Source of the DNA: Lacticaseibacillus paracasei subsp. paracasei
GTDB taxonomy: Bacteria; Bacillota; Bacilli; Lactobacillales; Lactobacillaceae
DNA length: 64,000 nucleotides
Assembly (NCBI RefSeq): GCF_000829035.1
Contig: NZ_AP012541.1
Coordinates: forward strand, 1,178,001-1,242,000
Direction of reading: 5' to 3'
Positions within the stretch are counted from its first letter, which is position 1. Each line of letters opens with the position of its first letter. The notes beneath the pieces are model-generated. The model searched no databases. It saw nothing but the letters and a program-made list of their open reading frames with translations, and had not been told where the DNA came from. Position numbers and translations under genes: made by a program. Shown here in pieces: positions 1 to 64,000 of the stretch.

Positions 1-1
1 T

Positions 2-187
2 TTTCTTAATGGCCGAATGGGCGAAAATCTGGTCAATCAATACATGATGCAGGCCCTAGCCCACAACTATCCTTTCACCATTATGAATCAACCGGGGATG
101 CGCGTGACTAAGCGCGTTTTGCAAACCGATTTTGGCTGGGTATTGGCGCACCCGACTCAGAAAATAGCCCAACCCATCCTTTTATAA
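2..187 (+). CDS. C-terminal fragment of an unrecognised protein
   Basis: The window opens inside a reading frame that stays open for 61 codons to a TAA. The visible end contains a Met/Asn/Gln-rich stretch and a short hydrophobic tail (segment TDFGWVLAHP). I do not recognise the family, and the start lies outside the window. There is a gap of 100 bp to the next gene, which has its own strong ribosome binding site, so the two need not be co-transcribed. It could be a surface-associated or enzymatic protein; nothing here decides this. Confidence 0.5.
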   Translation, partial: FLNGRMGENLVNQYMMQALAHNYPFTIMNQPGMRVTKRVLQTDFGWVLAHPTQKIAQPILL

Positions 188-287
188 GTTGGCGACGCAC
201 GCCGGTTGTGAAGCCGTTTGCCAGTTGAACATTGCAAAAAGTGCGATTAGTTTCTGACGACAATCACGTATTTACAGGAGGTCCATT

Positions 288-1256
288 TTGACGCAACTTG
301 ATACGATTCAGCGAACAGTACAACAACTACGCGATTTGCTGAATAAAGGCGAAATTTTTACAGCATTACCGAATATGTTGGGCAAAGTGATTGAGAGCGT
401 GGCAGTTGAACCTGCTACCCCGATTAAAATACCTAGAGACGACAAGACGGCCATTGTCAAAATCAGAGCTATCCAGAAGCGGATCAAGCAAACAAGTGAT
501 CCCAGCGTGACTGATGATGAGATTGACTTTTTGGTAGCACATTTGGCAAGTACCAACCCTGCAGTTCGGGATAAAGGCGTTTTCTTCCTGTTCAATGATT
601 TGTTTCAGGCGGAAGCCTTCACCAATGAGCAAATTAAAACGCTTTTCAAGCGGCTGCAAGCACCGGATATTTTGTTCAATCATATTTTTGAACCGCAAAA
701 CAATGGTATCTTTTTGCGCAGTTTTTCGCTGATGATTCTAAGCGGCATGATCTATGCTGATCAGAATCGTTACCACGTGTTGACTAAAGCCGATTATTTG
801 GCGACTGTTCAGAATATCGCCGTTTATATTCTGTTAGAAAAAGATGGCCGTGGTTATGTTGAGAAGAAGGGCTGGGCACATGCCTATACACATATTGGCA
901 ACATGCTGGAAGAATTGAGTCAAGTTGGGGTCTTACCGCGAGCTGAGAAAGTTTTGCTCATGGCCGCAGTTGTGGAAGCTTGGCGGCGCGTTGAAACACC
1001 GCTTGTTTTTGGGGAAGATCATCGCATGGCTTTGTATCTGAGCAGCCTGACCAACGTCAATAAGTTTTACAGTGAAACTTTATTGATGTGTCTCAAGAAT
1101 TGGCAGCACGCCTTGGTGAATGTTCGTCCGCAAGAATCCTACAGTTTTTGGGTTCGGTGGTACAACCGCAATCGATTGTTGCAAGCATTGGCCCTGCGAG
1201 CTGATTTGCCACAGCCAATTGCCGATTATATTCAGCAAATTGTGGATCTTTTTTAG
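288..1256 (+). CDS. Uncharacterised 322-residue protein
   Basis: An AGGAGG about 7 bases before a TTG codon fixes the start. The protein is soluble, with no signal peptide or long hydrophobic segment, and appears mostly helical. Residues roughly 80-300 have the regular Leu/Ala spacing of an all-alpha or HEAT-like fold. I recognise no catalytic motif and assign no function. The next gene, a HAD phosphatase, starts 30 bp downstream with its own ribosome binding site, so the two are probably one transcription unit that ends at the hairpin near 1919-1950. Confidence 0.8.
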   Translation: MTQLDTIQRTVQQLRDLLNKGEIFTALPNMLGKVIESVAVEPATPIKIPRDDKTAIVKIRAIQKRIKQTSDPSVTDDEIDFLVAHLASTNPAVRDKGVFFLFNDLFQAEAFTNEQIKTLFKRLQAPDILFNHIFEPQNNGIFLRSFSLMILSGMIYADQNRYHVLTKADYLATVQNIAVYILLEKDGRGYVEKKGWAHAYTHIGNMLEELSQVGVLPRAEKVLLMAAVVEAWRRVETPLVFGEDHRMALYLSSLTNVNKFYSETLLMCLKNWQHALVNVRPQESYSFWVRWYNRNRLLQALALRADLPQPIADYIQQIVDLF

Positions 1257-1286
1257 TTCAGATGGTCAATAGAAGGGAGCACGGCT

Positions 1287-1940
1287 TTGATTAAGGCTAT
1301 TATTTTTGATATGGATGGCGTGATTGTCGACTCAGAGCCGTGTGCCTTAGAAAATCGCCTGGCCTATTTACGTCAGGTGGGGATTGAAGCCGATGATCGC
1401 AAGTTGGCTGGGTTATTAGGGCGCAATATGGCCGATGTTTGGCGCATCATTGCGCCTTCGAAAGATGCTCTGCAACTTCAAGCAGGTTATGTGGCCTACA
1501 AACAGGCCCATCCGATTCCGTATGCAAAGATTGTAATGCCGGGTGCACGGCCAACTTTACAATGGTTGAAGCAGCATGATATCAAAACTGCCATTGCATC
1601 AGCCTCAGATCTGACCTTTATCGAAAAGATGTGTACAGAGACAGGCTTGCGTCAGTATTTTGATCAATTGCTTAGCGGCGCCGACTTCACACGCACTAAA
1701 CCGGCACCTGATGTCTACTTGGCAGCGCTGCAGGTGCTGGACGTGGCTGCTGAGGAAGCGATCGCGGTGGAAGATTCAACGCTTGGTATTGCCGCCGCAA
1801 AAGCTGCTGGTCTATATACCTTAGCAGTCCCGCTACGTGATCCCCGGTTCACTCAAAATCAGCAAGCAGCAGATCAACGGATTAAGAAACTAACCGATAT
1901 TATGGGAATAGTTGATGATAAAAATGCTTATAATCAATAA
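1287..1940 (+). CDS. HAD-superfamily hydrolase, beta-phosphoglucomutase-like
   Basis: 217 residues. The N-terminal motif DMDGVIVDSEP (from residue 8) is HAD motif I, with the nucleophile Asp8 and acid/base Asp10. A motif II Ser follows in ASASD (about 110), a motif III Lys in RTKPAPDVY (about 137), and motif IV acidic residues in AVEDSTLGIAAAKAAG (about 160). The helical cap between motifs I and II places it with beta-phosphoglucomutase or sugar-phosphate phosphatases. Known members act on phosphorylated sugars in the cytosol; the substrate here cannot be read from the sequence. The TTG start follows an AAGGGAG. The stop codon lies inside the terminator hairpin. Confidence 0.85.
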   Translation: MIKAIIFDMDGVIVDSEPCALENRLAYLRQVGIEADDRKLAGLLGRNMADVWRIIAPSKDALQLQAGYVAYKQAHPIPYAKIVMPGARPTLQWLKQHDIKTAIASASDLTFIEKMCTETGLRQYFDQLLSGADFTRTKPAPDVYLAALQVLDVAAEEAIAVEDSTLGIAAAKAAGLYTLAVPLRDPRFTQNQQAADQRIKKLTDIMGIVDDKNAYNQ

Positions 1941-1950
1941 GCATTTTTAT
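1919..1950 (+). terminator. Rho-independent terminator overlapping the HAD gene stop codon
   Basis: An AAAATGCTTA arm is followed by a 7-base loop and TAAGCATTTTT. The TAA in the loop side is the stop codon of the HAD gene. Confidence 0.75.
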
Positions 1951-2161
1951 TTTGCATTTATATTATAAAATTTATATCTCGTGGCTTTTAGATACAAAAG
2001 ATCAAAATCTAAAAAGATATTTTTTAAAAATTGAATAAATATCAGTTGTTATTATTAGCTTTTAAAACCACTTATCCGTATAATTGACTCTAGGTTAAGG
2101 GTTAAGCCTTGCCAAAATTCTATGTTGATGCACTTAACTGAAACACTGGGGAGTGATAAGT

Positions 2162-3049
2162 ATGCGAAAGGAGCAGCAAACACTGCGGATCTTGGGGGAT
2201 AAGGTCCGTTATTATCGCAAGTTGAAGGGTCTATCGCAGGCCGAGCTGGCGGCAAATATTTGCACGCAAGCTACAATTAGCTTGATTGAGAAGCGTAATA
2301 AAGTGCCAAGCATGAATATTTTGATGCGATTAATTGGTCGTTTAGGAATTCAGCTGGATGACATTGTTGTCGAGCATCATGATCGGGTTCAGCAACTGTT
2401 GACCGGTATTGATTTTCAGATTCAGCACCACCAATATGCACTTGCTGCGGAGAATTTGAGTAAGATTCGGTTGGATAAGATCAAGAATGATGATGACCAA
2501 AAGCGCTACTATTATTATCAAGGAATTATCGAACTATTCAAAAACAATGCACCGGATGAGGCGATTTATTTCTTTGGCCGAGTCCTGAGCCCGTTAGTTA
2601 ACTCCGAACGTGACCTTTTTGGTATTCTAGCAACGCTGGGGTTAGGATTGGCCTATGCTGCCAAGCATACGTTTGACCGATCTCGAGTCTATATTGATCA
2701 AGCGTTACGCATGTTGAAACACGTGCCACTGTCTGACAGTAAATATCTGGATGTTGAGTTGACAATTTATTGGCACATTGCCCGAATTTATTATGAACTC
2801 AGTGACTTTAAGGCCGTCCTCAAATACACTGATCTGGGTGTTCGAGAGGCAGTCAAGCACGATAAACTTTTCCTTCTAGATGAATTGTTTGCATTACAAG
2901 CAAGGGCGCTCAAGCTTTTGGGTGACCCCGATGCCTCTAAAAGTTATCAAATTGCGATCGCATTTGCCCGAGTGACAGGCTCAACGCCTTTGGAAACGAG
3001 CTTAGTCGCAGAAATGGTCTCGCAAAAACCAAATATTGAGACAGCTTGA
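2162..3049 (+). CDS. XRE-type regulator with C-terminal helical repeats (RNPP/Rgg-like)
   Basis: About 295 residues. Residues about 8-65 form a helix-turn-helix (LRILGDKVRYYRKLKGLSQ, then TQATISLIEKRNKVPSM). The rest is a TPR-like helical array typical of RNPP regulators (PlcR, PrgX, Rgg), which bind short peptide pheromones and then control promoters. I chose ATG 2162 because CTGGGGAG lies 8 bases upstream; the in-frame GTG at 2153 overlaps that site. No obvious pheromone gene is visible next to it. It is monocistronic with its own terminator. The target genes and any peptide ligand are unknown. Confidence 0.8.
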   Translation: MRKEQQTLRILGDKVRYYRKLKGLSQAELAANICTQATISLIEKRNKVPSMNILMRLIGRLGIQLDDIVVEHHDRVQQLLTGIDFQIQHHQYALAAENLSKIRLDKIKNDDDQKRYYYYQGIIELFKNNAPDEAIYFFGRVLSPLVNSERDLFGILATLGLGLAYAAKHTFDRSRVYIDQALRMLKHVPLSDSKYLDVELTIYWHIARIYYELSDFKAVLKYTDLGVREAVKHDKLFLLDELFALQARALKLLGDPDASKSYQIAIAFARVTGSTPLETSLVAEMVSQKPNIETA

Positions 3050-3082
3050 AAAATCCTCATAGATGCTGCCGTCTATGACGAA

Positions 3083-3140
3083 AAAAATACCTGAAAACAT
3101 CGGCTGATTTAAGAGCCAGATGTCTCAGGTATTTTTTTAT
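3083..3140 (+). terminator. Terminator after the XRE/TPR regulator
   Basis: AAAAAATACCTGA pairs with TCAGGTATTTTTTT across a loop of about 30 bases. The T tract lies on the plus strand, and the A-rich 5' arm gives it some activity in the opposite direction. Confidence 0.75.
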
Positions 3141-3193
3141 TTTTTAAGCAGGTTTTAATGACCTATCTTACTTGAATATTAAAATTATAATGA

Positions 3194-3691
3194 TTATTTA
3201 TCACTGTTGTCAGTTGGCTTTTTAGTGCTTGCCAGTGCCGGTTTGTTGGCCAAATCGGTCCGGACAACCAAGACATCGCAAAGTGCGTTTCGTGTCACAT
3301 ATTCAGTGACGGACCCAATCAGTAAGCGTTCAACAGCGTTCAAACCGGTGGCGCCGATCATAATAAGGTCGATATTCTTAGCCTTTGGGATATCACGGGC
3401 GATGATCGTCTTCGGAGCGCCATACTCAATACTGAAACTGACCTTGTCCAATCCTGCCTTCTTGGCTTGATCCACATAGCCTTCCATGGTACTCTTCGCG
3501 TTTTCTGTGACTTGTTCAACCATCGCTGAGTCAAAACTGGAAACGTTCTGGAACGCGCGGGTGTCGACAATATGAATGAGAATCAATTCTGCGTCATTCC
3601 GTTTTGCAACGGCAACCGCTTTCTTGAATGCCAACTCAGCTTCGTATGAGCCATCGATCGCAACCAAAATATGTTGATATTGTTGTAACAT
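3194..3691 (-). CDS. Universal stress protein, UspA family
   Basis: 165 residues, the normal size for a single-domain Usp. The N-terminus HILVAIDGSYEAELAFKKAV and the ATP-binding signature GATGLNAVERLLIGSVTEYV (Gly-x2-Gly-x9-Gly-Ser) near residues 115-135 identify an ATP-binding member. These cytosolic proteins support survival under stress; the specific role is not known. AGGTGATGAGGA precedes the ATG. The C-terminal tail (STKKPTDNSDK) is polar and probably disordered. Confidence 0.92.
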   Translation of the reverse strand: MLQQYQHILVAIDGSYEAELAFKKAVAVAKRNDAELILIHIVDTRAFQNVSSFDSAMVEQVTENAKSTMEGYVDQAKKAGLDKVSFSIEYGAPKTIIARDIPKAKNIDLIMIGATGLNAVERLLIGSVTEYVTRNALCDVLVVRTDLANKPALASTKKPTDNSDK

Positions 3692-3751
3692 TCCTCATCA
3701 CCTCTACCTTCATTGTACTTGATTTAATCATGGAATTAAATGAAAAGCGTT

Positions 3752-4030
3752 TCACAACTTCATTTGGGTCAGACTAATTAGCACGAAAATCATGGCTAAG
3801 AAGGCACCAACGACCAAAATCACGAGATTTGCCCAGAGCGGAAAGAAAAGACCACCAATGATAGCAGCAATGCCAACAAGGACAAACAGGCAAGCAAATA
3901 GTTTAAGAAAACGGGTTAATCCCGGTGTTGGTTTCTTAATAATCAAAAAGTTTTGTTCACGATGCGACCATGTATAGGCTGCTAAGGCAAACGTTACTAC
4001 GGCGTAAATGCCCATTAACAAGAGAGTCAC
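3752..4030 (-). CDS. Small membrane protein with three hydrophobic segments
   Basis: I place the start at GTG 4030 because AGGAGG lies 6 bases upstream; the longer frame to 4132 would run through that site. The 92-residue product has three hydrophobic segments (about 3-20, 42-62 and 66-88) separated by a basic loop. It resembles short DUF3784-like membrane proteins, but I am not sure of the family. It is transcribed towards uspA with a 60-bp gap and could share its transcript. Confidence 0.65.
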   Translation of the reverse strand: MTLLLMGIYAVVTFALAAYTWSHREQNFLIIKKPTPGLTRFLKLFACLFVLVGIAAIIGGLFFPLWANLVILVVGAFLAMIFVLISLTQMKL

Positions 4031-4140
4031 GAGAGTCCTCCTATCTGTTTTCTTTATTATGCCATAGCTGGCAGGGAATGGCGGGGGGATTTTTCTGAAA
4101 ATTGAGTGACTTTTAGACGCTCGTGTTCCCACTTTACATT

Positions 4141-4414
4141 AACGGGTTCGGTCTACCTGTAAGGACCTTGGACGCGCTGGCCAAAGTGCAACCATCACGC
4201 CTAGGGCCACTTATATGCCAACTTCTAAACGCTCTGGCTCACGCTTGAGGCTGCTTTTGCGGAAGGCTATAACTGACGCTGGGCTAGCTTTCTATAACGC
4301 GTTCGCCAGCCCAGAAACCTGCACATAAGGACCTCAGCCATAAATGGCAAAACCCAGCCATTTATGGCTGAGGCCACTTATGCTCCGGTTTCTAACCGGG
4401 CTAGCTCACGCTTC
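4141..4414. repeat. Two adjacent copies of a palindromic intergenic repeat (one degenerate)
   Basis: The second copy (about 4297-4414) has a left arm GCGTTCGCCAGCCCAGAAAC, a central CCTCAGCCATAAATGG with its inverse, and a right arm reading TATGCTCCGGTTTCTAACC then GCTAGCTCACGCTT. The first (about 4141-4247) is a decayed relative that keeps TAAGGACCTTGG, a loop with AAAGTGCAACCATCACG, and CTGGCTCACGCTT. Related copies lie at 6119, 20810, 30494 and 63599. The arms are conserved while the loops vary. It fills the space between the small membrane gene and the 6S RNA gene. Confidence 0.75.
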
Positions 4415-4427
4415 CACAAAAAAAGCC

Positions 4428-4452
4428 GGCACTGGGCCGGCCAAAAACAGGT
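4428..4452 (-). terminator. Terminator of the 6S RNA transcription unit
   Basis: On the minus strand GCCGGC-CCAGT-GCCGGC is followed by an uninterrupted T tract. It lies directly after the closing stem of the predicted 6S RNA. Confidence 0.85.
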
Positions 4453-4650
4453 TTGGTTTTTGTGAAAGGCTAATTGGTGCCGTTTTCTTCCCGGGTCGTT
4501 GAAACCCGCTACTAGCTATGTGGGCCCAGACGCCAGAGACATTAGCCGCTAAGTGAAATAGCAGCACCGTCCAAGACTCTTCCGGTCCCAAGGTCTCGAT
4601 ACTGTTCGGTCAACTGATAGTTAAGGAAGCGCGAACACCTTAGAACTTTC
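4453..4650 (-). ncRNA. ssrS: 6S RNA (candidate)
   Basis: No protein frame explains this stretch. On the minus strand the two ends form a closing stem: GAAAG-UU-CUAA-GGUG pairs with CACC-AA-UUAG-C-CUUUC. Inside the 5' arm is GGUGUUCGCG, like the 5' part of known 6S RNAs. It has its own promoter and terminator, and it lies just downstream of rarA, near where 6S genes occur in other Firmicutes. 6S RNA mimics an open promoter and binds sigma-A RNA polymerase in stationary phase. The length of about 200 nt fits. I base the call on structure and context, not on a covariance search. Confidence 0.65.
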
Positions 4651-4656
4651 ATAGTT

Positions 4657-4687
4657 ATAGTAGCACGGGAAGGCAAGTAGTTGCAAG
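4657..4687 (-). promoter_or_regulatory. Sigma-A promoter for the 6S RNA
   Basis: On the minus strand TTGCAA is followed 18 bases later by an extended -10, TGC-TACTAT. The predicted start is 6-8 bases downstream, at the GAAAG closing stem. Confidence 0.5.
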
Positions 4688-4701
4688 CGTAAACGCTTAC
4701 G

Positions 4702-5997
4702 TTACCTTTTCTTAGACTTTTGCGCATCACGCTGCCAGTCTTTAAGTTGTTGTAGTCGCTGAGCCAGTGCCGCTTCGTATCTGCCGGTGGCTTTAGGCTG
4801 ATAGTAGTGTTTATTTTTAAGGTTGTCAGGCAGATATTGCTGTGCAACCCAGCCGTTGGGATAGTTATGCGGCAGTTTGTAGTCGATACCATGGCCTAGT
4901 TGTTTGGCACCGCGATAATGGGCATCGCGTAAATCATCTGGGATTTGGCCGGCATTGCCGTTTTCAACATCGGCGAGAGCTTCGTCAATAGCCTTGATAC
5001 CGGAGTTGCTTTTAGGTGCGAGGCAAAGATCAATGACAGCATCAGCCAGCGGAATGCGACCTTCCGGCAATCCGAGACGTTCAGCACTTTGAATGGCGGT
5101 CAAGGTGCGACTGGCAGTGGTTGGATTGGCAAGGCCAATGTCTTCATAGGCAATGACCAGCAGTCGGCGGGTAATGCTGTTGAGGTCACCAATGGCGATT
5201 AGCCGAGCGAGGTAATGTAAAGCTGCATCAGCATCGGAGCCGCGAATGGATTTTTGAAAGGCCGAAATAATGTCGTAATGCGCGTCGCCGTTTGTATCGC
5301 CAGCCAAAGCGGGCTTTTGCAGACTTTGCTGAATGGTAGTTAGATCAATTGTGATCGTGCCGTCATCGCTTGCTGGGGTTGATAATACCGCTAATTCAAG
5401 CCCGTTCAACGCTGATCGTAAATCGCCATTGGTTGCATGGGTGAGATAATCAAGTGCGTCAGGCTGTAAGTCAACCTGATAGTCACCAAGTCCGCGTTTG
5501 TGATCGGCTAAAGCCCGTTTGATGGCGCTTGCAATATCATCTGGCGTCAGTGGCTTAACCTGAAAGATTTGAGTTCGGCTGCGAATGGCTGGCTGAATGT
5601 TCATATAAGGGTTTTCGGTGGTTGCCCCAATTAAAACGATGCGGCCACTTTCCAACAATGGCAGTAAAAAGTCTTGCTTGGTTTTATCCAGCCGATGAAT
5701 TTCGTCTAGCAGCAAGATAACGGTTCCGCTCATTTTGGCCTCTTCAGCCACGATTTGAAGATCCTTTTTAGTATCGGTAGCGGCATTTAAAATACGGAAG
5801 GCATACTTGGTGCTGCCAGCAATGGCACTGGCAATACTGGTTTTACCGGTACCGGGCGGGCCATAGAGGATCATCGAGCTTAATCGATGAGCGCTGACCA
5901 TGCGACGAATGATGCGATCTGGGCCAACAAGGTCTTGTTGACCGACAACTTCATCTAAATTTTGTGGACGCATGCGGTAGGCAAGCGGTTGTTGCAA
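4702..5997 (-). CDS. rarA: Replication-associated recombination protein A (RarA/MgsA AAA+ ATPase)
   Basis: 431 residues, typical of the family. The Walker A motif GPPGTGKTS is at residues 46-54 and the Walker B VILLLDEIHRLDK near 94-106. A sensor-1 region with IGATTENP (about 125) follows, then the helical clamp-loader-like C-terminal domain. RarA acts at stalled replication forks in the cytosol, related to RuvB and clamp loaders. The start is TTG 5997, set by AAGGAGGG 6 bases upstream. The neighbouring 6S gene downstream fits a conserved Firmicutes arrangement. The upstream gap of 217 bp holds a fragment of the palindromic repeat. Confidence 0.95.
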   Translation of the reverse strand: MQQPLAYRMRPQNLDEVVGQQDLVGPDRIIRRMVSAHRLSSMILYGPPGTGKTSIASAIAGSTKYAFRILNAATDTKKDLQIVAEEAKMSGTVILLLDEIHRLDKTKQDFLLPLLESGRIVLIGATTENPYMNIQPAIRSRTQIFQVKPLTPDDIASAIKRALADHKRGLGDYQVDLQPDALDYLTHATNGDLRSALNGLELAVLSTPASDDGTITIDLTTIQQSLQKPALAGDTNGDAHYDIISAFQKSIRGSDADAALHYLARLIAIGDLNSITRRLLVIAYEDIGLANPTTASRTLTAIQSAERLGLPEGRIPLADAVIDLCLAPKSNSGIKAIDEALADVENGNAGQIPDDLRDAHYRGAKQLGHGIDYKLPHNYPNGWVAQQYLPDNLKNKHYYQPKATGRYEAALAQRLQQLKDWQRDAQKSKKR

Positions 5998-6118
5998 GGC
6001 GAACCCTCCTTGTGTGTGGCAGTTTAAAAATAGACATTAACTATAGGAAGTACTTTTAAGATGATTGACTTAGTTTAGCATAGAGATGTGACTTGAAAAT
6101 AGGCGGTTGTTGTTGCAC

Positions 6119-6168
6119 GGGGATGCTTACGCTCCGGTTTCTGATCGCGCCAGCTCGCGCTCTTGTTG
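6119..6168. repeat. Half copy of the palindromic intergenic repeat
   Basis: The stretch with GCTTACGCTCCGGTTTCTGA then CGCGCCAGCTCGCGCTCTTG matches the right arm of the repeats at 4297-4414 and 20810-20927. The left arm is missing, so it cannot fold the full hairpin. Confidence 0.55.
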
Positions 6169-6214
6169 TCTGCGTGTTAATCTAATTCTAGATCATCAAA
6201 TAAAGGAATGACAC

Positions 6215-8182
6215 ATGTTGAATCATTATTGGCAACTGATCCAGAAAAATAACTTGTTTGGCTTACGGGACGACACTCGGATTGGGGTGATTCGGACGGT
6301 GAAGCCGGTGTTGGCGGAAGGCGAGCAGCTGCCAGTGTGGGCGAATGCGAGTCGGCATGCGTTGGTGCAGCAGGTGTCGGCTACAATGTTACAGTTGACG
6401 ACACCGCTTTTAGACGATCCCAGCGAAGTTGTGGCGTATTTGCGTGCGGGACTCAGCCGCGTCTGGGCAGCGCTGCCAGAAAACGGCAAGCTGCCGGTTT
6501 TCACCACCGGATTGGAAAATAATCAGCGCATTCGCATTGTTTTGCCGGAAGTGTTGTTTGAGCGGCTTTATACGGCGGAAAATTTTCAAGGGAATGGCCC
6601 TGATTATGTAACGTACCGGAATCAAATTTATGATTTGGTCGCTGATGGGTTGATCACACAATTGCCGTTACTGACTTATCTCTTTGCCGCTTCACCGGCC
6701 AAAAACGGCCGGGCATTTTGGCCTGCGCCGGATCAGGAACGGCAACTGGTTCAAAAGGTCAGTGACCCTGATCACTTAGCGCGAACATTGGCTTTGGATG
6801 TTGCAGTGGAACTTGATCCTTATGCGGCGAGCGGTGTTACGGAACAAATGTTGAACTTTTTAATCGACAGTTGCTGGTTTGCTTTGAGTCAACCAGCGAT
6901 TCCATTGCCCGCGGCGGCTGAGGTGCGCCGGCATAGTTTGGCAGAAGCACAGAAGATTGCTGCTGGCGATCCCACGGCACCGGTCGCGAGTTTGACAGCA
7001 CCGATTGATGCCATGGCGGTCTGGCTGAATCAGGTCGGCCTCACACCGCAACGCAAACAAGCTTTTGAGTTGATGCAAAGCCGAGTCCTGAAGCCAGAAA
7101 CGACGATTGCGGGTCAGGTGGCGGCGGCGGCTTATCATGATATTTCAGCAGCTCAAACACCGTTAGCAACGCAAGCCCACGCAGATTTGTCAATGGAAGA
7201 AGATTTGCCGGGCTTCAGTAACTTGTCAGGCAACAGTCAAGCCTTGCTTCAGGCAGTGATTGATGGCGGGTATCAGTGGACCTTGCTGGATCGGGAACAG
7301 AACATTCTGCAGATTGCCAGTGATACTCAGCGCCATGTGTTGATTGACGGTGCGTTGACTAGTCGCACACCTGCTAGTGCCATGGTGGTAGCAGAACATC
7401 GCCATGCCGCCAAAAAGGTGTTAGCGGCGGCTGGGTTACCTGTTGCCAGAGGGGCCAAGTTCACACGTTGGCCTGAAGCTAAAGCTGCTTTTGAGCAAAG
7501 CTTTGCCCGTAAAAGTATCGTCGTGAAACCTGAACAGCGTAGTCATGGGCTTGCTGTTGAGCAATTTGCGGTGCCGCCGACTGCCAAACAATTCGCCCAA
7601 GCCTTTCACGCTGCTAACCAAGATCACGGCGTATTGGTCGAGATGATGGGGCGGGGAACAACGTATCATTTTACTGTTATAGGTCGCCGTGTGGTAAGTG
7701 TGTTGGAAAATGCCGCTGCCAATGTGGTTGGCGATGGTCGTAAATCAATCAAAGAATTGATTGCGTTGAAAAATGGTAAGCGGCCGAATGCACGGCAGCT
7801 CAAACTTGACGAAACAGCAAATCGGCAGTTGAAGTTACAATCGGTTACGATGAATACTGTCTTGCGGCGCGGTCAGCAGATTTTCCTTGCTTCTGCGGCG
7901 CACCCGCAAACAGGTGGCGATATTTATGATGTTACAACCGAAATCGATCCAAGCTACAACCAACTTGCGGTTGCCGCTGCTGATGCGCTTGAATTGCCGA
8001 TTGCCGCCGTTGATATCGTGATTGATAATCTTTATGACGCCTATGCTGCTGAGCCTGAAGGCCAAGCTATCATCATCAGTGTCGATCCGATTCCCGACTT
8101 AACGTTGCCACAACAACCAGATATGGGCGCGGCGCATTCAATTGCACCTGCTTTACTCACGTATCTGTTTAGCGAAAAATAA
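6215..8182 (+). CDS. GshF-like protein with degenerate glutamate-cysteine ligase and ATP-grasp halves
   Basis: 655 residues. The N-terminal half keeps scattered landmarks of the GshF ligase domain (NNLFGL at 12-17, TYRNQIYD and LLTYLFAASP near 135-160), but it is about 100 residues shorter than full-length GshF and the FGLE-type acidic motif reads FGLRDD. The C-terminal half is ATP-grasp-like: a VVKP strand, then ANVVGDGRKSIKEL and HPQTGGDIYD. The metal-binding ExNxNP-type motif reads IISVDPIP, and the RENSN-type loop reads FLASAA. The fold relation to bifunctional glutathione synthetase is visible. I infer that activity is lost or changed; a dipeptide ligase role is possible. It is a single gene with an in-frame ORF and no decay. 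Confidence 0.7.
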   Translation: MLNHYWQLIQKNNLFGLRDDTRIGVIRTVKPVLAEGEQLPVWANASRHALVQQVSATMLQLTTPLLDDPSEVVAYLRAGLSRVWAALPENGKLPVFTTGLENNQRIRIVLPEVLFERLYTAENFQGNGPDYVTYRNQIYDLVADGLITQLPLLTYLFAASPAKNGRAFWPAPDQERQLVQKVSDPDHLARTLALDVAVELDPYAASGVTEQMLNFLIDSCWFALSQPAIPLPAAAEVRRHSLAEAQKIAAGDPTAPVASLTAPIDAMAVWLNQVGLTPQRKQAFELMQSRVLKPETTIAGQVAAAAYHDISAAQTPLATQAHADLSMEEDLPGFSNLSGNSQALLQAVIDGGYQWTLLDREQNILQIASDTQRHVLIDGALTSRTPASAMVVAEHRHAAKKVLAAAGLPVARGAKFTRWPEAKAAFEQSFARKSIVVKPEQRSHGLAVEQFAVPPTAKQFAQAFHAANQDHGVLVEMMGRGTTYHFTVIGRRVVSVLENAAANVVGDGRKSIKELIALKNGKRPNARQLKLDETANRQLKLQSVTMNTVLRRGQQIFLASAAHPQTGGDIYDVTTEIDPSYNQLAVAAADALELPIAAVDIVIDNLYDAYAAEPEGQAIIISVDPIPDLTLPQQPDMGAAHSIAPALLTYLFSEK

Positions 8183-8183
8183 A

Positions 8184-8210
8184 ACATCTGCCGTCATGTT
8201 CGGCAGATGT
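8184..8210 (-). terminator. Terminator between convergent genes
   Basis: ACATCTGCCG pairs with CGGCAGATGT. On the minus strand it is followed by TTTTATTTTT, so it mainly serves the YueI-like gene but can also stop plus-strand transcripts. Confidence 0.7.
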
Positions 8211-8213
8211 TGG

Positions 8214-8654
8214 TTATAACTTTTTAAAAAAATCAAAGCCACGTTTTTTCGGCTTTTCAGGATCTTGCTCAAGTGGTGGCAGATCAACATTCGATTGATT
8301 AATCGCCGTGTCGGCAACAATCAGCAATCCAGCGGCCTTGTCGGCTGTTTGCGCGGTTTCATTAGCCACCAGCGTGAATGGCACATTCGCATCCGTGAGC
8401 ATTTTCATATAGGGGCCTGTGATGGCATTATCGAGTTTCCCGTTTAGCAACGCTTTATAACCATGAGCGTGAAAGTCTTTGAGTAAAGGCTGCACTTGCG
8501 CTTGTCGTTTGGGGTCGGCCAATGCTTGATTGGTGACCTGTAGAGCAACACGTTCTCGCAAAGAGCCCATATAGGCTCGACGTTCATCGGGTTTGGTCTG
8601 CGGGGGACCGTAAATCGCACTGTTCAGATGTTCCTGCATATTATCGTCTGACAT
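8214..8654 (-). CDS. YueI family protein (DUF1694)
   Basis: 146 residues, cytosolic. The core KALLNGKLDNAITGPYMKMLTDANVPFTLV and the N-terminal LNSAIYGPPQTKPDERRAYMGSLRERV pattern are what I recognise as YueI/DUF1694. The C-terminus is basic and ends KKRGFDFFKKL. The function is unknown for the family. ATG 8654 follows AAAGGAGGCACC. It is monocistronic, converging with the GshF-like gene, and divergent from the YktB-like gene across a gap of about 70 bp. Confidence 0.8.
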   Translation of the reverse strand: MSDDNMQEHLNSAIYGPPQTKPDERRAYMGSLRERVALQVTNQALADPKRQAQVQPLLKDFHAHGYKALLNGKLDNAITGPYMKMLTDANVPFTLVANETAQTADKAAGLLIVADTAINQSNVDLPPLEQDPEKPKKRGFDFFKKL

Positions 8655-8724
8655 TAATGGTGCCTCCTTTTAAACGCATTCATATGCCCTCATTGTAACA
8701 TGTTCTTATCTTGGAAAAGAGGTT

Positions 8725-9327
8725 GTGGTTCTGTTTACACTTGAAGATTTCGCCGTTTTTAAGGCGACAACGCTGGCGACACGAATGCATTTGATTCGCG
8801 AACAATTGGATCCCAAGTTTGCTGAGGCCGCCACGGTGATTGTGCCGCTGCTGCAAACAGATCAGCAGGCGATCTATTCGCACATTGCGAAGCATCAACG
8901 TCGCTATCGCAATCCGCCGCCGAATACCTGGGTCGCGTTTTCAACCAGTTCACGCGGTTACAAAATGGTGCCGCATCTGGCGCTGGGCTTTTGGGATGAT
9001 CGGCTCTTCTTGTGGCTGTCAGTTTTACGTGAAAGTAAGCCGGCGTCGCGGGTATTGACGGGGATCACCGCGATGGCAACAACCTTACCGGGAAAATGGC
9101 AAGTGGCAGGGGAGCATACAGATAAGGCGATGTTACCACTGACTTCAGCCAATTTAGCGACAGTTGGGGCTCGATTTCAGACGATTAAAAAGGCGGAGTT
9201 CCTTCTAGGAAAAGTTTATTTGGCAGATGATCCGATTTGGGCAGATCCCGTGCGGCTTTGGCAGGACATACAACAGCGGGTTGTCGCCCTTAAACCAATG
9301 TTTGATCAGTTGGTTCAAAACGTCTAA
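8725..9327 (+). CDS. UPF0637/YktB family protein (DUF1054)
   Basis: About 200 residues. The beginning LFTLEDFAVFK, the RYRNPPPNTWVAFSTSSRGYKMVPHLALGFWDD block near residues 55-92, and the closing helices match the DUF1054 family of unknown function. The start is uncertain. GTG 8725 lies only 2 bases after AAAAGAGG, whereas CTG 8731 has an ideal 8-base spacing and would give the family-typical N-terminus starting at Phe-Thr. I keep GTG as the conventional choice. It stands alone, without a clear operon partner. Confidence 0.8.
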   Translation: MVLFTLEDFAVFKATTLATRMHLIREQLDPKFAEAATVIVPLLQTDQQAIYSHIAKHQRRYRNPPPNTWVAFSTSSRGYKMVPHLALGFWDDRLFLWLSVLRESKPASRVLTGITAMATTLPGKWQVAGEHTDKAMLPLTSANLATVGARFQTIKKAEFLLGKVYLADDPIWADPVRLWQDIQQRVVALKPMFDQLVQNV

Positions 9328-9535
9328 TGTCGGGGTGATCGCCTGCAAATGGATCATTTTGAATGCTTTGTATGAGAATTCAGCGAAACCTGTCCGCCGC
9401 CATGTTTAGGGTGGTAGAATCACACTGTGGTGTTGCTCGCCTGCGCGTGTTGGTAAAGTTTTGGCGAACGCCTATTTTGCCTAGTTCACCACTTGGATTA
9501 GCTAGCAAACTGCATCATGTTAAAGGAGAAAAGCC

Positions 9536-10201
9536 ATGCCAGATGTACGATTTCATAGTGTGTTTGATATTATCGGTCCAGTGATGGTCGGCCCAAGTAG
9601 TTCCCATACAGCAGGTGCCGCCCGAATTGGAAAAGTGGTTCGCGATATTTTTGGTGAAGCACCAGAAACGATCACGATTTACTTGTATGAATCGTTTGCC
9701 AAGACTTACCGCGGCCACGGGACAGATGTGGCTTTGGTCGCAGGATTATTAGGCATGGCGCCGGATGATCCGCATCTACCTGAATCAATGAAGCTTGCCT
9801 ATGATCAAGGCATTAAGGTTAGCTTTGTACCGAAAAGCGACAAAGTTGATCATCCAAACACAGCGCATATCGTGCTGCAAAAAGGCGACCACCGGCTAGC
9901 CGTGACTGGGGTATCGATTGGCGGCGGTAATATTCAGATTACTGAAATCAATGGCTTTAAGATTTCTCTGAGTATGGGGCAGCCAACTTATATTACAATT
10001 CATGAAGACGTTCCCGGGATGATCGCGCAGGTGACGAAAATCTTTTCCGATGCTGGTATTAACATCGGTACCATGACTGTGACTCGCGAATCAAAAGGCG
10101 AGCAGGCGATCATGATTATTGAAACAGACGACTATCAAGATGATATTTTGGCTAAGTTGAAACAATTGCCGCATATGGTGAATGTCACTTACTTCGAATG
10201 A
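9536..10201 (+). CDS. sdaAB: L-serine dehydratase, iron-sulfur-dependent, beta subunit
   Basis: 221 residues. The motif GPVMVGPSSSHTAGAARIGK (residues 15-34) is diagnostic of the serine dehydratase beta chain. The C-terminal ACT domain begins near residue 148 (ITIHEDVPGMIAQVTKIFSDAGINIGTM) and is the likely regulatory site. With the alpha chain it deaminates L-serine to pyruvate and ammonia through a 4Fe-4S cluster. AAAGGAG lies 8 bases before the ATG. It is followed after 48 bp by sdaAA, forming the usual two-gene operon. The 208 bp upstream hold no gene; I see no recognisable leader element there. Confidence 0.96.
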   Translation: MPDVRFHSVFDIIGPVMVGPSSSHTAGAARIGKVVRDIFGEAPETITIYLYESFAKTYRGHGTDVALVAGLLGMAPDDPHLPESMKLAYDQGIKVSFVPKSDKVDHPNTAHIVLQKGDHRLAVTGVSIGGGNIQITEINGFKISLSMGQPTYITIHEDVPGMIAQVTKIFSDAGINIGTMTVTRESKGEQAIMIIETDDYQDDILAKLKQLPHMVNVTYFE

Positions 10202-10249
10202 TAGTCGTTTTTAATTGTTGTCCCTGATGTTTTGATAAAGGAGTCGCCT

Positions 10250-11116
10250 ATGTTTTATACCGTCAAAGAATTGATTGAGCAAAGTCACGCGTTTCCATCT
10301 GTTGCTGCGTTAATGGTGCATACCGAGGTTGAAAACTCGACACGGACGGAGGCACAAGTTCGCCATCTTATGAGCCGCAATCTGGAAGTCATGGAACGAT
10401 CCGTCAAAGAAGGCATCGCTGGCGTCAAAAGTGTTACCGGTTTGACTGGCGGCGAGGCGAAGAAATTAGACGCTTATGTCACCAGTGGTCAGTTCATGAG
10501 CGGCAAGCCGATCATGGAGGCTGTTCGCAATGCGGTTGCTGTTAACGAGGTTAATGCCAAAATGGGCTTGATTTGTGCCACACCCACTGCAGGATCAGCT
10601 GGCGTTTTAGCTGGTGTTCTGCTTGCTATGCGTGATCGGTTGCATCTAAGTCATGATCAACAGTTGGATTTTCTTTTTACCGCTGGTGCGTTTGGCCTAG
10701 TGATTGCCAATAATGCGGGAATTGCAGGTGCAGAAGGCGGCTGCCAAGAGGAAGTCGGTTCTGCGAGTGCAATGGCGGCAGCTGCGTTGGTAACGGCTAA
10801 TGGCGGTACGGTGGAGCAAGCAGCGACTGCAGTTGCCATTACCTTACAGAACATGCTCGGGTTAGTCTGTGATCCAGTCGCTGGGTTAGTTGAGGTGCCG
10901 TGTGTAAAACGCAACGCGCTGGGCGCCAGTCAGGCGATGATTTCTGCTGACATGGCGTTGGCTGGTTGCATCAGTGTTATTCCGGCTGATGAAGTGATTG
11001 AGGCTGTGAATCGTGTCGGGATGCAATTACCAGCGACCTTACGGGAAACAGGCGAAGGCGGCTTAGCAACGACACCAACCGGATTGCGTTTGAAAGAGGA
11101 AATTTTCGGTAAATAA
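10250..11116 (+). CDS. sdaAA: L-serine dehydratase, iron-sulfur-dependent, alpha subunit
   Basis: 288 residues. Glycine-rich blocks GLTGGEAKKLDAY, ATPTAGSAGVLAGVL, GAEGGCQEEVGSASAMAAAA and the region GLVCDPVAGLVEVPCVKRNA carry the conserved Cys residues that bind the 4Fe-4S cluster. It is the catalytic partner of sdaAB immediately upstream. ATG 10250 follows AAAGGAG with a 6-base spacer; the longer frame from TTG 10232 would overlap that site and is unlikely. Length and motif order are normal for the Gram-positive split enzyme. Confidence 0.96.
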   Translation: MFYTVKELIEQSHAFPSVAALMVHTEVENSTRTEAQVRHLMSRNLEVMERSVKEGIAGVKSVTGLTGGEAKKLDAYVTSGQFMSGKPIMEAVRNAVAVNEVNAKMGLICATPTAGSAGVLAGVLLAMRDRLHLSHDQQLDFLFTAGAFGLVIANNAGIAGAEGGCQEEVGSASAMAAAALVTANGGTVEQAATAVAITLQNMLGLVCDPVAGLVEVPCVKRNALGASQAMISADMALAGCISVIPADEVIEAVNRVGMQLPATLRETGEGGLATTPTGLRLKEEIFGK

Positions 11117-11218
11117 TCATTGTCAGTCTTGGCTATTTCAGGACGTGATATTTGTGGAGATGCCCCAAGCTGGGTGTTAGCGTCAGTTGCAGTTTAAACG
11201 GAAACACAGGAGGAGCTC

Positions 11219-11902
11219 GTGATTCATTTCTATATTGTTCGTCATGGGGAAACAGCCGGTAATGTCAGCCAGTTAATTCAAGGTATCACCAATTCGCAAC
11301 TCAATGCGCGTGGCCGTAAACAGGCATTGGCTTTGGGCCGCGGGTTGCGGGCAAGCGGTTTGATGATCGACCGAGTCGTTGCCAGTGATCTGCTTCGAGC
11401 ACAGGAAACTGCGCAACAAATTTTACTGGGCATGCAGGTAAAGCTGGCAATTGAAACCGACAAAGGACTGCGTGAAGAAAATGATGGCGTTTTTGAAGGA
11501 CGATCGTTAAAAGATGTTTCACAGGAGGTTTTTGGTGTTCCGGATTATCACATTCTTGTGCGCAGCGGTAAAATGCCGCTGGAAGCGATTCCTGATGGGA
11601 TACACGCAGCTGATGCAACTAATCAAGCTGAGAATACGCAACAAGTGGTTTCTCGGTATGATTTTGCCATGCGCCGAATTGTGACAGCCGCAGAAGCTGC
11701 GAATGAGACCAATGTGTTGGTCGTCAGCCATGGCACGGCCAGTCTCCTGTGGTTACGAGCGCATGGTGGCGATTTGCCAAATCGGACCGAACTCACGAAT
11801 GCCAGTGTTAGCAAGGTTACCTATGACAACGGGCGATTTAAAGTTGACTGGATGGACAACACTGAGTTTCGTGATCAGGGATTAAAAGAAGAATTATCGT
11901 AA
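11219..11902 (+). CDS. Histidine phosphatase family protein (phosphoglycerate-mutase-like)
   Basis: 227 residues. The catalytic RHGE tetrad is at residues 8-11 (IVRHGETAGN). The second Arg lies in VASDLLRAQETAQ (about 61), Glu in LREENDGVFEG (about 82), and the second catalytic His in VVSHGTASLLW (about 170). This is branch 1 of the superfamily, usually broad phosphatases rather than glycolytic mutases. It acts in the cytosol; the substrate is unknown. GTG 11219 follows AGGAGG. No close operon partner is seen; the downstream 600 bp is gene-free. Confidence 0.88.
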   Translation: MIHFYIVRHGETAGNVSQLIQGITNSQLNARGRKQALALGRGLRASGLMIDRVVASDLLRAQETAQQILLGMQVKLAIETDKGLREENDGVFEGRSLKDVSQEVFGVPDYHILVRSGKMPLEAIPDGIHAADATNQAENTQQVVSRYDFAMRRIVTAAEAANETNVLVVSHGTASLLWLRAHGGDLPNRTELTNASVSKVTYDNGRFKVDWMDNTEFRDQGLKEELS

Positions 11903-12008
11903 AAATATTGGAAAAGTAGGTGAGACATAATGCTCTCATCGGGCTTGTGATTCATTAAATTCCGAATAATCACAGGAAGATGCTAGGCTATAACTTCCTT
12001 GCCGTGCC

Positions 12009-12190
12009 AAACTCCGCAATCTCCGGCCAGCTGGGGCTTGCGACGCGAAGCTAGAGCAGAGACGGTGCTTTGAGCTCGCAAAGTGCGCGGTCTCAAAGTC
12101 GCCTAACAACATCAGCGACAAAGCCCGGTCGCTGTGTTGTTTCCACGGCTGAGCCCCATCTGGCCTACGATTGCTTCGCCTTGGCACTAC
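12009..12190. repeat. Long imperfect hairpin element (interspersed)
   Basis: This lies in the gene-free 597-bp gap 11903-12499. Nested arms pair over about 45 bp: GTGCCAA with TTGGCAC, GCAATC with GATTGC, and GGCCAGCTGGGGCT with AGCCCCATCTGGCC. The interior has a smaller hairpin, CTTTGAG...CTCAAAG. A copy of the right arm alone occurs at about 17186-17240. No open frame accounts for it. It could be a MITE-like element or a structured RNA; a terminator follows at 12221. Confidence 0.6.
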
Positions 12191-12220
12191 TGCCTTTAAA
12201 ATCGCAATAAATATTGCACC

Positions 12221-12259
12221 AAAAAGGAACAATTTTTCTAATTGAAATTGTTCCTTTTT
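12221..12259 (+). terminator. Strong rho-independent hairpin
   Basis: AAAAAGGAACAATTT pairs with AAATTGTTCCTTTTT. The A and T tracts on both sides make it potentially bidirectional. Confidence 0.8.
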
Positions 12260-12499
12260 GTCTGGCTGAGAATTAATCTTAGATTGTTTTTAGTGATGGC
12301 ACTTGTCTATATTTTAGGTGGCTCGGTTAGGTTCATCAGAGTAAAAAGGTTGTGCGCTATCGAAATTCGCCATTCGCGCGTATACTTGTCCTTAAGATAT
12401 GGGCCATCACAGTTTTTGTGACCGTGATAACTTAGTAAAAATAGGCAAGCTTATTCATCGTCGTTAAGTTGATAAGCACATTTAAAAGGAGCTGGTGAC

Positions 12500-13330
12500 A
12501 TGGAGCAAGATGTATTTTTAGCTAAGGTGACTAACTTGATGCTTGCACCGGGAACGCGTGCATTTGAGCGCGAACAATTGCGCCAGGCCAAACATTTGGT
12601 AGAGGCCGGGCGACCAGTGGCGGAAGGCTGGGCCCAACTTGAATCATCTTTGCGGCCATTGGCGATGCGTGATAACCTGACCCCGGATGTGTCTGATTTT
12701 TATCGGGCAGAGACCGGTGATCCAGCAGGGGCAGTGCAGACAGATTTGAGTGCTCATTTTGATCGCGACATGCCGTTTCAGGAGCGGGCCATTTTTGCTG
12801 GCGGTTGTTTCTGGTGTATGGTTGAACCATTCGTCGATTTGCCTGGTATCACCGCAGTCACTTCGGGGTACACTGGCGGGCATAGCGCACATCCCACTTA
12901 TGAACAAGTGATCGGCGGCTATACCGGGCATGTTGAAGCCGTTGAAATTATTTTTGATACCCGCAAAATGAGCTACGCGGCATTAGTGGCGCTTTATTTT
13001 CAGTTAACTGATCCGACTGATGCACTGGGGCAATTTCAAGATCGCGGCAGTCAATATCGTCCTGTGATTTTTGCCAAAGACGATATGCAACGCCAGATAG
13101 CGGAAGCGGCTAAGGCTGAATTGGCTGCTTCTGGGCGTTATTTGCGGCCAATCATCACTGCAATTGAACCTGTTGCGACTTTTTGGCCAGCCGAGAACTA
13201 TCATCAAGACTTTTATAAAAAGAATCCGAAGCGCTACCAGATGGTTGAACGGACGCGCCGCCAGTTTCTTCAATTTCAGCGTGCACAAGGCAACCTGCGG
13301 GTGATGTTGAAACGGCGTAAAAAGGCATAA
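12500..13330 (+). CDS. msrA: Peptide methionine sulfoxide reductase MsrA with N-terminal extension
   Basis: 276 residues. The catalytic motif GGCFWC starts near residue 100, followed by [15 protein letters not shown] and [15 protein letters not shown], and [15 protein letters not shown] closes the active site. It reduces the S-epimer of methionine sulfoxide. Unlike typical MsrA of 150-180 residues, it carries about 95 residues before the catalytic domain and a basic C-terminal tail of about 25. The extension is helical, without a signal peptide; its role is unknown. AAAGGAG precedes the ATG. No MsrB gene is adjacent. Confidence 0.93.
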
Positions 13331-13378
13331 ATTCTTGCAGTCAAATGGCAGTTGTTGTTGAAACGGAGGTAGTGGCCT

Positions 13379-14314
13379 ATGCGGGAACCGATACGACATT
13401 GGACGCAAAAGAATATGCCTGATCTTCACGGCAGCTATGCGGTCGTAACAGGTGGTACCAGCGGAGTTGGGTTTGCAATGAGTGCTGCTTTGTTGCGGCA
13501 CGGGGCAACGGTGATCATTGTTGGCAAACAGGCATCAAAAGGCGTCACTGCTGCAGCCAAGTTAAGGGCGCAAACCGGTCAACAAAATGTCACGTTTATG
13601 GGCGCTGATCTGGCGGATCAAGCAGCCACTAAACAATTAGCCAACCGCCTGCTGAGGATGCTTCCGAAGCTGGATATTTTAATCAATAATGCCGGTGTGA
13701 TGATGCCCGCTAAGCGTACCTTGACCCGTGACGGTCTCGAGCTGATGTGGGCAGTGAATTATTTTGCCGGATTTATCTTAACAATCGAACTGATGCCGCT
13801 ACTATTGCGATCGGATCATGCCCGTGTGGTTAACGTTGCCTCAATCGCCATGGGTCGACCACATTTGACCTTTAATCAGTTTGATGGCCATGACTATCGC
13901 CCTTGGACGATTTATACGACTACCAAGCTGGCGCAAGCGATGATGGTGGTTAAGCTCAATCAGCTATTGACAGAGGCAGGACAGTCGGTGACCGTGACTG
14001 GCTCAAGTCCGGGATTAGCCGCAACAAGTTTGAAAACAATCAGCTCAAGGAAAACTGCGTGGTTGATGCGAATGGGTGCGTTGAGTTTTCGCTTGCTGCC
14101 GTTTCTCCGGCAGTCGCCAGATCAGGCGGCATTGCCAGCACTGTACGCCGCAACTGATCCCAATGCGCAAGGCGGCGTGATTTATGCACCACATGCATGG
14201 CGTGGTTTGCGAGGTTACCCGGCATTATGGGCTTGGAATCAGCGGCCCGAATTACACGATCAGAAGTTGCTTGATCGTTTATATCGGGCTTCACGCAATG
14301 TAACTGGCGTATGA
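13379..14314 (+). CDS. Short-chain dehydrogenase/reductase (SDR)
   Basis: 311 residues. The cofactor-binding TGGTSGVGFA is near residues 23-32, the NNAGVM motif near 100, the catalytic Ser in VVNVASIAMG (about 155), and the YTTTK Tyr-x3-Lys pair (about 178-182). This order is that of classical, retinol-dehydrogenase-like SDRs. It is a cytosolic NAD(P)-dependent oxidoreductase with unknown substrate. ACGGAGG precedes ATG 13379. It lies 48 bp after msrA on the same strand and may be co-transcribed with it. Confidence 0.9.
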   Translation: MREPIRHWTQKNMPDLHGSYAVVTGGTSGVGFAMSAALLRHGATVIIVGKQASKGVTAAAKLRAQTGQQNVTFMGADLADQAATKQLANRLLRMLPKLDILINNAGVMMPAKRTLTRDGLELMWAVNYFAGFILTIELMPLLLRSDHARVVNVASIAMGRPHLTFNQFDGHDYRPWTIYTTTKLAQAMMVVKLNQLLTEAGQSVTVTGSSPGLAATSLKTISSRKTAWLMRMGALSFRLLPFLRQSPDQAALPALYAATDPNAQGGVIYAPHAWRGLRGYPALWAWNQRPELHDQKLLDRLYRASRNVTGV

Positions 14315-14575
14315 TTGCCATTTTGGGCACGTTAGATTTTCTAAGAAGCGACTTTGCTAATGCCCCAAAAGCATCATTTCTGCTGATCCCATGCTATTTT
14401 TGCTGTGATTAGCGTTGTGTAAGCGGTTCACCTAAAATGGTACATATAGTGGTGAGCACACTCGCTAACACCAATATATTGTATATTCAAGACTTACATT
14501 TAAAAAAATTTGTTGCATAATAGAGCATAGTCGTTGTCAATGCAACGAAAACGAAAGTTTAAGGGAGTCTTGTTT

Positions 14576-15307
14576 GTGCAAACATCTGGGAATTATTTTA
14601 GTTGGTTGATGCATCAGTTGAAGGGGTGGCCGCAGCAAAACTATTATTTGTTCTGGTTTGCTTTTGGGTGTCAGTTGATGACCCTTGTAGATGCTAAGAT
14701 AACCCCCGTGACTATCATTACTTTTATTGGGACAACTTTGGGTGTGCTTTGCGTCTTGGCCATTAATGCCACTAAAGCAGTCAATGGGTGGTTAGGTCTT
14801 TTGAGTGCCGCATGTTTTATCTATGTCGGCTTTATCGCCCGCAATTATCTATCAATGTTTGAACAGCTAGCCTATGTGGTGACACTTGATTTGCCAGTTT
14901 TGATTAGCGTTCGGACTTGGAATGATGATACTAAGAACAACTTGAAGACATTCAATGCCCAGAAATGGATGCTGTCAATTGGCTTTACGTTGATTGTGTG
15001 GGCGGTAAGCGCCTATTTGATCGGCCAGTTTACCAATGATCCGCGGCCGATTTTTGATGGTATGGCTTTTGCGATTTCATTGACTGGTGGGATTGTTTGC
15101 TTCCTGCGATACAACAATCAATACTTCTGGTGGTTGTTCAGTGGCGTGGCTCAGCTCGTTTTATGGGCCATTACTTTTGCGCAAGGGGATGCCAGTTTAG
15201 CGATGGCGATTAATGCCAGCATTTACGTCATTAATGATATTTTGGCCTTCACGGTTAGTCCATGGTTCAATCGGGGCCGCAAGCAGCTGGGTCTAAAAAC
15301 GATCTAA
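14576..15307 (+). CDS. PnuC-type nicotinamide riboside/mononucleotide transporter
   Basis: 243 residues with about seven hydrophobic segments. Features typical of PnuC are the WxGxxxAACFIYVGFIARNY region near residues 85-105 and the C-terminal NASIYVINDILAFTVSPWF. The family imports nicotinamide riboside for NAD synthesis. I place the start at GTG 14576, 9 bases after AAGGGA; upstream in-frame TTG codons would put the ribosome site inside the gene. The 260-bp upstream region has an AT-rich promoter-like zone and a short GGTG...CACC dyad, possibly an operator. Confidence 0.85.
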   Translation: MQTSGNYFSWLMHQLKGWPQQNYYLFWFAFGCQLMTLVDAKITPVTIITFIGTTLGVLCVLAINATKAVNGWLGLLSAACFIYVGFIARNYLSMFEQLAYVVTLDLPVLISVRTWNDDTKNNLKTFNAQKWMLSIGFTLIVWAVSAYLIGQFTNDPRPIFDGMAFAISLTGGIVCFLRYNNQYFWWLFSGVAQLVLWAITFAQGDASLAMAINASIYVINDILAFTVSPWFNRGRKQLGLKTI

Positions 15308-15382
15308 GTGGTGCTTTAGCTGTGTTTGTGGTAATGTTTGTTGTTGGCGCAACATAATAAACATAATTGAGGAGCGAGATCT

Positions 15383-16111
15383 GTGATCTACATTTTAGGC
15401 AGTATTGGTGCAGGAAAAACGTCGCTGACAAAAGTTTTGTCAGAAGATATGCAGGCACCGGCATATTATGAAGATGTTGAAGGTAATGGCATGATCGCCA
15501 ATATGTTGCAAAAATTTTATGGTGCAGGCGTTGAGAGTCGTAAGCGAACCGGCGCGATGTTGCAGATTGCATTTCTCACGTTCCGTTACCAGCAATTGAA
15601 GAAGGCTGTGACCCAAGAAAACGCGATCATGGATTCTTCGCTTGAATCAGACTTCGTGATGGCCTCGCAGTTGCATAAACACGGTGAAATTGATGATGTT
15701 GATTTCAACGTTTATGTGACACTGTCTCAAGAGATGCAAAGTAATGTCAATGGCAGTCCTTGGAACGGTTTTCCTGATCTAGCAGTTTATCTGAAAATTG
15801 ATCCAGATCACGAAATTGACGAAATTCAAAGTCGTGGTCGCGATATGGAAGATATTCGCGAAAAGCCGGAGTTGGTCGATTACTATCGGCGTGTCAACAC
15901 AGCTTATCGTGATTGGGCAAAGGGTTATACGCGCTCGTCTATGATTACAATTGATCGTGATCGTTATGACTTTATGCACTCAGCAGCTGACCGTGCCAGT
16001 GTGTTGGATCAAATTGAAACCAAGCTTGTTGATCTCGGCAAATTATCTCCGCAAGCATTTGATGCGTTGCAAGCGCAACATGCAGATGGGCCGATTTCTA
16101 AGTTTGCATGA
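15383..16111 (+). CDS. Deoxynucleoside kinase family protein
   Basis: 242 residues. The P-loop GSIGAGKTS is at residues 6-14. The DRS-like region is MDSSLESDF (near 77-85), and the LID region carries several Arg (QSRGRDMEDIREK, about 150-162). It phosphorylates deoxyadenosine/deoxyguanosine or deoxycytidine in salvage; lactobacilli often rely on such kinases. The precise specificity is not readable. GTG 15383 follows GGAGCGAG. A strong terminator ends the gene. Confidence 0.88.
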   Translation: MIYILGSIGAGKTSLTKVLSEDMQAPAYYEDVEGNGMIANMLQKFYGAGVESRKRTGAMLQIAFLTFRYQQLKKAVTQENAIMDSSLESDFVMASQLHKHGEIDDVDFNVYVTLSQEMQSNVNGSPWNGFPDLAVYLKIDPDHEIDEIQSRGRDMEDIREKPELVDYYRRVNTAYRDWAKGYTRSSMITIDRDRYDFMHSAADRASVLDQIETKLVDLGKLSPQAFDALQAQHADGPISKFA

Positions 16112-16134
16112 TTTCCAGTTAAATTGTTAGAAAC

Positions 16135-16182
16135 AACGACCTGTGTCATCCTCATTTTTAGGGGATAACACAGGTCGTTTTT
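16135..16182 (+). terminator. Terminator after the deoxynucleoside kinase
   Basis: AACGACCTGTGT pairs with ACACAGGTCGTTTTTT across a loop of about 20 bases. Confidence 0.85.
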
Positions 16183-16370
16183 GATTTGTTTCATAAAACA
16201 TGTTCACAAACACAGCAACTCGGTCGATTCACGCGATGCCATCTGTTTTCGATTGCAAGTTCAGTCTATGATATGCTTATGGTATAAGAAGTCATGGTTC
16301 GAAACCCTAACTAGCATTGGTTGTCAGTAGGGTAAAGGACACTGACCCCACTAGAAGGAGGAACTCATTC

Positions 16371-17183
16371 GTGACAATTTATGATCAGCACATGCATACC
16401 TTGTATTCATTTGATTCCGAAGCCCAACTCCGTGATTACTTAACGCAGACAAAGGCGCCTGTCGTGACAACAGAACATTTAGAGTTTGATAATCCTGATG
16501 ATGGCGGCCGGGATAATCTGCCTGATTATGCTAGGATGAAGGCAACGCAGGCGGCTCTGGCCGAAAAATTTCCGAACGAATTCTTGCTTGGGATCGAAGC
16601 TGGCTATTTTGCTCCTGCCGATGCTCGATTCCGACAGTACTTGGACAACCATGACTTTGATTTGACACTTTTGAGTTTTCATCATGATGGTCATTACGAT
16701 TATCTGGATGAGCAATTGATCACCATGCCAGCTAAACAGCAGCTTGAAGATTACTTTGAACGGATGCTCGCTGGCCTCAAACGATTTCATGATGCCGACG
16801 TCTTGGCACACTTTGACTATGCCTTGCGCCGATTTGACATCACACCGGACCAGCTAGAAGCTTGGGGCAAGCCGTTGTTGGATCAAATTTTTACCATTGC
16901 CGTCGAAAATGACTTGGCGTTGGAGTTGAATACGAAGTCAATGTATCGCTGGGGCAATGCACCACTGTATGATCAGGCGATTGCTTGGTATCAAGCAGCG
17001 GGTGGTCACTTGTTTACTATTGGCAGTGATGCGCATGAAGGACCGCAATACGAGGCAAACTTTGCTGATGCGCTAGCGATGCTTAAACGTCACGGGGTAA
17101 AAGAAATCGCCACGTATCGTCAACATCAGCGGACAATGGTACCGATTGAGCCGCCAGTGATTGATGCTGATAATGCTTATTAA
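16371..17183 (+). CDS. PHP-domain phosphatase, histidinol-phosphatase-like (HisK type)
   Basis: 270 residues. The metal-binding HxH motif is in DQHMHTLYSFDSE near residue 5. Further His/Asp ligands include TTEH, GIEAGYF, SFHHDGHYDY, LAHFDY and a closing GSDAHEG. This is a monofunctional PHP phosphatase. HisK members hydrolyse histidinol phosphate, but no his genes lie nearby, so the true substrate may be another phosphoester. GTG 16371 is set by AAGGAGG 8 bases upstream. It runs alone, ending in a bidirectional terminator shared with the convergent oppA-like gene. Confidence 0.85.
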   Translation: MTIYDQHMHTLYSFDSEAQLRDYLTQTKAPVVTTEHLEFDNPDDGGRDNLPDYARMKATQAALAEKFPNEFLLGIEAGYFAPADARFRQYLDNHDFDLTLLSFHHDGHYDYLDEQLITMPAKQQLEDYFERMLAGLKRFHDADVLAHFDYALRRFDITPDQLEAWGKPLLDQIFTIAVENDLALELNTKSMYRWGNAPLYDQAIAWYQAAGGHLFTIGSDAHEGPQYEANFADALAMLKRHGVKEIATYRQHQRTMVPIEPPVIDADNAY

Positions 17184-17185
17184 TT

Positions 17186-17240
17186 CGGCCGAGCCCCATC
17201 TGACCTATGATTGATCCGCCTTGGCACTGACGTCTTTAAG
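17186..17240. repeat. Solo arm of the long hairpin element
   Basis: GCCGAGCCCCATCTGACC, then ATTGATCCGCCTTGGCACTG, then TCTTTAA match the right arm of the element at 12009-12190 with a few changes. The left arm is absent. Confidence 0.6.
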
Positions 17241-17266
17241 TCGCAGTGATTTGTTTAGACGAAATA

Positions 17267-17314
17267 AAAAGCGAACAATTTTCCCAAAAATTTTGGGAAG
17301 GTTGTTCGCTTTTA
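17267..17314. terminator. Bidirectional terminator between convergent genes
   Basis: AAAAGCGAACAA and TTCCCAAAA pair with TTTTGGGAA and TTGTTCGCTTTT. It serves the PHP gene and the oppA-like gene. Confidence 0.8.
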
Positions 17315-17370
17315 TTTGTCAGTCGCGCATTATAGGAAAGCCTGTTTTGCTACGTAACGCCAAGAAGCGC

Positions 17371-19011
17371 TTATTTCAGATAGGCGTAAACAAAGTTGAA
17401 ACTGTTGCCCGGGCTCGTCTTCAGATCATGGATCTTCGGATTAACCATGCGTGCTGCAACGAGTTGATACAGCGGGATGGCACCGGCTTGATTGACCAGC
17501 AACTGTTCAGCTTCAGTCATGTCCTTGAAGCGGGCAGTCGGGTTGTTAGCATCCGCACCGTTACTCTTAGCCATGAGCTTATCATAGTCAGCATTTTGCC
17601 ACTGGCCATGGTTGTATTCACTGTTACTCGTGAACAAATCGAGATAGGTGTTGGGATCTGGATAATCCGCCCCCCAAGTACTGAGGACCATGTCAAAATC
17701 GTGGGTGGCAGCGCGCTGCTGACGGTTCTTAGCTGGCACACTGGCGATACTGATTTTGAGGCCTGGCAAATTCTCTTGCAAAGCACCTTGAAGATATTCT
17801 TGAGTTGCCTTGACTGCATCAACATCATCACCTAGCAGCTCAACATCAACTGTTTTGGTGCCAACTTCTTTCAGGCCTTCTGCCCACAATGTTTGAGCTT
17901 TCTTCTTATTGTAGGTTGTGATGGCCTTCGTGTTCTTGGCGACCGCTGTCGCATAATCGGTGCTGCTGTCCGGCAACTGACTGAGATCAGCCGGGGTAAT
18001 GCCACGGGCGACAATAGAACCGTCAGCTAACACATTTTTAACAAAAGAGTCGCGATTGATCGCCATGGAGATGGCCTGGCGAATCTTGGTATTCTTGAAT
18101 GCCGGGACCTTGTTTTCATTTAATTCAAGGAAGTAAGTCCGGGCCCGTTTAGTGGCAACATAACCAGTCTTGCCCTTTTGTTGGGCAGCGAGCTGGCCGG
18201 TTAAATTGGCATCGTCAAGTTTACCAGTGCGATATAGGTCAAGTGCCGTATTGGTATCCTTAACTACCTGAACGTCAATTTGCGTCAAATGAACATTCTT
18301 TTTGTTCCAATAGTTGGTATTTTTAACTTCTGTCCATTTATCGCCAGTGCCGGTCCAGCCTTTGGATTTAAAAGCGCCGTTCGACAAAGTATATTGCGAC
18401 TTGGTACCGTACTTGGCGCCCCATGCCTTAACCTTCTTAGCAGGTTGCGGGAAAAACGCAACGTTATTTAACAAGCTATTGAAGTAAGGAATCGGGTGTT
18501 CAAGCGTGACTTCTATAGTTTTATCATTAATAGCCTTGATGCCCAGATCTGTTGCCGGCTTTTTGCCTGCACGAATGTCGTCCGCATTCTTGATGCCAGA
18601 GTACATGTTGGCCTGAGTGGACTTGGTAGCTGGATCAACGGTTCGCTGCCAAGCAAAAACGAAATCTTGGGCTGTAACCGGGGTGCCGTCACTCCACTTG
18701 GCATTGCGTAACGTAAAGGTGTAGGTGAGGCCATTATTTGTCGGCTTCACGATTTTGGTCGCCATCGCTGGTTGCAGGTCGTGACCGTAGTATTTATATA
18801 ACCCGTTCATGGTATCAATGATAGCCTGTCCAGAGACACCTTCAGATGCTTTACTTGGATCAAGCGTTTGCAACACATCGGCTTCCATTCGGTGCCAGAC
18901 CTGTTGCTTGCTGGAACTAGAACTGTCCTTGCTCGATTGGGTACCGCATGCAGTCAGTACAAAAGTGAGTGCTGCAGCAGCAACCACAAGCCATTTTTGT
19001 TGTGTTTTCAA
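17371..19011 (-). CDS. Oligopeptide-binding lipoprotein (OppA family, SBP_bac_5)
   Basis: 546 residues. The N-terminus KTQQKWLVVAAAALTFVLTACG is a lipoprotein signal with lipobox LTAC, so it is anchored outside the membrane. The body has family-5 landmarks: LTYTFTLRNAKWSDGTPVTAQDFVFAWQR near 85-115 and ISMAINRDSFVKNVL near 320. It captures extracellular peptides for an Opp permease. No permease or ATPase gene lies nearby, so it is an orphan that would share an Opp system encoded elsewhere. TTG 19011 follows GGAGGGG with a 6-base spacer. Confidence 0.93.
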   Translation of the reverse strand: MKTQQKWLVVAAAALTFVLTACGTQSSKDSSSSSKQQVWHRMEADVLQTLDPSKASEGVSGQAIIDTMNGLYKYYGHDLQPAMATKIVKPTNNGLTYTFTLRNAKWSDGTPVTAQDFVFAWQRTVDPATKSTQANMYSGIKNADDIRAGKKPATDLGIKAINDKTIEVTLEHPIPYFNSLLNNVAFFPQPAKKVKAWGAKYGTKSQYTLSNGAFKSKGWTGTGDKWTEVKNTNYWNKKNVHLTQIDVQVVKDTNTALDLYRTGKLDDANLTGQLAAQQKGKTGYVATKRARTYFLELNENKVPAFKNTKIRQAISMAINRDSFVKNVLADGSIVARGITPADLSQLPDSSTDYATAVAKNTKAITTYNKKKAQTLWAEGLKEVGTKTVDVELLGDDVDAVKATQEYLQGALQENLPGLKISIASVPAKNRQQRAATHDFDMVLSTWGADYPDPNTYLDLFTSNSEYNHGQWQNADYDKLMAKSNGADANNPTARFKDMTEAEQLLVNQAGAIPLYQLVAARMVNPKIHDLKTSPGNSFNFVYAYLK

Positions 19012-19148
19012 ATCATGCCCCTCCAATTTGTAAGCTGTTACTAGAATAGCAATCTCCTTACAAAAAGCAAGTGTTTTGTATGAACTGATGCTTTTTGAAT
19101 GACAGCTTAAAAACCCAGTTCACGAATGGACTAGGCAAAGGCGTGATC

Positions 19149-20045
19149 TTAGACGTTGTGGTCGCGAAAGGTGAGCGTGACAGCAAATTGTTGCCTGTCT
19201 GCTTGCAGCGTCATTTTCCCGCCAAGCGTGGTGGTGAGTGATTGCACAATGCTCAGACCCAAGCCAACGCTTTGGGTTGTCCGAGCCGAATCGGTTGTGT
19301 AGAACCTGTCAACGAGCTGGTCAGCATTCGCAAGCGGTTTGTCGGTGTTGTTGGTGAAGGTGATGGTCAAGTGCTGCTCATCTTGGCGAACGAGCGTGAC
19401 ACTAGCCTGATTCTTGGCATATTTTAGCCAGTTACCAATAAGATTTTGGAAAACTCGGCGCATCATCGTCTCATCGGTTGTTAAAAGAAGATTGGGTGCG
19501 ATTTTTGGGGTTACCTGCATACCATTGGCCGTCAATTGGTCAAAATAATCAAATAATTCAGTTTCGAGTAATTTTGATAAGTTGATAGGTTTTTGCTTTA
19601 ACGCCGTGGATTTCTCCTGAATGAGATTGAAGTCCATCAGGTAATGTAAGTAGTAATTAACAGATCGCAAATTGTGTGCCACGCGGGCCAGCGATTGTTT
19701 GGCGTCGGCGTGCGGATCGCGATTTAGAAGTTGAACGTAGCCAGTTGCGACGGTCAGCGGGGTTTTAATATCATGCGTCAAATTCAGCAACATCTGATGA
19801 ATCTTTTTTTCTTGCGCAATTTGCTCAAGCCGCAACTGGCGGGTGGCATTCAGATTGTCATTAATCCCAGCTGCGAGTTTACGAACCAAAGGAAAATTGG
19901 TATTGGTTGTCACCCCAGCGTTAGTCTCGATGTGATTAATATAGGTGAGTTCGCGATTGATACGGCGGATATCGATGATGATCAACAAAAGAGTGATCGC
20001 CAATACAAGACAAATGACGCTGAGTCCGATGATGATACCAAGCAT
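19149..20045 (-). CDS. Sensor histidine kinase (HisKA/HATPase)
   Basis: 298 residues, a short kinase with one N-terminal transmembrane helix (about 3-25) and almost no extracellular loop. The H-box is LNLTHDIKTPLT (His near 90), the N-box RRVFQNLIGNWLKYAK, and the G-box SVGLGLSIVQSL. Kinases of this shape, without a sensing domain and next to an ABC exporter, usually respond to cell-envelope stress or peptide antibiotics through the transporter. It is the partner of the response regulator 70 bp upstream. ATG 20045 follows AAAGGAGAAGG. Confidence 0.92.
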   Translation of the reverse strand: MLGIIIGLSVICLVLAITLLLIIIDIRRINRELTYINHIETNAGVTTNTNFPLVRKLAAGINDNLNATRQLRLEQIAQEKKIHQMLLNLTHDIKTPLTVATGYVQLLNRDPHADAKQSLARVAHNLRSVNYYLHYLMDFNLIQEKSTALKQKPINLSKLLETELFDYFDQLTANGMQVTPKIAPNLLLTTDETMMRRVFQNLIGNWLKYAKNQASVTLVRQDEQHLTITFTNNTDKPLANADQLVDRFYTTDSARTTQSVGLGLSIVQSLTTTLGGKMTLQADRQQFAVTLTFRDHNV

Positions 20046-20115
20046 AGCCTTCTCCTTTGAAAAACATTTTTCGATTGCTAGCAGTTATCCTTAAAAATGA
20101 TCCGTAGCTAACTAG

Positions 20116-20793
20116 CTATATCAACCGAACGCCGATGCCCCAGATTGATACAATATACTTCGGATCTTTTGCCAGATCATTGATTTTGGTGCGTAAATTG
20201 CTAATGTGCACGTTCAGCGTATTATCTGCGTTCATGAACGGCTCGCCCCACACCTGCTCATATAATTGTTGTTTGTCGAAAACTTGATGGGGATCGCGCA
20301 TCATCAACGCCAGCATCGCATACTCTTTTTTCGGCAGGGTCAGCGGTTGATTGTTGACAGTAACCGCATGACGTTTGAGATTCAGCGTGATTTCACCAAC
20401 CTGTAAGTGATCTTGTGTTTTAGCCGATGGTGCAGGCAACGTTTGACGCAACTGCACCTGAACCCGAGCCAATAACTCGTCAATGTCAAACGGTTTGGTT
20501 AAATAATCATTGGCGCCTTGTTGCAGAAGCGCGACAGTTTTTTGCTTGTCTTGAATGGCGGTAAGGACCAAAACTGGCACGCTAGACGTTTTGCGAATGG
20601 TCGTCAAAACACTTTCACCGGTGACGTTTGGCAGCATTAAGTCAAGAATAATCAAGTCAGGTGCTTCCTGATGAAATTGTGCTAAGGCACTGATACCGTC
20701 ATAAGCTTGGATCACAGCGTAGTAGGGTGATAATACATCTCTTAACAAGGCTTGAATATCTTGATGATCTTCGACAATTAAGATTTTGGCCAT
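20116..20793 (-). CDS. OmpR/PhoB-family response regulator
   Basis: 225 residues. The receiver domain has the acidic pair in ILIVEDHQD, the phosphoacceptor Asp in LIILDLMLPN (about 52) and Lys in DYLTKPFDIDELLARV. A winged-helix DNA-binding domain follows from about residue 130 (LTLPKKEYAMLALMM, then HISNLRTKI). I start it at ATG 20793, behind AGGAGGTG; the longer frame would read into the palindromic repeat. It probably controls the divergent ABC transporter genes at 21068-22764. Confidence 0.94.
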   Translation of the reverse strand: MAKILIVEDHQDIQALLRDVLSPYYAVIQAYDGISALAQFHQEAPDLIILDLMLPNVTGESVLTTIRKTSSVPVLVLTAIQDKQKTVALLQQGANDYLTKPFDIDELLARVQVQLRQTLPAPSAKTQDHLQVGEITLNLKRHAVTVNNQPLTLPKKEYAMLALMMRDPHQVFDKQQLYEQVWGEPFMNADNTLNVHISNLRTKINDLAKDPKYIVSIWGIGVRLI

Positions 20794-20809
20794 GCTGTCA
20801 CACCTCCTA

Positions 20810-20927
20810 AACGCGTTCGCAGCCGCAGAAACCTGCACATAAGGACCTCAAGTACAATGGTCAAAGTGCGACCATCGCACTTGAGGCCGCTTATGCTCCG
20901 GTTTCTAACCGCGGCTGCTCACGCTCT
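20810..20927. repeat. Palindromic intergenic repeat
   Basis: A full copy: left arm ACGCGTTCGCAGCCGCAGAA, inner ACCTCAAGTACAATGGTC with its imperfect inverse GACCATCGCACTTGAGG, and right arm CTCCGGTTTCTAACCGCGGC. It sits between the divergent response regulator and ABC genes. Its start nearly touches the regulator's ribosome binding site. Confidence 0.8.
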
Positions 20928-21067
20928 CTCCTAATAGTGTAAGCTATAAGAGCAGTTTTTCACAATTTAGGTTTAATTAAGGATTCATTATATAGCCAGT
21001 TAAGAAAGGCCAGTTAAGCTGATTTTGTAAGCAAAAAGCGGTGACAAAATGGTGGAGGGAGATTGCT

Positions 21068-21997
21068 ATGACACAATCAGTGTTAACGATTGAACATGTT
21101 AGCAAACAGTTTGGGCGTTTTCAGGCATTAGATCAGGTCAGTTTCACAGTTGAAAAAGGGGATATTTATGGCTTAATTGGCGAAAACGGGGCGGGTAAGA
21201 CTACTTTAATGCGGTTGATTACCGGCTTGTCACCGATGCAGCACGGAACCGTCACATTACTAGGTGAGCAAGCTGGTCACTATCAACATGCACTTAATCG
21301 AATTGGAGCTGTGATTGAAAGCCCAGCAGCGTTTGAGAAGTTGACCGTTTACCAAAATTTGCGGTTGTGCGCAATTCAACATGGCATTCAAGATAAACAG
21401 GCCATCACGGAAGCGATTGATTTTGTGGGACTCAAAGCGAAGCAAACCACCAAAGTCAAACATCTTTCTTTAGGACAGAAACAACGACTAGGTTTGGCGT
21501 TAGCGATTTTACCGCGTCCGGATTTTCTGATTCTTGATGAACCGATTAACGGCCTTGATCCTTCGGGTATTATGGAATTTCGCCAATTATTGAAACGCTT
21601 GAACGAGGAGCAGCAGACAACCATTCTAATCTCCAGCCATATTTTAAGTGAGTTGTATCAAGTGTCCACCCGATTTGGCATTATTCATCATGGACGGATG
21701 ATCAAACAACTGACCAAGGCTGAGCTGGATAAAGCCAATCAATCAGGCTTAGCGGCTACCGTTGATGATACGGCACTGGCAGCACAGGTCTTGGATCAAC
21801 ATGGGTATCAAGATTTTGACATCATTGACGATCATCATCTTTTGTTGAGACAACCGGAAGTTAATGCAGCGGCGGTGAACCAATTGCTTGTGACCAGTGG
21901 CGTGGGTGTTCAGGATATTAGTCATCAAGCCGGGTCACTGGAACAATTTTACATGCAGTTACTGGGGCAAACAGAGAAGCAGGAGGGGCAAGCATGA
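21068..21997 (+). CDS. ABC transporter ATP-binding protein (BcrA-like)
   Basis: 309 residues. The Walker A motif GENGAGKTT is near residues 40-48, the signature LSLGQKQRLGLALAI near 135-149, and the Walker B DFLILDEPINGLDP near 155-168. A C-terminal extension of about 90 residues is typical of the BcrA/LanF type involved in antimicrobial peptide export or immunity. ATG 21068 follows GGAGGGAG. The permease overlaps its stop by 4 bases (ATGA), so the two are coupled. Divergent from the two-component system, which likely regulates it. Confidence 0.93.
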   Translation: MTQSVLTIEHVSKQFGRFQALDQVSFTVEKGDIYGLIGENGAGKTTLMRLITGLSPMQHGTVTLLGEQAGHYQHALNRIGAVIESPAAFEKLTVYQNLRLCAIQHGIQDKQAITEAIDFVGLKAKQTTKVKHLSLGQKQRLGLALAILPRPDFLILDEPINGLDPSGIMEFRQLLKRLNEEQQTTILISSHILSELYQVSTRFGIIHHGRMIKQLTKAELDKANQSGLAATVDDTALAAQVLDQHGYQDFDIIDDHHLLLRQPEVNAAAVNQLLVTSGVGVQDISHQAGSLEQFYMQLLGQTEKQEGQA

Positions 21998-22764
21998 TTA
22001 ATCAAATTCGGGCCGACTTCTATCGTCAAATCCATACAACGGGCATGTACATCATGCTTGTGCTGACGATTATCTATGCGGCCACGACAACCTTAGGACA
22101 GAGTGTTGGCGGCGTGACAGTGCGTGGCGACAGTGGTCAATTTGCCCAAGTTGGGGGTAAATCGTGGTCAGTTTTGACTGGCATTAAAGTGGCGAATATG
22201 GGTGAAACGATGCTGCTTTACGTTTTTATCGGCGTTTTTGTCATTGTTTTCGGGTATGAGTTCAGTCAAAAGGTTTACAAAAACACCTTAATCTCGGGTA
22301 TCTCGCGGTTAGCGTTTGTCCTAGCCAAGTATTTGGTGATGTTACTGGACTTACTGCTACTATTCGCTGTCAATTTCCTAACCGTACTGATGGCCGGACT
22401 TGTTGCTGGACGGCCATTAGGCGGGAGCTGGGGAACATTGTTTGGAACCTTCAGCCTGAGTTTCGTGGCTGCGACCTTCTTTGTGAGTGTGATTTTCAGT
22501 ATAGGTGTTTTCCTGCTGGTGTTAACTGGATCGATTTTGATACCGGCGATCGTGGTGGTGGTCTTTCCCCTCATCATTGGCGTGCTCCATGTACTCGGTG
22601 AGTGGGACTGGATTAAATATATCGACTTCTTCGGCGTCGCCCAAAATATCGGCGTCGGTGGCATGAAGGTTAGTGCGTTGCCCCCGTATATCGCTGTCAG
22701 TTTAGCGCTATTAGTTGTGATGATTGGCTCATCAGCGTTAATGTTGCGAAACAAGGAACTGTAA
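21994..22764 (+). CDS. ABC transporter permease (ABC-2 type, bacitracin/lantibiotic immunity-like)
   Basis: 256 residues with about six transmembrane segments. The first (about 15-35) is followed by an extracellular stretch rich in Gly/Ser, then closely spaced hydrophobic helices from residue 70 onward. It is translated with the preceding ATPase through an ATGA overlap. Together they form an exporter that most likely removes a peptide antibiotic or protects the envelope; the substrate is not visible in the sequence. Confidence 0.88.
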   Translation: MINQIRADFYRQIHTTGMYIMLVLTIIYAATTTLGQSVGGVTVRGDSGQFAQVGGKSWSVLTGIKVANMGETMLLYVFIGVFVIVFGYEFSQKVYKNTLISGISRLAFVLAKYLVMLLDLLLLFAVNFLTVLMAGLVAGRPLGGSWGTLFGTFSLSFVAATFFVSVIFSIGVFLLVLTGSILIPAIVVVVFPLIIGVLHVLGEWDWIKYIDFFGVAQNIGVGGMKVSALPPYIAVSLALLVVMIGSSALMLRNKEL

Positions 22765-22781
22765 CTGACCTTTTAAGATTT

Positions 22782-22829
22782 AAAAACGATCCGCATTTTG
22801 GCTAGTTGGCCTTGTGCGGATCGCTTTTT
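22782..22829. terminator. Bidirectional terminator
   Basis: AAAAACGATCCGCA pairs with TGCGGATCGCTTTTT. It lies between the convergent ABC permease and LysR genes. Confidence 0.8.
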
Positions 22830-22838
22830 AGTTGCCTG

Positions 22839-23717
22839 TTAAACAGTCTCGATTAATTGGTTGAAAATTTCCAAAAATTTCTGGGCGGCGCCAGACATTG
22901 GGACGTTTTTCGTCCAGATTAAGGCCATCTTGGTGGTTAGTGTCGGCGAAAAGGGAACGAATTCTAGCTGCATTTCATCATGGCCGATTAAATGGCTGAG
23001 ACCGACAATATACCCGGAACCGAGTTGAGCAAGCAGACCAGCATTGTAAATCAAGTTGTAGCGAGCCACGACTTGATTAGGGTTAAAGGCGTGGCCGGCC
23101 CAATCAGTGAGCATTTTGACAACTGGTTCGCGTTCCGAAACGATCAACGCCTGACCCCGAATCGTTTCTGGTGAAATAGCGGTTTGCGCCGCTAGCGGAT
23201 CGGAAATGGGGATGAGAAGGCCCCAGCGATTTTCACCTGGGATACGGCGATAGGCATATTTATACGTGTCGGCCGGATCAATCACGACGCCAAAGTCGAG
23301 TAAACCATGGTCTAACCGCTCCTTAATATCATCGGCATTGCCGCTGTATAGCTGCAGTGTCACATCAGGAAAAGCAGCGATCAATTGTTGCGCTGCCTTT
23401 AACACAATCTGATTAAGTCGTGACTCGCCAAGACCAATTGCCAGCGTACCGCTGACGGCATGGTCATCGACAATGTCTGCAACCGCAGCGTCTGTCAACG
23501 TGAGAATTTGTCTGGCGCGATTCACCAAATACGTCCCATTAGCGGTTAAGCTTATTGCCCGACTTTTTCGGTTAAACAGCTTTGTACCGAGTTCTGTTTC
23601 CAACTCCTGCATTTGCCGCGACAAAGCAGGTTGCGAAATATGGATGGCATTGGCAGCGGCCGTAATCGTACCGGCGTCGGCAATCGCCACGAGATAGCGC
23701 AATGTTCGTAATTCCAT
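22839..23717 (-). CDS. LysR-family transcriptional regulator
   Basis: 292 residues. The N-terminal winged helix (MELRTLRYLVAIADAGTITAAANAIHISQPALSRQMQELE) is classic LysR. The effector-binding domain starts near residue 90. It is divergent from a cupin/CMD/NmrA cluster starting at 23832, which it probably controls. The 114-bp intergenic region contains ATAATACTATATGTTAT, an AT-rich dyad of the kind LysR proteins bind. Effector unknown. Confidence 0.93.
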   Translation of the reverse strand: MELRTLRYLVAIADAGTITAAANAIHISQPALSRQMQELETELGTKLFNRKSRAISLTANGTYLVNRARQILTLTDAAVADIVDDHAVSGTLAIGLGESRLNQIVLKAAQQLIAAFPDVTLQLYSGNADDIKERLDHGLLDFGVVIDPADTYKYAYRRIPGENRWGLLIPISDPLAAQTAISPETIRGQALIVSEREPVVKMLTDWAGHAFNPNQVVARYNLIYNAGLLAQLGSGYIVGLSHLIGHDEMQLEFVPFSPTLTTKMALIWTKNVPMSGAAQKFLEIFNQLIETV

Positions 23718-23831
23718 GAAAAGGCCTCCGATACATAAGGAAATATCATAATACTATATGTTATATAAGCATTATACATTTTAAGTCATCGGACCGATAA
23801 TAACCTTAAACATTGAAAGAAGGCATTCGTC

Positions 23832-24248
23832 ATGAATGACAAGAATCAAAACGCCGGACTTTTCGGCTTAGGTGAAGCTAATACCGCTTACCAACAGTAT
23901 TTTACGGGCAACAGTTATCTGAATGGTTTGGTCGCCGCGGCAGATGAGATCGATGTGACTGTTGCCAACGTGACATTCGAACCTGGTTGCCGGAACAATT
24001 GGCATATTCATCACAATGGTTTTCAGATTTTACTGGTCACAAGCGGTGAGGGCTGGTACCAGGAAGCCGGTAAGCCAGCACAATTGCTGCATCCCGGTGA
24101 TGTGGTCACGATTCATGAAGGCGTGAAGCACTGGCACGGCGCAACCAAAGACAGCTGGTTTAGTCATGTGGCGATCACCAAAGGTACTAGTGAATGGTTG
24201 GAACCTGTTTCGGATCAAGCTTATTCGCAGCTAACGGAGGCACAATAA
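23832..24248 (+). CDS. Cupin-domain protein
   Basis: 138 residues, a single cupin barrel. Motif 1 spans about 52-70 (FEPGCRNNWHIHHNGFQILLVTSGEGWYQ) with metal-binding His residues, and motif 2 is near 90-105 (LHPGDVVTIHEGVKHWHGA). Such small cupins are often found next to carboxymuconolactone decarboxylase-like genes, as here, but the reaction is unknown. GAAGGAGC-like sequence is weak; AAAGAAGG precedes the ATG. First gene of a three-gene operon with tight spacing. Confidence 0.9.
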   Translation: MNDKNQNAGLFGLGEANTAYQQYFTGNSYLNGLVAAADEIDVTVANVTFEPGCRNNWHIHHNGFQILLVTSGEGWYQEAGKPAQLLHPGDVVTIHEGVKHWHGATKDSWFSHVAITKGTSEWLEPVSDQAYSQLTEAQ

Positions 24249-24249
24249 G

Positions 24250-24567
24250 ATGGCAAAACAAACAGCAGGACGCAAACAGTTGGAAAAATTTGCCCCACAG
24301 TTTGCTGCATTGAATGACGATGTTTTGTTTGGGGAAGTTTGGGCAAAAGAGAATGAACTGTCTGCCCATGATCGCAGCATGATCACGATTGCTTGCCTTA
24401 TGACCAGTGGCGATTTTCCACAACTCAAAGCCCATTTACAATTAGGAAAAGAACACGGCCTGACGAAAGAGGAAGTCGTTGCTGAAATCACTCATCTCGC
24501 TTTTTACGCCGGCTGGCCAAAGGCGTGGTCTGCGTTTAATCTGGCGAAAGAAGTGTATGGCGAATGA
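24250..24567 (+). CDS. Carboxymuconolactone decarboxylase family protein
   Basis: 105 residues. The region ELSAHDRSMITIACLMTSGDFPQLKAHLQLGKEHGLTKEEVVAEITHLAFYAGWP is typical of the CMD/AhpD fold. It has a single Cys at the usual position rather than a CxxC, so an AhpD-like peroxidase role is unlikely. It starts 1 base after the cupin stop and overlaps the next gene by 4 bases. The cluster may act on a small ring or lactone compound, or in redox protection; this is inference. Confidence 0.9.
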   Translation: MAKQTAGRKQLEKFAPQFAALNDDVLFGEVWAKENELSAHDRSMITIACLMTSGDFPQLKAHLQLGKEHGLTKEEVVAEITHLAFYAGWPKAWSAFNLAKEVYGE

Positions 24568-25199
24568 TAAACGTCCTCATACTTGGTGCTGCCAGTCAGA
24601 TTTCACGCTTTTTAATTCCAGATTTGTTGGCAGATAAAACTGTGAACCTGACGCTATTTGCCCGCCGAGCACCGCAACGGTTAGGGCAATATGCAGGTGA
24701 GTCGCGTGTGACGTTGGTTGACGGCGACTGGAATCAAGAAGCCGATATTGAACAGGTTATGCCGAATCAAGACATCGTTTTTCTGGCAAGTTCCAGTCTC
24801 GTTGGTAATTAAAATGTTGTCACAGCGATGAAACATACCGATGTCCAACGGTTGATTGTCGCAGGCGGCCTTGGGATTGACGATGAAGTTGCCGGCAAGT
24901 TTGGCAACTGGAATGCGCGGATGATGGGAGATTACACACCATACAAACAGGCCGCAAAGGTGATTTTAGACAGCGGCTTGAATACCACTTATCTTCGCAT
25001 GACATGGTTATACGACGAAAACGGCAACGAAAAGTATGAAATCGTGCCAGAAGGCCAGCCGTTGCGCGGAACTCAGGTGACGCGTCAGGCGGTAGCGAAG
25101 TTGGTGACTGCCATCGTGAGACAGCCCAGTTTATACCAATACGCAAATATTGGCGTTGTTGAACCGGGGACTGAGTGGGACAAACCATCGTTTTATTAA
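24564..25199 (+). pseudogene. NAD(P)-binding (NmrA-like/SDR) protein, nonsense mutated
   Basis: The first 82 codons encode a Rossmann start (VLILGAASQISRFLIPDLL) and stop at TAA 24810-24812. The same frame continues without a break after the TAA: NVVTAMKHTDVQRLIVAGGLGIDD... to a normal stop at 25199, giving 211 codons in all. Sense coding on both sides means one base change made the stop (from AAA, CAA or GAA). The product would be an NmrA/SDR5-type reductase or epimerase-like protein. As read, it yields an 82-residue fragment. Restart at ATG 24828 is possible but lacks a good ribosome site. Confidence 0.85.
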
Positions 25200-25217
25200 A
25201 GTTGCATGATTCATCTG

Positions 25218-25261
25218 AACCACCGATCAATTCGCAAATTAGAATTGATCGGTGGTTTTTT
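25218..25261 (+). terminator. Terminator of the cupin/CMD/NmrA cluster
   Basis: AACCACCGATCAATT pairs with AATTGATCGGTGGTT, followed by TTTTT. Confidence 0.85.
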
Positions 25262-25328
25262 GAGATGCTACCTTGATGCTAGCTGATTAGAGCACTGGGG
25301 TTGTCATTCAGGATCAAAAGAATTACGC

Positions 25329-25350
25329 TTGTTCTATGAATATCGAACAA
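25329..25350. promoter_or_regulatory. Operator 1 of the ArsR-family regulator
   Basis: A dyad TTGTTC-N10-GAACAA with inner AT...AT symmetry. It covers the start codon of the ArsR gene. Twenty of 22 bases match the reverse complement of the site at 25633-25654. Confidence 0.7.
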
Positions 25351-25620
25351 GCAGATCAAACAATGGCGAATATTTTTAAAGTTCTAGGTGAACCGCATCG
25401 AATTGAGATTTTGCGTATCCTTTATCATGCTGGTCGAGAATTGACGTGCTCAGAAGTCAGTGCCCAGTTAAATTTGAGTAAATCGACAGTGTCATATCAT
25501 TTTCGAGCTATGCGGTTAGCGGGCTTGACGAATACGCGCCAAGTAGCACAAATCAAGTATCTGTCTATCAATACGGCAGTTTTTGATCGGTTTTTACCGG
25601 GGTTTTTAGCGACCCTGTAA
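25336..25620 (+). CDS. ArsR-family winged-helix regulator
   Basis: 94 residues. The domain covers most of the protein: VLGEPHRIEILRILYHAG, then LTCSEVSAQLNLSKSTVSYHFRAMRLAGL and a wing TRQVAQIKYLS. There is no metal-binding Cys pair, so it probably senses something else, such as redox state or an organic ligand. ATG 25336 is embedded in its operator and has no good ribosome site; ATG 25363 is an alternative that would remove nine residues. It likely represses itself and the downstream GST-like gene. Confidence 0.88.
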   Translation: MNIEQADQTMANIFKVLGEPHRIEILRILYHAGRELTCSEVSAQLNLSKSTVSYHFRAMRLAGLTNTRQVAQIKYLSINTAVFDRFLPGFLATL

Positions 25621-25632
25621 TTTTTGGCTTGC

Positions 25633-25654
25633 TTGTTCGATATTCATCGAATAA
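25633..25654. promoter_or_regulatory. Operator 2, upstream of the GST-like gene
   Basis: TTGTTCGATATTCAT then CGAATAA, the inverted near-copy of the site over the ArsR start. It ends just before the AAAGGAG of the next gene, where bound repressor would block transcription. Confidence 0.7.
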
Positions 25655-25668
25655 AGGAGATGTACCAC

Positions 25669-26298
25669 ATGCTTAAATTATTTTATGCTTCAGGAACCAG
25701 TGCAATGGCGCCGCATATTCTACTGACTGACGCGGGACTTAATTTTGAGTTGGAAAAGGTGAACTTAGATCAAAAAACTTGGCGCGGTGGCGATTACGAT
25801 CAAATCAACGCCAAGTCTTATGTGCCGACCTTGCAAATAGCGCCAGAACAATACTTAACAGAATGTGCTGTGATTTTAGAGTACATTGACTTTCAAGCCC
25901 GACAAAATGATAGTAGCAATTATGCCACAGATGAATACTGGCAGGAGCGGGTGTGGCTCAACTATATTGCCACAGAACTCCACAAAAACTTTATTTCGCC
26001 TTTTCGGAAGGGTAATTGGCTACCTAATACGGATGATAGCAAACGGTTGGTGTGGCAGCGAGTTGCCCCGCGACTAGCTTATGTTGAAGCACGGTTTCAG
26101 GGACCATGGCTAATGGGGCAGCATTTTTCAATGACGGATCCTTATCTGTTTGTCATGACAAATTGGATGCACCGGCTTGATTTTTCATTTGATCATTTGC
26201 CAAAATTAAAGGCCTTTGACGAGCGAATGCGACAACGGCCAAGTGTGCAGGAAGTTCTGCGGGTGGAAGGGAAGCCGCACAGCGTTACTGATGGTTAA
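25669..26298 (+). CDS. Glutathione S-transferase family protein
   Basis: 209 residues. An N-terminal thioredoxin-like domain ([32 protein letters not shown]) is followed by a cis-Pro SYVPTLQI motif (about 52-60) and [11 protein letters not shown]. The helical C-terminal domain starts near 90. The Ser/Cys-type active site is near SGTSA. It may conjugate or reduce electrophiles using glutathione or another thiol. ATG 25669 follows AAAGGAG. Controlled by the adjacent ArsR-type regulator, to judge from the shared operators. Confidence 0.88.
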
Positions 26299-26493
26299 TG
26301 CGGGTGAAGCAGTGACGCTTGTGTCTTTCTTGTGTCCGAACGACACTATTGACAAGGTCTGCTTGAACGAGACTCATGCTTCAAGTAAACTTGTCGGTAC
26401 TTTTACAGATCATTGATGTTCAAAATGAGTGAGACAGAGCCATCAATTTTGCTGATAGTAACCTATTTTGCGATCACAATAAGGAGTAAACTG

Positions 26494-27132
26494 TTGGATT
26501 TAAATGAAGACTTTTTCAAACATTATCATTACAAAACAGAGTTGATGGCAATTTGCCGACAGCATCGGTTACCTGCTGGTGGTACAAAGGCGGCATTAAA
26601 TCAGCGTTTGCAAGCATTGGTGGCAGGGCAGCGGCTTGACACACCAACGAGCAAGGTTAAACGACTGGCTAAACCTGTTAAGGAATTATCGGTAACGACG
26701 CCCCTCGCCAACTCTGGATTTTCCTTCAATGCTGAGGCGCGACAATTTTTTGCTGCGTACTTTCATGTCAGCAAGTTCGCATTCACAAAACCTATGGCCG
26801 TTCTCAAACGTCAAGCGGAAGCGCAACCCCAATTAGCATTAACGGTCGCTGATTTAATTGACGTTTATCAGGCAACTCGCAATTCAAAAGCTCGTCAACA
26901 ATTTCTCGCGGAAAATGCCGAAGAAAAAACATATGAATGGAATCGTTTCGTTCATGACTTTTTTGCTGATCCGGCGACTAGGCAATTTCGACCGCGCCTA
27001 AAGGTTGCCGCGATTCTTTGGCAACAGGTCAAGCAATCAACCGCACCCAAGCAATACGTCCATAGCTTGTTGCAGGCTTATCATGAGGCTATTGCCGGTT
27101 ACGTTCAGACCTCTTCAGAGATTGATCAATGA
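26494..27132 (+). CDS. SAP-domain protein (DUF6434-like)
   Basis: 212 residues from TTG 26494, chosen because AAGGAG lies 8 bases upstream. Residues about 8-42 form a SAP-like helix-extended loop-helix (KTELMAICRQHRLPAGGTKAALNQRL), a possible nucleic-acid-binding motif. The remainder (from about residue 75, FNAEARQFFAAYFH) resembles the DUF6434 domain that accompanies it in other Firmicutes. Function unknown. The 160 bases before it show no other gene. A hairpin follows the stop. Confidence 0.75.
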   Translation: MDLNEDFFKHYHYKTELMAICRQHRLPAGGTKAALNQRLQALVAGQRLDTPTSKVKRLAKPVKELSVTTPLANSGFSFNAEARQFFAAYFHVSKFAFTKPMAVLKRQAEAQPQLALTVADLIDVYQATRNSKARQQFLAENAEEKTYEWNRFVHDFFADPATRQFRPRLKVAAILWQQVKQSTAPKQYVHSLLQAYHEAIAGYVQTSSEIDQ

Positions 27133-27162
27133 AACATTGAGCAATCATCCACAGCCCTCAAA

Positions 27163-27206
27163 CAGGCCAACAATGCCATATACAGCGGCAATGTTGGCCT
27201 GCTTCT
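27163..27206 (+). terminator. Terminator-like hairpin after the SAP gene
   Basis: CAGGCCAACAATGCC pairs with GGCAATGTTGGCCTG with one mismatch. The T tract behind it is short (CTTCTTA), so it may be weak. Confidence 0.55.
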
Positions 27207-27405
27207 TATGGGTAATTATTATTCGGAATCTGACAAAGCCCATGTCTTAGAAGAGAATGATGACTTATATTATTTGTTCAATTCGCCAGTTGTTTTCTGT
27301 ATAATCATAATCGTAACCATAAGTAAACGAATCTTCTTATGATTTTTTTGGCGACTTGGTAAAATTACTGCAGGGAATGGCATTTGGGGGATTTTGGAGG
27401 AAGGA

Positions 27406-28299
27406 ATGCAAATTAAAGCAGGGACGGCCGATCAAGGATGGGCTTTAGAAGAAAAACTGGACGAATTTAATCGGCATCAGCATCCCTTCAACGGAGCAGG
27501 TGCCGACGAGTCATTTGCGTACGTCATCAAAAAAGGTGACCAAGTGGTTGGCGGTGTCGCGGCGAGTTCGGATGACAATGCGATTGGTTATATCGAGTTG
27601 CTCTGGGTAGATGAAACCTTTCGGCGACAGGGGCTAGGACGTGTCTTGTTAGCGACTGTCGAACAAAACTTGCAAGCTGCTGGTCGCAAACGGGTGCGAT
27701 TAGAAACTTTTGATTATCAAGCACCAGCATTTTATCGTGAAAACGGCTATCACGAATTTGCCAAACTTAATTACGACTATGCCGGTGTGATTGAATATTT
27801 CTTCATCAAAACGTTATCGCTGCCAATCGGCTACGACATACCACCGGATTTTTCAATTGAAGTAGCTGAAGACCTAGCGATGGAAGCCATTGAGAATAAG
27901 CTTCACGCCTACAATGTGAAAATGAAACCACTACTGCAAGAAAAAATGGGTGTGACTTTTACTTTTTTAGCGGAAGAAAATGGCCAATGTATTGGCGGCA
28001 TTTTCGGTTACAGCACCATGTATAAAATCGGCTATATTGAAAGTCTATGGGTAGCTGAAACGAACAGACATGCAGGTGTTGGCACGGCTCTCGTTGATGC
28101 TTTATTAAATGCCTTAAAAGATTTTGGCTGTCCGATTGTTCACCTCGATACCATGTCGTCTCGAGGGGCGGCGTTTTATAAGGCACTTGGTTTTGAGCAA
28201 TTTGGCCAGCTGACCTACCCGGAAATTGACGCAGCAGAGCTTTTTTTCGTCAAACACTTAGTTTCAGTTGGAGAAAGGACAATAAATGCCAACAAATAA
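27406..28299 (+). CDS. Tandem GNAT N-acetyltransferase
   Basis: 297 residues with two GNAT domains. Domain 1 (about 1-140) has acetyl-CoA motif A around YIELLWVDETFRRQGLGRVLL; domain 2 (about 145-290) has a similar VAETNRHAGVGTAL and the closing YKALGFEQFGQLTYP. Each domain ends in a similar GY/GF-HEF-type strand, which indicates an internal duplication. It acetylates an unknown amine. ATG 27406 follows GGAGGAAGG. It overlaps the next GNAT gene by 14 bases. Confidence 0.9.
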   Translation: MQIKAGTADQGWALEEKLDEFNRHQHPFNGAGADESFAYVIKKGDQVVGGVAASSDDNAIGYIELLWVDETFRRQGLGRVLLATVEQNLQAAGRKRVRLETFDYQAPAFYRENGYHEFAKLNYDYAGVIEYFFIKTLSLPIGYDIPPDFSIEVAEDLAMEAIENKLHAYNVKMKPLLQEKMGVTFTFLAEENGQCIGGIFGYSTMYKIGYIESLWVAETNRHAGVGTALVDALLNALKDFGCPIVHLDTMSSRGAAFYKALGFEQFGQLTYPEIDAAELFFVKHLVSVGERTINANK

Positions 28300-28759
28300 A
28301 GGTATCACAGTCGCTCGCGAAGAAGATCCAGATCTAAAGCAAGCGATTGTGCGGGCTGTTTTGGCCGATTTGCCCGAATGGTTTGGCTTGCCAGATGCAA
28401 CTAACGCTTATGTTGAAGAGGCTGCAAAACTGTCTTTATGGGTTGCTTGCTATGAAGGTCAGGCGATTGGGTTTATCGATTATCGCCAAACCAGCAAGGC
28501 AAGCGGCGAAATCAGTTGTATGGGCATTAAGAAACACTTTCATCATCAAGGGATTGGCCATCAGCTGGTAGAGGCATTAGAAGCCGACGCTAGACAACAT
28601 GCCCACTACCTGCAGGTAAAAACGGTTGATGAAGGTCATTATCCTGAATATGATCAAACCATCCGTTTTTACGAGTCAGTGGGATTTGAACGATTGGAAG
28701 TTTTCCCGACATTATGGGATGCTTGGAATCCGTGTTTGGTGTTGGTCAAGAAGCTTTAA
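28286..28759 (+). CDS. GNAT N-acetyltransferase
   Basis: 157 residues. It has one GNAT domain with motif A (ISCMGIKKHFHHQGIGHQLVEALE) near 80-105 and the C-terminal RFYESVGFERLEVFPTLWDAWNP. GAGAAAGG lies before the ATG within the preceding gene, so translation is coupled. Aminoglycoside-type or ribosomal-protein acetyltransferases have this shape; no substrate can be assigned. Confidence 0.9.
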   Translation: MPTNKGITVAREEDPDLKQAIVRAVLADLPEWFGLPDATNAYVEEAAKLSLWVACYEGQAIGFIDYRQTSKASGEISCMGIKKHFHHQGIGHQLVEALEADARQHAHYLQVKTVDEGHYPEYDQTIRFYESVGFERLEVFPTLWDAWNPCLVLVKKL

Positions 28760-28841
28760 TAAGCGGCCAAATCGCCCAGAACAAAGTCAATAAAAATCGC
28801 CATGCCTGACAGAACAGATCGGCTCGTGTAAACTTGATATG

Positions 28842-28855
28842 CGTAAGCGCATTCA
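28842..28855. promoter_or_regulatory. cre-like site (CcpA) upstream of the YesM-type kinase
   Basis: CGTAAGCGCATTCA matches the cre consensus except at the first base. It lies 16 bases before the kinase start, so bound CcpA could block transcription. Confidence 0.5.
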
Positions 28856-28870
28856 AAACGAGGGATTAGT

Positions 28871-30499
28871 ATGGGGCATTCATTCAGGAGTGAGTTGGTG
28901 AAAGAGATCCGGCGTCGATTTTCGGCGTTGGCTGTTTTGCTTGCGCTTCTCTTAGTGGGCGTTTTGTCAGGATTAGTCTTTTTCATTCAAAGTTATCAAG
29001 TGACCGCGGACATGCGCACCGTGAGTCGCGATTTTAATTTACTCGCCAGTCGATCACAGCAAGTGTTGAGTAATTTAAATAAACGGGCGGTTCCGAATTA
29101 CCTCGAAAGCCGCGATAACGAGCGGGTTTTGTATCAGCAATTCTATGAACAAAGTGCCCGGCTCAGCGTGCAGCCTTCTTTATTGATCCTTAATGCGCAA
29201 ACCCAGCCAATCTTTCAAAGTGATCTAATTCTGAATCGTATTTCACTCAATTACGTTCAGACAGTGATTAAACGCAATCGACCAGCGAATGCCTTTATGA
29301 AAGTGACAAAAGGCGAAAATGATCAGCATTTTCTGTTGTTCTTCGCCCGAGTACCAGCAACCGCAGGAAATCAGTACAGTGTGCTTGTTTTAAATGGTGC
29401 CGCCTTTAGTGGTGAGAGCATCAAATACGGTAGCAGTTTTACGATTGCTGACAACTATGACAATGTCTTTGCGACTAATTCGACGAGTTTTATTCTGCCA
29501 GGTTTTGGCAAAATGGATAGTGAAAAGTTTGAGCGCCATTTTTATGTGAATCAGGACGATATTTTCTTGATGCGCCGACAACAGCTCGGAGAAAACATTT
29601 TTTTGTATACCTTTCTACGATCGTTTCCTTTGATGATGCTCATTTTATTTGGTCTGTTAAGTGTGGCAGCACTATTGGGTTTTCTAATCTGGCAGGCTAA
29701 TCGTGCAGCTAATGCGATTGGCGACAAAACTAATGCCGCCATTACAGAATTAGTTGATGAAACGAGTGAAATTCGCGAAGGTAAACAAAAGCGCATTCAA
29801 ATCACCACCAACGATGAGTTTCAGTATTTAGCAGATAGTATCAATGCCATGGTTGAACGCCAAGAAGCAATGACAACGCAGCAGTTGCAGCTTCAGAAGC
29901 AAACGAATCAATATGAGCTGAAGATGTTGGAGGCACAGTTTAACCCACATTTTCTCTATAACACGTTGGAAAATATTCGAATCACCATCAAACTTGATCC
30001 GGCTTTGGCGGAAAAGCTGATTCTTTCGCTTAACCGCGTGTTACGTTACAGCATTGATCATAGCGGTGAGCCAACAACTTTAGAGGCAGATCTTGATGTC
30101 CTTGAAGATTTTTTGATGGTTAACCAAGTCCGGTTTGATAAATTGCGGTACCAGATCGCTATGGATCCATCGCTAGCAAATATGCCGGTTCCGCGGTTAT
30201 TTCTATTGCCCCTTATTGAAAATGCCTTGAAGTACGGCATGAAAACCCGGTCCGATTTGATGATTGTGGTGACCTGTGAGCAGTTAGAGAACGCAGTGAC
30301 GTTCACAGTGATCGATAATGGTGGCGGTTTTTCATCAGAAAAGCTAATTAGTGATATGCCGCCAGTAGAAGGTGAGACGCATCATGGCCTAGCGAATAGT
30401 TTTCGGCGATTACAAATGTTGTATCCGACAGCGAATATACAGCTTAGTAACACAGATGACGGCGGCGCTAAAGTGACGCTTCATGTTGCCAGAGCGTGA
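28871..30499 (+). CDS. YesM/LytS-type sensor histidine kinase (HptS-like)
   Basis: 542 residues. Transmembrane helix 1 is at about 17-40 and helix 2 at about 248-272. Between them is an extracytoplasmic sensor domain of about 200 residues, followed by a HAMP-like linker with ELVDETSEIREGKQKRI. The His_kinase domain has LEAQFNPHFLYNTLENIRI (about 355-373), then an HATPase region with IENALKYG and DNGGGFS. Such kinases pair with AraC-type regulators and sense extracellular nutrients. GAGGG precedes ATG 28871. The regulator follows after one palindromic repeat. Confidence 0.93.
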   Translation: MGHSFRSELVKEIRRRFSALAVLLALLLVGVLSGLVFFIQSYQVTADMRTVSRDFNLLASRSQQVLSNLNKRAVPNYLESRDNERVLYQQFYEQSARLSVQPSLLILNAQTQPIFQSDLILNRISLNYVQTVIKRNRPANAFMKVTKGENDQHFLLFFARVPATAGNQYSVLVLNGAAFSGESIKYGSSFTIADNYDNVFATNSTSFILPGFGKMDSEKFERHFYVNQDDIFLMRRQQLGENIFLYTFLRSFPLMMLILFGLLSVAALLGFLIWQANRAANAIGDKTNAAITELVDETSEIREGKQKRIQITTNDEFQYLADSINAMVERQEAMTTQQLQLQKQTNQYELKMLEAQFNPHFLYNTLENIRITIKLDPALAEKLILSLNRVLRYSIDHSGEPTTLEADLDVLEDFLMVNQVRFDKLRYQIAMDPSLANMPVPRLFLLPLIENALKYGMKTRSDLMIVVTCEQLENAVTFTVIDNGGGFSSEKLISDMPPVEGETHHGLANSFRRLQMLYPTANIQLSNTDDGGAKVTLHVARA

Positions 30500-30610
30500 A
30501 CAGCCGCGGTCAGAAACCGGAGTATAAGCGGCCTCAAGTGCGATGATCGCACTTTGATCATTGTACTTGAGGTCCTTATGTGTAGGTTTCTGCGGCTGTG
30601 TACGCGTTTC
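30494..30610. repeat. Palindromic intergenic repeat inside the kinase-regulator operon
   Basis: A full copy in the inverse orientation: CAGCCGCGGTCAGAAACCGG, TAAGCGGCCTCAAGTGCGAT, then ACTTGAGGTCCTTATG and TAGGTTTCTGCGGCTG. It begins at the stop of the kinase gene. It is therefore probably transcribed as a stable hairpin between the two coding regions. Confidence 0.8.
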
Positions 30611-30669
30611 AGCTAGAGCGGTTAGAAACCAATTCTGCCGTTGTGACTGTGGTTAAGGAGATGAAAAAT

Positions 30670-31431
30670 ATGTACAAACTTTTGATCGTTGAAGACGAGC
30701 ACTTAATTCGCCGATATTTAACTGATGCTTTAGATTATCAAGAACTCAATATTACGGTGGTGGGCGATGCTGAAAATGGGCAAGAAGGTACCGCCATGAT
30801 TCAGGATTTGCAGCCTGACATTGTTTTGACCGATATTAGTATGCCAATCATGGATGCTTTCCAGATGTTTGAAGCCACTAAAGCCCAAGATTATCAAAAA
30901 GTGATTCTCTCTGGCTACAATGATTTTGCAAATGCAAAAAAGGCGATTCGCAGTGGTGCTCGAGATTTTCTGGTTAAGCCAATTGATCTGGAAGAATTGC
31001 GCAACTGTATGGTCGATGTCACCACCCAGATTCAACTGCAACGCGGTCAATTAGCTGATACAGATGGCATTGCAATTGATTTGCTAAAAGATGTCCGCTA
31101 CTCCCGCGACCATGTTGTGACCCAAGTGCTGACGTGGATTAGTGAACACTATGCCTGCAAATTTACGATTGCCGAGATGGCGAGCGACCTTGGTTACAGC
31201 GAAAGCTACATTTATAAGAAAATCAAAGATCACCTTGGCGTGACCTTAAACGATTATCTCAATCGTTACCGTATTCGCATGGCGATCAATCAGCTGATTG
31301 AAGATCCCAGCATGCTCATTTATGAAACCGCCGATGCCTCCGGTTTCTCGGACTATAAGTACTTCAATCAAGTCTTCAAAAAGTATCTCGGTATGACAAC
31401 AACCGATTTCAAAGCGAAGGTCCTCCAGTGA
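30670..31431 (+). CDS. YesN/HptR-type response regulator with AraC domain
   Basis: 253 residues. The receiver has acidic residues in LLIVEDEH, the phosphoacceptor Asp in DIVLTDISMPIMDA (about 55) and Lys in FLVKPIDLEEL. The AraC DNA-binding domain covers about 150-250, with two helix-turn-helix units (FTIAEMASDLGYSESYIYKKIK and ETADASGFSDYKYFNQVFKKY). ATG 30670 is 9 bases after AAGGAG; an earlier in-frame ATG touches that site. It most likely activates the adjacent SBP/ABC genes. Confidence 0.93.
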   Translation: MYKLLIVEDEHLIRRYLTDALDYQELNITVVGDAENGQEGTAMIQDLQPDIVLTDISMPIMDAFQMFEATKAQDYQKVILSGYNDFANAKKAIRSGARDFLVKPIDLEELRNCMVDVTTQIQLQRGQLADTDGIAIDLLKDVRYSRDHVVTQVLTWISEHYACKFTIAEMASDLGYSESYIYKKIKDHLGVTLNDYLNRYRIRMAINQLIEDPSMLIYETADASGFSDYKYFNQVFKKYLGMTTTDFKAKVLQ

Positions 31432-31442
31432 TGGAGGATTTT
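31421..31442 (+). terminator. Short hairpin overlapping the regulator stop codon
   Basis: TCCTCCA pairs with TGGAGGA, with the TGA stop between, and is followed by TTTTCT. It may be a weak terminator separating the two-component genes from the transporter. Confidence 0.5.
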
Positions 31443-31470
31443 CTACGTTTTGGATAGAATTGTCCCATTT

Positions 31471-31484
31471 TGAAAGCGCTTTAA
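31471..31484. promoter_or_regulatory. cre-like site upstream of the ABC importer
   Basis: TGAAAGCGCTTTAA is a near-perfect CcpA site (palindromic core AAAGCGCTTT), 104 bases before the SBP gene. It suggests catabolite repression of the transporter. Confidence 0.6.
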
Positions 31485-31587
31485 ATGGGCTAATCTTATA
31501 GTTGGCAATGAAAGTCAACGATAACGCGCTCCCAGTGCTGAAACTCGCGCTGGTTCGCGCTTAGTCAAGAACGGGAGGAAAAAGATC

Positions 31588-32646
31588 ATGAAGAAAGTTT
31601 GGGCAGGGCTAGCGGTTTTAGGCATCGCCGCATTGGGACTGGCGGCTTGTAGCAATAGCACAAAGAAAACGAGTGATAGCAGTCCAACCACAAGCAAGAC
31701 TGCGAAAAAGACTGACAAGCTTGTTGTGTATTCACCCAACTCAGAAGGCTTGATCAATGCAACGATTCCAGCATTTGAAGAAAAATATGGCGTCAAAGTT
31801 GACTTGATTCAGGCGGGCACTGGTGAATTATTCAAAAAGCTTGAATCAGAAAAGGGTGCACCAGTTGCTGATGTTATTTTTGGCGGCTCATACACGCAAT
31901 ATGCAACCAGTGGTGATTTATTCCAAAAATATACGGCCAAGGACAACAATAAAGTTGAAAAAGCTTATCGAAATACGACCGGTTATTCAACTCCATATAC
32001 CCTTGATGGCAGTGTCATTGTCGTTAATCCGACTTTGACCAAAGGCATGAATATTAAAGGTTATGGCGATCTTTTGAATAAAGATTTAAAGGGTAAGATT
32101 GCCACAGCCGATCCAGCCAACTCATCATCCGCGTTTGCCCAACTGACGAATATGTTAGCGGCAGAAGGTGGTTATACCAGTAAGAAGTCATGGAATTACG
32201 TGAAAGACTTATTCACCTTGGTAGACGGCAAGATCAGTTCAAGCTCATCCAACGTCTACAAAACAGTTTCCGATGGTGAAATGGCGGTCGGACTTTCTTA
32301 CGAAGATCCAACCGTTCAATTATTAAACGATGGCGCTAAAGTCAAGATTGTTTACCCTGAGGAAGGAACCGTCTTCTTGCCAGCAAGTGCCGCTATCGTC
32401 AAAAAAGCAAAGAATATGGACAATGCCAAGAAGTTCATTGACTTCCTTGTTTCCAAGAATGTGCAAGATACGTTAGGCACTACGACCACGAACCGCCCAG
32501 TGCGCATTGGAGCAAAAACGTCTAGCAATATGAAGCCATATAAGGACATCAAGAAAATTACCGAAGACTACGACTATGTGATTAAGCATAAAGATGACAT
32601 TGTGAAAAAATATAACGAAATTTTTGTTGAAACTCAATCTAAGTAG
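31588..32646 (+). CDS. AfuA/HptA-type solute-binding lipoprotein
   Basis: 352 residues. The signal KKVWAGLAVLGIAALGLAACS has the lipobox LAAC, then a Ser/Thr/Lys linker. The mature domain starts with KLVVYSPNSEGLINATIPAFEEKYGVKVDLIQAGTGELFKKL, the pattern of the AfuA/FbpA-type family 1 binding proteins. Some of these were first called ferric-iron carriers but bind hexose phosphates. GGGAGG lies before ATG 31588. First gene of the three-gene importer operon. The ligand is inferred, not seen. Confidence 0.9.
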   Translation: MKKVWAGLAVLGIAALGLAACSNSTKKTSDSSPTTSKTAKKTDKLVVYSPNSEGLINATIPAFEEKYGVKVDLIQAGTGELFKKLESEKGAPVADVIFGGSYTQYATSGDLFQKYTAKDNNKVEKAYRNTTGYSTPYTLDGSVIVVNPTLTKGMNIKGYGDLLNKDLKGKIATADPANSSSAFAQLTNMLAAEGGYTSKKSWNYVKDLFTLVDGKISSSSSNVYKTVSDGEMAVGLSYEDPTVQLLNDGAKVKIVYPEEGTVFLPASAAIVKKAKNMDNAKKFIDFLVSKNVQDTLGTTTTNRPVRIGAKTSSNMKPYKDIKKITEDYDYVIKHKDDIVKKYNEIFVETQSK

Positions 32647-32658
32647 AGGTGAAACCAG

Positions 32659-33738
32659 ATGAGTGAAATTCGTATTGAGGGTGCTAAGAAGGTTTATGGT
32701 GATGTCACCGTCATCGAAAATCTCAGCCTGACTGTGCCGGACGGGGCACTTTTCACACTGTTAGGCCCATCTGGGTGTGGCAAGACCACGTTGCTGCGCA
32801 TGATCGCAGGTTTTAACTCGATCGAAGGTGGGGATTTCTACTTCGGTGATAATCGCATTAATAACATGGAACCCAGCAAACGCAACATTGGGATGGTTTT
32901 CCAAAACTATGCAATTTTCCCACATTTAACAGTTCGGGATAACGTTGCGTTTGGCCTAAAACAGAAGAAAGCAACCAAAGAAAAAGTTGTGGCGGAAACC
33001 GATAAATATTTGAAGTTAATGCAAATAGACGAGTATCGGGATCGCAAACCTGATCAACTGTCTGGTGGTCAGCAGCAACGGGTTGCCTTGGCGCGTGCGT
33101 TGGCAGTGAATCCAGATGTGCTGCTGATGGACGAACCGCTGAGTAACTTGGATGCCAAGTTGCGCGTCGATATGCGGCAGGCAATTCGAGAAATTCAGCG
33201 TGAAGTCGGCATCACAACGGTTTATGTCACGCACGATCAGGAAGAGGCCATGGCGATTTCGGATTCAATTGCCGTCATGAATCAAGGCCGGATTCAGCAA
33301 GTCGGTCGGCCGAAAGAATTGTACCATCGGCCTAAAAATGAATTTGTGGCGTCATTTATTGGGCGAACCAATATCATTCAGGCGAATTTGAAACATGATG
33401 GGGCCACTGCTTTACTAGAATTTTCGACTGGTTATCGGATGCCGCTGCCGATTTTGAATAACGTTGCTGACCAACCAGTGCACGTCAGCATCCGGCCTGA
33501 AGAACTGATTCGAACGGCAGATGGCGACATCGATGCTCAGATAACAGATAGTGTTTATCTCGGTATGGATACTGAATACTTTGTTGACTTGCCGTTCGCT
33601 AAGAAGATTCATGTCAGTGAAGAATCCAGTCTGACCGAAGATCTCGGTGAAGGCGATCATATTAAGCTCAAGATCAATGCCCAAAAGATCAACGTCTTTA
33701 CCGCCGACGGGTCGCAAAACCTGCTGGGGGTGGATTAA
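32659..33738 (+). CDS. ABC transporter ATP-binding protein (AfuC/PotA-like)
   Basis: 359 residues. Walker A GPSGCGKTT is at about 37-45, the Q-loop MVFQNYAIFPHL near 83, the signature LSGGQQQRVALARAL near 135-149, and Walker B DVLLMDEPLSNLDAKLR near 156-171, with the H-loop VTHDQEEA. The C-terminal TOBE domain (about 240-355) is typical of importers for sugars, spermidine or sugar phosphates. It begins 12 bases after the SBP stop and abuts the permease. Confidence 0.95.
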   Translation: MSEIRIEGAKKVYGDVTVIENLSLTVPDGALFTLLGPSGCGKTTLLRMIAGFNSIEGGDFYFGDNRINNMEPSKRNIGMVFQNYAIFPHLTVRDNVAFGLKQKKATKEKVVAETDKYLKLMQIDEYRDRKPDQLSGGQQQRVALARALAVNPDVLLMDEPLSNLDAKLRVDMRQAIREIQREVGITTVYVTHDQEEAMAISDSIAVMNQGRIQQVGRPKELYHRPKNEFVASFIGRTNIIQANLKHDGATALLEFSTGYRMPLPILNNVADQPVHVSIRPEELIRTADGDIDAQITDSVYLGMDTEYFVDLPFAKKIHVSEESSLTEDLGEGDHIKLKINAQKINVFTADGSQNLLGVD

Positions 33739-35403
33739 ATGAACACCAATCGGAAAAAGTTTAATATTTGGACAGGCTCATCGTTCATCATCTTCATCAC
33801 GTATCTGCTTTTTCTGGTTTATCCGATTGTGATGATTCTTGGTCAGGCGTTGTTCACGCAAGGCAAGTTCTCGTTAGCCAACTTCACGACCTTCTTTTCA
33901 CGAAGCTATTATTTTTCGACATTAGCCAATAGTTTCAAGGTGTCGTTAACCGCCACCGTATCAGCAGTTTTATTAGGCACATTGCTCGCCTACTTTTTTG
34001 CGATGTTTCAATTCAAGGGGAAAAAGTTTCTGCAGATATTGATTATCATCGCTTCCATGTCGGCACCATTCATCGGGGCTTACTCGTGGATCTTGCTGCT
34101 GGGTCGAAATGGCGTGATCACAAAATTTCTGGTCAACACACTTGGCTTTCCTAACTTTGATGTCTATGGCTTTTTCGGAATTGTTTTAGTATTCACATTG
34201 CAGCTGTTCCCGCTTGTGTTCTTATATGCGAATGGCGCATTCAAGAGCATCGACAATTCTGTCTTGGAAGCCGCGGAGAGCATGGGGAGTCGGGGGTTCA
34301 ATCGGTTTCGAAAAGTCATTATGCCACTGTTAATTCCAACACTATTGGCCGCTGCCTTACTTGTGTTCATGCGGGCGTTCTCTGATTTTGGGACGCCCAT
34401 GTTGATCGGGGAAGGGTATCGAACATTTCCGGTTCTGATTTATACTCAGTTCATCAGCGAAGTGGGCGGCAATGCGGCCTTTGCTTCTGCGTTGGCAATT
34501 ATTGCGATTATCATTGCACTGACGATTTTCCTAATCCAAAAATTTGTCTCGCATCGATTTAGTTACAGCATGAACTCGTTGCATCCGGTTGAAGCAAAAA
34601 AAGTCGGGCCGTTACGAACGGTACTCATCTACATTCTTGTTTATGGTATCGTGCTACTAGCTATCTTGCCGCAGGGTTACTTGATTTATACCTCATTCTT
34701 GAAAACATCGGGGATGGTCTTTGTACCAGGGTACTCACTGGGAAGTTACACGAACGCCTTTGATCGAATGGGGTCAGCCATTTTCAACACGATTCGAATT
34801 CCGATGATGGCGCTGATCATTGTGATCATTTTTGCCATTTTCATCTCGTATCTGGTTGTTCGTAAACGTAATTTCTTCACATCGCTTATCGACAGTATGA
34901 GTATGATCCCTTACATTGTGCCAGGCACTGTGCTTGGAATTGCCTTCATCACATCATTTAATACGGGTGTTGGCGGCAGTGGTTTCCTTGCTATCACGGG
35001 AACAGCGTTCATCATGGTAGTGTCACTATCCGTTCGGCGATTGCCTTATACGATTCGCTCCTCAGTTGCGAGTCTGCAGCAGATCTCGCCCTCCATTGAA
35101 GAAGCAGCCGAAAGTTTGGGATCAAGTCGGCTGAATACCTTCTTCAAGATTACGGTGCCAATGATGATGTCAGGCATTGTGTCTGGTGCCATTCTTTCAT
35201 GGGTCACGATGATCTCAGAATTATCCACATCCATTCTGTTGTACAACGTCAAGACTCGAACAATGACAGTAGCCATTTATACCGAAGTTATTCGCGGAAA
35301 TTACGGCGTTGCCGCTGCACTATCAACGATTTTGACCGCGTTGACAGTGATTTCCTTGCTAATCTTCATGAAAGTTTCTAAGAATGGGGATATTGCGATG
35401 TAA
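33739..35403 (+). CDS. Fused ABC permease, two BPD_transp_1 domains (AfuB-like)
   Basis: 554 residues with about 12 hydrophobic segments. Two EAA-like loops are visible, EAAESMGSRGFNRFRKVIMPLL (near 175-196) and EAAESLGSSRLNTFFKITVPMM (near 455-476). This shows a duplicated permease in one chain, as in AfuB/FbpB. The ATG follows directly on the ATPase stop, so the three genes are one operon. A terminator follows at 35430. Confidence 0.94.
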   Translation: MNTNRKKFNIWTGSSFIIFITYLLFLVYPIVMILGQALFTQGKFSLANFTTFFSRSYYFSTLANSFKVSLTATVSAVLLGTLLAYFFAMFQFKGKKFLQILIIIASMSAPFIGAYSWILLLGRNGVITKFLVNTLGFPNFDVYGFFGIVLVFTLQLFPLVFLYANGAFKSIDNSVLEAAESMGSRGFNRFRKVIMPLLIPTLLAAALLVFMRAFSDFGTPMLIGEGYRTFPVLIYTQFISEVGGNAAFASALAIIAIIIALTIFLIQKFVSHRFSYSMNSLHPVEAKKVGPLRTVLIYILVYGIVLLAILPQGYLIYTSFLKTSGMVFVPGYSLGSYTNAFDRMGSAIFNTIRIPMMALIIVIIFAIFISYLVVRKRNFFTSLIDSMSMIPYIVPGTVLGIAFITSFNTGVGGSGFLAITGTAFIMVVSLSVRRLPYTIRSSVASLQQISPSIEEAAESLGSSRLNTFFKITVPMMMSGIVSGAILSWVTMISELSTSILLYNVKTRTMTVAIYTEVIRGNYGVAAALSTILTALTVISLLIFMKVSKNGDIAM

Positions 35404-35429
35404 CCACAAAACTTCGTCGGAAATAGGAC

Positions 35430-35466
35430 AAAAGGGAGTTGACCGTGACTGGTTGACTCTCTTTTT
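35430..35466 (+). terminator. Terminator of the importer operon
   Basis: AAGGGAGTTGACC pairs (with G-U pairs) with GGTTGACTCTCTTTTT. Confidence 0.75.
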
Positions 35467-35600
35467 GCTGTGGAAGCGACTTTTGTTGGCAAAATGGCTG
35501 AATATTCACATGAACGAAAAAAGATATATGTGGTGAACCTATTTACATCTAGTCTTAGAAACCATATAATATGGATATTAAAGCCGCAAGGAGGCAGAAC

Positions 35601-36458
35601 ATGACCAAAAAAATTGCAATTGTCGTTGATTCGGGTTCTGATGTCCCTCAAAGTGTTCTTGATGAAAATAAAAATATTGCAGTCGTACCGCTGAATATTA
35701 CTATGAATGGGCATAATTACCTTGATGCAGTTGATATCACACCGGATGAATTTTATTCGGCGCTAGCAACGGCAGAAACATTGCCGCAGACTTCAAGTCC
35801 GTCACCGCAAGCTGCCAAAGAGGCGATGGATAGGCTGTTCGCGGCTGGTTATCAGCAAATCCTCGGTATCACAATTTCGAGCGCGTTGTCTGTGACGAAC
35901 AACGTCTTTCAATTGGCCGCGCAAGATTTTCCCGCTGACACCGTAACCATTCTTGACACAAAAAGCATCGGCATTGGCAGTGGCATCCAAGCAGCCTATG
36001 CCGCATCATTGATCAATGCAGGGGAATCCTTTCAGGACGTGATTGCAAAAGTTCGTGCCTCAATCGTCAAAAGTCGGATTTATTTCTACGTGCCAACCTT
36101 GAAGTACCTCAGTGCCGGCGGTCGAATCGGCCGAGTGGCAGGTCTTGTCGGTTCGGTTTTGCACATTAAACCGGTGATCTCATGTGATCCAGAAGGTGTC
36201 TACTACCCTCTTTTTAAGGCGCGATCTGAAGATAAAGCGATTCGGAAATTGGTTGAACAAGTCAAAACAGATTGCTTAAATAGCGCTCATTATCGTCTAG
36301 GAGTTGCCCATGGTCAAAATCCAGCTTTGGTTAAAAAGTTGGCAGAAAAATTGCGCGAAGTGACTGGTCGACCGGTTGATTTTATTGGTGAGATCTCGCC
36401 GTCATTGGGGGTTCATACAGGACCGGGACTGATTGGGGCGACAGTTCAGTCGTATTAA
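35601..36458 (+). CDS. DegV family fatty-acid-binding protein
   Basis: 285 residues. The N-terminal IAIVVDSGSDVPQSVLDE, the ETLPQTSSPSPQAAKEAMD lipid-head pocket region near 62-82, GITISSALSVTNN, and RIGRVAGLVGSVLHIKPV near 180-200 are diagnostic. DegV/FakB proteins present fatty acids to the FakA kinase for phospholipid synthesis. AAGGAGG precedes ATG 35601. A strong terminator separates it from the convergent two-component genes. Confidence 0.93.
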   Translation: MTKKIAIVVDSGSDVPQSVLDENKNIAVVPLNITMNGHNYLDAVDITPDEFYSALATAETLPQTSSPSPQAAKEAMDRLFAAGYQQILGITISSALSVTNNVFQLAAQDFPADTVTILDTKSIGIGSGIQAAYAASLINAGESFQDVIAKVRASIVKSRIYFYVPTLKYLSAGGRIGRVAGLVGSVLHIKPVISCDPEGVYYPLFKARSEDKAIRKLVEQVKTDCLNSAHYRLGVAHGQNPALVKKLAEKLREVTGRPVDFIGEISPSLGVHTGPGLIGATVQSY

Positions 36459-36510
36459 GGTGTTACAAAAATAAGTCACGCCTCTCAAGCTTTACCTAAA
36501 ACGAAAAGCA

Positions 36511-36561
36511 GATCAAAATTGCCCGTTTCTCAATTTGTTGAGAAACGGGCAATTTTGATTT
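36511..36561. terminator. Strong bidirectional terminator
   Basis: ATCAAAATTGCCCGTTTCTC pairs with its exact inverse across a short TTTGTT-type loop. It separates convergent degV-like and response regulator genes. Confidence 0.9.
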
Positions 36562-36571
36562 GATAAAACAG

Positions 36572-37180
36572 TCATTCCAACCACTTATTCTTCTTAGCCA
36601 TCTGCACGGCCTCAATTCGATTATGAACACCGAGCTTACTGAAAATAGCGGACAAATAGTTACGAACGGTTCCTTCTGAGAGAAATAGCGAGGCAGCAAT
36701 TTGTTTTGACGATAAGCCGCTGGCGACTGCTGCCAAAACAGCGAGTTCGCGGTCGGTGAGGGGATTGCTTTCAGCCGTCACCATATTCGTGACTAATTCC
36801 GGGGCGTAAACCGTTTGGCCCGTCATCACTTTTCGAATAACGTCAATCAAATCATCACTGGGGCTGTCTTTGAGTAGATAACCATTTACTTGGGCAGCAA
36901 TGGCGCGTTCAAAGTAGGCTTTTTGCGCGAAGGTCGTTAAAATAATGACTTTTGTTTCTAACTCGCTCCCGTGAATCTTATCGGCAACGTCCAGTCCGGT
37001 TAACTTGGGCATCTCGATATCCAGAACGGCAACGTCCGGTTTGAGTTGTTGAATGTCCTGCCATGCTTTTGCGCCATCACCAGCACTGCCTAGTACGTGT
37101 AAATCATCTTCCAAGTCTAGTAGCTGGGTGAGGGCGGAGTTTAACATGCTTTGATCTTCTGCGAGATATAAGGTAATCAT
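36572..37180 (-). CDS. NarL/LuxR-type response regulator (DesR-like)
   Basis: 202 residues. The receiver has Asp in DVAVLDIEMPKLTG (about 54) and Lys in GYLLKDSPSDDLI. The C-terminal LuxR helix-turn-helix is LTDRELAVLAAVASGLSSKQIAASLFLSEGTVRNYLSAIFSKL. It is the partner of the kinase ending 1 base away. The block runs ABC ATPase, permease, kinase, regulator in one direction, so the pair likely controls that transporter and itself. Confidence 0.94.
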   Translation of the reverse strand: MITLYLAEDQSMLNSALTQLLDLEDDLHVLGSAGDGAKAWQDIQQLKPDVAVLDIEMPKLTGLDVADKIHGSELETKVIILTTFAQKAYFERAIAAQVNGYLLKDSPSDDLIDVIRKVMTGQTVYAPELVTNMVTAESNPLTDRELAVLAAVASGLSSKQIAASLFLSEGTVRNYLSAIFSKLGVHNRIEAVQMAKKNKWLE

Positions 37181-37181
37181 A

Positions 37182-38294
37182 TTAGAATCGCACCTCCTTT
37201 GGTAGTGTTAATGAAACGAGGGTGCCTTGGCGATTATGGTCAATGCTAAACGTGCCATCAGCTTCGTGCATGTGACTGCGCATGCCGCTAATACCATTGG
37301 AACCAGCCCGAACATAATTTTTGGCTTTGCCGTCATCTTGAACAGTTACGGAATAGGTGTTGGCTGTCTGAAAAAAAGTGATTTCAACTTGATGGGCTTG
37401 TGCATGGCGAATGACATTCGTGATGGCTTCTGTCATGACGGCACTAAACTGACTTTGAACCTTAGTTGGCCATTCAGTCGCCTCGTTTTCCCCGCTAGTG
37501 AGCAAAATGACATCAGCTTCAGCGAGATTGTTTCCTTGGGACAACAACATTTCACTGAGGGACTGCTGGTGAAGATCATTCACAATTGCTCGTACGAGTT
37601 GCAAATCATTACGACTTGTTTGCGCGATATCATCCAGTTCCTGTGCCACTCGCTCCGGAGCTTTGACAAGTAACTTTTTCGCCAATTCGGTTTTTAAGGT
37701 GATCATCGAAAAACTCTGACCGAGCGTATCGTGCAAATCCCGCGCGATCCGTTCTCGTTCGCCACGTTGAATGACCACTTGCAGCCGGCGGTTCGTTTGC
37801 CGGAGTTGCCGCTGATGGATGACTGATCGGGAAAAAGTATACGCCAGCATTGGCGACGCAATCGGGAAAATGAGTCCTGAGATTTCGCCAAATGATGACT
37901 GAAAGATGCCTGGTTGCGCTAAATTAGCACGCCACAGGCCAATACCGATGATGACATAGTATGCTGAAGCAAACCACCGAAAATATTTTCGCGGATACCA
38001 GCCCAACATAAAAGAAACCTGCCATCCCGGGAAGATCAGCATGTAGTTGTTGAAAGCAAAAATCGAAAATAGCCCTGTAATGCCTAATTCAAGCGGTATC
38101 GTGACAGGGAGCCATCGATCAATTTCATTGACGAGTATGTAGACAATGAGAAATAGGACAGACAAGCCCAGCCAAAACCAATCAGCTTCTGATTTAACGG
38201 GGATGAACTCAGCCATGATCGCAGGCAAATAGACCAGCCAAATATAGCTGGTCCATTCTAGATTTTTAATGCGTGTGATTAACTTACGCCTCAC
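37182..38294 (-). CDS. HisKA_3 sensor kinase (DesK-like)
   Basis: About 370 residues. An N-terminal half with five or so transmembrane segments is followed by the dimerisation/phosphoacceptor region RERIARDLHDTLGQSFSMITLK and an HATPase domain with NVIRHAQA and NGISGMRSHM. DesK-type kinases sense membrane state; related ones sit with ABC-2 exporters. The start is unsure. GTG 38294 has AAAGGG about 12 bases upstream; ATG 38321 has no site. Either start lies inside the permease gene, so translation is coupled. Confidence 0.88.
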   Translation of the reverse strand: MRRKLITRIKNLEWTSYIWLVYLPAIMAEFIPVKSEADWFWLGLSVLFLIVYILVNEIDRWLPVTIPLELGITGLFSIFAFNNYMLIFPGWQVSFMLGWYPRKYFRWFASAYYVIIGIGLWRANLAQPGIFQSSFGEISGLIFPIASPMLAYTFSRSVIHQRQLRQTNRRLQVVIQRGERERIARDLHDTLGQSFSMITLKTELAKKLLVKAPERVAQELDDIAQTSRNDLQLVRAIVNDLHQQSLSEMLLSQGNNLAEADVILLTSGENEATEWPTKVQSQFSAVMTEAITNVIRHAQAHQVEITFFQTANTYSVTVQDDGKAKNYVRAGSNGISGMRSHMHEADGTFSIDHNRQGTLVSLTLPKEVRF

Positions 38295-39048
38295 CCAAGG
38301 CCACGCCCTTTCGCTGTTCATGCTTTGAGAGCACGACCACCAGTAAACCAGTCACCACAAACCAAGCAGCAATGCCCAGCAAATTCGTTAAGTCTACTTT
38401 AGCACGGGAAGTGAGTTGATTTAATAGCTGATTCACAAAATAAGTGGGCGTGAGTTCGCCAATTGATTGTAACCACTTAGGTAACATGTTGATGGGCCAC
38501 CACAAGCCGCTAACAATCGCCATGGGGAAAGTGATGAGGTTGCTGGCAAGACTGAGCGTTTCATATCTGCGAATGTACGATAAGCCGATGCCGATCAACA
38601 TAATGGGCAATTGTCCGATCAAAACGACACCAAATAGCGAGAGCCATTGATCGAAATGAAGACTAACACCGTTAATGCCAACAGCTAAACTACCCATCAC
38701 AGCAACTGAGAACAGACTCATCATTAACATCCAGAAAGCGACTGAAAGATAGTAGGGAAAGGTACCGTGAGCAGATAAGCTCAAGAAAGTAACAAGCCCT
38801 TGGTCACGGTCTCGTTTCAGAATCGCGGCAATTCCGAAGAGGGCACTAATCAGAACACTATAAACGATCATGCTATCCATATAACTTATATAGAACGGCT
38901 TCATTTGTGCTGAAGAGCCGCTGGCCATGACTTTTGTGAAGAGCAAATAGAAGCCAGCCGGCATTAACAGCGAAAAGAAGATATAGGAAAAGTTACGTAA
39001 AATTAATCGTTTGCCATCAAAGGCGAGTTGCGTTTTAAAAGTTTTCAT
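38284..39048 (-). CDS. ABC-2 type permease
   Basis: 254 residues with six hydrophobic segments, the first at about 20-38. The region WWPINMLPKWLQSIGELTPTYFVNQLLNQL near 170-200 is the typical ABC-2 loop preceding the last helix. It overlaps the ATPase gene upstream by 4 bases. It forms an exporter with that ATPase. Substrate unknown: lipid-, peptide- or drug-related transport all fit. Confidence 0.9.
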   Translation of the reverse strand: MKTFKTQLAFDGKRLILRNFSYIFFSLLMPAGFYLLFTKVMASGSSAQMKPFYISYMDSMIVYSVLISALFGIAAILKRDRDQGLVTFLSLSAHGTFPYYLSVAFWMLMMSLFSVAVMGSLAVGINGVSLHFDQWLSLFGVVLIGQLPIMLIGIGLSYIRRYETLSLASNLITFPMAIVSGLWWPINMLPKWLQSIGELTPTYFVNQLLNQLTSRAKVDLTNLLGIAAWFVVTGLLVVVLSKHEQRKGVALGEA

Positions 39049-39932
39049 TTTTCGTCGTCCTTCCCAGTCAATTGTAAAAAGATATCCTCCAGCGATTCCC
39101 GGGTCACGCTGACTTGATGAAGCCGATCCAACATGGGTGCCAAGGCTCGGAGTGTTTGATCACCATCTGTGCTATGGATGATTAGTTTGGGGGTAACAGG
39201 TTGGATGCTATCCACTGCTGGCAATCCATTGAAAATCGCTGGCTGCAAATCGGTTTCGCAGGTAATGGTGGCCCCAAGATGCTGCTTTTGAAGCGCTTGG
39301 AGGGAGCCATTAAAGACAAAGCGACCGTTTTGCAGAATCAACAGCCGATCAGCAACTTGCTGAATCTCTTCAAGATAGTGACTGGTAATCACCATCGTTT
39401 TACCTTGCTGCCGTAGTTGTTCAATTTGAGTCCAAAAAGCTTTGCGAGATTGCGCATCCATGCCAACGGTTGGCTCGTCTAAAAACAGCAAATCAGGATT
39501 GCCAACGAGCGCAACAGCGAACGTGATTCGCCGCAACTGACCGCCGGAAAGACTGCCTAGCCGTTGTGGTTTCAAATCGCTTAAATGAAACTCATTCAAC
39601 AAAGCATCCGGGTCAAGTGCACGAGGTGATTGCGCCGCGGCAAGCTGCATCAGGTCCCCGACGGTTGTGCCTGCAATCACCATGTCACCTTGGAGCATTG
39701 AACCAAGACGAACTTTACTATCAGGCGCACCTGGGCGCTGACCAAAAACGCTGACTTCCCCAGTACCTGCTAAAAGACCGAGTAAAATATTCAGAAATGT
39801 GGTTTTACCAGCACCATTGGCCCCAATTAAGCCGACAATTTCACCTGGCTGAACCGTCAAATTAATGTCTTTTAGGACTGTTTTGTCACCGTAGCTAAAT
39901 TTTAAATGTTCTGCTTGAATTACTGTGGTCAT
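39045..39932 (-). CDS. ABC transporter ATP-binding protein (exporter type)
   Basis: 295 residues. Walker A is GANGAGKTT (about 37-45), the signature SLSGGQLRRITFAVAL near 130, and Walker B DLLFLDEPTVGMDAQSRK near 152. A C-terminal regulatory stretch of about 80 residues follows. The start is ATG 39932, 8 bases after GGAGG; two earlier in-frame ATG codons precede that site. First gene of the four-gene ABC/two-component operon. Confidence 0.93.
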   Translation of the reverse strand: MTTVIQAEHLKFSYGDKTVLKDINLTVQPGEIVGLIGANGAGKTTFLNILLGLLAGTGEVSVFGQRPGAPDSKVRLGSMLQGDMVIAGTTVGDLMQLAAAQSPRALDPDALLNEFHLSDLKPQRLGSLSGGQLRRITFAVALVGNPDLLFLDEPTVGMDAQSRKAFWTQIEQLRQQGKTMVITSHYLEEIQQVADRLLILQNGRFVFNGSLQALQKQHLGATITCETDLQPAIFNGLPAVDSIQPVTPKLIIHSTDGDQTLRALAPMLDRLHQVSVTRESLEDIFLQLTGKDDEK

Positions 39933-40068
39933 TTCGTCCACCTCCATCATTGATACTACGCGGTGGGTGGGCTAGCCAGTAGTCGCGAATGTCATGAATG
40001 GCATGTGACAAATGTCATGATCCCTATGAAAAAGAGCCTATCTTTGAATTTAACCAAGCATGATCAAT

Positions 40069-40117
40069 AAAAAGCGGCTATCTGAAAGCTTAGTGAGGCT
40101 TCGCAGGTAGTCGCTTT
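40069..40117 (-). terminator. Terminator of the Ser-rich membrane protein gene
   Basis: On the minus strand AAAGCGACTACCTG pairs with CAGATAGCCGCTTTT, with a loop of about 18 bases. Confidence 0.65.
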
Positions 40118-40129
40118 AGTTGTAGCGCA

Positions 40130-41356
40130 CTATAGCGGTATATCCGCCCCTTGATGCAAGCCTTTCTTAGTCTGATCGAAACTTTTATCGGACTTAAAGG
40201 CCCCAATGAGCTGCCGCATGTTCATGTCACTGTCACGTATTTCAGGCATGCTAGGCCGCAAAGTGGTACCGGAAACCGTGAGGCTGTATTGACTAGCAAG
40301 ACTGGTAATAGGCGTTTTGGACTGATACATATTGTAGAAGGCAACCTGCTCACCATCAATCAGGGCATAAAACATATAGTCTGTCTGATTGACCGAAGGG
40401 ATAAACTCAGAGAACACGATGAGTTTGCTGCTAGATCCCGGGACGAGATGATAACTGTAGGTTTCACTAGTACTGTTTGCGTAGTCAGCGACTTCGGATT
40501 GTTGTAAGCCGTTGAGGGTCCAGTAAGCCGTGAAGAACAAGGCCGCCCGGTCAGCGTCTGTCAGACCCGCTAGCTCACTGGCAGGTGCAAGTGGTGCTGT
40601 TTTCATAGCATCAATCGGGTAGGTGGTGTCGATATTTTGCGTCCATGAACTTGAAGTGGCCGATTCATTGGTGATTTCGGACGAGGCACTTGCGGCGGAG
40701 GCACTGCTGCTAGATACCGTCCTTGGTAGGCGCGTTTGTGAAGCCATCTCTGACGCGACTGGCAACCAGTTAAAGGCACCAGTTAAAGCCAGAAAAATGG
40801 CACCGACCATCAAAATTCCCTGGAGACTGATCCGGAGTTGATATTGTCGTTTCAATAAATGCTTCGGCGTCCAATAAAGGTCCGTTGCATCGCTATCATG
40901 GTCTTGATCCGCTTTTTCAAGTAGCTGAAATAACCACTGCGTCAGGTAAAACCAGATCATGCGACTGATCAACGCTAAGGCCATACCACCAAAAAGAAAG
41001 ATGTTTTGAATCTCGTTGTTTGAGGCCGCGAGCATTTCGGCTAGTCGAAGTCCGAATGGTGACGTCATCAGGTCAGCGGAAAATGCGTCTTGGTAATGCA
41101 TGACAATTGCTGTTACGAGGCCAATTGCCGCGAGTATATCCAGAACAATGGCAACGAGTCGCCAGTTGCGTTTGCTAGGATGAGATCGGTAGATACCGCG
41201 CACATAGACAATTCGGGCACCGCGGACTTGGCTAGGAAACATCATCTTGTGCTGCTCAAGCTGAATATCCACGATTCGGTTGGTGTTGAGATGTTGTAAC
41301 GCGATCACTACTAAGACGGCAATCATAAAAAGACTGAGAATAAAATAGAAAATCAT
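40130..41356 (-). CDS. Uncharacterised membrane protein with Ser-rich extracellular domain
   Basis: 408 residues from ATG 41356, which follows AAAGGAGAAC; the frame upstream runs further but has no ribosome site. Transmembrane segments lie near 3-20, 73-93, 118-140 and 185-205. Then comes a Ser/Ala-rich linker (SSSSASAASASSE) and an extracellular C-terminal domain of about 160 residues with no family I recognise. Probably a surface or sensor protein. It is divergent from the MerR gene, which could control it. Confidence 0.75.
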   Translation of the reverse strand: MIFYFILSLFMIAVLVVIALQHLNTNRIVDIQLEQHKMMFPSQVRGARIVYVRGIYRSHPSKRNWRLVAIVLDILAAIGLVTAIVMHYQDAFSADLMTSPFGLRLAEMLAASNNEIQNIFLFGGMALALISRMIWFYLTQWLFQLLEKADQDHDSDATDLYWTPKHLLKRQYQLRISLQGILMVGAIFLALTGAFNWLPVASEMASQTRLPRTVSSSSASAASASSEITNESATSSSWTQNIDTTYPIDAMKTAPLAPASELAGLTDADRAALFFTAYWTLNGLQQSEVADYANSTSETYSYHLVPGSSSKLIVFSEFIPSVNQTDYMFYALIDGEQVAFYNMYQSKTPITSLASQYSLTVSGTTLRPSMPEIRDSDMNMRQLIGAFKSDKSFDQTKKGLHQGADIPL

Positions 41357-41553
41357 GGGGTTCTCCTTTGCTGCATAGCGGCTTAAGCAGATGGCGATCA
41401 CTGTTTTTACAGATGCGGTGTAACGATTAAAAAAGTTGTTGACAGACATCATGATAATTAGATCTAGGAATAGCTTGTCGATCATTTTCTAGTCCTTGAC
41501 CTTGATGTATACTCCAATGTTATTCTGATGACACGAAAAAAGGGGATTTTCTT

Positions 41554-41958
41554 ATGAATATTAGGACATGTGCGCATCAATCCGGTGTTAGCAAAGATAC
41601 GTTGAGGTTTTATGAAAAGATTGGCTTGATTGTGCCATCAAGGGGTGAAAATCATTATCGCGATTATACCCCAGATGATGTGGTTAAGTTGCAGATCACG
41701 CGAAATTTAAAAGCGGTTGGGTTGTCTTTAAATGAAATCAGCATGATATTGCGAATGTACGATGCGCCAGTGACAAAGGCTTGTCGCGAAGATACCTTGG
41801 CCATTTTGCAAAGTTATCGCGAAGTCTTTAAACGCCGGGCGAAGCTGGATCTTGCCCTTAGCAACATAGCGTTTGATATGACCACTGCCATTAAAATGCA
41901 GGCGTGGGATGATGCAATGATGACATTATTTAAAAAGATAGGGGCACTTAATGATTAA
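41554..41958 (+). CDS. MerR-family regulator
   Basis: 134 residues. The N-terminal MerR helix-turn-helix (NIRTCAHQSGVSKDTLRFYEKIGLIVPSR) and wing are followed by a dimerisation coil. It lacks the Cys pattern of metal sensors, so it may respond to small molecules. The next gene overlaps it by 8 bases; the pair is one operon. AAAAAAGGGGAT precedes the ATG. Confidence 0.92.
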   Translation: MNIRTCAHQSGVSKDTLRFYEKIGLIVPSRGENHYRDYTPDDVVKLQITRNLKAVGLSLNEISMILRMYDAPVTKACREDTLAILQSYREVFKRRAKLDLALSNIAFDMTTAIKMQAWDDAMMTLFKKIGALND

Positions 41959-42277
41959 AACAATTGCAGATGGGATTCGTTTTCTGTTAGAAATTGCAAC
42001 AGTTGTGTTATTGATCATCGCTGGGTTCAATAGTAACGATCTTGTGGTTAAACTAACTGTGGGTGTGATAGCGCCGGTGCTCGGCATTCTTTTTTGGGGT
42101 CGGTTCATGGCCCCAATGTCGCTTCACAGGTTGCCAACAATTGGCCGGGTGATAACGGAAATACTCATATTTGGGGGAACGTCGTTGGCAACGTATTTGC
42201 TAACAACACATAAAGCCGCATTGATTTATGGCGGCATAGCATTGATAGATACTTTGATTGAGCATCTAATACCGTGA
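41951..42277 (+). CDS. YrdB-like small membrane protein (DUF2568)
   Basis: 108 residues with four hydrophobic segments. The order RFLLEIATVVLLIIAG, VGVIAPVLGILFWGRFMAP and LPTIGRVITEILIFGGTSLATYLL matches DUF2568/YrdB. The function is unknown. It overlaps the MerR stop by 8 bases, which suggests MerR controls it. Confidence 0.85.
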   Translation: MIKTIADGIRFLLEIATVVLLIIAGFNSNDLVVKLTVGVIAPVLGILFWGRFMAPMSLHRLPTIGRVITEILIFGGTSLATYLLTTHKAALIYGGIALIDTLIEHLIP

Positions 42278-42925
42278 GTTGATTTAATTTAACTGGCAGT
42301 AAGTATTTTGTCTTAACGCGTGCATACCTGTGGGTGAAACGCTTTGTATTGCAGAGCTCAAAACTTACCATTTATGACTTCATCATTCACGACCTGTATT
42401 GCTACTGTGCAGGTCACTCTTCTTGTATAATGAATGCAAGTTAGTCAACCAGGTAACAAGAAGGGAACGACTCATCATGGCAGCACCATTAACTGGTCCT
42501 TTGCGTAATCTATTGTTAGCTAGTCAGCTCGGCTTAAGCGTGCACCATCCGTTGGCCGGCTGGTTTGTGCTGACGATTCTTTATCATGATGCTCGTAGTA
42601 GCAGTGAGCCAATTACTTTGAGTTACTTGGCTCGAACGTATAACAACGAATATCTGGATGCGGCCACTGATGAAGACCCGATCGCTGACGATGTTTTGAA
42701 AAAAGTGTTGGATGTCCTTGTGGCCCAAGCTGGGTTGGTCGAGGTTAATCCGCGTAAGGTCCGTGCCCGAATGCGCAGCGGTCAGTATCATATTCGCCAA
42801 TCCTACGTGTATCATATTACGAGCAGCGGTAGCGAATATCTGAAAATGATGCAGAAGGTGGGCTCCTATGCTGTAATTACGGACAAAAATAGTTTGTGCG
42901 ATAATTGACAGATGAGGAATATTTT

Positions 42926-43201
42926 ATGACCAATACAGCTATTCGCTACACCCCCGAATTTAAGCAAACCTTGATTGATCTTCATGAAAAAGGACACTCA
43001 TTCAAAGAACTACATGAAGAATACGGTCCTTCCTTAGACACTATTCGCAAATGGGTTCAGGCGGCCACTGTCATTGCCATTGATCATCAAGGTACTGCTG
43101 TGACCAACGAACAGTTCAAGCAACTTCAAAAAGAAAATCGCCGTTTGAGGGAAGAACTCGATATTTTAAAACGAGCGGCGGTGTTGCTGGCAAAGCGTTG
43201 A
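42926..43201 (+). CDS. IS3-family transposase OrfA
   Basis: 91 residues. A helix-turn-helix (KQTLIDLHEKGHSFKELHEEYG, then SLDTIRKWV) is followed by a leucine-zipper-like coil (QLQKENRRLREELDILKRA). It binds the IS ends. ATG 42926 follows GATGAGGAAT. A T TTA AAA slippery heptamer at 43165-43171, about 35 bases before a GC-rich hairpin, should give a -1 shift into OrfB. Confidence 0.88.
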   Translation: MTNTAIRYTPEFKQTLIDLHEKGHSFKELHEEYGPSLDTIRKWVQAATVIAIDHQGTAVTNEQFKQLQKENRRLREELDILKRAAVLLAKR

Positions 43202-43230
43202 TTCATAGCGGCCGAAAGGCCGCTCTTTTT
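43165..43230 (+). promoter_or_regulatory. Predicted -1 frameshift signal of the IS3 element
   Basis: The slippery site T TTA AAA (43165-43171) is in the OrfA frame; the hairpin AGCGGCC-GAAA-GGCCGCT (43207-43224) and a T tract follow. Confidence 0.6.
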
Positions 43231-44061
43231 ATGATTCAAGATCAATTGAGCCGGGGGCACCGCATCACAGTTATTCTCCGAGCGTTACGGATCCCTTCGA
43301 GTACCTACTATGACTGGTTAAGGTGGCATCCTAAGTCACGAAATCGCCGCCGAATTAAGCTTAAAGAGCTGGTTCAGGTTCTTTGGCAACGTCGAAAGTT
43401 TTACGGATACGTGCGGATTGCTAAACGTATTCGTAAATTACTTAAATGCCGCTTAAGTGACCGCACGATTTGGAAAGTCATGCGTGAATTGGGGATTCAA
43501 TCGACAATGTATCGTAAACGCTCTAAAAAGCCTACCACAACCACTGACATGCCCCAAAAACCTAATTTAATGCGACACCTAGCTGACTTGTCTGAGGTCG
43601 TGACCACCGATATCACCTATATTCAACTGATCAACCAAAACTGGGTTTACCTTGCAACAGCGTATGATCCAAAAGCGAGAAAAGTCTTAGCTTGGCAAGT
43701 GGGTCAACAGATGACACAAGACCTCGCGGTCGCACCGATTCAAGCGTTAATTCACCAAGGTTATACTTTTAAGATGGTTCATAGCGATATGGGTAGTCAA
43801 TATACCAGTCGTTTGTTTGAGACAACATTGACAGATGCGCACCTGCGTCACTCATATTCGCGCAAAGGCAAACCGGCTGATAACGGGCGGATTGAGGCCT
43901 ACCATTCGCTATTGAAACGAGAATGGGTCCGGTTGGAGCAGATCAACTATGAATCAATTTTAGACGTCACTGAATCCATTGCTCGTTACAACACCTTCTA
44001 CAATCATGATCGCGAGACCAACGGTCGCGGTGCTTGCAAAAGAAAGTCAGCAGCTGCATAA
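43198..44061 (+). CDS. IS3-family transposase OrfB (DDE integrase core)
   Basis: About 287 residues. DDE residues lie in TTDITYIQ, MVHSDMGSQYTS and NGRIEAYHSLLKRE. A helix-turn-helix-like N-terminal HTH_21 region precedes the core. It is normally made as an OrfAB fusion through the -1 frameshift; ATG 43231 could start OrfB alone. The frame is intact, so this copy may be active. Confidence 0.9.
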   Translation: MIHSGRKAALFMIQDQLSRGHRITVILRALRIPSSTYYDWLRWHPKSRNRRRIKLKELVQVLWQRRKFYGYVRIAKRIRKLLKCRLSDRTIWKVMRELGIQSTMYRKRSKKPTTTTDMPQKPNLMRHLADLSEVVTTDITYIQLINQNWVYLATAYDPKARKVLAWQVGQQMTQDLAVAPIQALIHQGYTFKMVHSDMGSQYTSRLFETTLTDAHLRHSYSRKGKPADNGRIEAYHSLLKREWVRLEQINYESILDVTESIARYNTFYNHDRETNGRGACKRKSAAA

Positions 44062-45371
44062 GTAACCGTTCAATAGGCGCACAGCCCTGGGGAAAGCACC
44101 AGATGTCAGGGCTTGTTTGTCGTACCTATGGCACGTTAAACAAGATTAAACGCTGATAAAAGATCTGATAATGCGTGAATTTAAGTGACAACCATACGCA
44201 TTCGGCAGAACCGTACAATTTTTGTCCGGACCATTGACATTCTTGCCGTGATTGATGCAGAAAGTACTATCTCTGCTAACACGAACCGGATTCAGGAGTA
44301 CGTTGCTTTAGTTGAAAAGCTTAGCGTGCCAGTTCGTTCGGGCGCCGATACGCAACTCTATAATGATTTTAAAAATATGCTTGATGCCTACGATGATGTG
44401 ATGAAGGGCATTCACAAACTTGAAGACGACCTTGACGAGCTGGCAAATGATATTGCCTTTAACCACGGCAGTCAGGAAGCAGGACATTTGCAAAAGATGC
44501 TGCGCGACAAGGCAATTCCTGCTTATCAGCTGATGTTGCAACAGGCAGCGCGGATTCAAGGATTGGCGAATGATCCGACTTTTCCCGACCAGATTGCTCA
44601 TTCTCAGCAAGGTAGCGATGATCTCGATGCGGCGCACGCTGTTGGTCAGCAGGATGTTTTAGTTGCCCGATTACAACGAACGAAAAAATGGGCGGCCGCG
44701 CAGTTAACCCGACTTGCCTTGAGTATGAGCCCGACTTCCTCGGCCATTGATAGCAGTTTGGATTCAATCTATCTTGTGTTTAATACGTTGCTAGGCATCG
44801 TGCATTTATTGAGTCAGGAACTGGAACATGCAAAGCGCCAAGCAATTGATATCAAGGCGTTGTCGCGCCAACTAGATACCTTGTTATCTCATTACCAGCA
44901 GCTGGAGATTCCCGCCCGCGTGCCGCGTCATTTGCCAGTTGATCGCGAGGTTGAAGATGCCAGCGACTTGCTAGATGCCTCGACCATGGGACCTGTCCGT
45001 TATTTAGCCAATGCCGCGGTTAAAAAGCCGGCGAGCGAAGCGGACAATCCGACAGTGACGGATGACGCGCCGAGTGAACAGGCACAATTAGCAGGGTTGC
45101 GTGAGTTCCGGCAACAGTTGATGATTGATGACAATCACGGACGAGTTGATCATGATCTGACCCTGAAAACAGTTAGCGCCCGTGATGAGATCGTCAAATT
45201 GTTTGCCGTGACCTACCACGATGACTTGACTGGATTTGCCCCGTTTGGTCGGGATGCTCAGACAGTGCAATCAATAACGAACACACCACCATTGCAGTTG
45301 CGGGTCGCCGGTGAAGATTACGCGTGATGTTGCCGTGCGATTTCAGTTTTTCGTTTGCCTAGGGGGATTTT

Positions 45372-46105
45372 ATGGCTAACATGACGAATCTTGATCGATT
45401 GATCATCAATGAATTGCTCGATCACGGGGTATTCACAACGACGCCGTTGGCAGCCGCGACCCAACAAAGCCGTGCTGCCATCGCTGAGCTTAAAAAGCCG
45501 TCTGTGCAGCAACGGATCGGCAATTATTTTAAAAATCTGCTCGGTCTTGCACCGGACAATTTTCAGGAGAACTTATTGTTGTTGGCGGGCACCGCTAAGC
45601 TGAATTCAGCGCAGGTGCACGTACTTTTGGCAACGGTAAAAACGGTGATCAATGAGCCTGAATTGCAAGGCAAAGATGAGGATCGCGCAGTTGCAACGCA
45701 AAAAATTGTGCGGCAGGTGCACAGTGAAGTGACGGAGCTGGACGAACGCGAAATCTTGCGGTTAATCGACAGCTTGTTTGTGAAGCGGTTTGGCTTGTTC
45801 ACGCCGGATCGGTTAGAGGAAGACCAGGAGAACACCCCAGCGGAAATTGACGATTATTGGGAGGTCAGTCCGGACTTTAACGAGTTTGCCCAAAACTTAG
45901 TGAATCATTTGGGCCAATCCGCGCCCGCAAACGACTTGAATGAGCTGCAACAGGTGAGTCGAGTGCTGCTGGCCGAGCAGTTTATGAGTCCGAAAACCAA
46001 CCCGCAAACTTGGCCATTGCTCGTTGCTCATAAAGAGGAGATCGCTGACCAATGGCGCCAAGGCGGCCGGTTTATCTTAGAAGTCGGTGACCACCCTAGA
46101 TTGCA
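45372..46105 (+). pseudogene. jetB: Wadjet jetB (MukE-like), 3' end altered by IS30
   Basis: About 245 codons from ATG 45372 (AGGGGGAT upstream). The protein begins MANMTNLDRLIINELLDHGVF and has winged-helix-like helical content, ending in WRQGGRFILEVGDHPRL where the IS30 element starts. In Wadjet this subunit (DUF4194/MukE type) links JetA and JetC. Most of it seems present; the original end, and the separation from jetC, are gone. The as-read ORF stops at 46109, just inside the IS. Confidence 0.65.
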
Positions 46106-47134
46106 ATAATAAAGTTACCACCTAGAAAGAGGCTTGCTCACTGCTTGAACTGGGGTTTGCCAACGGAGACATTTTCTAGGTTTGTTATTGATAAGCGCTG
46201 TGGCTTGTTGAATATCGGTCTCTGAAACCTGATCAAACTGTGTTCCCTTCGGGAAATAGTAGCGAAGTTCTCGATTGAACCGTTCATTTGTGCCCCGTTC
46301 ATTCGGGTGATAGGCGTGGCAAAAGTAAACCGGTATCCGATAGCGCTTTGTAAGCGCCTGATCGCAGGAAAACTCTTTACCGTGATCAACCGTCACTGAT
46401 CGAACCGGACCCGGAAAGTCCACCATCAGTCTTGCAAATCCCTTGAGAACAGCATTTTGTGATAAGTTTTCAAGCTTAGTTGTCGCCATTAAACGTGTCA
46501 CCCGATCGACAATGGTCAAAACAGCAGCCTTTGACCCGCGACCACCGCGAACTGTATCCATCTCTAAATGTCCTTTTTCGGTTCGCCGATTAGCTGACTC
46601 ACTGCGAATCTCAATTGAGGTGCCTACTGCTTGGTTATAGCGCGACCGAAGGTCTTGTCTTCTTTTATGACGTTTACCGTGATCAAAGAGTTGGCTTGGC
46701 TGAAAATCGACTTGTCTTTGATAAATCCAGTGGTAAATCGTGTGTGGCGCACAGTGAACGGCATAACCGACCATTTCAGGGGACCAACCTAGGTTTAGCT
46801 TCTCAGTTACCATCCGCTTCAACTTAGGCGTTAAAATCGAGTGCCGACCACAACGATGCCGACAAGTATCGGCATGATCCTGAGCTATAATGGCGCAGTA
46901 ATCACCTTCAGGGCAACGGTGAAGCTCATGCCTAATAGAAATACGAGAGCGGCCTAAGGTCGCGGCGATGTATTGAATCGTGTGGTGTTGCATCAGTTCT
47001 ATCTGAGATCGTTCAATTAAGGTTATAATGGCCATGGGACCTGTCCTTCTCTCTAGATGGTATGTTATGCAAACACCATTTTAGCAAGAACGGACAGGTC
47101 TTTTTTCACATTTTCTGGGTGGTAACTTTAATTA
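46106..47134 (-). mobile_element. IS30-family insertion sequence, about 1.03 kb
   Basis: The ends, read outward, are GGTGGTAACTTTATTAT and GGTGGTAACTTTAATTA. Both are followed by TGCAATCTAGG, so the element either sits in an 18-bp palindrome (CCTAGATTGCAATCTAGG) with TGCA duplicated, or its inverted repeats extend 11 bases further each way (46095-47145). It carries one transposase gene. It separates jetB from the jetC remnant. Confidence 0.8.
46115..47035 (-). CDS. IS30-family transposase
   Basis: 306 residues. The N-terminal helix-turn-helix is LIERSQIELMQHHTIQYIAATLGRSRISIRHELHR. The DDE core has GHLEMDTVRGG, SVTVDHGKEF and HPNERGTNERFNRELR. The C-terminal LINNKPRKCLRWQTPVQ is typical of IS30. 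The frame is intact. Confidence 0.95.
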   Translation of the reverse strand: MAIITLIERSQIELMQHHTIQYIAATLGRSRISIRHELHRCPEGDYCAIIAQDHADTCRHRCGRHSILTPKLKRMVTEKLNLGWSPEMVGYAVHCAPHTIYHWIYQRQVDFQPSQLFDHGKRHKRRQDLRSRYNQAVGTSIEIRSESANRRTEKGHLEMDTVRGGRGSKAAVLTIVDRVTRLMATTKLENLSQNAVLKGFARLMVDFPGPVRSVTVDHGKEFSCDQALTKRYRIPVYFCHAYHPNERGTNERFNRELRYYFPKGTQFDQVSETDIQQATALINNKPRKCLRWQTPVQAVSKPLSRW

Positions 47135-47138
47135 TGCA

Positions 47139-49421
47139 ATCTAGGCATATTCAAGAAATCCAACTTGATCCTTACAGTCAACGATTTGCCCGTAATGCAA
47201 CGAATCAGGAAAAGTTGACCCATACTAAGCAAGAGGTTGTTGCATATACAGCGCAACTGGCCGACCTTAAAAAGGCTGCAGACGAGATTGCGGCAAGTTT
47301 AGAAGTATTGCGCGAGGCCAAAGCTGAACAGGACCAACTGGTGAAGCGCCGTGAACAGTATGATCAGCAGATTAAGAATAGTCAGGCTCAACTCGATCAA
47401 TATCGCGGCACTGAGATCAAAATAACGACTTTGGAGAAACAACTGACTGACTTAACAGCAGCCCAGGCGAAGTTGGCGCACCAACGAGATGCCCATGTAC
47501 AGAACAATCTGACGCCGCTTAAAGTACGGCTTTTAGCGCGGACGAGCGTGCTCAATGACTTTTCCAGCGTTATGGCTGATGACGATTGGTCGGTGATTGA
47601 AGACCAATTGAGTCATTACATGCATCAGTTAACTGCCGCGAAGGTTCAGTATGATGGTATTGAGGAAACGATCAATCGCCTGAGCGCCGATGTCGGCATT
47701 ACTAAACAGATGCAGACTAAAATGGGCACTGCGATTGATGACCGCGTCCAAGGTTTCGGCAGTAATCGGGTTCGTGAAGGATTGCAAAAGGATAACACCA
47801 GCATTCACGAGGCTGGTGCGGCGCAAATGAATACGCAATACCAACCGTTACGTGATCAACAGGCCGCCATTTTGGCCAAACATCCTGATCTGAAAGTTAT
47901 GTTGCAAGATGCGACAATTTTGCCGCAGTTGAAAGCAATCCGGAAGCAATCCGGAAGCAACTCAAACCATTAGTGGCGACCTTGAGAAACTTGCTGACGG
48001 AAATTGCTGGCAACGAACGAACCCAAGCATCGCTGCGAGACAGAATCGCGGAACTAAAAGGCACAATTGATCCTGATTTCGATGCAGTTAAACTTGCTAA
48101 TACCATTGCCAAACTAAAGGCAGATCGCGCCGCTCTGAAAATTGACCCTGAGTTACCACAGCGTTTGGCAGCGGCAATCGCCAAGCAAAAGAAATTCACG
48201 CAGCAGCTTCAGGCCGTTGAATCGGAAATTAATCGGCGGCAAGGGATCATCCAAACACTAACCGTCACAATCGAAACCGACTCAGCACAGTTGCACCTGC
48301 TCGCCACTGACATTGTGTCGAAGTTGAAAACTTTAAGTCCGTATCTTCCTGACGATGTGCATTTAGCGAAAGTTGACGAGCTATTGGCATTTGCCCACAG
48401 CAATCGCAGCCGGATCCGCAGCAGCAACTTTTCGGACATTACCAATCAAATTAGCCGCCTCATTCATAGATCGGATGGGCACGGTGAAGATTTGAATGCC
48501 TTGGATGTTTTGTTTGCTGACCGCGGTTTCCCGGCTGAAGCCAGCGCCATGCGGCAACAACGTTCTGTTTCAGAAAACGGCTTGACGATTGTTGCTTTTG
48601 ATATCAATGAAGCGCTGAAATTGCTATATGATGATCACGCCGCTGTCGAAAAGGCGCTTGCTGAAGAAAAAAGCGGCAATGACATGGCCTACACGACCTT
48701 TGTTCAGGCAGACGTGGCAGCGATTAGTGCGCAGTATCAAGTTATCGAGACCTACAATCAAATTTTGGCAGAAGGCGCCGGTCACCAGCACATTAAGCTG
48801 AAAGTTGAACTGACGCCGATCAACGGCATTGCCCCAGAAGCAATTCAAGAAGCCTGCGACGCCCAACTGCAACAACGCCCCCATCTCGAAGCCTTAGTGA
48901 AACAGCGCCTTGATCAATTGGCGAACAACACGGAAATTTCCAATGACGACGAAGCCTTTTTTACGACGGCGGAGGAACTACTTGATACCCGCGAGTGGTC
49001 TGACTTCAAGGTCTTGATTCGCCGCCGCCAAAGTGCTGACGATGATTTTGAAGTGGTTGATGACAAATTCGTTCAATCCGGTGGGTCCGGCGCTGAAAAG
49101 GCGCAGGCCATGGTCTTGCCATTGCTCATAGTGCCAAAAATGGTCCTACAACGCTCCAATCGCGCTGATGCCCCGCATTTGGTGATGTTTGACGAGTTTG
49201 CGGACAAACTGGATCCAGAAACTGCGAAGTCGTTTGCGAAAACGATTGTCAATTTTGGCTTCAGTTTTATCGCCACCATGCCAAGCGGCGCGCAAAACAA
49301 ACTCTTGGCAGATGGGGTTGATAACATCGTTTGGGATGTGATGGGTTCCCCGCAACAAGGTGACGGGAAATTCCACCTTAATCGCGTCCAACAAAACTTT
49401 ATTTGGAAAAAGGACGACTAA
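47139..49421 (+). pseudogene. jetC: Wadjet jetC (SMC-like ATPase), 5' truncated and frameshifted
   Basis: The remnant begins at the IS30 end with coiled coil (SRHIQEIQLDPYSQRFARNA...) and lacks any Walker A motif. At 47935-47956 GCAATCCGGAA is tandemly duplicated (11 bp), shifting the frame: the first part stops at 47973 and the second runs 47973-49421. Removing one unit gives KAIRKQLKPLVATLRNLLTEIAG, a continuous coil. The second part ends with the SMC signature VQSGGSGAEKAQ and Walker B LVMFDEFADKLDPE. JetC would be the DNA-extruding motor; here it cannot work. Confidence 0.85.
47935..47956 (+). repeat. 11-bp tandem duplication in jetC
   Basis: Two exact copies of GCAATCCGGAA, followed by a partial third GCAA. 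The 11-bp addition shifts the reading frame; contraction to one copy would restore it. Confidence 0.9.
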
Positions 49422-49445
49422 TCAGAGAATCGTGGGGTAGTAGAA

Positions 49446-50261
49446 GTGAGCTCATATATTGACGCCTTTGAAAAGGTCACCGGGCAGCCGGCACCGCCGG
49501 AAGCTGGCAAACTCGATCAACTTTTCAATCAAATCAGACAAGGGAAAACGTTGCCGCCACGCGGGCAGCAAGCCGTTGCGATGGGATTAACTGCGCACAC
49601 GCTTAATGACGCACGGGAAGACCCAGCACTTTTTGCCTATTATCGCTGGGTCATGACCCACTGCTTTAAATCGGGTCAGGTCAACGAACTGACTGCCCGA
49701 CTCATCGGTATGGCCTTTACCTCGGCTAATATTTTTGACACCGACTTGCCCCAACCGCTGACCCTCAATCCCTGGCAGCTCACACCTATGCTCGACTTTC
49801 CACTGAAAAACAAACAAGCCGTTGTCATCGAAAACAACGGCGTCTTTGCTTTACTACACCAAGAACATCCCGACTGGCCGTTAATCTTACAGTCTGGCAA
49901 CGACTTTAACGAGGTTTATGTCCAACTCATCCAACGACCTGAGGCGCGGGGGATGCGCTACGTCTACCTCGGTGATCTCGACAGCGCCGGCATTCAAATG
50001 GCCGATCAGTTTGCAAGGCTGTTGAAGCAAACATCAGCCGAAGAAGTGGCGGCGTTGCAACAACCAACCGATGTTCGACTTTGGTTAGCTGATCTTGGCA
50101 AAATAGACGTTCGCCGCACCAAGCAACGCAAGGTCGTCTCGCCGGTCTATCAAGCAGAGATGACGACGATTGCACTTTTTGGGAAGTTTATTGAGCAGGA
50201 ACAGTTGATGGGGGTTTATGAGGAACGGATTGCTGAGTGGCTTGAAGCGACAGAAGTTTGA
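49446..50261 (+). CDS. jetD: TOPRIM nuclease subunit of Wadjet (JetD-like)
   Basis: 271 residues. The TOPRIM signature is visible: a Glu in AVVIENNGVFALL (about 122) and the DxD in VYLGDLDSAGIQMADQF (about 182-188). In Wadjet, JetD cuts plasmid DNA once the SMC complex has finished extruding it. It is shorter than typical JetD (about 400 residues) and resembles the DUF2399-type end. GTG 49446 has a weak GGGGTAG upstream, 24 bases after jetC. It is the only undamaged member of the locus. Confidence 0.72.
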   Translation: MSSYIDAFEKVTGQPAPPEAGKLDQLFNQIRQGKTLPPRGQQAVAMGLTAHTLNDAREDPALFAYYRWVMTHCFKSGQVNELTARLIGMAFTSANIFDTDLPQPLTLNPWQLTPMLDFPLKNKQAVVIENNGVFALLHQEHPDWPLILQSGNDFNEVYVQLIQRPEARGMRYVYLGDLDSAGIQMADQFARLLKQTSAEEVAALQQPTDVRLWLADLGKIDVRRTKQRKVVSPVYQAEMTTIALFGKFIEQEQLMGVYEERIAEWLEATEV

Positions 50262-50305
50262 TGAAAAGCTATTTGATAAAGGCCCTATACACATTAGGAG
50301 AAACT

Positions 50306-50959
50306 ATGGTTACTTACACAATCAAAAACTATCATCCAGAAATGCTGGAAAGTTGGCTTCGTTGTCGCGCCTTGGCCTATATGCGAAGTTCGTTTCAAGA
50401 CGAAATCACGGCTGAAAAAGAGCATGTTTCGGCTGACAATGGCATCTCATTAGTTGCCGTCAAGGATCAGCAGGTAATTGGCATTGCCGAGGCGATTTTT
50501 TTAGATCATGGTGAGGCAAAGGCTGAGTCATATGGTTTGCCTCCAAACACTGTGCTTACAACACTTGATACGCTGGCGGTGCATCCTGATTATCAGCATG
50601 TCGGGATTGCCAAAGCATTGCTGACACATTTAAAGAAGCAGCTAGAGTCACGAGGAGGCGTTTTGCTAATTTATACGCTAGATGATGAGGCGGCAAATGG
50701 ATTATACAAGACAATTGGCGCCAAACTTTGTTATAAAGCCTCAATTGTTCATGGCCACAGTCCCCACAATCACGTGCCGCAATGGACTGATTTTCAGGTG
50801 ACAAAAGATGGAGAAGTTACTGTTTATGATGAACACGGTAATGAAGTCCCATATGGGCAAGATATGGAAACATACTATGTCGGTAAGGTCAGAAACTTCA
50901 AAGAGCTTACGAGTATTAGTGAAATTGTGACCGAGCATGTGTATACATTGGCAGTCTAA
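50306..50959 (+). CDS. GNAT N-acetyltransferase
   Basis: 217 residues from ATG 50306 behind TAGGAGAA. The GNAT core spans about 1-150 with motif A near LDTLAVHPDYQHVGIAKALLTHL and YTLDDEAANGLYKTIGA. The last 60 residues (WTDFQVTKDGEVTVYDEHGNEV...) form an extra strand-rich tail. It lies 44 bases after jetD but is probably unrelated in function. Substrate unknown. Confidence 0.88.
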   Translation: MVTYTIKNYHPEMLESWLRCRALAYMRSSFQDEITAEKEHVSADNGISLVAVKDQQVIGIAEAIFLDHGEAKAESYGLPPNTVLTTLDTLAVHPDYQHVGIAKALLTHLKKQLESRGGVLLIYTLDDEAANGLYKTIGAKLCYKASIVHGHSPHNHVPQWTDFQVTKDGEVTVYDEHGNEVPYGQDMETYYVGKVRNFKELTSISEIVTEHVYTLAV

Positions 50960-51260
50960 GCAAGATCCATCTTTATGAATTGATAAATGATTCAACAAAC
51001 CTTGTTTACTGCAAAAATTAAGTTCATGTTTTTTCGTTAAAAGTTTGATCAATAAAATGACCAATCCGTAGTGATCGATCTTTGAGGACCGGTTGAATTT
51101 TACTTATTTAGCGGCTGTTGACCTAGCCAGGTACAAAATATCTTGCAGAACCGGTTTCACAATAGTGGTTGTTGAATAATTCATAACGTATGATGGCAGT
51201 TACGCTTCCTTTTGTGCGAAGAAAAAGCCAGAAATTCGGTTGAATTCATCTCACATGATG

Positions 51261-51301
51261 TTATCCCACTGTGTTTACATTGGGATAATTCGTGATATAA
51301 T
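51261..51301 (+). promoter_or_regulatory. Promoter and operator of the toxin-antitoxin operon
   Basis: TTATCCCA (51261-51268) and TGGGATAA (51281-51288) form a dyad that covers the -35 box TTTACA (51274-51279). The -10 TATAAT (51296-51301) follows 16 bases later. Typical of antitoxin autoregulation. The remainder of the gap 50960-51260 shows nothing recognisable. Confidence 0.75.
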
Positions 51302-51332
51302 TAAGTTGTTAGATAGGAAGGAGTGGTTAGCA

Positions 51333-51602
51333 ATGGCAGCCACAAAGAAAGAAACTCGCTTGAATATTCGTATTGATCCTGAATTAAAAAGTGCTGCTCA
51401 AATCGTAGCAAATGATATGGGCATCGACTTGACCGCAGCTGTTACGATGTTCATGACGAAAATGGTGAAGGATCACGCCCTCCCGTTTACCCCAACAAGT
51501 CTACCAGTTGAAACCTTACAGGCGCTGAAAGAAGCAAAGCACCCAGAGCTGCTCAAAAAATACAGCACACCTGATGACATGTGGAGAGACTTGAATGTAT
51601 AG
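51333..51602 (+). CDS. RelB/DinJ-family antitoxin
   Basis: 89 residues. The N-terminal ribbon-helix-helix (ETRLNIRIDPELKSAAQIVANDMGIDLTAAVTMFMTKMV) binds DNA and the C-terminal helices bind the toxin. AGGAAGGAG precedes ATG 51333. It overlaps the toxin gene by 8 bases, the usual arrangement, and likely represses the operon through the dyad upstream. Confidence 0.94.
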   Translation: MAATKKETRLNIRIDPELKSAAQIVANDMGIDLTAAVTMFMTKMVKDHALPFTPTSLPVETLQALKEAKHPELLKKYSTPDDMWRDLNV

Positions 51603-51897
51603 TCTGGTTCCGACGCCTACATTTAAGCGCGATCTAAAACGACTCTCCAAGAAGCATTGGCCGATGGACGAACTAAAGACGGCTGTTAATCTCCTAGCTG
51701 CTGGTACAAATGCTGAACTATTAAGCAAAAAGTATGCAGATCATGCCTTGTCTTCAAGCAGCGAGTGGAAAGGATATCGTGAACTACATGTTGACGGCCC
51801 TCGTGGCGGCTGGTTGCTAATCTATAAAATTAAGCAGCAAGATCTTATTTTAACCCTAGTTAGAACCGGATCTCATCATAACCTTCTGGGTAAATAG
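51595..51897 (+). CDS. YafQ/RelE-family toxin
   Basis: 100 residues, a RelE-fold ribosome-dependent mRNA interferase. The start PTPTFKRDLKRLSKK, the HALSSSSEWKGYRELHVDGPRGGWLLIYKI core and the closing LVRTGSHHNLLG, with its His, are typical of YafQ. It cleaves translated mRNA unless bound by the antitoxin. Terminator follows at once. Confidence 0.94.
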   Translation: MYSLVPTPTFKRDLKRLSKKHWPMDELKTAVNLLAAGTNAELLSKKYADHALSSSSEWKGYRELHVDGPRGGWLLIYKIKQQDLILTLVRTGSHHNLLGK

Positions 51898-51904
51898 AAT
51901 TACG

Positions 51905-51931
51905 AAAGGCCGTCCAAAAAGGGCGGCTTTT
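51905..51931 (+). terminator. Terminator of the toxin-antitoxin operon
   Basis: AAAGGCCGTCC pairs with GGGCGGCTTTT across an A5 loop (one G-U). Confidence 0.8.
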
Positions 51932-52157
51932 GTGTTGTGGTCAACCAGCAGATTCATTCGTCAATATACACGTGACTTAACGCCAATCCTCAATCAGCGA
52001 TTAGAAATCGCGAACTCGTCGGCCCAGTAAAAATGTTCAGTTATCCAGATGGGTTGGGTGATCTGGGGAAGTGAGCATCAATAAGATGCCAATCTTTATC
52101 ATGCAGGGTTGGAACGAAAATTTAACCCAATGGTGACACGGTTCATCACTTAAAAAG

Positions 52158-52379
52158 GTGGACTATGGGTTACAACGGCCAACTAAAATATCGATTATCA
52201 ATTCTTTGGTGACTAATAGAGTGAAGCTGCCACCTTTGCCTGACAGAAGAAATGCGTTGATTGGGTTCATCATGAAGGCAAATAAGGCGACTTATTTGGC
52301 GAATGACCGCGGCTTTGATGAATGGTATGTCAAACAGTATGAGCACTGGTTGGAACAGGAAGCTTCTGTTGGAAAATAG
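52158..52379 (+). CDS. Small hypothetical protein
   Basis: 73 codons from GTG 52158, with AAAAAGG upstream. The second half (ALIGFIMKANKATYLANDRGFDEWYVKQYEHWL) looks like real coding sequence. I do not recognise it. It may be the tail of a decayed gene, since the preceding 250 bases show only short open stretches. The start is uncertain. Confidence 0.35.
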   Translation: MDYGLQRPTKISIINSLVTNRVKLPPLPDRRNALIGFIMKANKATYLANDRGFDEWYVKQYEHWLEQEASVGK

Positions 52380-52601
52380 TAAGGGTTGCCGATGGCCGTC
52401 TATCAAATTCGCACGAAAACCATTTTGCTGGGTAAAACGCTGATTTTATGGCTTTAGTTTTGAGATGAGCGTAGGTTAAGCTTAAGATGTTCGTGGATGA
52501 CTATTAGAAAGTTTTCAGTCACAGGACTAGACGGCTTTCTAGAGCAAAGCAGTTTCAAAACGGCACTTGAATTTGCAAAAAAATTGCTAGGGGTGGTTGC
52601 A

Positions 52602-53189
52602 GTGAACGGCAAACTTGGACCAATGCTTTACAAGGTTGGCGATATCGTTAACTGGTCAGACGGCACCGAGAAACATGTAGGCGAAAATATCATTGCTGAT
52701 TTTGGCGGCTCATTGGAAATGTTGGGAGAGCAACATTCTTATGACATTAGAAGTGTGCTGAATGGGAAACCAACACTTGTCAAACATATTCCGGAAGCTT
52801 GGATCAAGCAGCGACTTTCGACTAAACTTGAACGTCAAAAAGGTCTGGAAGAGTTGCGCGCCAAGGCAGCACAGTTTGACGATGACGCGTCTCGGACTGA
52901 ATTTGATCCTGAAGATGGCTTAAACATGGCCACTCCAGATGGATATTATGAATTTGAAACGTATTCAGGAAGTCGTTATCAAGTTGCCATTCATGGGAAG
53001 AATCGGCAACTGATCCGAAAAAATGCCACAGCCGCTATGCGTCAGGACGGCGTCGCTATCGAGATCATCTATATGGAAATTATCCCGGATCGATCGGGCT
53101 ATCTTGTTTTAGAACCTTTGGGGGAAGGCGAGGTAACAACACGACTGACTTCGCAGGTCGTTCGTGTTTGGCGAATCGAAATTTCATGA
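52602..53189 (+). CDS. Uncharacterised protein of about 195 residues
   Basis: I chose GTG 52602 because TAGGGGTGG lies before it and the product then begins MNGKLGPMLYKVGDIVNWSDG; the frame is open back to ATG 52497, which has no ribosome site. The protein is soluble and acidic, with two probable beta-rich parts (about 5-50 and 105-195) joined by a helical segment (LSTKLERQKGLEELRAKAAQ). I recognise no family. It sits between the toxin-antitoxin pair and tex. Confidence 0.6.
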   Translation: MNGKLGPMLYKVGDIVNWSDGTEKHVGENIIADFGGSLEMLGEQHSYDIRSVLNGKPTLVKHIPEAWIKQRLSTKLERQKGLEELRAKAAQFDDDASRTEFDPEDGLNMATPDGYYEFETYSGSRYQVAIHGKNRQLIRKNATAAMRQDGVAIEIIYMEIIPDRSGYLVLEPLGEGEVTTRLTSQVVRVWRIEIS

Positions 53190-53365
53190 GGCGGCTTACT
53201 TTCGACTTCTTGCCAAAATAGTCGATTAGCCACGCATTGTGAGTGCGTAACGCTACCTGACGATCATTGTCATAAGCGACTGGCCTTTTGGAATTTTTCG
53301 TGATCGAATCACCGAGCCAGAGTGGTCACTGATGGCATGAGGTTTTATATCAGGCAACTGGTTGT

Positions 53366-53371
53366 TATAAT
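53366..53371 (+). promoter_or_regulatory. Extended -10 promoter element upstream of tex
   Basis: TG-T-TATAAT lies 54 bases before the tex start. A clear -35 is not seen. Confidence 0.4.
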
Positions 53372-53424
53372 GGTGACTGCTGAATAACTAATTATCTTGA
53401 CTAGAAATCGTGAGGAACAACAAC

Positions 53425-55602
53425 TTGATTGAAGAACAAACTGTTCAATTAGTCCAACAAAGTTTAACCGACATCACCGATCGACAGATTAATACCGTTT
53501 TGAATTTGATGCAAGAAGGCAACACGGTACCATTTATCGCGCGTTATCGTAAAGAAATGACAGGCAGCCTTGATGAAGTACAGATTCAGGCAATTGAGGA
53601 AGCTTATAAACGTGCGACTGCTTTGCAAGATCGTAAAGCGGCCGTCATTAAAAGCATCGCTGAGCAAGGAGCACTGACTGCCAAGCTGGAACAGCAGATT
53701 CAAGCCAGTACCAAACTGCAAGATGTGGAAGATATCTATCTACCATACAAGCAGAAGCGCCAGACCAAGGCGATGGTGGCTAAGTCGCGCGGCCTTGAAC
53801 CATTCGCCAAATGGTTGCTTGCTTTTCCAAACGGATCTCTTGAGCAGGAAGCCCAGAAGTACGTTGATCCAGCCAAAGAAATTGCCACCGTCCAGGATGT
53901 TTTAGATGGTGCCCACGAAATTTTGGCGGAGACTTTTAGCGAAATGGCTCCGATTCGTAACTGGGTGCGCAATTTTACCATGCGCACAGGAACCATTAGC
54001 GCGACAGTCAAAACGAAGGGCAAAGAACTAGACGAAAAAGGCGTTTATCAGCAATACTACGACTTCGAGGAACCCGTCAAGAAGATGTCCTCAACGCGTA
54101 CGTTGGCGATCAATCGTGGGGAAAAAGAGAAAATTCTGACGGTTAAAGTCAAAGTCGACACTGATGCTGTCCTGCATTACTTCCATTTTAAAATTATCGA
54201 CAATCGGCCCAGTACGGAAGCAACGGCGTTTATTGAGGACGCTTACGAAGATGCATACAAGCGATTTGTTGGGCCAGCGATTGAGCGGGAAGTACGGAAT
54301 GCATTAACAACTGATGCCGAAGAGAAATCCATCAAGGTTTTCGGCCAAAATCTGTACAACTTGCTGATGCAAGCACCAATCAAAGGCAAGGTTGTGTTAG
54401 GTTTTGACCCGGCATACCGCACTGGCTGTAAATTGGCCATCGTTGATGAAAATGGTAAGTTCTTGGCCAAGGCTGTGATTTATCCGCATAAACCAGCACC
54501 AGAAAAAAAGCGTCAGGAAGCCGCACCAGAACTCATTGCGCTGCTTGAAAAGTATCAAGTGACGATGATTGCGATCGGTAATGGCACGGCTAGTCGGGAA
54601 TCCGAGCAATTTGTCGCCGAAACGTTGAAGCAGATCAAGCGTGATGTTTTTTACGTGATCGTGAATGAAGCAGGGGCGTCAGTTTACTCTGCGAGCCAAG
54701 AAGCGCGTGATGAATTTCCCGACTTGCATGTGGAACAACGCAGCGCCATCAGCATTGCGCGCCGCCTACAAGATCCGCTCGCCGAACTCGTCAAAATTGA
54801 TCCAGAGTCGGTCGGTGTTGGTCAGTATCAACACGACTTGCCAAGCAAAGATCTGTCCAATGAAGTCGATGTCGTGGTCGAACGCGCTGTGAACCAGGTC
54901 GGCGTGAACTTGAACACAGCCAGTTACCAACTGCTGACGCACATTTCCGGCCTATCTAAAACCATCGCAACTAATATCGTGCACTACCGCGATGAAAACG
55001 GCCGCTACAACAGCCGTGCAGAGTTGAAAAAGGTGCCACGTTTAGGACCGAAAGCATTTGAGCAATCAGTAGGATTCCTACGCATTATCGGCGGCAAAAA
55101 TCCGTTAGACAACACCGACATCCATCCTGAAAGTTATCCAGTCGCTAAAAAAGTTCTGGCGGCAGCAGGTGTGACCGCCGCTGATTTAGGCGATGCAGCA
55201 GCAGTCGCTAAAATTCGCGAGGTACCCATTGCGCCATTGGTAAGTGAAGGGGTTGGTGCTGAAACTGCGAAAGATATCATCACCAGCCTGCAAAATCCGG
55301 GCCGAGACCTGCGTGACAACATGGCCGCGCCTATTCTGCGACAAGACGTCTTGACAATGGAAGACTTAAAAGTGGGGATGAAGCTAGAAGGCACCGTCCG
55401 CAATGTCGTTGACTTCGGCGCATTCGTTGACATCGGTGTGAAACACGATGGCCTCGTCCATATCTCCAAGATGGCGCGCAAATTTGTGCGTGATCCAAAG
55501 ACCGTGGTTGCCATTGGTGACATTGTCGAGGTTTGGATTGAGTCGGTTGATTTGGCGCGGGAACGGATTCAGTTGACGATGGTGGATCCGGCGATGGGTT
55601 AA
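53425..55602 (+). CDS. tex: Tex family S1 RNA-binding transcription accessory protein
   Basis: 725 residues from TTG 53425, nine bases after GTGAGG. The Tex N-terminal domain (NTVPFIARYRKEMTGSLDEVQIQ) is at about 30-55, the YqgF/RNase H-like domain near 320-450 (VLGFDPAYRTGCKLAIVDENG), HhH motifs near 490-560 (NTASYQLLTHISGLSKTIATNIVHYR), and the S1 domain at the C-terminus (KVGMKLEGTVRNVVDFGAFVDIGVKHDGLVHIS). It is linked to transcription and RNA binding. Length and order are normal. Confidence 0.96.
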   Translation: MIEEQTVQLVQQSLTDITDRQINTVLNLMQEGNTVPFIARYRKEMTGSLDEVQIQAIEEAYKRATALQDRKAAVIKSIAEQGALTAKLEQQIQASTKLQDVEDIYLPYKQKRQTKAMVAKSRGLEPFAKWLLAFPNGSLEQEAQKYVDPAKEIATVQDVLDGAHEILAETFSEMAPIRNWVRNFTMRTGTISATVKTKGKELDEKGVYQQYYDFEEPVKKMSSTRTLAINRGEKEKILTVKVKVDTDAVLHYFHFKIIDNRPSTEATAFIEDAYEDAYKRFVGPAIEREVRNALTTDAEEKSIKVFGQNLYNLLMQAPIKGKVVLGFDPAYRTGCKLAIVDENGKFLAKAVIYPHKPAPEKKRQEAAPELIALLEKYQVTMIAIGNGTASRESEQFVAETLKQIKRDVFYVIVNEAGASVYSASQEARDEFPDLHVEQRSAISIARRLQDPLAELVKIDPESVGVGQYQHDLPSKDLSNEVDVVVERAVNQVGVNLNTASYQLLTHISGLSKTIATNIVHYRDENGRYNSRAELKKVPRLGPKAFEQSVGFLRIIGGKNPLDNTDIHPESYPVAKKVLAAAGVTAADLGDAAAVAKIREVPIAPLVSEGVGAETAKDIITSLQNPGRDLRDNMAAPILRQDVLTMEDLKVGMKLEGTVRNVVDFGAFVDIGVKHDGLVHISKMARKFVRDPKTVVAIGDIVEVWIESVDLARERIQLTMVDPAMG

Positions 55603-55649
55603 CCAGAAGCCAATTTGATCCTAAATAGTAATGGCTAATGATACTCGAA

Positions 55650-55714
55650 TAAACGGACCGCTATTTCTATTGCTGGTAAAAAAGCAATCTTAGAAATAGC
55701 GGTCCGTTTAATTT
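55650..55714 (+). terminator. Terminator after tex
   Basis: AAACGGACCGCTATTTCT pairs with its inverse AGAAATAGCGGTCCGTTT across about 23 bases, followed by AATTTTG. Confidence 0.8.
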
Positions 55715-55776
55715 TGCCCAAAGTCTGAGCGATGGTAGTTATAGGTCAAAAGGTTGGGAAAAGTTTTATGCTATCG

Positions 55777-56214
55777 CTACTTTTGGAAGAATATTTTTCG
55801 CCAGTCATACAAGTCCGCTGCGAATGGTGCGCGCCCATCTGTATGGCGTAATGGCGAATGAGGTGGTACATCATAAAATGTTTTCCGGACAGGTACTTCG
55901 CGCTGTACCCATTCGTAAACTGGTTTAGCATTGACTGGTTTCTTCGGCCACAGTAGTAAATCGTCAAGTAGATGAACACGTTCGTACACCCACACCAACG
56001 TCCAAGGCTGAGCGGCATCTTGAAGATCACTTCTGAAAGCATAATCAGAAATATCCCAAGATTCGTAAACTCGCCGATAACGATTGCTCTTGCCACTCAG
56101 CAAATCGTCAAGTTCTCCACGCTTCATTTTTGCGCGAAGATTGCGATTTGCTACCTGTTTCATGCCTTGGTTCCAGTCTTTAACAACGGGATTCTTTTTA
56201 AAGCTTCGACTCAT
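55777..56214 (-). CDS. Uncharacterised 145-residue protein
   Basis: Start ATG 56214 behind AAAGGAG. The N-terminal half is basic (MSRSFKKNPVVKDWNQGMKQVANRNLRAKMKR) and continues with NRYRRVYESWDISDYAF, like small basic hypothetical proteins seen in other Firmicutes and phage-related loci. The rest is Trp- and Pro-rich (WVYERVHLLDDLLLWPKKPV). It is probably a nucleic-acid-associated protein but I cannot name a family. Monocistronic. Confidence 0.7.
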   Translation of the reverse strand: MSRSFKKNPVVKDWNQGMKQVANRNLRAKMKRGELDDLLSGKSNRYRRVYESWDISDYAFRSDLQDAAQPWTLVWVYERVHLLDDLLLWPKKPVNAKPVYEWVQREVPVRKTFYDVPPHSPLRHTDGRAPFAADLYDWRKIFFQK

Positions 56215-56429
56215 TATGAGCACTCCTTTCAGGGTACTCAAAGGTCGTGGATGCGTTTCATGTCATCATCTCCTTAATGCGTTTTCTTGATGATAGTGTA
56301 ACTGATTACTTGTTTGAAGTCACTTCAGAAGCGTTCATATGCCTAGAAAATGAGATTCTGACGCGATTTAAAATTTTGGATGTTGACTGGTTTTAACACT
56401 GAGGGTTTTAAGCCCTCTTTATCCGGTCT

Positions 56430-58292
56430 TTATGAAAAGTCACGCATGGCCAAATCTCTAACTGAATAATTTGAGCTACTCATTAATTGAGCTTTGATTG
56501 AACTCAAAGCCTTCTGAGCAACAGTGGAAGATTCATGAATTTGAACAACAAGATTTCTTTTTACCACGTTATTTGTGTCAGAGACCAGTCTTTGGAGTTG
56601 GCCAAGAGCAATTTCGGAGTATTGTGAATCACTGGATAGGCACACTAATGACTGAAAAATGTTCATCAGTAACTCATTTTCGCTCTCCCTTGAGTTATGG
56701 GTAATCAGAAATTGCAAAATTGGGGGTAATGTGCTGCTGAGTTTTGATCTGTAAAGGGCCAAAGGAATAAAATCGACCAACAGCTCAGAAACAAAGCGAA
56801 GGTATCGCGGGCTGGTGTCAAGGGTAAGTGTCAAGTGTAATTTTCCTGTGTCGAGGCCTGAAACTGCTATATCGGTAAATGAGCGGATGGCATCAATTAA
56901 AGAAGTGGGCGTGCTGATCTCAAAGAAACCTGAAGGCTCGGCGGTAATTTTACTGGTTTGAATTTTTTTAATTATCATCTCAAAGTCTTCATGACTACCA
57001 TTCGACTGTGAGAGCAAAGTCATAAGCAGCTCAGTCGCAGACTGTTTTGTACTAATAATCTGGTGAGGATTGTTAAGTGTGTCGACAATTTGTTCGAAGA
57101 CCTGTCCAGTAATTTGGGAGTTCAATCCCGCGTGTTTTTTTATTGATATATTTAATGTGGCAAAGGGGTCATTTGCGAACCCGACAATTACTTTACCATG
57201 TTGCTTTTCGTTTTGTGATTTCATTTCGGAAAGTTGTTCTTTCAAAAAATCATTACAGCCGATCTCCTTCTGGTTGTTCCAAATGAAAGGAAATATGTCT
57301 CTGTTGAAAAATGTCCCATAGTTTTTTATGAGGCATCTTTTTAGCTCCGTTGATTCGGTTGGCCAAGCAGACAAAACAGATAGGATTGCGAGTCGGATTT
57401 TGCCCATGAAGCGTGTTTGATCCGAGTTTTTCACAATAGCGAAGAGAACGGCGATGACACGATGGCGTTGATCAATTTGAACAGCTGTATAATCTATCGC
57501 GCCAACTATGATGTCCGCTAACTCCTCATAGTAGCGCTTTGATGAAGGAGTTAGAACCTCCAAAATAGCAATAATATCATTTTGTGGAATTCTAAAGCTG
57601 TTTCGGAAGAGACCCAGAATATCAATGGTAGGTTGCACAATGAGGACTGGTGTGGTTGCCCATGCTTTTATTTTTGCGTAAAGAACTGTCCATGTATCAT
57701 CAAAGCTTTTGTCTGACAGATAGTCACCGACGAGGCGAAGCGTACTTGCTTCTACACCTAATTTTTCGGTGTCTACAGGGTATGACTGGGATGATTGGAG
57801 AAGGGAAAGCGCGTCCTCTTCAGAAAACTGTCCCACTAAGTAGTTGTAGTGCTTGATCCATAGGGCCATTCTCTCATGGGAATCTCCCATAAGCAGCTGA
57901 TTTTGTAACACGTCTCGTAGATACTCTACATTTTGGTATTTCTTCAATAACATTTCAGAAATAATATTAAGATTCTTTGGCAGTTGCCGGATCTGTGCAA
58001 TTGATCCGTTGCATGCAGCTAATACAAATGCGTCAGTGAGTGAATCGGGATATAATGCAATCCCCGGACCATATGAACTTTCCTGCGTAGAAGAAGCAGT
58101 CAAAGTCTTGTTCTCTTCTTTCCTTACCCAAGAATAGACACGCTCAAGTGAGTGGTCAATTCCAGGGTAATAGAAAGGTTGAGGGAATTCGTCAAGTTGT
58201 TTTTGATATGGATTTTCACTGTGCCATTGATTTTTTGCTTCGCCTTCGATATTTAGTAAGTTGCGGAGGTCGATAAGGGTGTCTTGAAACAT
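56430..58292 (-). CDS. Large helical (solenoid-like) protein of unknown function, 620 residues
   Basis: No signal peptide, no transmembrane segment and no nucleotide-binding motif is visible. The N-terminal 90 residues include LERVYSWVRKEENKTLTASS; from about 95 on, amphipathic helices of about 20-35 residues repeat, as in HEAT-like or armadillo-like scaffolds. It starts 24 bases after the DUF4062-like gene and has no ribosome site of its own, so it is translationally coupled to it. It may be the effector or regulator of a two-component defence unit; that is inference. Base composition looks more AT-rich than in neighbours. Confidence 0.7.
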   Translation of the reverse strand: MFQDTLIDLRNLLNIEGEAKNQWHSENPYQKQLDEFPQPFYYPGIDHSLERVYSWVRKEENKTLTASSTQESSYGPGIALYPDSLTDAFVLAACNGSIAQIRQLPKNLNIISEMLLKKYQNVEYLRDVLQNQLLMGDSHERMALWIKHYNYLVGQFSEEDALSLLQSSQSYPVDTEKLGVEASTLRLVGDYLSDKSFDDTWTVLYAKIKAWATTPVLIVQPTIDILGLFRNSFRIPQNDIIAILEVLTPSSKRYYEELADIIVGAIDYTAVQIDQRHRVIAVLFAIVKNSDQTRFMGKIRLAILSVLSAWPTESTELKRCLIKNYGTFFNRDIFPFIWNNQKEIGCNDFLKEQLSEMKSQNEKQHGKVIVGFANDPFATLNISIKKHAGLNSQITGQVFEQIVDTLNNPHQIISTKQSATELLMTLLSQSNGSHEDFEMIIKKIQTSKITAEPSGFFEISTPTSLIDAIRSFTDIAVSGLDTGKLHLTLTLDTSPRYLRFVSELLVDFIPLALYRSKLSSTLPPILQFLITHNSRESENELLMNIFQSLVCLSSDSQYSEIALGQLQRLVSDTNNVVKRNLVVQIHESSTVAQKALSSIKAQLMSSSNYSVRDLAMRDFS

Positions 58293-58315
58293 CCATGTGG
58301 GAACTTCATTGATCT

Positions 58316-59209
58316 CTACAGTCTTTGCAATTCCTTGAGCGTCTTTAAAGCTTCCTCTGGTTTGGATGAGAAGAATAAGTAAACTGCTTTTAATCTGGCA
58401 GTAAGCACCTTCTTCAAGGCCTCAGTCAAAATTACTTTAGAGTTTGCAGACTGGATTCCAGAAAGCATTAATTTGTCCCAATCAAAAGGTAATCGCTTGT
58501 TAAAGAAAATTCGTAAGATTAGATTGCTAACACTTTCATCAATAGCGGAGGCTGGAGCATCTCGTTTCTTTTCACGACTATCGTGAAAAACTAGAGTTCG
58601 AATCATTTCTTTAGAAAGGCCTATCTGGTTGAACATTGCTTTTTCAAAAAGAGATGAAGAGTCCAGAGCAAGCGGTTCGTCAAAAGTAGTTGTAGTGGAT
58701 TGATCATTGTCAAGGACGGGAGAGTTCTTGTCGAAAAAGGCCTTATAAATGGTAACCATTTGATTGAAGAGGATGTTCTCAATCTCGTCTAGGTAATCAT
58801 CGCTTTTTGGGAGCTCCTGCACCCAACTGCTCTCGCCCTGAGCCAGTGGCTGTTGTTTCATTTCTGATCCTTTGTCATTCTTGGCTGGTAGAATACAAAA
58901 GAGTCTTGGAATTTGGCGATTTCTAGCTGCCGTAATCTCTATCTGCACACCAGTGGGTATCGGGTACTCAGAATCTAAGAGTACAATCACAAGGTTGGAG
59001 TCCGCAAGTTGAGTTAGATATTCAGTCTTTAAGTCCAAAATTGAGGAACTATCATGTTCTAGAATAAACGGCTCGATGAACGAGTATTTAGCTAATCGTT
59101 CGTTTAGAGAAGTTCTCAATTCAAGAATTCTTCGCCTCTCTGGGTTGCCGGGATTTTTCATTGCAGAGCTAATAAATATACGAAGAGGACGCAATTTTTC
59201 TCTTTTCAT
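58316..59209 (-). CDS. DUF4062-like protein, 297 residues
   Basis: The N-terminal 110 residues match DUF4062 by pattern: LRIFISSAMKNPGNPERRRILELRTSLNERL, an FILEHDSSS stretch, then LADSNLVIVLLDSEYPIPTGVQIEITAARNR and IPRLFCIL. This is a Rossmann-like, TIR/nucleoside-deoxyribosyltransferase-like fold that often heads STAND or NLR-like immune proteins. Here it is not fused to a P-loop domain; the C-terminal half (about 150-297) is helical and unrecognised. AAAGGAT lies 6 bases before the ATG. Coupled to the downstream 620-residue protein. Confidence 0.7.
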   Translation of the reverse strand: MKREKLRPLRIFISSAMKNPGNPERRRILELRTSLNERLAKYSFIEPFILEHDSSSILDLKTEYLTQLADSNLVIVLLDSEYPIPTGVQIEITAARNRQIPRLFCILPAKNDKGSEMKQQPLAQGESSWVQELPKSDDYLDEIENILFNQMVTIYKAFFDKNSPVLDNDQSTTTTFDEPLALDSSSLFEKAMFNQIGLSKEMIRTLVFHDSREKKRDAPASAIDESVSNLILRIFFNKRLPFDWDKLMLSGIQSANSKVILTEALKKVLTARLKAVYLFFSSKPEEALKTLKELQRL

Positions 59210-59323
59210 TTTTCTATCCTTTAGCTAGTTCTGTTATCCAGGTGTCTTCGAGTTATGGATTATCGACATTTGAACTTCTCTCTGCATCTCATCCAAATAG
59301 AGGTTGATGTATCGTCGGTGGAG

Positions 59324-59754
59324 CTATTGAGCAATGGCCAATGTATCATTTGTCTGCCAAGCATACATTTGAATAATATCATCCAGATAAGCGCGTTCTT
59401 TCTGATCATCACCGTCATCATGAACGAGTTCCGCCTTTGCAAAGATGTTCTGTACAAGTGTAATCCGGTCAACCAGACCATTGAGTGAATATTCTTGATG
59501 CTCGAGTCTATTAGAATGCCATTTTTGCATCTCGGGTTGTCAATCCTTAACTCATTGGGAGTCACGTTAAGTGCGTTGCAAAATTGCATAATCGTTTCTA
59601 CGGATAGTGTAAACACTCCGCGTTCTATCTTAGAGATGGTCTGTTCGATCGTACCGATCTCAGCAGCAAGGTCTTTTTGAGTTATTCTCTGAGCTTTTCT
59701 CAACTGTTTGATATGCAAGCCAATTTTGCTCTCAACTATTTTTTCTTTGTTCAT
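59324..59754 (-). pseudogene. XRE-family regulator, frameshifted at a homopolymer
   Basis: From ATG 59754 (AGGG upstream) the first 75 codons encode a clear helix-turn-helix (IKQLRKAQRITQKDLAAEIGTIEQTISKIERG). At the T5 run 59522-59526 (A5 on this strand) the frame breaks: the in-frame reading becomes a Met/Trp-rich stretch to 59260, whereas the -1 frame reads KWHSNRLEHQEYSLNGLVDR then KERAYLDDIIQMYAWQTNDTLA to a stop at 59324. One extra A would restore a 143-residue protein. It precedes the DUF4062-like gene on the same strand and may control it. Confidence 0.7.
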
Positions 59755-60014
59755 ATTGGCCCTCATTTCAATTGGTCTTAAACTTGTAACAACCTCAGCA
59801 ACTCTTTGCGTAAAGCCACTAGTCTGGTTGAAACCCATTGAAACATTTTTAGTGTTTGTCGTCCAGCATAATAGGCCTGATTCTGTTTCTGGCTAGCTAT
59901 AGTGAGAACAAGCATTTTAGTATTCATCAAAGAACACTAAAATACCGATTCGTCTGGGGATATCTCATTCGCCGCCAACGCCCCCGATACTTAATAGGGG
60001 ATAATAATGAAAGA

Positions 60015-60257
60015 GTGAGAGTAAAGCACAAGGCTAAAAATTCGGCAACCGCAGCTCTCAGGGTGCGGCGGGACCGGTTAGCTTTTGACGACTGGGGTGA
60101 ACAAGGAGTGAAGACGTTGAAAGAAGTTCTAACAGCAAGGCCTGCGAACACAGATTTCGGGTTTGATTATCTCACAAGACTATTACATCTTGCTGATGAT
60201 CGAAAAAAACACGCCCAAGATGGACGTGTTCGACAATTGTTTGACCTATTGAACTGA
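60015..60257 (+). CDS. Small hypothetical protein
   Basis: 80 codons, from a GTG with only a distant AGGGG upstream. The product (VKHKAKNSATAALRVRRDRLAFDDWGEQGVKTLKEVL...) is basic at the start and helical after that. I recognise no family. Convergent with rpsD. The longer open frame from 59856 has no ribosome site and is less credible. Confidence 0.4.
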   Translation: MRVKHKAKNSATAALRVRRDRLAFDDWGEQGVKTLKEVLTARPANTDFGFDYLTRLLHLADDRKKHAQDGRVRQLFDLLN

Positions 60258-60323
60258 GTGCACGAAACTGCACGAGATAGATCGCTGCAAACGCCGGTGT
60301 AACAGCATTTGTGCCCAAAAGTA

Positions 60324-60935
60324 TTAAAGTTTCTGGTTATAGTATTCAACAACCAGTGATTCGTCAACTTCTGGTTCGAGTTCGCCACGTTCTGGTAAAC
60401 GAACGAGGGAACCGGTCTTCTTAGTGTCGTCAAAGGTAACGTAGGCCGGACGGGAAACGGTGTTCTCGATGGCTTCATTGACGATAGCAAGGTTTTGTGA
60501 ACGTTCGCGAAGAGCGATCACTTGGCCAGGCTCTACTTCATAAGAAGGGATATCGACGCGCTTGCCATCAACGGTGATGTGACCGTGGTTAACAAGTTGG
60601 CGTGCTTGCGGACGGCTGGAAGCCAGACCCAATCGGAAAACCAGATTGTCCAAACGGGTTTCGAGCAGGATCATGAAGTTATCACCATGGGTACCTTCTT
60701 TGATCTTGCCGGCGCGCAGGAACAAGTTCTGGAATTGGCGTTCGTTTAAGCCGTACATCCAACGTAACTTTTGCTTTTCACGCAATTGTTGGCCGTATTC
60801 AGAGATCTTACGACGGTTGTTGGCACCATGATCACCAGGTGCATAAGGACGACGAGCTAATTCTTTACCAGTGCCGGAAAGGGAGAGGCCAAGACGACGG
60901 CTCTGCTTCCAGCGAGGACCAGTATAACGAGACAT
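60324..60935 (-). CDS. rpsD: 30S ribosomal protein S4
   Basis: 203 residues. The N-terminus [20 protein letters not shown], the [19 protein letters not shown] region and the S4 RNA-binding domain ([41 protein letters not shown]) identify S4. ATG 60935 follows GGAGGAATATCT. The gene stands alone, as in many Firmicutes, behind a structured leader. S4 starts 30S assembly and represses its own translation. Confidence 0.97.
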
Positions 60936-61100
60936 ATAGATATTCCTCCAAGATTTTATTTGGAGTAAAATAACGAATTGCGGCTTTAGCACACGGGCAG
61001 TCCTGCAAAGGTTCACCTTTGCAGCCGCGGTTACTACTGTCACCGGCTTAACGCCGAGGCAGGACTGGAGCCGACCATGCCGGCCACTGCTGCATTATTT
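60936..61100 (-). promoter_or_regulatory. Structured rpsD leader, candidate S4-binding autoregulatory RNA
   Basis: On the minus strand CAGTCCTGC pairs with GCAGGACTG over about 60 bases, enclosing a perfect hairpin TGCAAAGG-TGAA-CCTTTGCA and a GC-rich stem GGCCGGC/GCCGG. No open frame occupies this stretch. Firmicutes rpsD leaders bind S4 to block translation. Covariance testing would be needed to name the class. Confidence 0.55.
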
Positions 61101-61110
61101 TACACGCGTG

Positions 61111-61593
61111 CTAGTATACCGTGTTTAGCGCAGCAGTGTCAAGGTGCGCCGCCAACGTCTCACCAAACTTAGTGAGGATGGCTTCGTCATTTTCACTAAA
61201 CCGATCCAGTGTTGGCGAGTCGATGTCCATGATGGCGACCACCCGATTGTCAACTGTGATGGGAACAACGATCTCAGCGTTGCTGGCAGAGTCGCAAGCG
61301 ATGTGGCCAGCAAATTCGTGAACGTTTGGCACACGCAGCACAGCGTTTTGGGCGTAGCTGGTGCCAACGACACCGTTGCCTGGCTGAATGTGCATGCAGG
61401 CGACTTTACCTTGGAATGGCCCGAGGTCAAGCTGGCCAGTTTTATCATTATAAAGGTAGAAACCTGCCCAGTTGAGGTCAGTCATCAAGTCGTTTAACAA
61501 AGCGCTGGCATTGGCAAGTACTGTAATTGGGTTAGTTTCGCCGGTTAGCAAGCCGTCTAATTGGTCAACAATGATGGGATCAAGGGTCGTCAT
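61111..61593 (-). CDS. msrC: Free methionine-(R)-sulfoxide reductase (GAF domain)
   Basis: 160 residues, a single GAF domain. Catalytic Cys residues are in KVACMHIQPGNGVVGTSYAQ and AGHIACDSASNAEIVVPI, as in fRMsr. It reduces free Met-R-O. It complements the MsrA gene at 12.5 kb. The ATG at 61593 has an AAAGGACTG upstream. Normal length for the family. Confidence 0.93.
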   Translation of the reverse strand: MTTLDPIIVDQLDGLLTGETNPITVLANASALLNDLMTDLNWAGFYLYNDKTGQLDLGPFQGKVACMHIQPGNGVVGTSYAQNAVLRVPNVHEFAGHIACDSASNAEIVVPITVDNRVVAIMDIDSPTLDRFSENDEAILTKFGETLAAHLDTAALNTVY

Positions 61594-61769
61594 TTAATCA
61601 GTCCTTTTAGAGAATTTATGAAAAGCGATGTGTAGGCCTTTTAACTGAAGCCTTTTTTTGCGATACTTGTACTTAGGATATTCTCACATTTTGATGCTTA
61701 ACGGCATTTTAGCCGCGAAGCTGTCAAAATGCAATTGAAATGATAATAGGTAAAGCAGAGGGTGTAGGG

Positions 61770-63473
61770 ATGATCTGGTTCTTTGTTATCGTAGTGATCA
61801 TAGTTGTCGCTGCCGGCGGTGTCTGGTGGCTGCAGCATTATTTTCAGACTCGAATCAAGAACTTGGACGCGCAAGTCGAAGCGATCGACGTTGGTGCGCT
61901 GTCGAGTCAGATTCGCAGCATCGAGCAGTTAAAGTTAACTGGCGATAGTCTGGCAACGTTCAGCAAGTGGGAACGGGCCTTTGATCAGTTGAATGATGAC
62001 GACTTGGCTGACCTACAGAAGATTCTGCTTGATCTGGAGGACCAGGCCAAGCGTTTTCGCTTTGATCATGCCCAGAAAATTGCTAAGGTGCTGGAAGCAA
62101 AAATTGACACAGCCCGCCAACAATATGACTTGATCAGCCAAGCCTTACAAGACATTCGGCATGATGAGGCGGATAATCGCAGCAAGATGTTGCAGTTACG
62201 TGATGATTATCAAGTGTCGCGTAAAACGATCCTCGCCAAAAGTTTTGTCTTCGGGGATGCCCAGCCGGCTTTGGAGCAACAGTTGCAACAACTTGCTGAA
62301 CTTTTTCAAAAAATTGACCAGATTAATAATGATGGCGATCATCAAGCTGCCAAGAGCGAGATAAAGCAGTTAAGTGAAGAGATGGCGGCATTGCGGCGTC
62401 AAGTTAAAGAATTGCCACCGCTTGTCAATGAACAGGTGAACGAATTCCCGGCGCAGATTAATGAAATCGAGCATGGCTATCGGCAGTTGACAACGGCTCA
62501 TTATGTTTTCACTGATGATATTCCGGGCATGGTCGAGGATGTTAACGAAAAGATGGCTGACGCTAACACCGCGCTTAAGTCGCTTGATGTGGACGCCACA
62601 GAAGCGGCTAACAGCGAAATTGAAGCTGAGATTGATAAGATGTACGCAATTATGGAAAAGGAAATGCAGGCTAGAAAGCGCGTCGATGCTGCTGCGCCAG
62701 ACCTGCGCCAATTTATTGATCACGCCTTGCGTCAAAATCGCGAGTTGCAGACAGAACTGGATCATTTGAATCAGAGCTACACGTTGAATCACAATGAAAT
62801 CAAAATTGCCAAGGATTTAAAGACGCAGCTTGATTCGATCGATGCCAACTATATTAAGGATACGGATGCGATTGAAGCTGGTAAGGCCGTGTATTCTGAT
62901 GTGATTGAGCGGTTTGATGCCACCAAAGATGAGTTGACAGCGATTGAGAAGCAGCAGGTTCAAATTAATCAAGCGGTCGCAGGCTTAAAGAAAGGCGAGA
63001 TTGTCGCCAACAAGCAGGCAGAGAATTTTGAACTGGATATGCGTAACATCAAACACGAAATTTTACGGCATCACCTACCTGGTTTGCCACAAGATTATGT
63101 GAGCCAGGTCAAGCACGTCACTGCCGAGATCGAGCAATTAAACCATGATCTTGATCAAGTGAAAATTAACATGGATGCGATTGCGAAGTTTCTGATTAAA
63201 ATTGCCAGTGATATTGATGCGTTGAAAAAAGCTACCAGCGCTTTGATTGACGCTGCGGGTTTGACAGAAGAATTGATGCAGTATGCCAACCGCTATAAAA
63301 CAACAGTGAAGCCAGTCGCCGAAGCAGTGCATCAGGCTACTGAGTCGTATATGCAATTTGATTATAAGCAAGCCGCGGATACCTTAGCGACGGCATTGGA
63401 GCAAACCGAAGCCGGAAGCTATAAGAAGGTTGAGGATGCGTACCTTGCGCGGAAGAAAGCTTCATTATATTAG
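61770..63473 (+). CDS. ezrA: Septation ring formation regulator EzrA
   Basis: 567 residues, family-typical. One N-terminal transmembrane helix (MIWFFVIVVIIVVAAGGVWWL) is followed by long spectrin-like coiled coil to the C-terminus. EzrA restrains FtsZ ring assembly at the membrane and joins the divisome. I start at ATG 61770 behind GAGGGTGTAGGG; the frame opens earlier at 61740 without a better site. A cysteine desulfurase gene follows, as in Bacillus. Confidence 0.95.
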   Translation: MIWFFVIVVIIVVAAGGVWWLQHYFQTRIKNLDAQVEAIDVGALSSQIRSIEQLKLTGDSLATFSKWERAFDQLNDDDLADLQKILLDLEDQAKRFRFDHAQKIAKVLEAKIDTARQQYDLISQALQDIRHDEADNRSKMLQLRDDYQVSRKTILAKSFVFGDAQPALEQQLQQLAELFQKIDQINNDGDHQAAKSEIKQLSEEMAALRRQVKELPPLVNEQVNEFPAQINEIEHGYRQLTTAHYVFTDDIPGMVEDVNEKMADANTALKSLDVDATEAANSEIEAEIDKMYAIMEKEMQARKRVDAAAPDLRQFIDHALRQNRELQTELDHLNQSYTLNHNEIKIAKDLKTQLDSIDANYIKDTDAIEAGKAVYSDVIERFDATKDELTAIEKQQVQINQAVAGLKKGEIVANKQAENFELDMRNIKHEILRHHLPGLPQDYVSQVKHVTAEIEQLNHDLDQVKINMDAIAKFLIKIASDIDALKKATSALIDAAGLTEELMQYANRYKTTVKPVAEAVHQATESYMQFDYKQAADTLATALEQTEAGSYKKVEDAYLARKKASLY

Positions 63474-63488
63474 TGATTCGGATTTGGG

Positions 63489-63518
63489 AAAACCAGCCGG
63501 TGGTGGCTGGTTTTTTGT
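63489..63518 (+). terminator. Terminator of ezrA
   Basis: AAAACCAGCC pairs with GGCTGGTTTTTT around a GGTGGT loop. Confidence 0.85.
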
Positions 63519-63598
63519 TTGGAGGTTGTTGTTGTGCGAATTTGTGGGTAATTTTCGTAGGACTTGTTGTACGAACTTTCTGATGTGATCTAGGCTCC

Positions 63599-63722
63599 GA
63601 TAAACGCGCTCGCCAGTCCAGAAACCTGCGTGTAAGGACCTTGGTCGCAATGGTCAAAGTGCGACCATCACGCCCAAGGCCACTTACACTCCGGTTTCTG
63701 CCGGACTGGCTCGTACTCTTGA
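63599..63722. repeat. Palindromic intergenic repeat
   Basis: Full copy: AACGCGCTCGCCAGTCCAGAAACC, inner ACCTTGGTCGCAATGGTC with inverse GACCATCACGCCCAAGG, right arm CTCCGGTTTCTGCCGGACTGGCTCG. It separates ezrA from the cysteine desulfurase gene. Confidence 0.8.
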
Positions 63723-63781
63723 AACTTACTAACTTTTTGTCTATAATTCAACGCAGTCACAATAACGGAAGGGGCCGGCAG

Positions 63782-64000
63782 ATGATTTATTTTGATAATA
63801 GTGCGACGACGAAGATTTCGCCGGAGGCATTGGCTACTTATAATAAAGTCAGCACGGATTTTTTTGGTAATCCGAGTAGCTTGCATGCATTAGGTACGCG
63901 GGCGAATGAGGTTCTGCAAAGTTCACGGGCGCAGATTGCTCAGCTGATCGGTGCGAAACCAAACGAAATTTACTTCACCAGTGGTGGTACCGAAAGCGAT
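63782..64000 (+). CDS. Cysteine desulfurase, NifS/NifZ family (5' part)
   Basis: 73 codons to the edge of the window. MIYFDNSATTKISPEALATYNKV, GNPSSLHALGTRANEVL and IYFTSGGTESD are the start of a class V PLP-dependent cysteine desulfurase. It supplies sulfur, in Bacillus to ThiI for tRNA 4-thiouridine; location after ezrA matches the nifZ-thiI arrangement. GGAAGGGG lies before ATG 63782. Confidence 0.92.
   Translation, partial: MIYFDNSATTKISPEALATYNKVSTDFFGNPSSLHALGTRANEVLQSSRAQIAQLIGAKPNEIYFTSGGTESD

Follow-up and report, generated by a model that had tools for sequence, protein, structure and literature searches.

The jet locus of L. paracasei JCM 8130

The locus described here occupies positions 42477..50261 of the window, the 64-kb stretch of Lacticaseibacillus paracasei JCM 8130 DNA that was analysed as a whole (contig position G000:C1:1178001-1242000). 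It is a recently broken, Wadjet-like jetABCD operon with four lesions, two in jetA, one at the jetB/jetC junction and one in jetC. The sole jet gene still open is jetD, and the locus should therefore be dead. The initial annotation had described a Wadjet locus broken at three points; the three lesions that it named are present about where it put them, while a fourth, a frame shift at the 3' end of jetA, had been missed, and the damage is heavier than it stated. The features are as follows.

42477..42857, + strand: 5' part of jetA (residues 1-128), coding for the winged-helix end of a kleisin-like subunit; matches the intact 498-aa protein P0115 at 127 of 128 residues
42858..42860 (left copy; right copy 44248-44250), no strand: target duplication GTG, 3 bp, from comparison of copies
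42861..44247, + strand: IS3-family element, its two frames at about 42932-43201 and 43198-44061; from NCBIfam IS3 and comparison of the genome copies
44248..45327, + strand: 3' part of jetA (residues 128-486); matches P0115 at 356 of 359 residues
45372..46094, + strand: jetB, cut off after codon 241; the DNA aligns to L039-L041 as far as 46093
46095..47145, - strand: IS30-family element of 1051 bp that lacks a target duplication, from NCBIfam IS30 and the flanks
47146..47972, + strand: middle part of jetC, starting at residue 286 of the intact protein P0002; matches P0002 286-553 at 268 of 268 residues
47936..47957, + strand: 11-bp tandem duplication shifting the jetC frame; the period-11 match extends over 47933-47960
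47973..49421, + strand: C-terminal part of jetC, carrying the ABC signature SGGSGAEK and the Walker B motif VMFDEF; matches P0002 at 480 of 482 residues
49446..50261, + strand: jetD, compact TOPRIM nuclease (predicted), 271 aa, open over its full length; Pfam DUF2399 and JetD_C

The IS3-family element, correctly annotated as splitting jetA, is inserted after JetA residue 128 and flanked by GTG on either side. Its transposase scores 187.9 bits against an NCBIfam IS3 cut-off of 160, and the two-frame transposase, the inverted ends and the short target duplication are those of the family. The JCM 8130 genome holds four full copies, three of them with a 3-bp target duplication in our own reading of the flanks; the left end is uncertain by one base, since all four share the same base at 42860. 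The second jetA lesion shifts the frame near the 3' end, where it stops at 45327, 12 residues short of P0115, and the lost 12-residue tail can be read in another frame. P0115 (125 member sequences) comes from a record without a species name and, judged by its identity, probably belongs to L. paracasei. JetA gave no match to Jet profiles and was recognised by fold comparison alone: Foldseek pairs it best with one chain of the MukE-MukF complex (E 5.4e-4), presumably MukF. JetA is a kleisin, as expected of a Wadjet in the broad sense. Fold matches to STAT, syntaxin and MarR/PadR were set aside as partial helical or winged-helix matches.

At the jetB/jetC border the annotated IS30-family element is indeed present, with a single transposase above the NCBIfam IS30 cut-off and inverted ends; however, it is not a simple insertion. 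It is flanked by CCAC on the left and CATA on the right, and alignments of the window to three orthologous loci (L039-L041) break at 46093 and restart at 47146, leaving 1143 bp of L039 (6918-8060) without a counterpart. The missing stretch comprises the end of jetB and JetC residues 1-285, including the Walker A motif GENAVGKTT. Compared with L. casei JetB, about 98 C-terminal codons are lost, and the open frame of jetB enters the element and stops at 46109; intact JetB has 344 aa and starts five codons further upstream than the window's jetB. Among the 28 full IS30 copies of the genome, our reading of the flanks gave target duplications of 4 bp in 17, of 3 bp in five and none in six, the jet copy included. 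Since the target duplication is absent and DNA is missing, the most likely origin of the lesion is either a deletion next to an IS30 element or recombination between two directly oriented IS30 copies. An inversion was considered and rejected: the missing stretch lies nowhere else in the JCM 8130 genome by protein search (the same query finds it in five of five other genomes tested) or by a DNA search run with no positive control, and swapped partner flanks were read at none of the five other duplication-less copies (L011, L015, L055, L058, L060).

What remains of jetC has no start codon, no Walker A motif and no N-terminal head. Relative to the intact JetC P0002, which is named L. paracasei and has 186 member sequences, its frame changes at the period-11 repeat, as had been annotated. 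A scan of the 64-kb window for exact tandem duplications with units 8-15 bp long, excluding units composed of one or two base types, found this repeat alone; it probably originated by slippage between short repeats. The C-terminal piece scores 36.4 bits with Pfam SbcC_Walker_B (cut-off 27) and matches PADLOC JetC2 at E 4.2e-9; used as a query, this 482-aa piece returned 16 proteins, none identical to it. The best match of the middle piece alone is Lamassu LmuB (E 7.4e-5), which we take as a coiled-coil match. LmuB likewise matches mainly the coiled-coil part of P0002 and P0003 (E 5.9e-9 for P0003), scoring below JetC2, and Lamassu was rejected.

The open jetD exceeds the Pfam gathering scores of both DUF2399 (37.6 bits versus 23.4) and JetD_C (24.4 versus 22). 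The acidic residues of its TOPRIM domain, E129, D177 and D179, are present in the window and invariant in 12 aligned sequences. A structure model built from three sequences reached a pLDDT of 46 and was discarded; 74 viral stretches matched the pattern of JetD alignment A2, none being confirmed as a relative.

Because what remains of JetA and JetC shares 99-100% of its residues with the intact L. paracasei proteins P0115 and P0002, the loss of function is, as judged from sequence, recent, in agreement with the initial annotation, and the damage is confined to some strains. The further claim that the system could be reconstructed from its ruin fails for jetB and jetC, which the IS30-bounded deletion makes unrecoverable from the window alone.

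Intact relatives and the frequency of decay

Comparison with related genomes, proposed as a check on the identification, did reveal intact orthologues in the same order. The operon is open in L. casei ATCC 393 (G005), L. chiayiensis (G006) and L. zeae (G028), with a JetA of 506, a JetB of 344, a JetC of 1040 and a JetD of 270-273 aa and with 70-74% DNA identity to the window where aligned; four adjacent genes in the order jetA-B-C-D were read in L039-L049. In the three genomes the operon adjoins homologous ABC-transporter and two-component genes, which in the window are separated from jetA by three extra genes.

Intact JetC is an SMC-like ABC ATPase, with a profile match to the solved JetC 9qe0; across 12 sequences, GENAVGKTT, SGGSGAEK and LVMFDEF show no variation at their key residues. 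The profile search also suggested by the initial annotation recovered JetC and JetD and failed for JetA; for JetB, the L. casei protein matches PADLOC JetB2 at E 9e-6, while the window piece reaches only JetB1, at E 0.028. JetB is probably a KITE, a protein with tandem winged helices. Searches of the JetA, JetB and JetD profiles against the PDB returned nothing relevant. Full-length matches to JetA2, JetB2, JetC2 and JetD2, as expected of a canonical type II system, were not obtained: compact JetC reaches at most 79.8 bits on the PADLOC profile, versus 1061 for the canonical type II JetC of G011, compact JetD matches PADLOC JetD over about 90 residues only, and JetA has no match. The intact family is, by its sequences, a type-II-like Wadjet in a small-bodied form, set apart from standard Wadjet; the annotated identity was thus right in the broad sense, from gene order and the JetC and JetD matches, and not as a standard Wadjet.

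JetA profile A1 detected the family in 55 of 397 Lactobacillaceae genomes and 13 of 40 genera, remnants counted. By comparison, a full-length canonical type II JetC (>1000 bits) was found in three of the 397 genomes with the one JetC2 profile searched, and the next score below, 58.7 bits, came from a compact JetC. With JetA profile A5, nine of 395 genomes sampled at the order level were positive, all of them Lactobacillaceae, and one of 398 at the class level, the window's own; compact JetA was not found outside Lactobacillaceae at either level. In a DefenseFinder survey of 1344 lactic acid bacteria, 9.38% are reported to have Wadjet (PMC13304284), a figure that may or may not count the compact family. 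JetC P0002 had no match among 72,556 plasmid records, in a search with no positive control.

Decay was surveyed in the window and 54 other loci, a gene being scored as whole at JetA >=440, JetB >=290, JetC >=950 and JetD >=240 aa; the window copy was judged from alignments and the other loci by a length script. Loci without JetA are missed, JetA having served as the probe, and four loci cut by contig ends (G080, G188, G220, G264) were left out. Among the 51 assessable loci, 36 have four full-length frames and 12, in seven genera, are broken (G000, G019, G077, G125, G128, G203, G249, G310, G319, G344, G345, G362). The remaining three fall into neither class: G241 is divergent, with a JetD just under the limit, and G038 and G132, of one genus, keep JetA, JetB and JetC with no JetD detectable at the locus or genome-wide. 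A full-length housekeeping SMC (TIGR02168) is present in all 51 of 51, G038 and G132 included, so that general assembly error is not the cause of the broken operons; as the control is a housekeeping gene, 12/51 against 51/51 is no sign of a decay faster than that of other accessory genes.

Function and cause of the loss

By analogy with the Wadjets that have been studied, intact JetC (the SMC-like ATPase), JetA (the kleisin) and JetB (the probable KITE) would form a loop-extruding complex, which would sense small circular DNA and trigger the TOPRIM nuclease JetD to cut it. In JCM 8130 such a complex presumably cannot form: jetA is split by the IS3 element and has lost its last codons, a deletion with a single IS30 element at its border removed the end of jetB together with the ATP-binding N-terminal head of jetC, and the 11-bp duplication breaks the remainder of jetC. 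JetD may still be made, its activator presumably being gone. The decay would most simply be neutral and driven by IS activity, for which the 28 IS30 copies, six of them without target duplication, are enough. Overall, we consider it highly probable that this locus represents a recently ruined, compact type-II-like Wadjet whose complex-forming parts are broken, with neutral IS-driven decay as the simplest account.

The loss might instead have been adaptive, the locus being inactivated for blocking useful plasmids or attacking the cell and later hits accumulating thereafter. Four lesions in a single operon would fit this account, as would the 12 broken loci in seven genera against an SMC intact throughout; moreover, a C. 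cellulovorans mutant that arose spontaneously and took up plasmids better is reported to have lost, besides its Wadjet genes, a restriction system and a portion of a CRISPR locus (PMC12287153). However, the SMC comparison addresses assembly error rather than how a dispensable defence operon decays, and JCM 8130 has many mobile ISs. The initial annotation had offered plasmids becoming useful as a cause; JCM 8130 and L. casei ATCC 393 are both reported to carry two plasmids (PMC3792948), and since ATCC 393 does so with an intact operon, the two plasmids of JCM 8130 are no sign of selection. With neutral decay sufficient, we regard that cause as unsupported, and adaptive loss in general as rather unlikely. 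That the lesions are assembly artefacts is more doubtful by far: a single assembly was available and IS copies are repeats prone to misjoining, but the contig, at 2,995,875 bp, is chromosome-sized and the genome has been reported as complete (PMC3792948), the IS3 copy has its 3-bp target duplication at the jetA joint, and an IS30 misjoin would have left the missing 1.14 kb elsewhere in the genome, where it was not found.

The function of the family could also be read differently, as that of a chromosome organiser of the MukBEF kind, to which a TOPRIM protein is accessory, rather than a plasmid defence. The JetA fold match to the MukE-MukF complex and the retention of JetA, JetB and JetC without a detectable JetD in G038 and G132 speak for it. 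Against this, JetD joins three other whole genes in 36 of the 51 loci and keeps its TOPRIM acidic residues invariant, the family is patchy (55/397) and often broken, unlike a housekeeping system, and every genome of the SMC control, again including G038 and G132, has its own SMC. We hold this reading to be improbable, and retain a Wadjet in decay. Broken defence loci being common, the JCM 8130 ruin is ordinary decay and a modest finding; its intact relatives are of more interest.

Comparison with known systems

Both window transposases lie above the curated cut-offs of their families, with the duplications of 3 bp (3/4) for IS3 and mostly of 4 bp (17/28) for IS30; the jet copy of IS30 is unlike most in having no target duplication and in bounding a deletion. 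MukBEF resembles the compact family in the fold of JetA, and differs in that the family has a TOPRIM nuclease gene and a patchy distribution. Wadjet type I comes near in the size of JetC, with profiles of 1097-1144 positions, and its JetB1 gave the only Jet match of the window JetB piece; however, compact JetC and JetD match type II best, and their type I matches are weaker.

The closest system is Wadjet type II (N. vireti, PDB 9qe0/9qe1; TIGR02680/TIGR02679; PADLOC JetA2-D2), which has in common with the compact family the JetC head and ABC motifs, the TOPRIM core of JetD and the fold of JetA over its length. Compact JetC has about 1040 aa versus about 1370 in type II, and the shortfall of about 330 lies between the two head halves (residues 465-868 versus type II profile positions 455-1196). 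The canonical type II operon of another species of the same genus (G011, locus L050) shares the SMC and TOPRIM pair; its JetC has 1379 aa and, unlike in the compact operon, its JetA and JetB form one open frame of 807 aa. Compact JetD, at about 270 aa against 408 in G011, aligns over the TOPRIM part only and has about 135 fewer residues before it, on the side of the N-terminal CAP domain of Wadjet JetD. With hhalign, compact JetA and JetB gave no alignment to single canonical sequences, one-sequence targets being a weak test.

Wadjet subunits are treated in PMC10586767. Among the Wadjet papers returned by literature searches, with subscription papers thinly covered, none describes the compact family or its decay in its title or the opening of its abstract. 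We give about even weight to the proposal that it is an undescribed Wadjet lineage, confined to Lactobacillaceae as sampled, with JetC arms each roughly 165-170 residues shorter than in type II, a JetD without much of the N-terminal domain, and repeated decay, in which the one genus with JetABC and no JetD (G038, G132) may have turned a plasmid cutter back into a DNA organiser. PADLOC JetC2 profiles score the family at tens of bits only, and standard defence catalogues barely recognise it; should it restrict plasmids, it would bear on plasmid uptake by lactic acid bacteria and on their engineering. Channel-less hinges are reported to be linked to long arms (PMC12647877), a link that the hinge of compact JetC, if channel-less, would contradict. 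Set beside type II, the compact family is a natural test of the need for JetC arm length and for the JetD N-terminal domain.

Genes near the jet locus

Two gene groups of note lie past the broken jetABCD operon in the window:

51240-51897, RelB/YafQ-type toxin-antitoxin pair, next to the jet locus on its downstream side
56430-59838, minus strand, three-gene group encoding a 620-aa protein, a 297-aa protein and an HTH regulator

Neither the 620-aa nor the 297-aa protein had a Pfam match, and the PADLOC match of the former to LmuB was weak (E 1e-4). The three-gene group may be a defence or mobile module that has not been described before.

Other IS30 copies of JCM 8130

The target duplication, missing at the IS30-family element of the jet locus, was also absent at five other IS30 copies of this genome (loci L011, L015, L055, L058 and L060), which possibly mark further IS30-bounded rearrangements.

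Variant Wadjet loci in other genomes

In another Lacticaseibacillus genome (G019), whose JetA is similar to protein P0114, an in-frame fusion links the first ~285 residues of JetB with the final ~225 of JetD (locus L092 on contig C1, 5625-7163). The TOPRIM residues are retained in the JetD part, the whole of jetC is gone, and the fusion is the product of a deletion.

JetA, JetB and JetC are retained in two genomes of one genus, G038 (locus L093) and G132 (locus L100), where a compact JetD was found neither at the locus nor genome-wide. In the canonical type II operon of G011, from the same genus as the window, JetA and JetB form a single 807-aa open frame (locus L050, 7150-9573).
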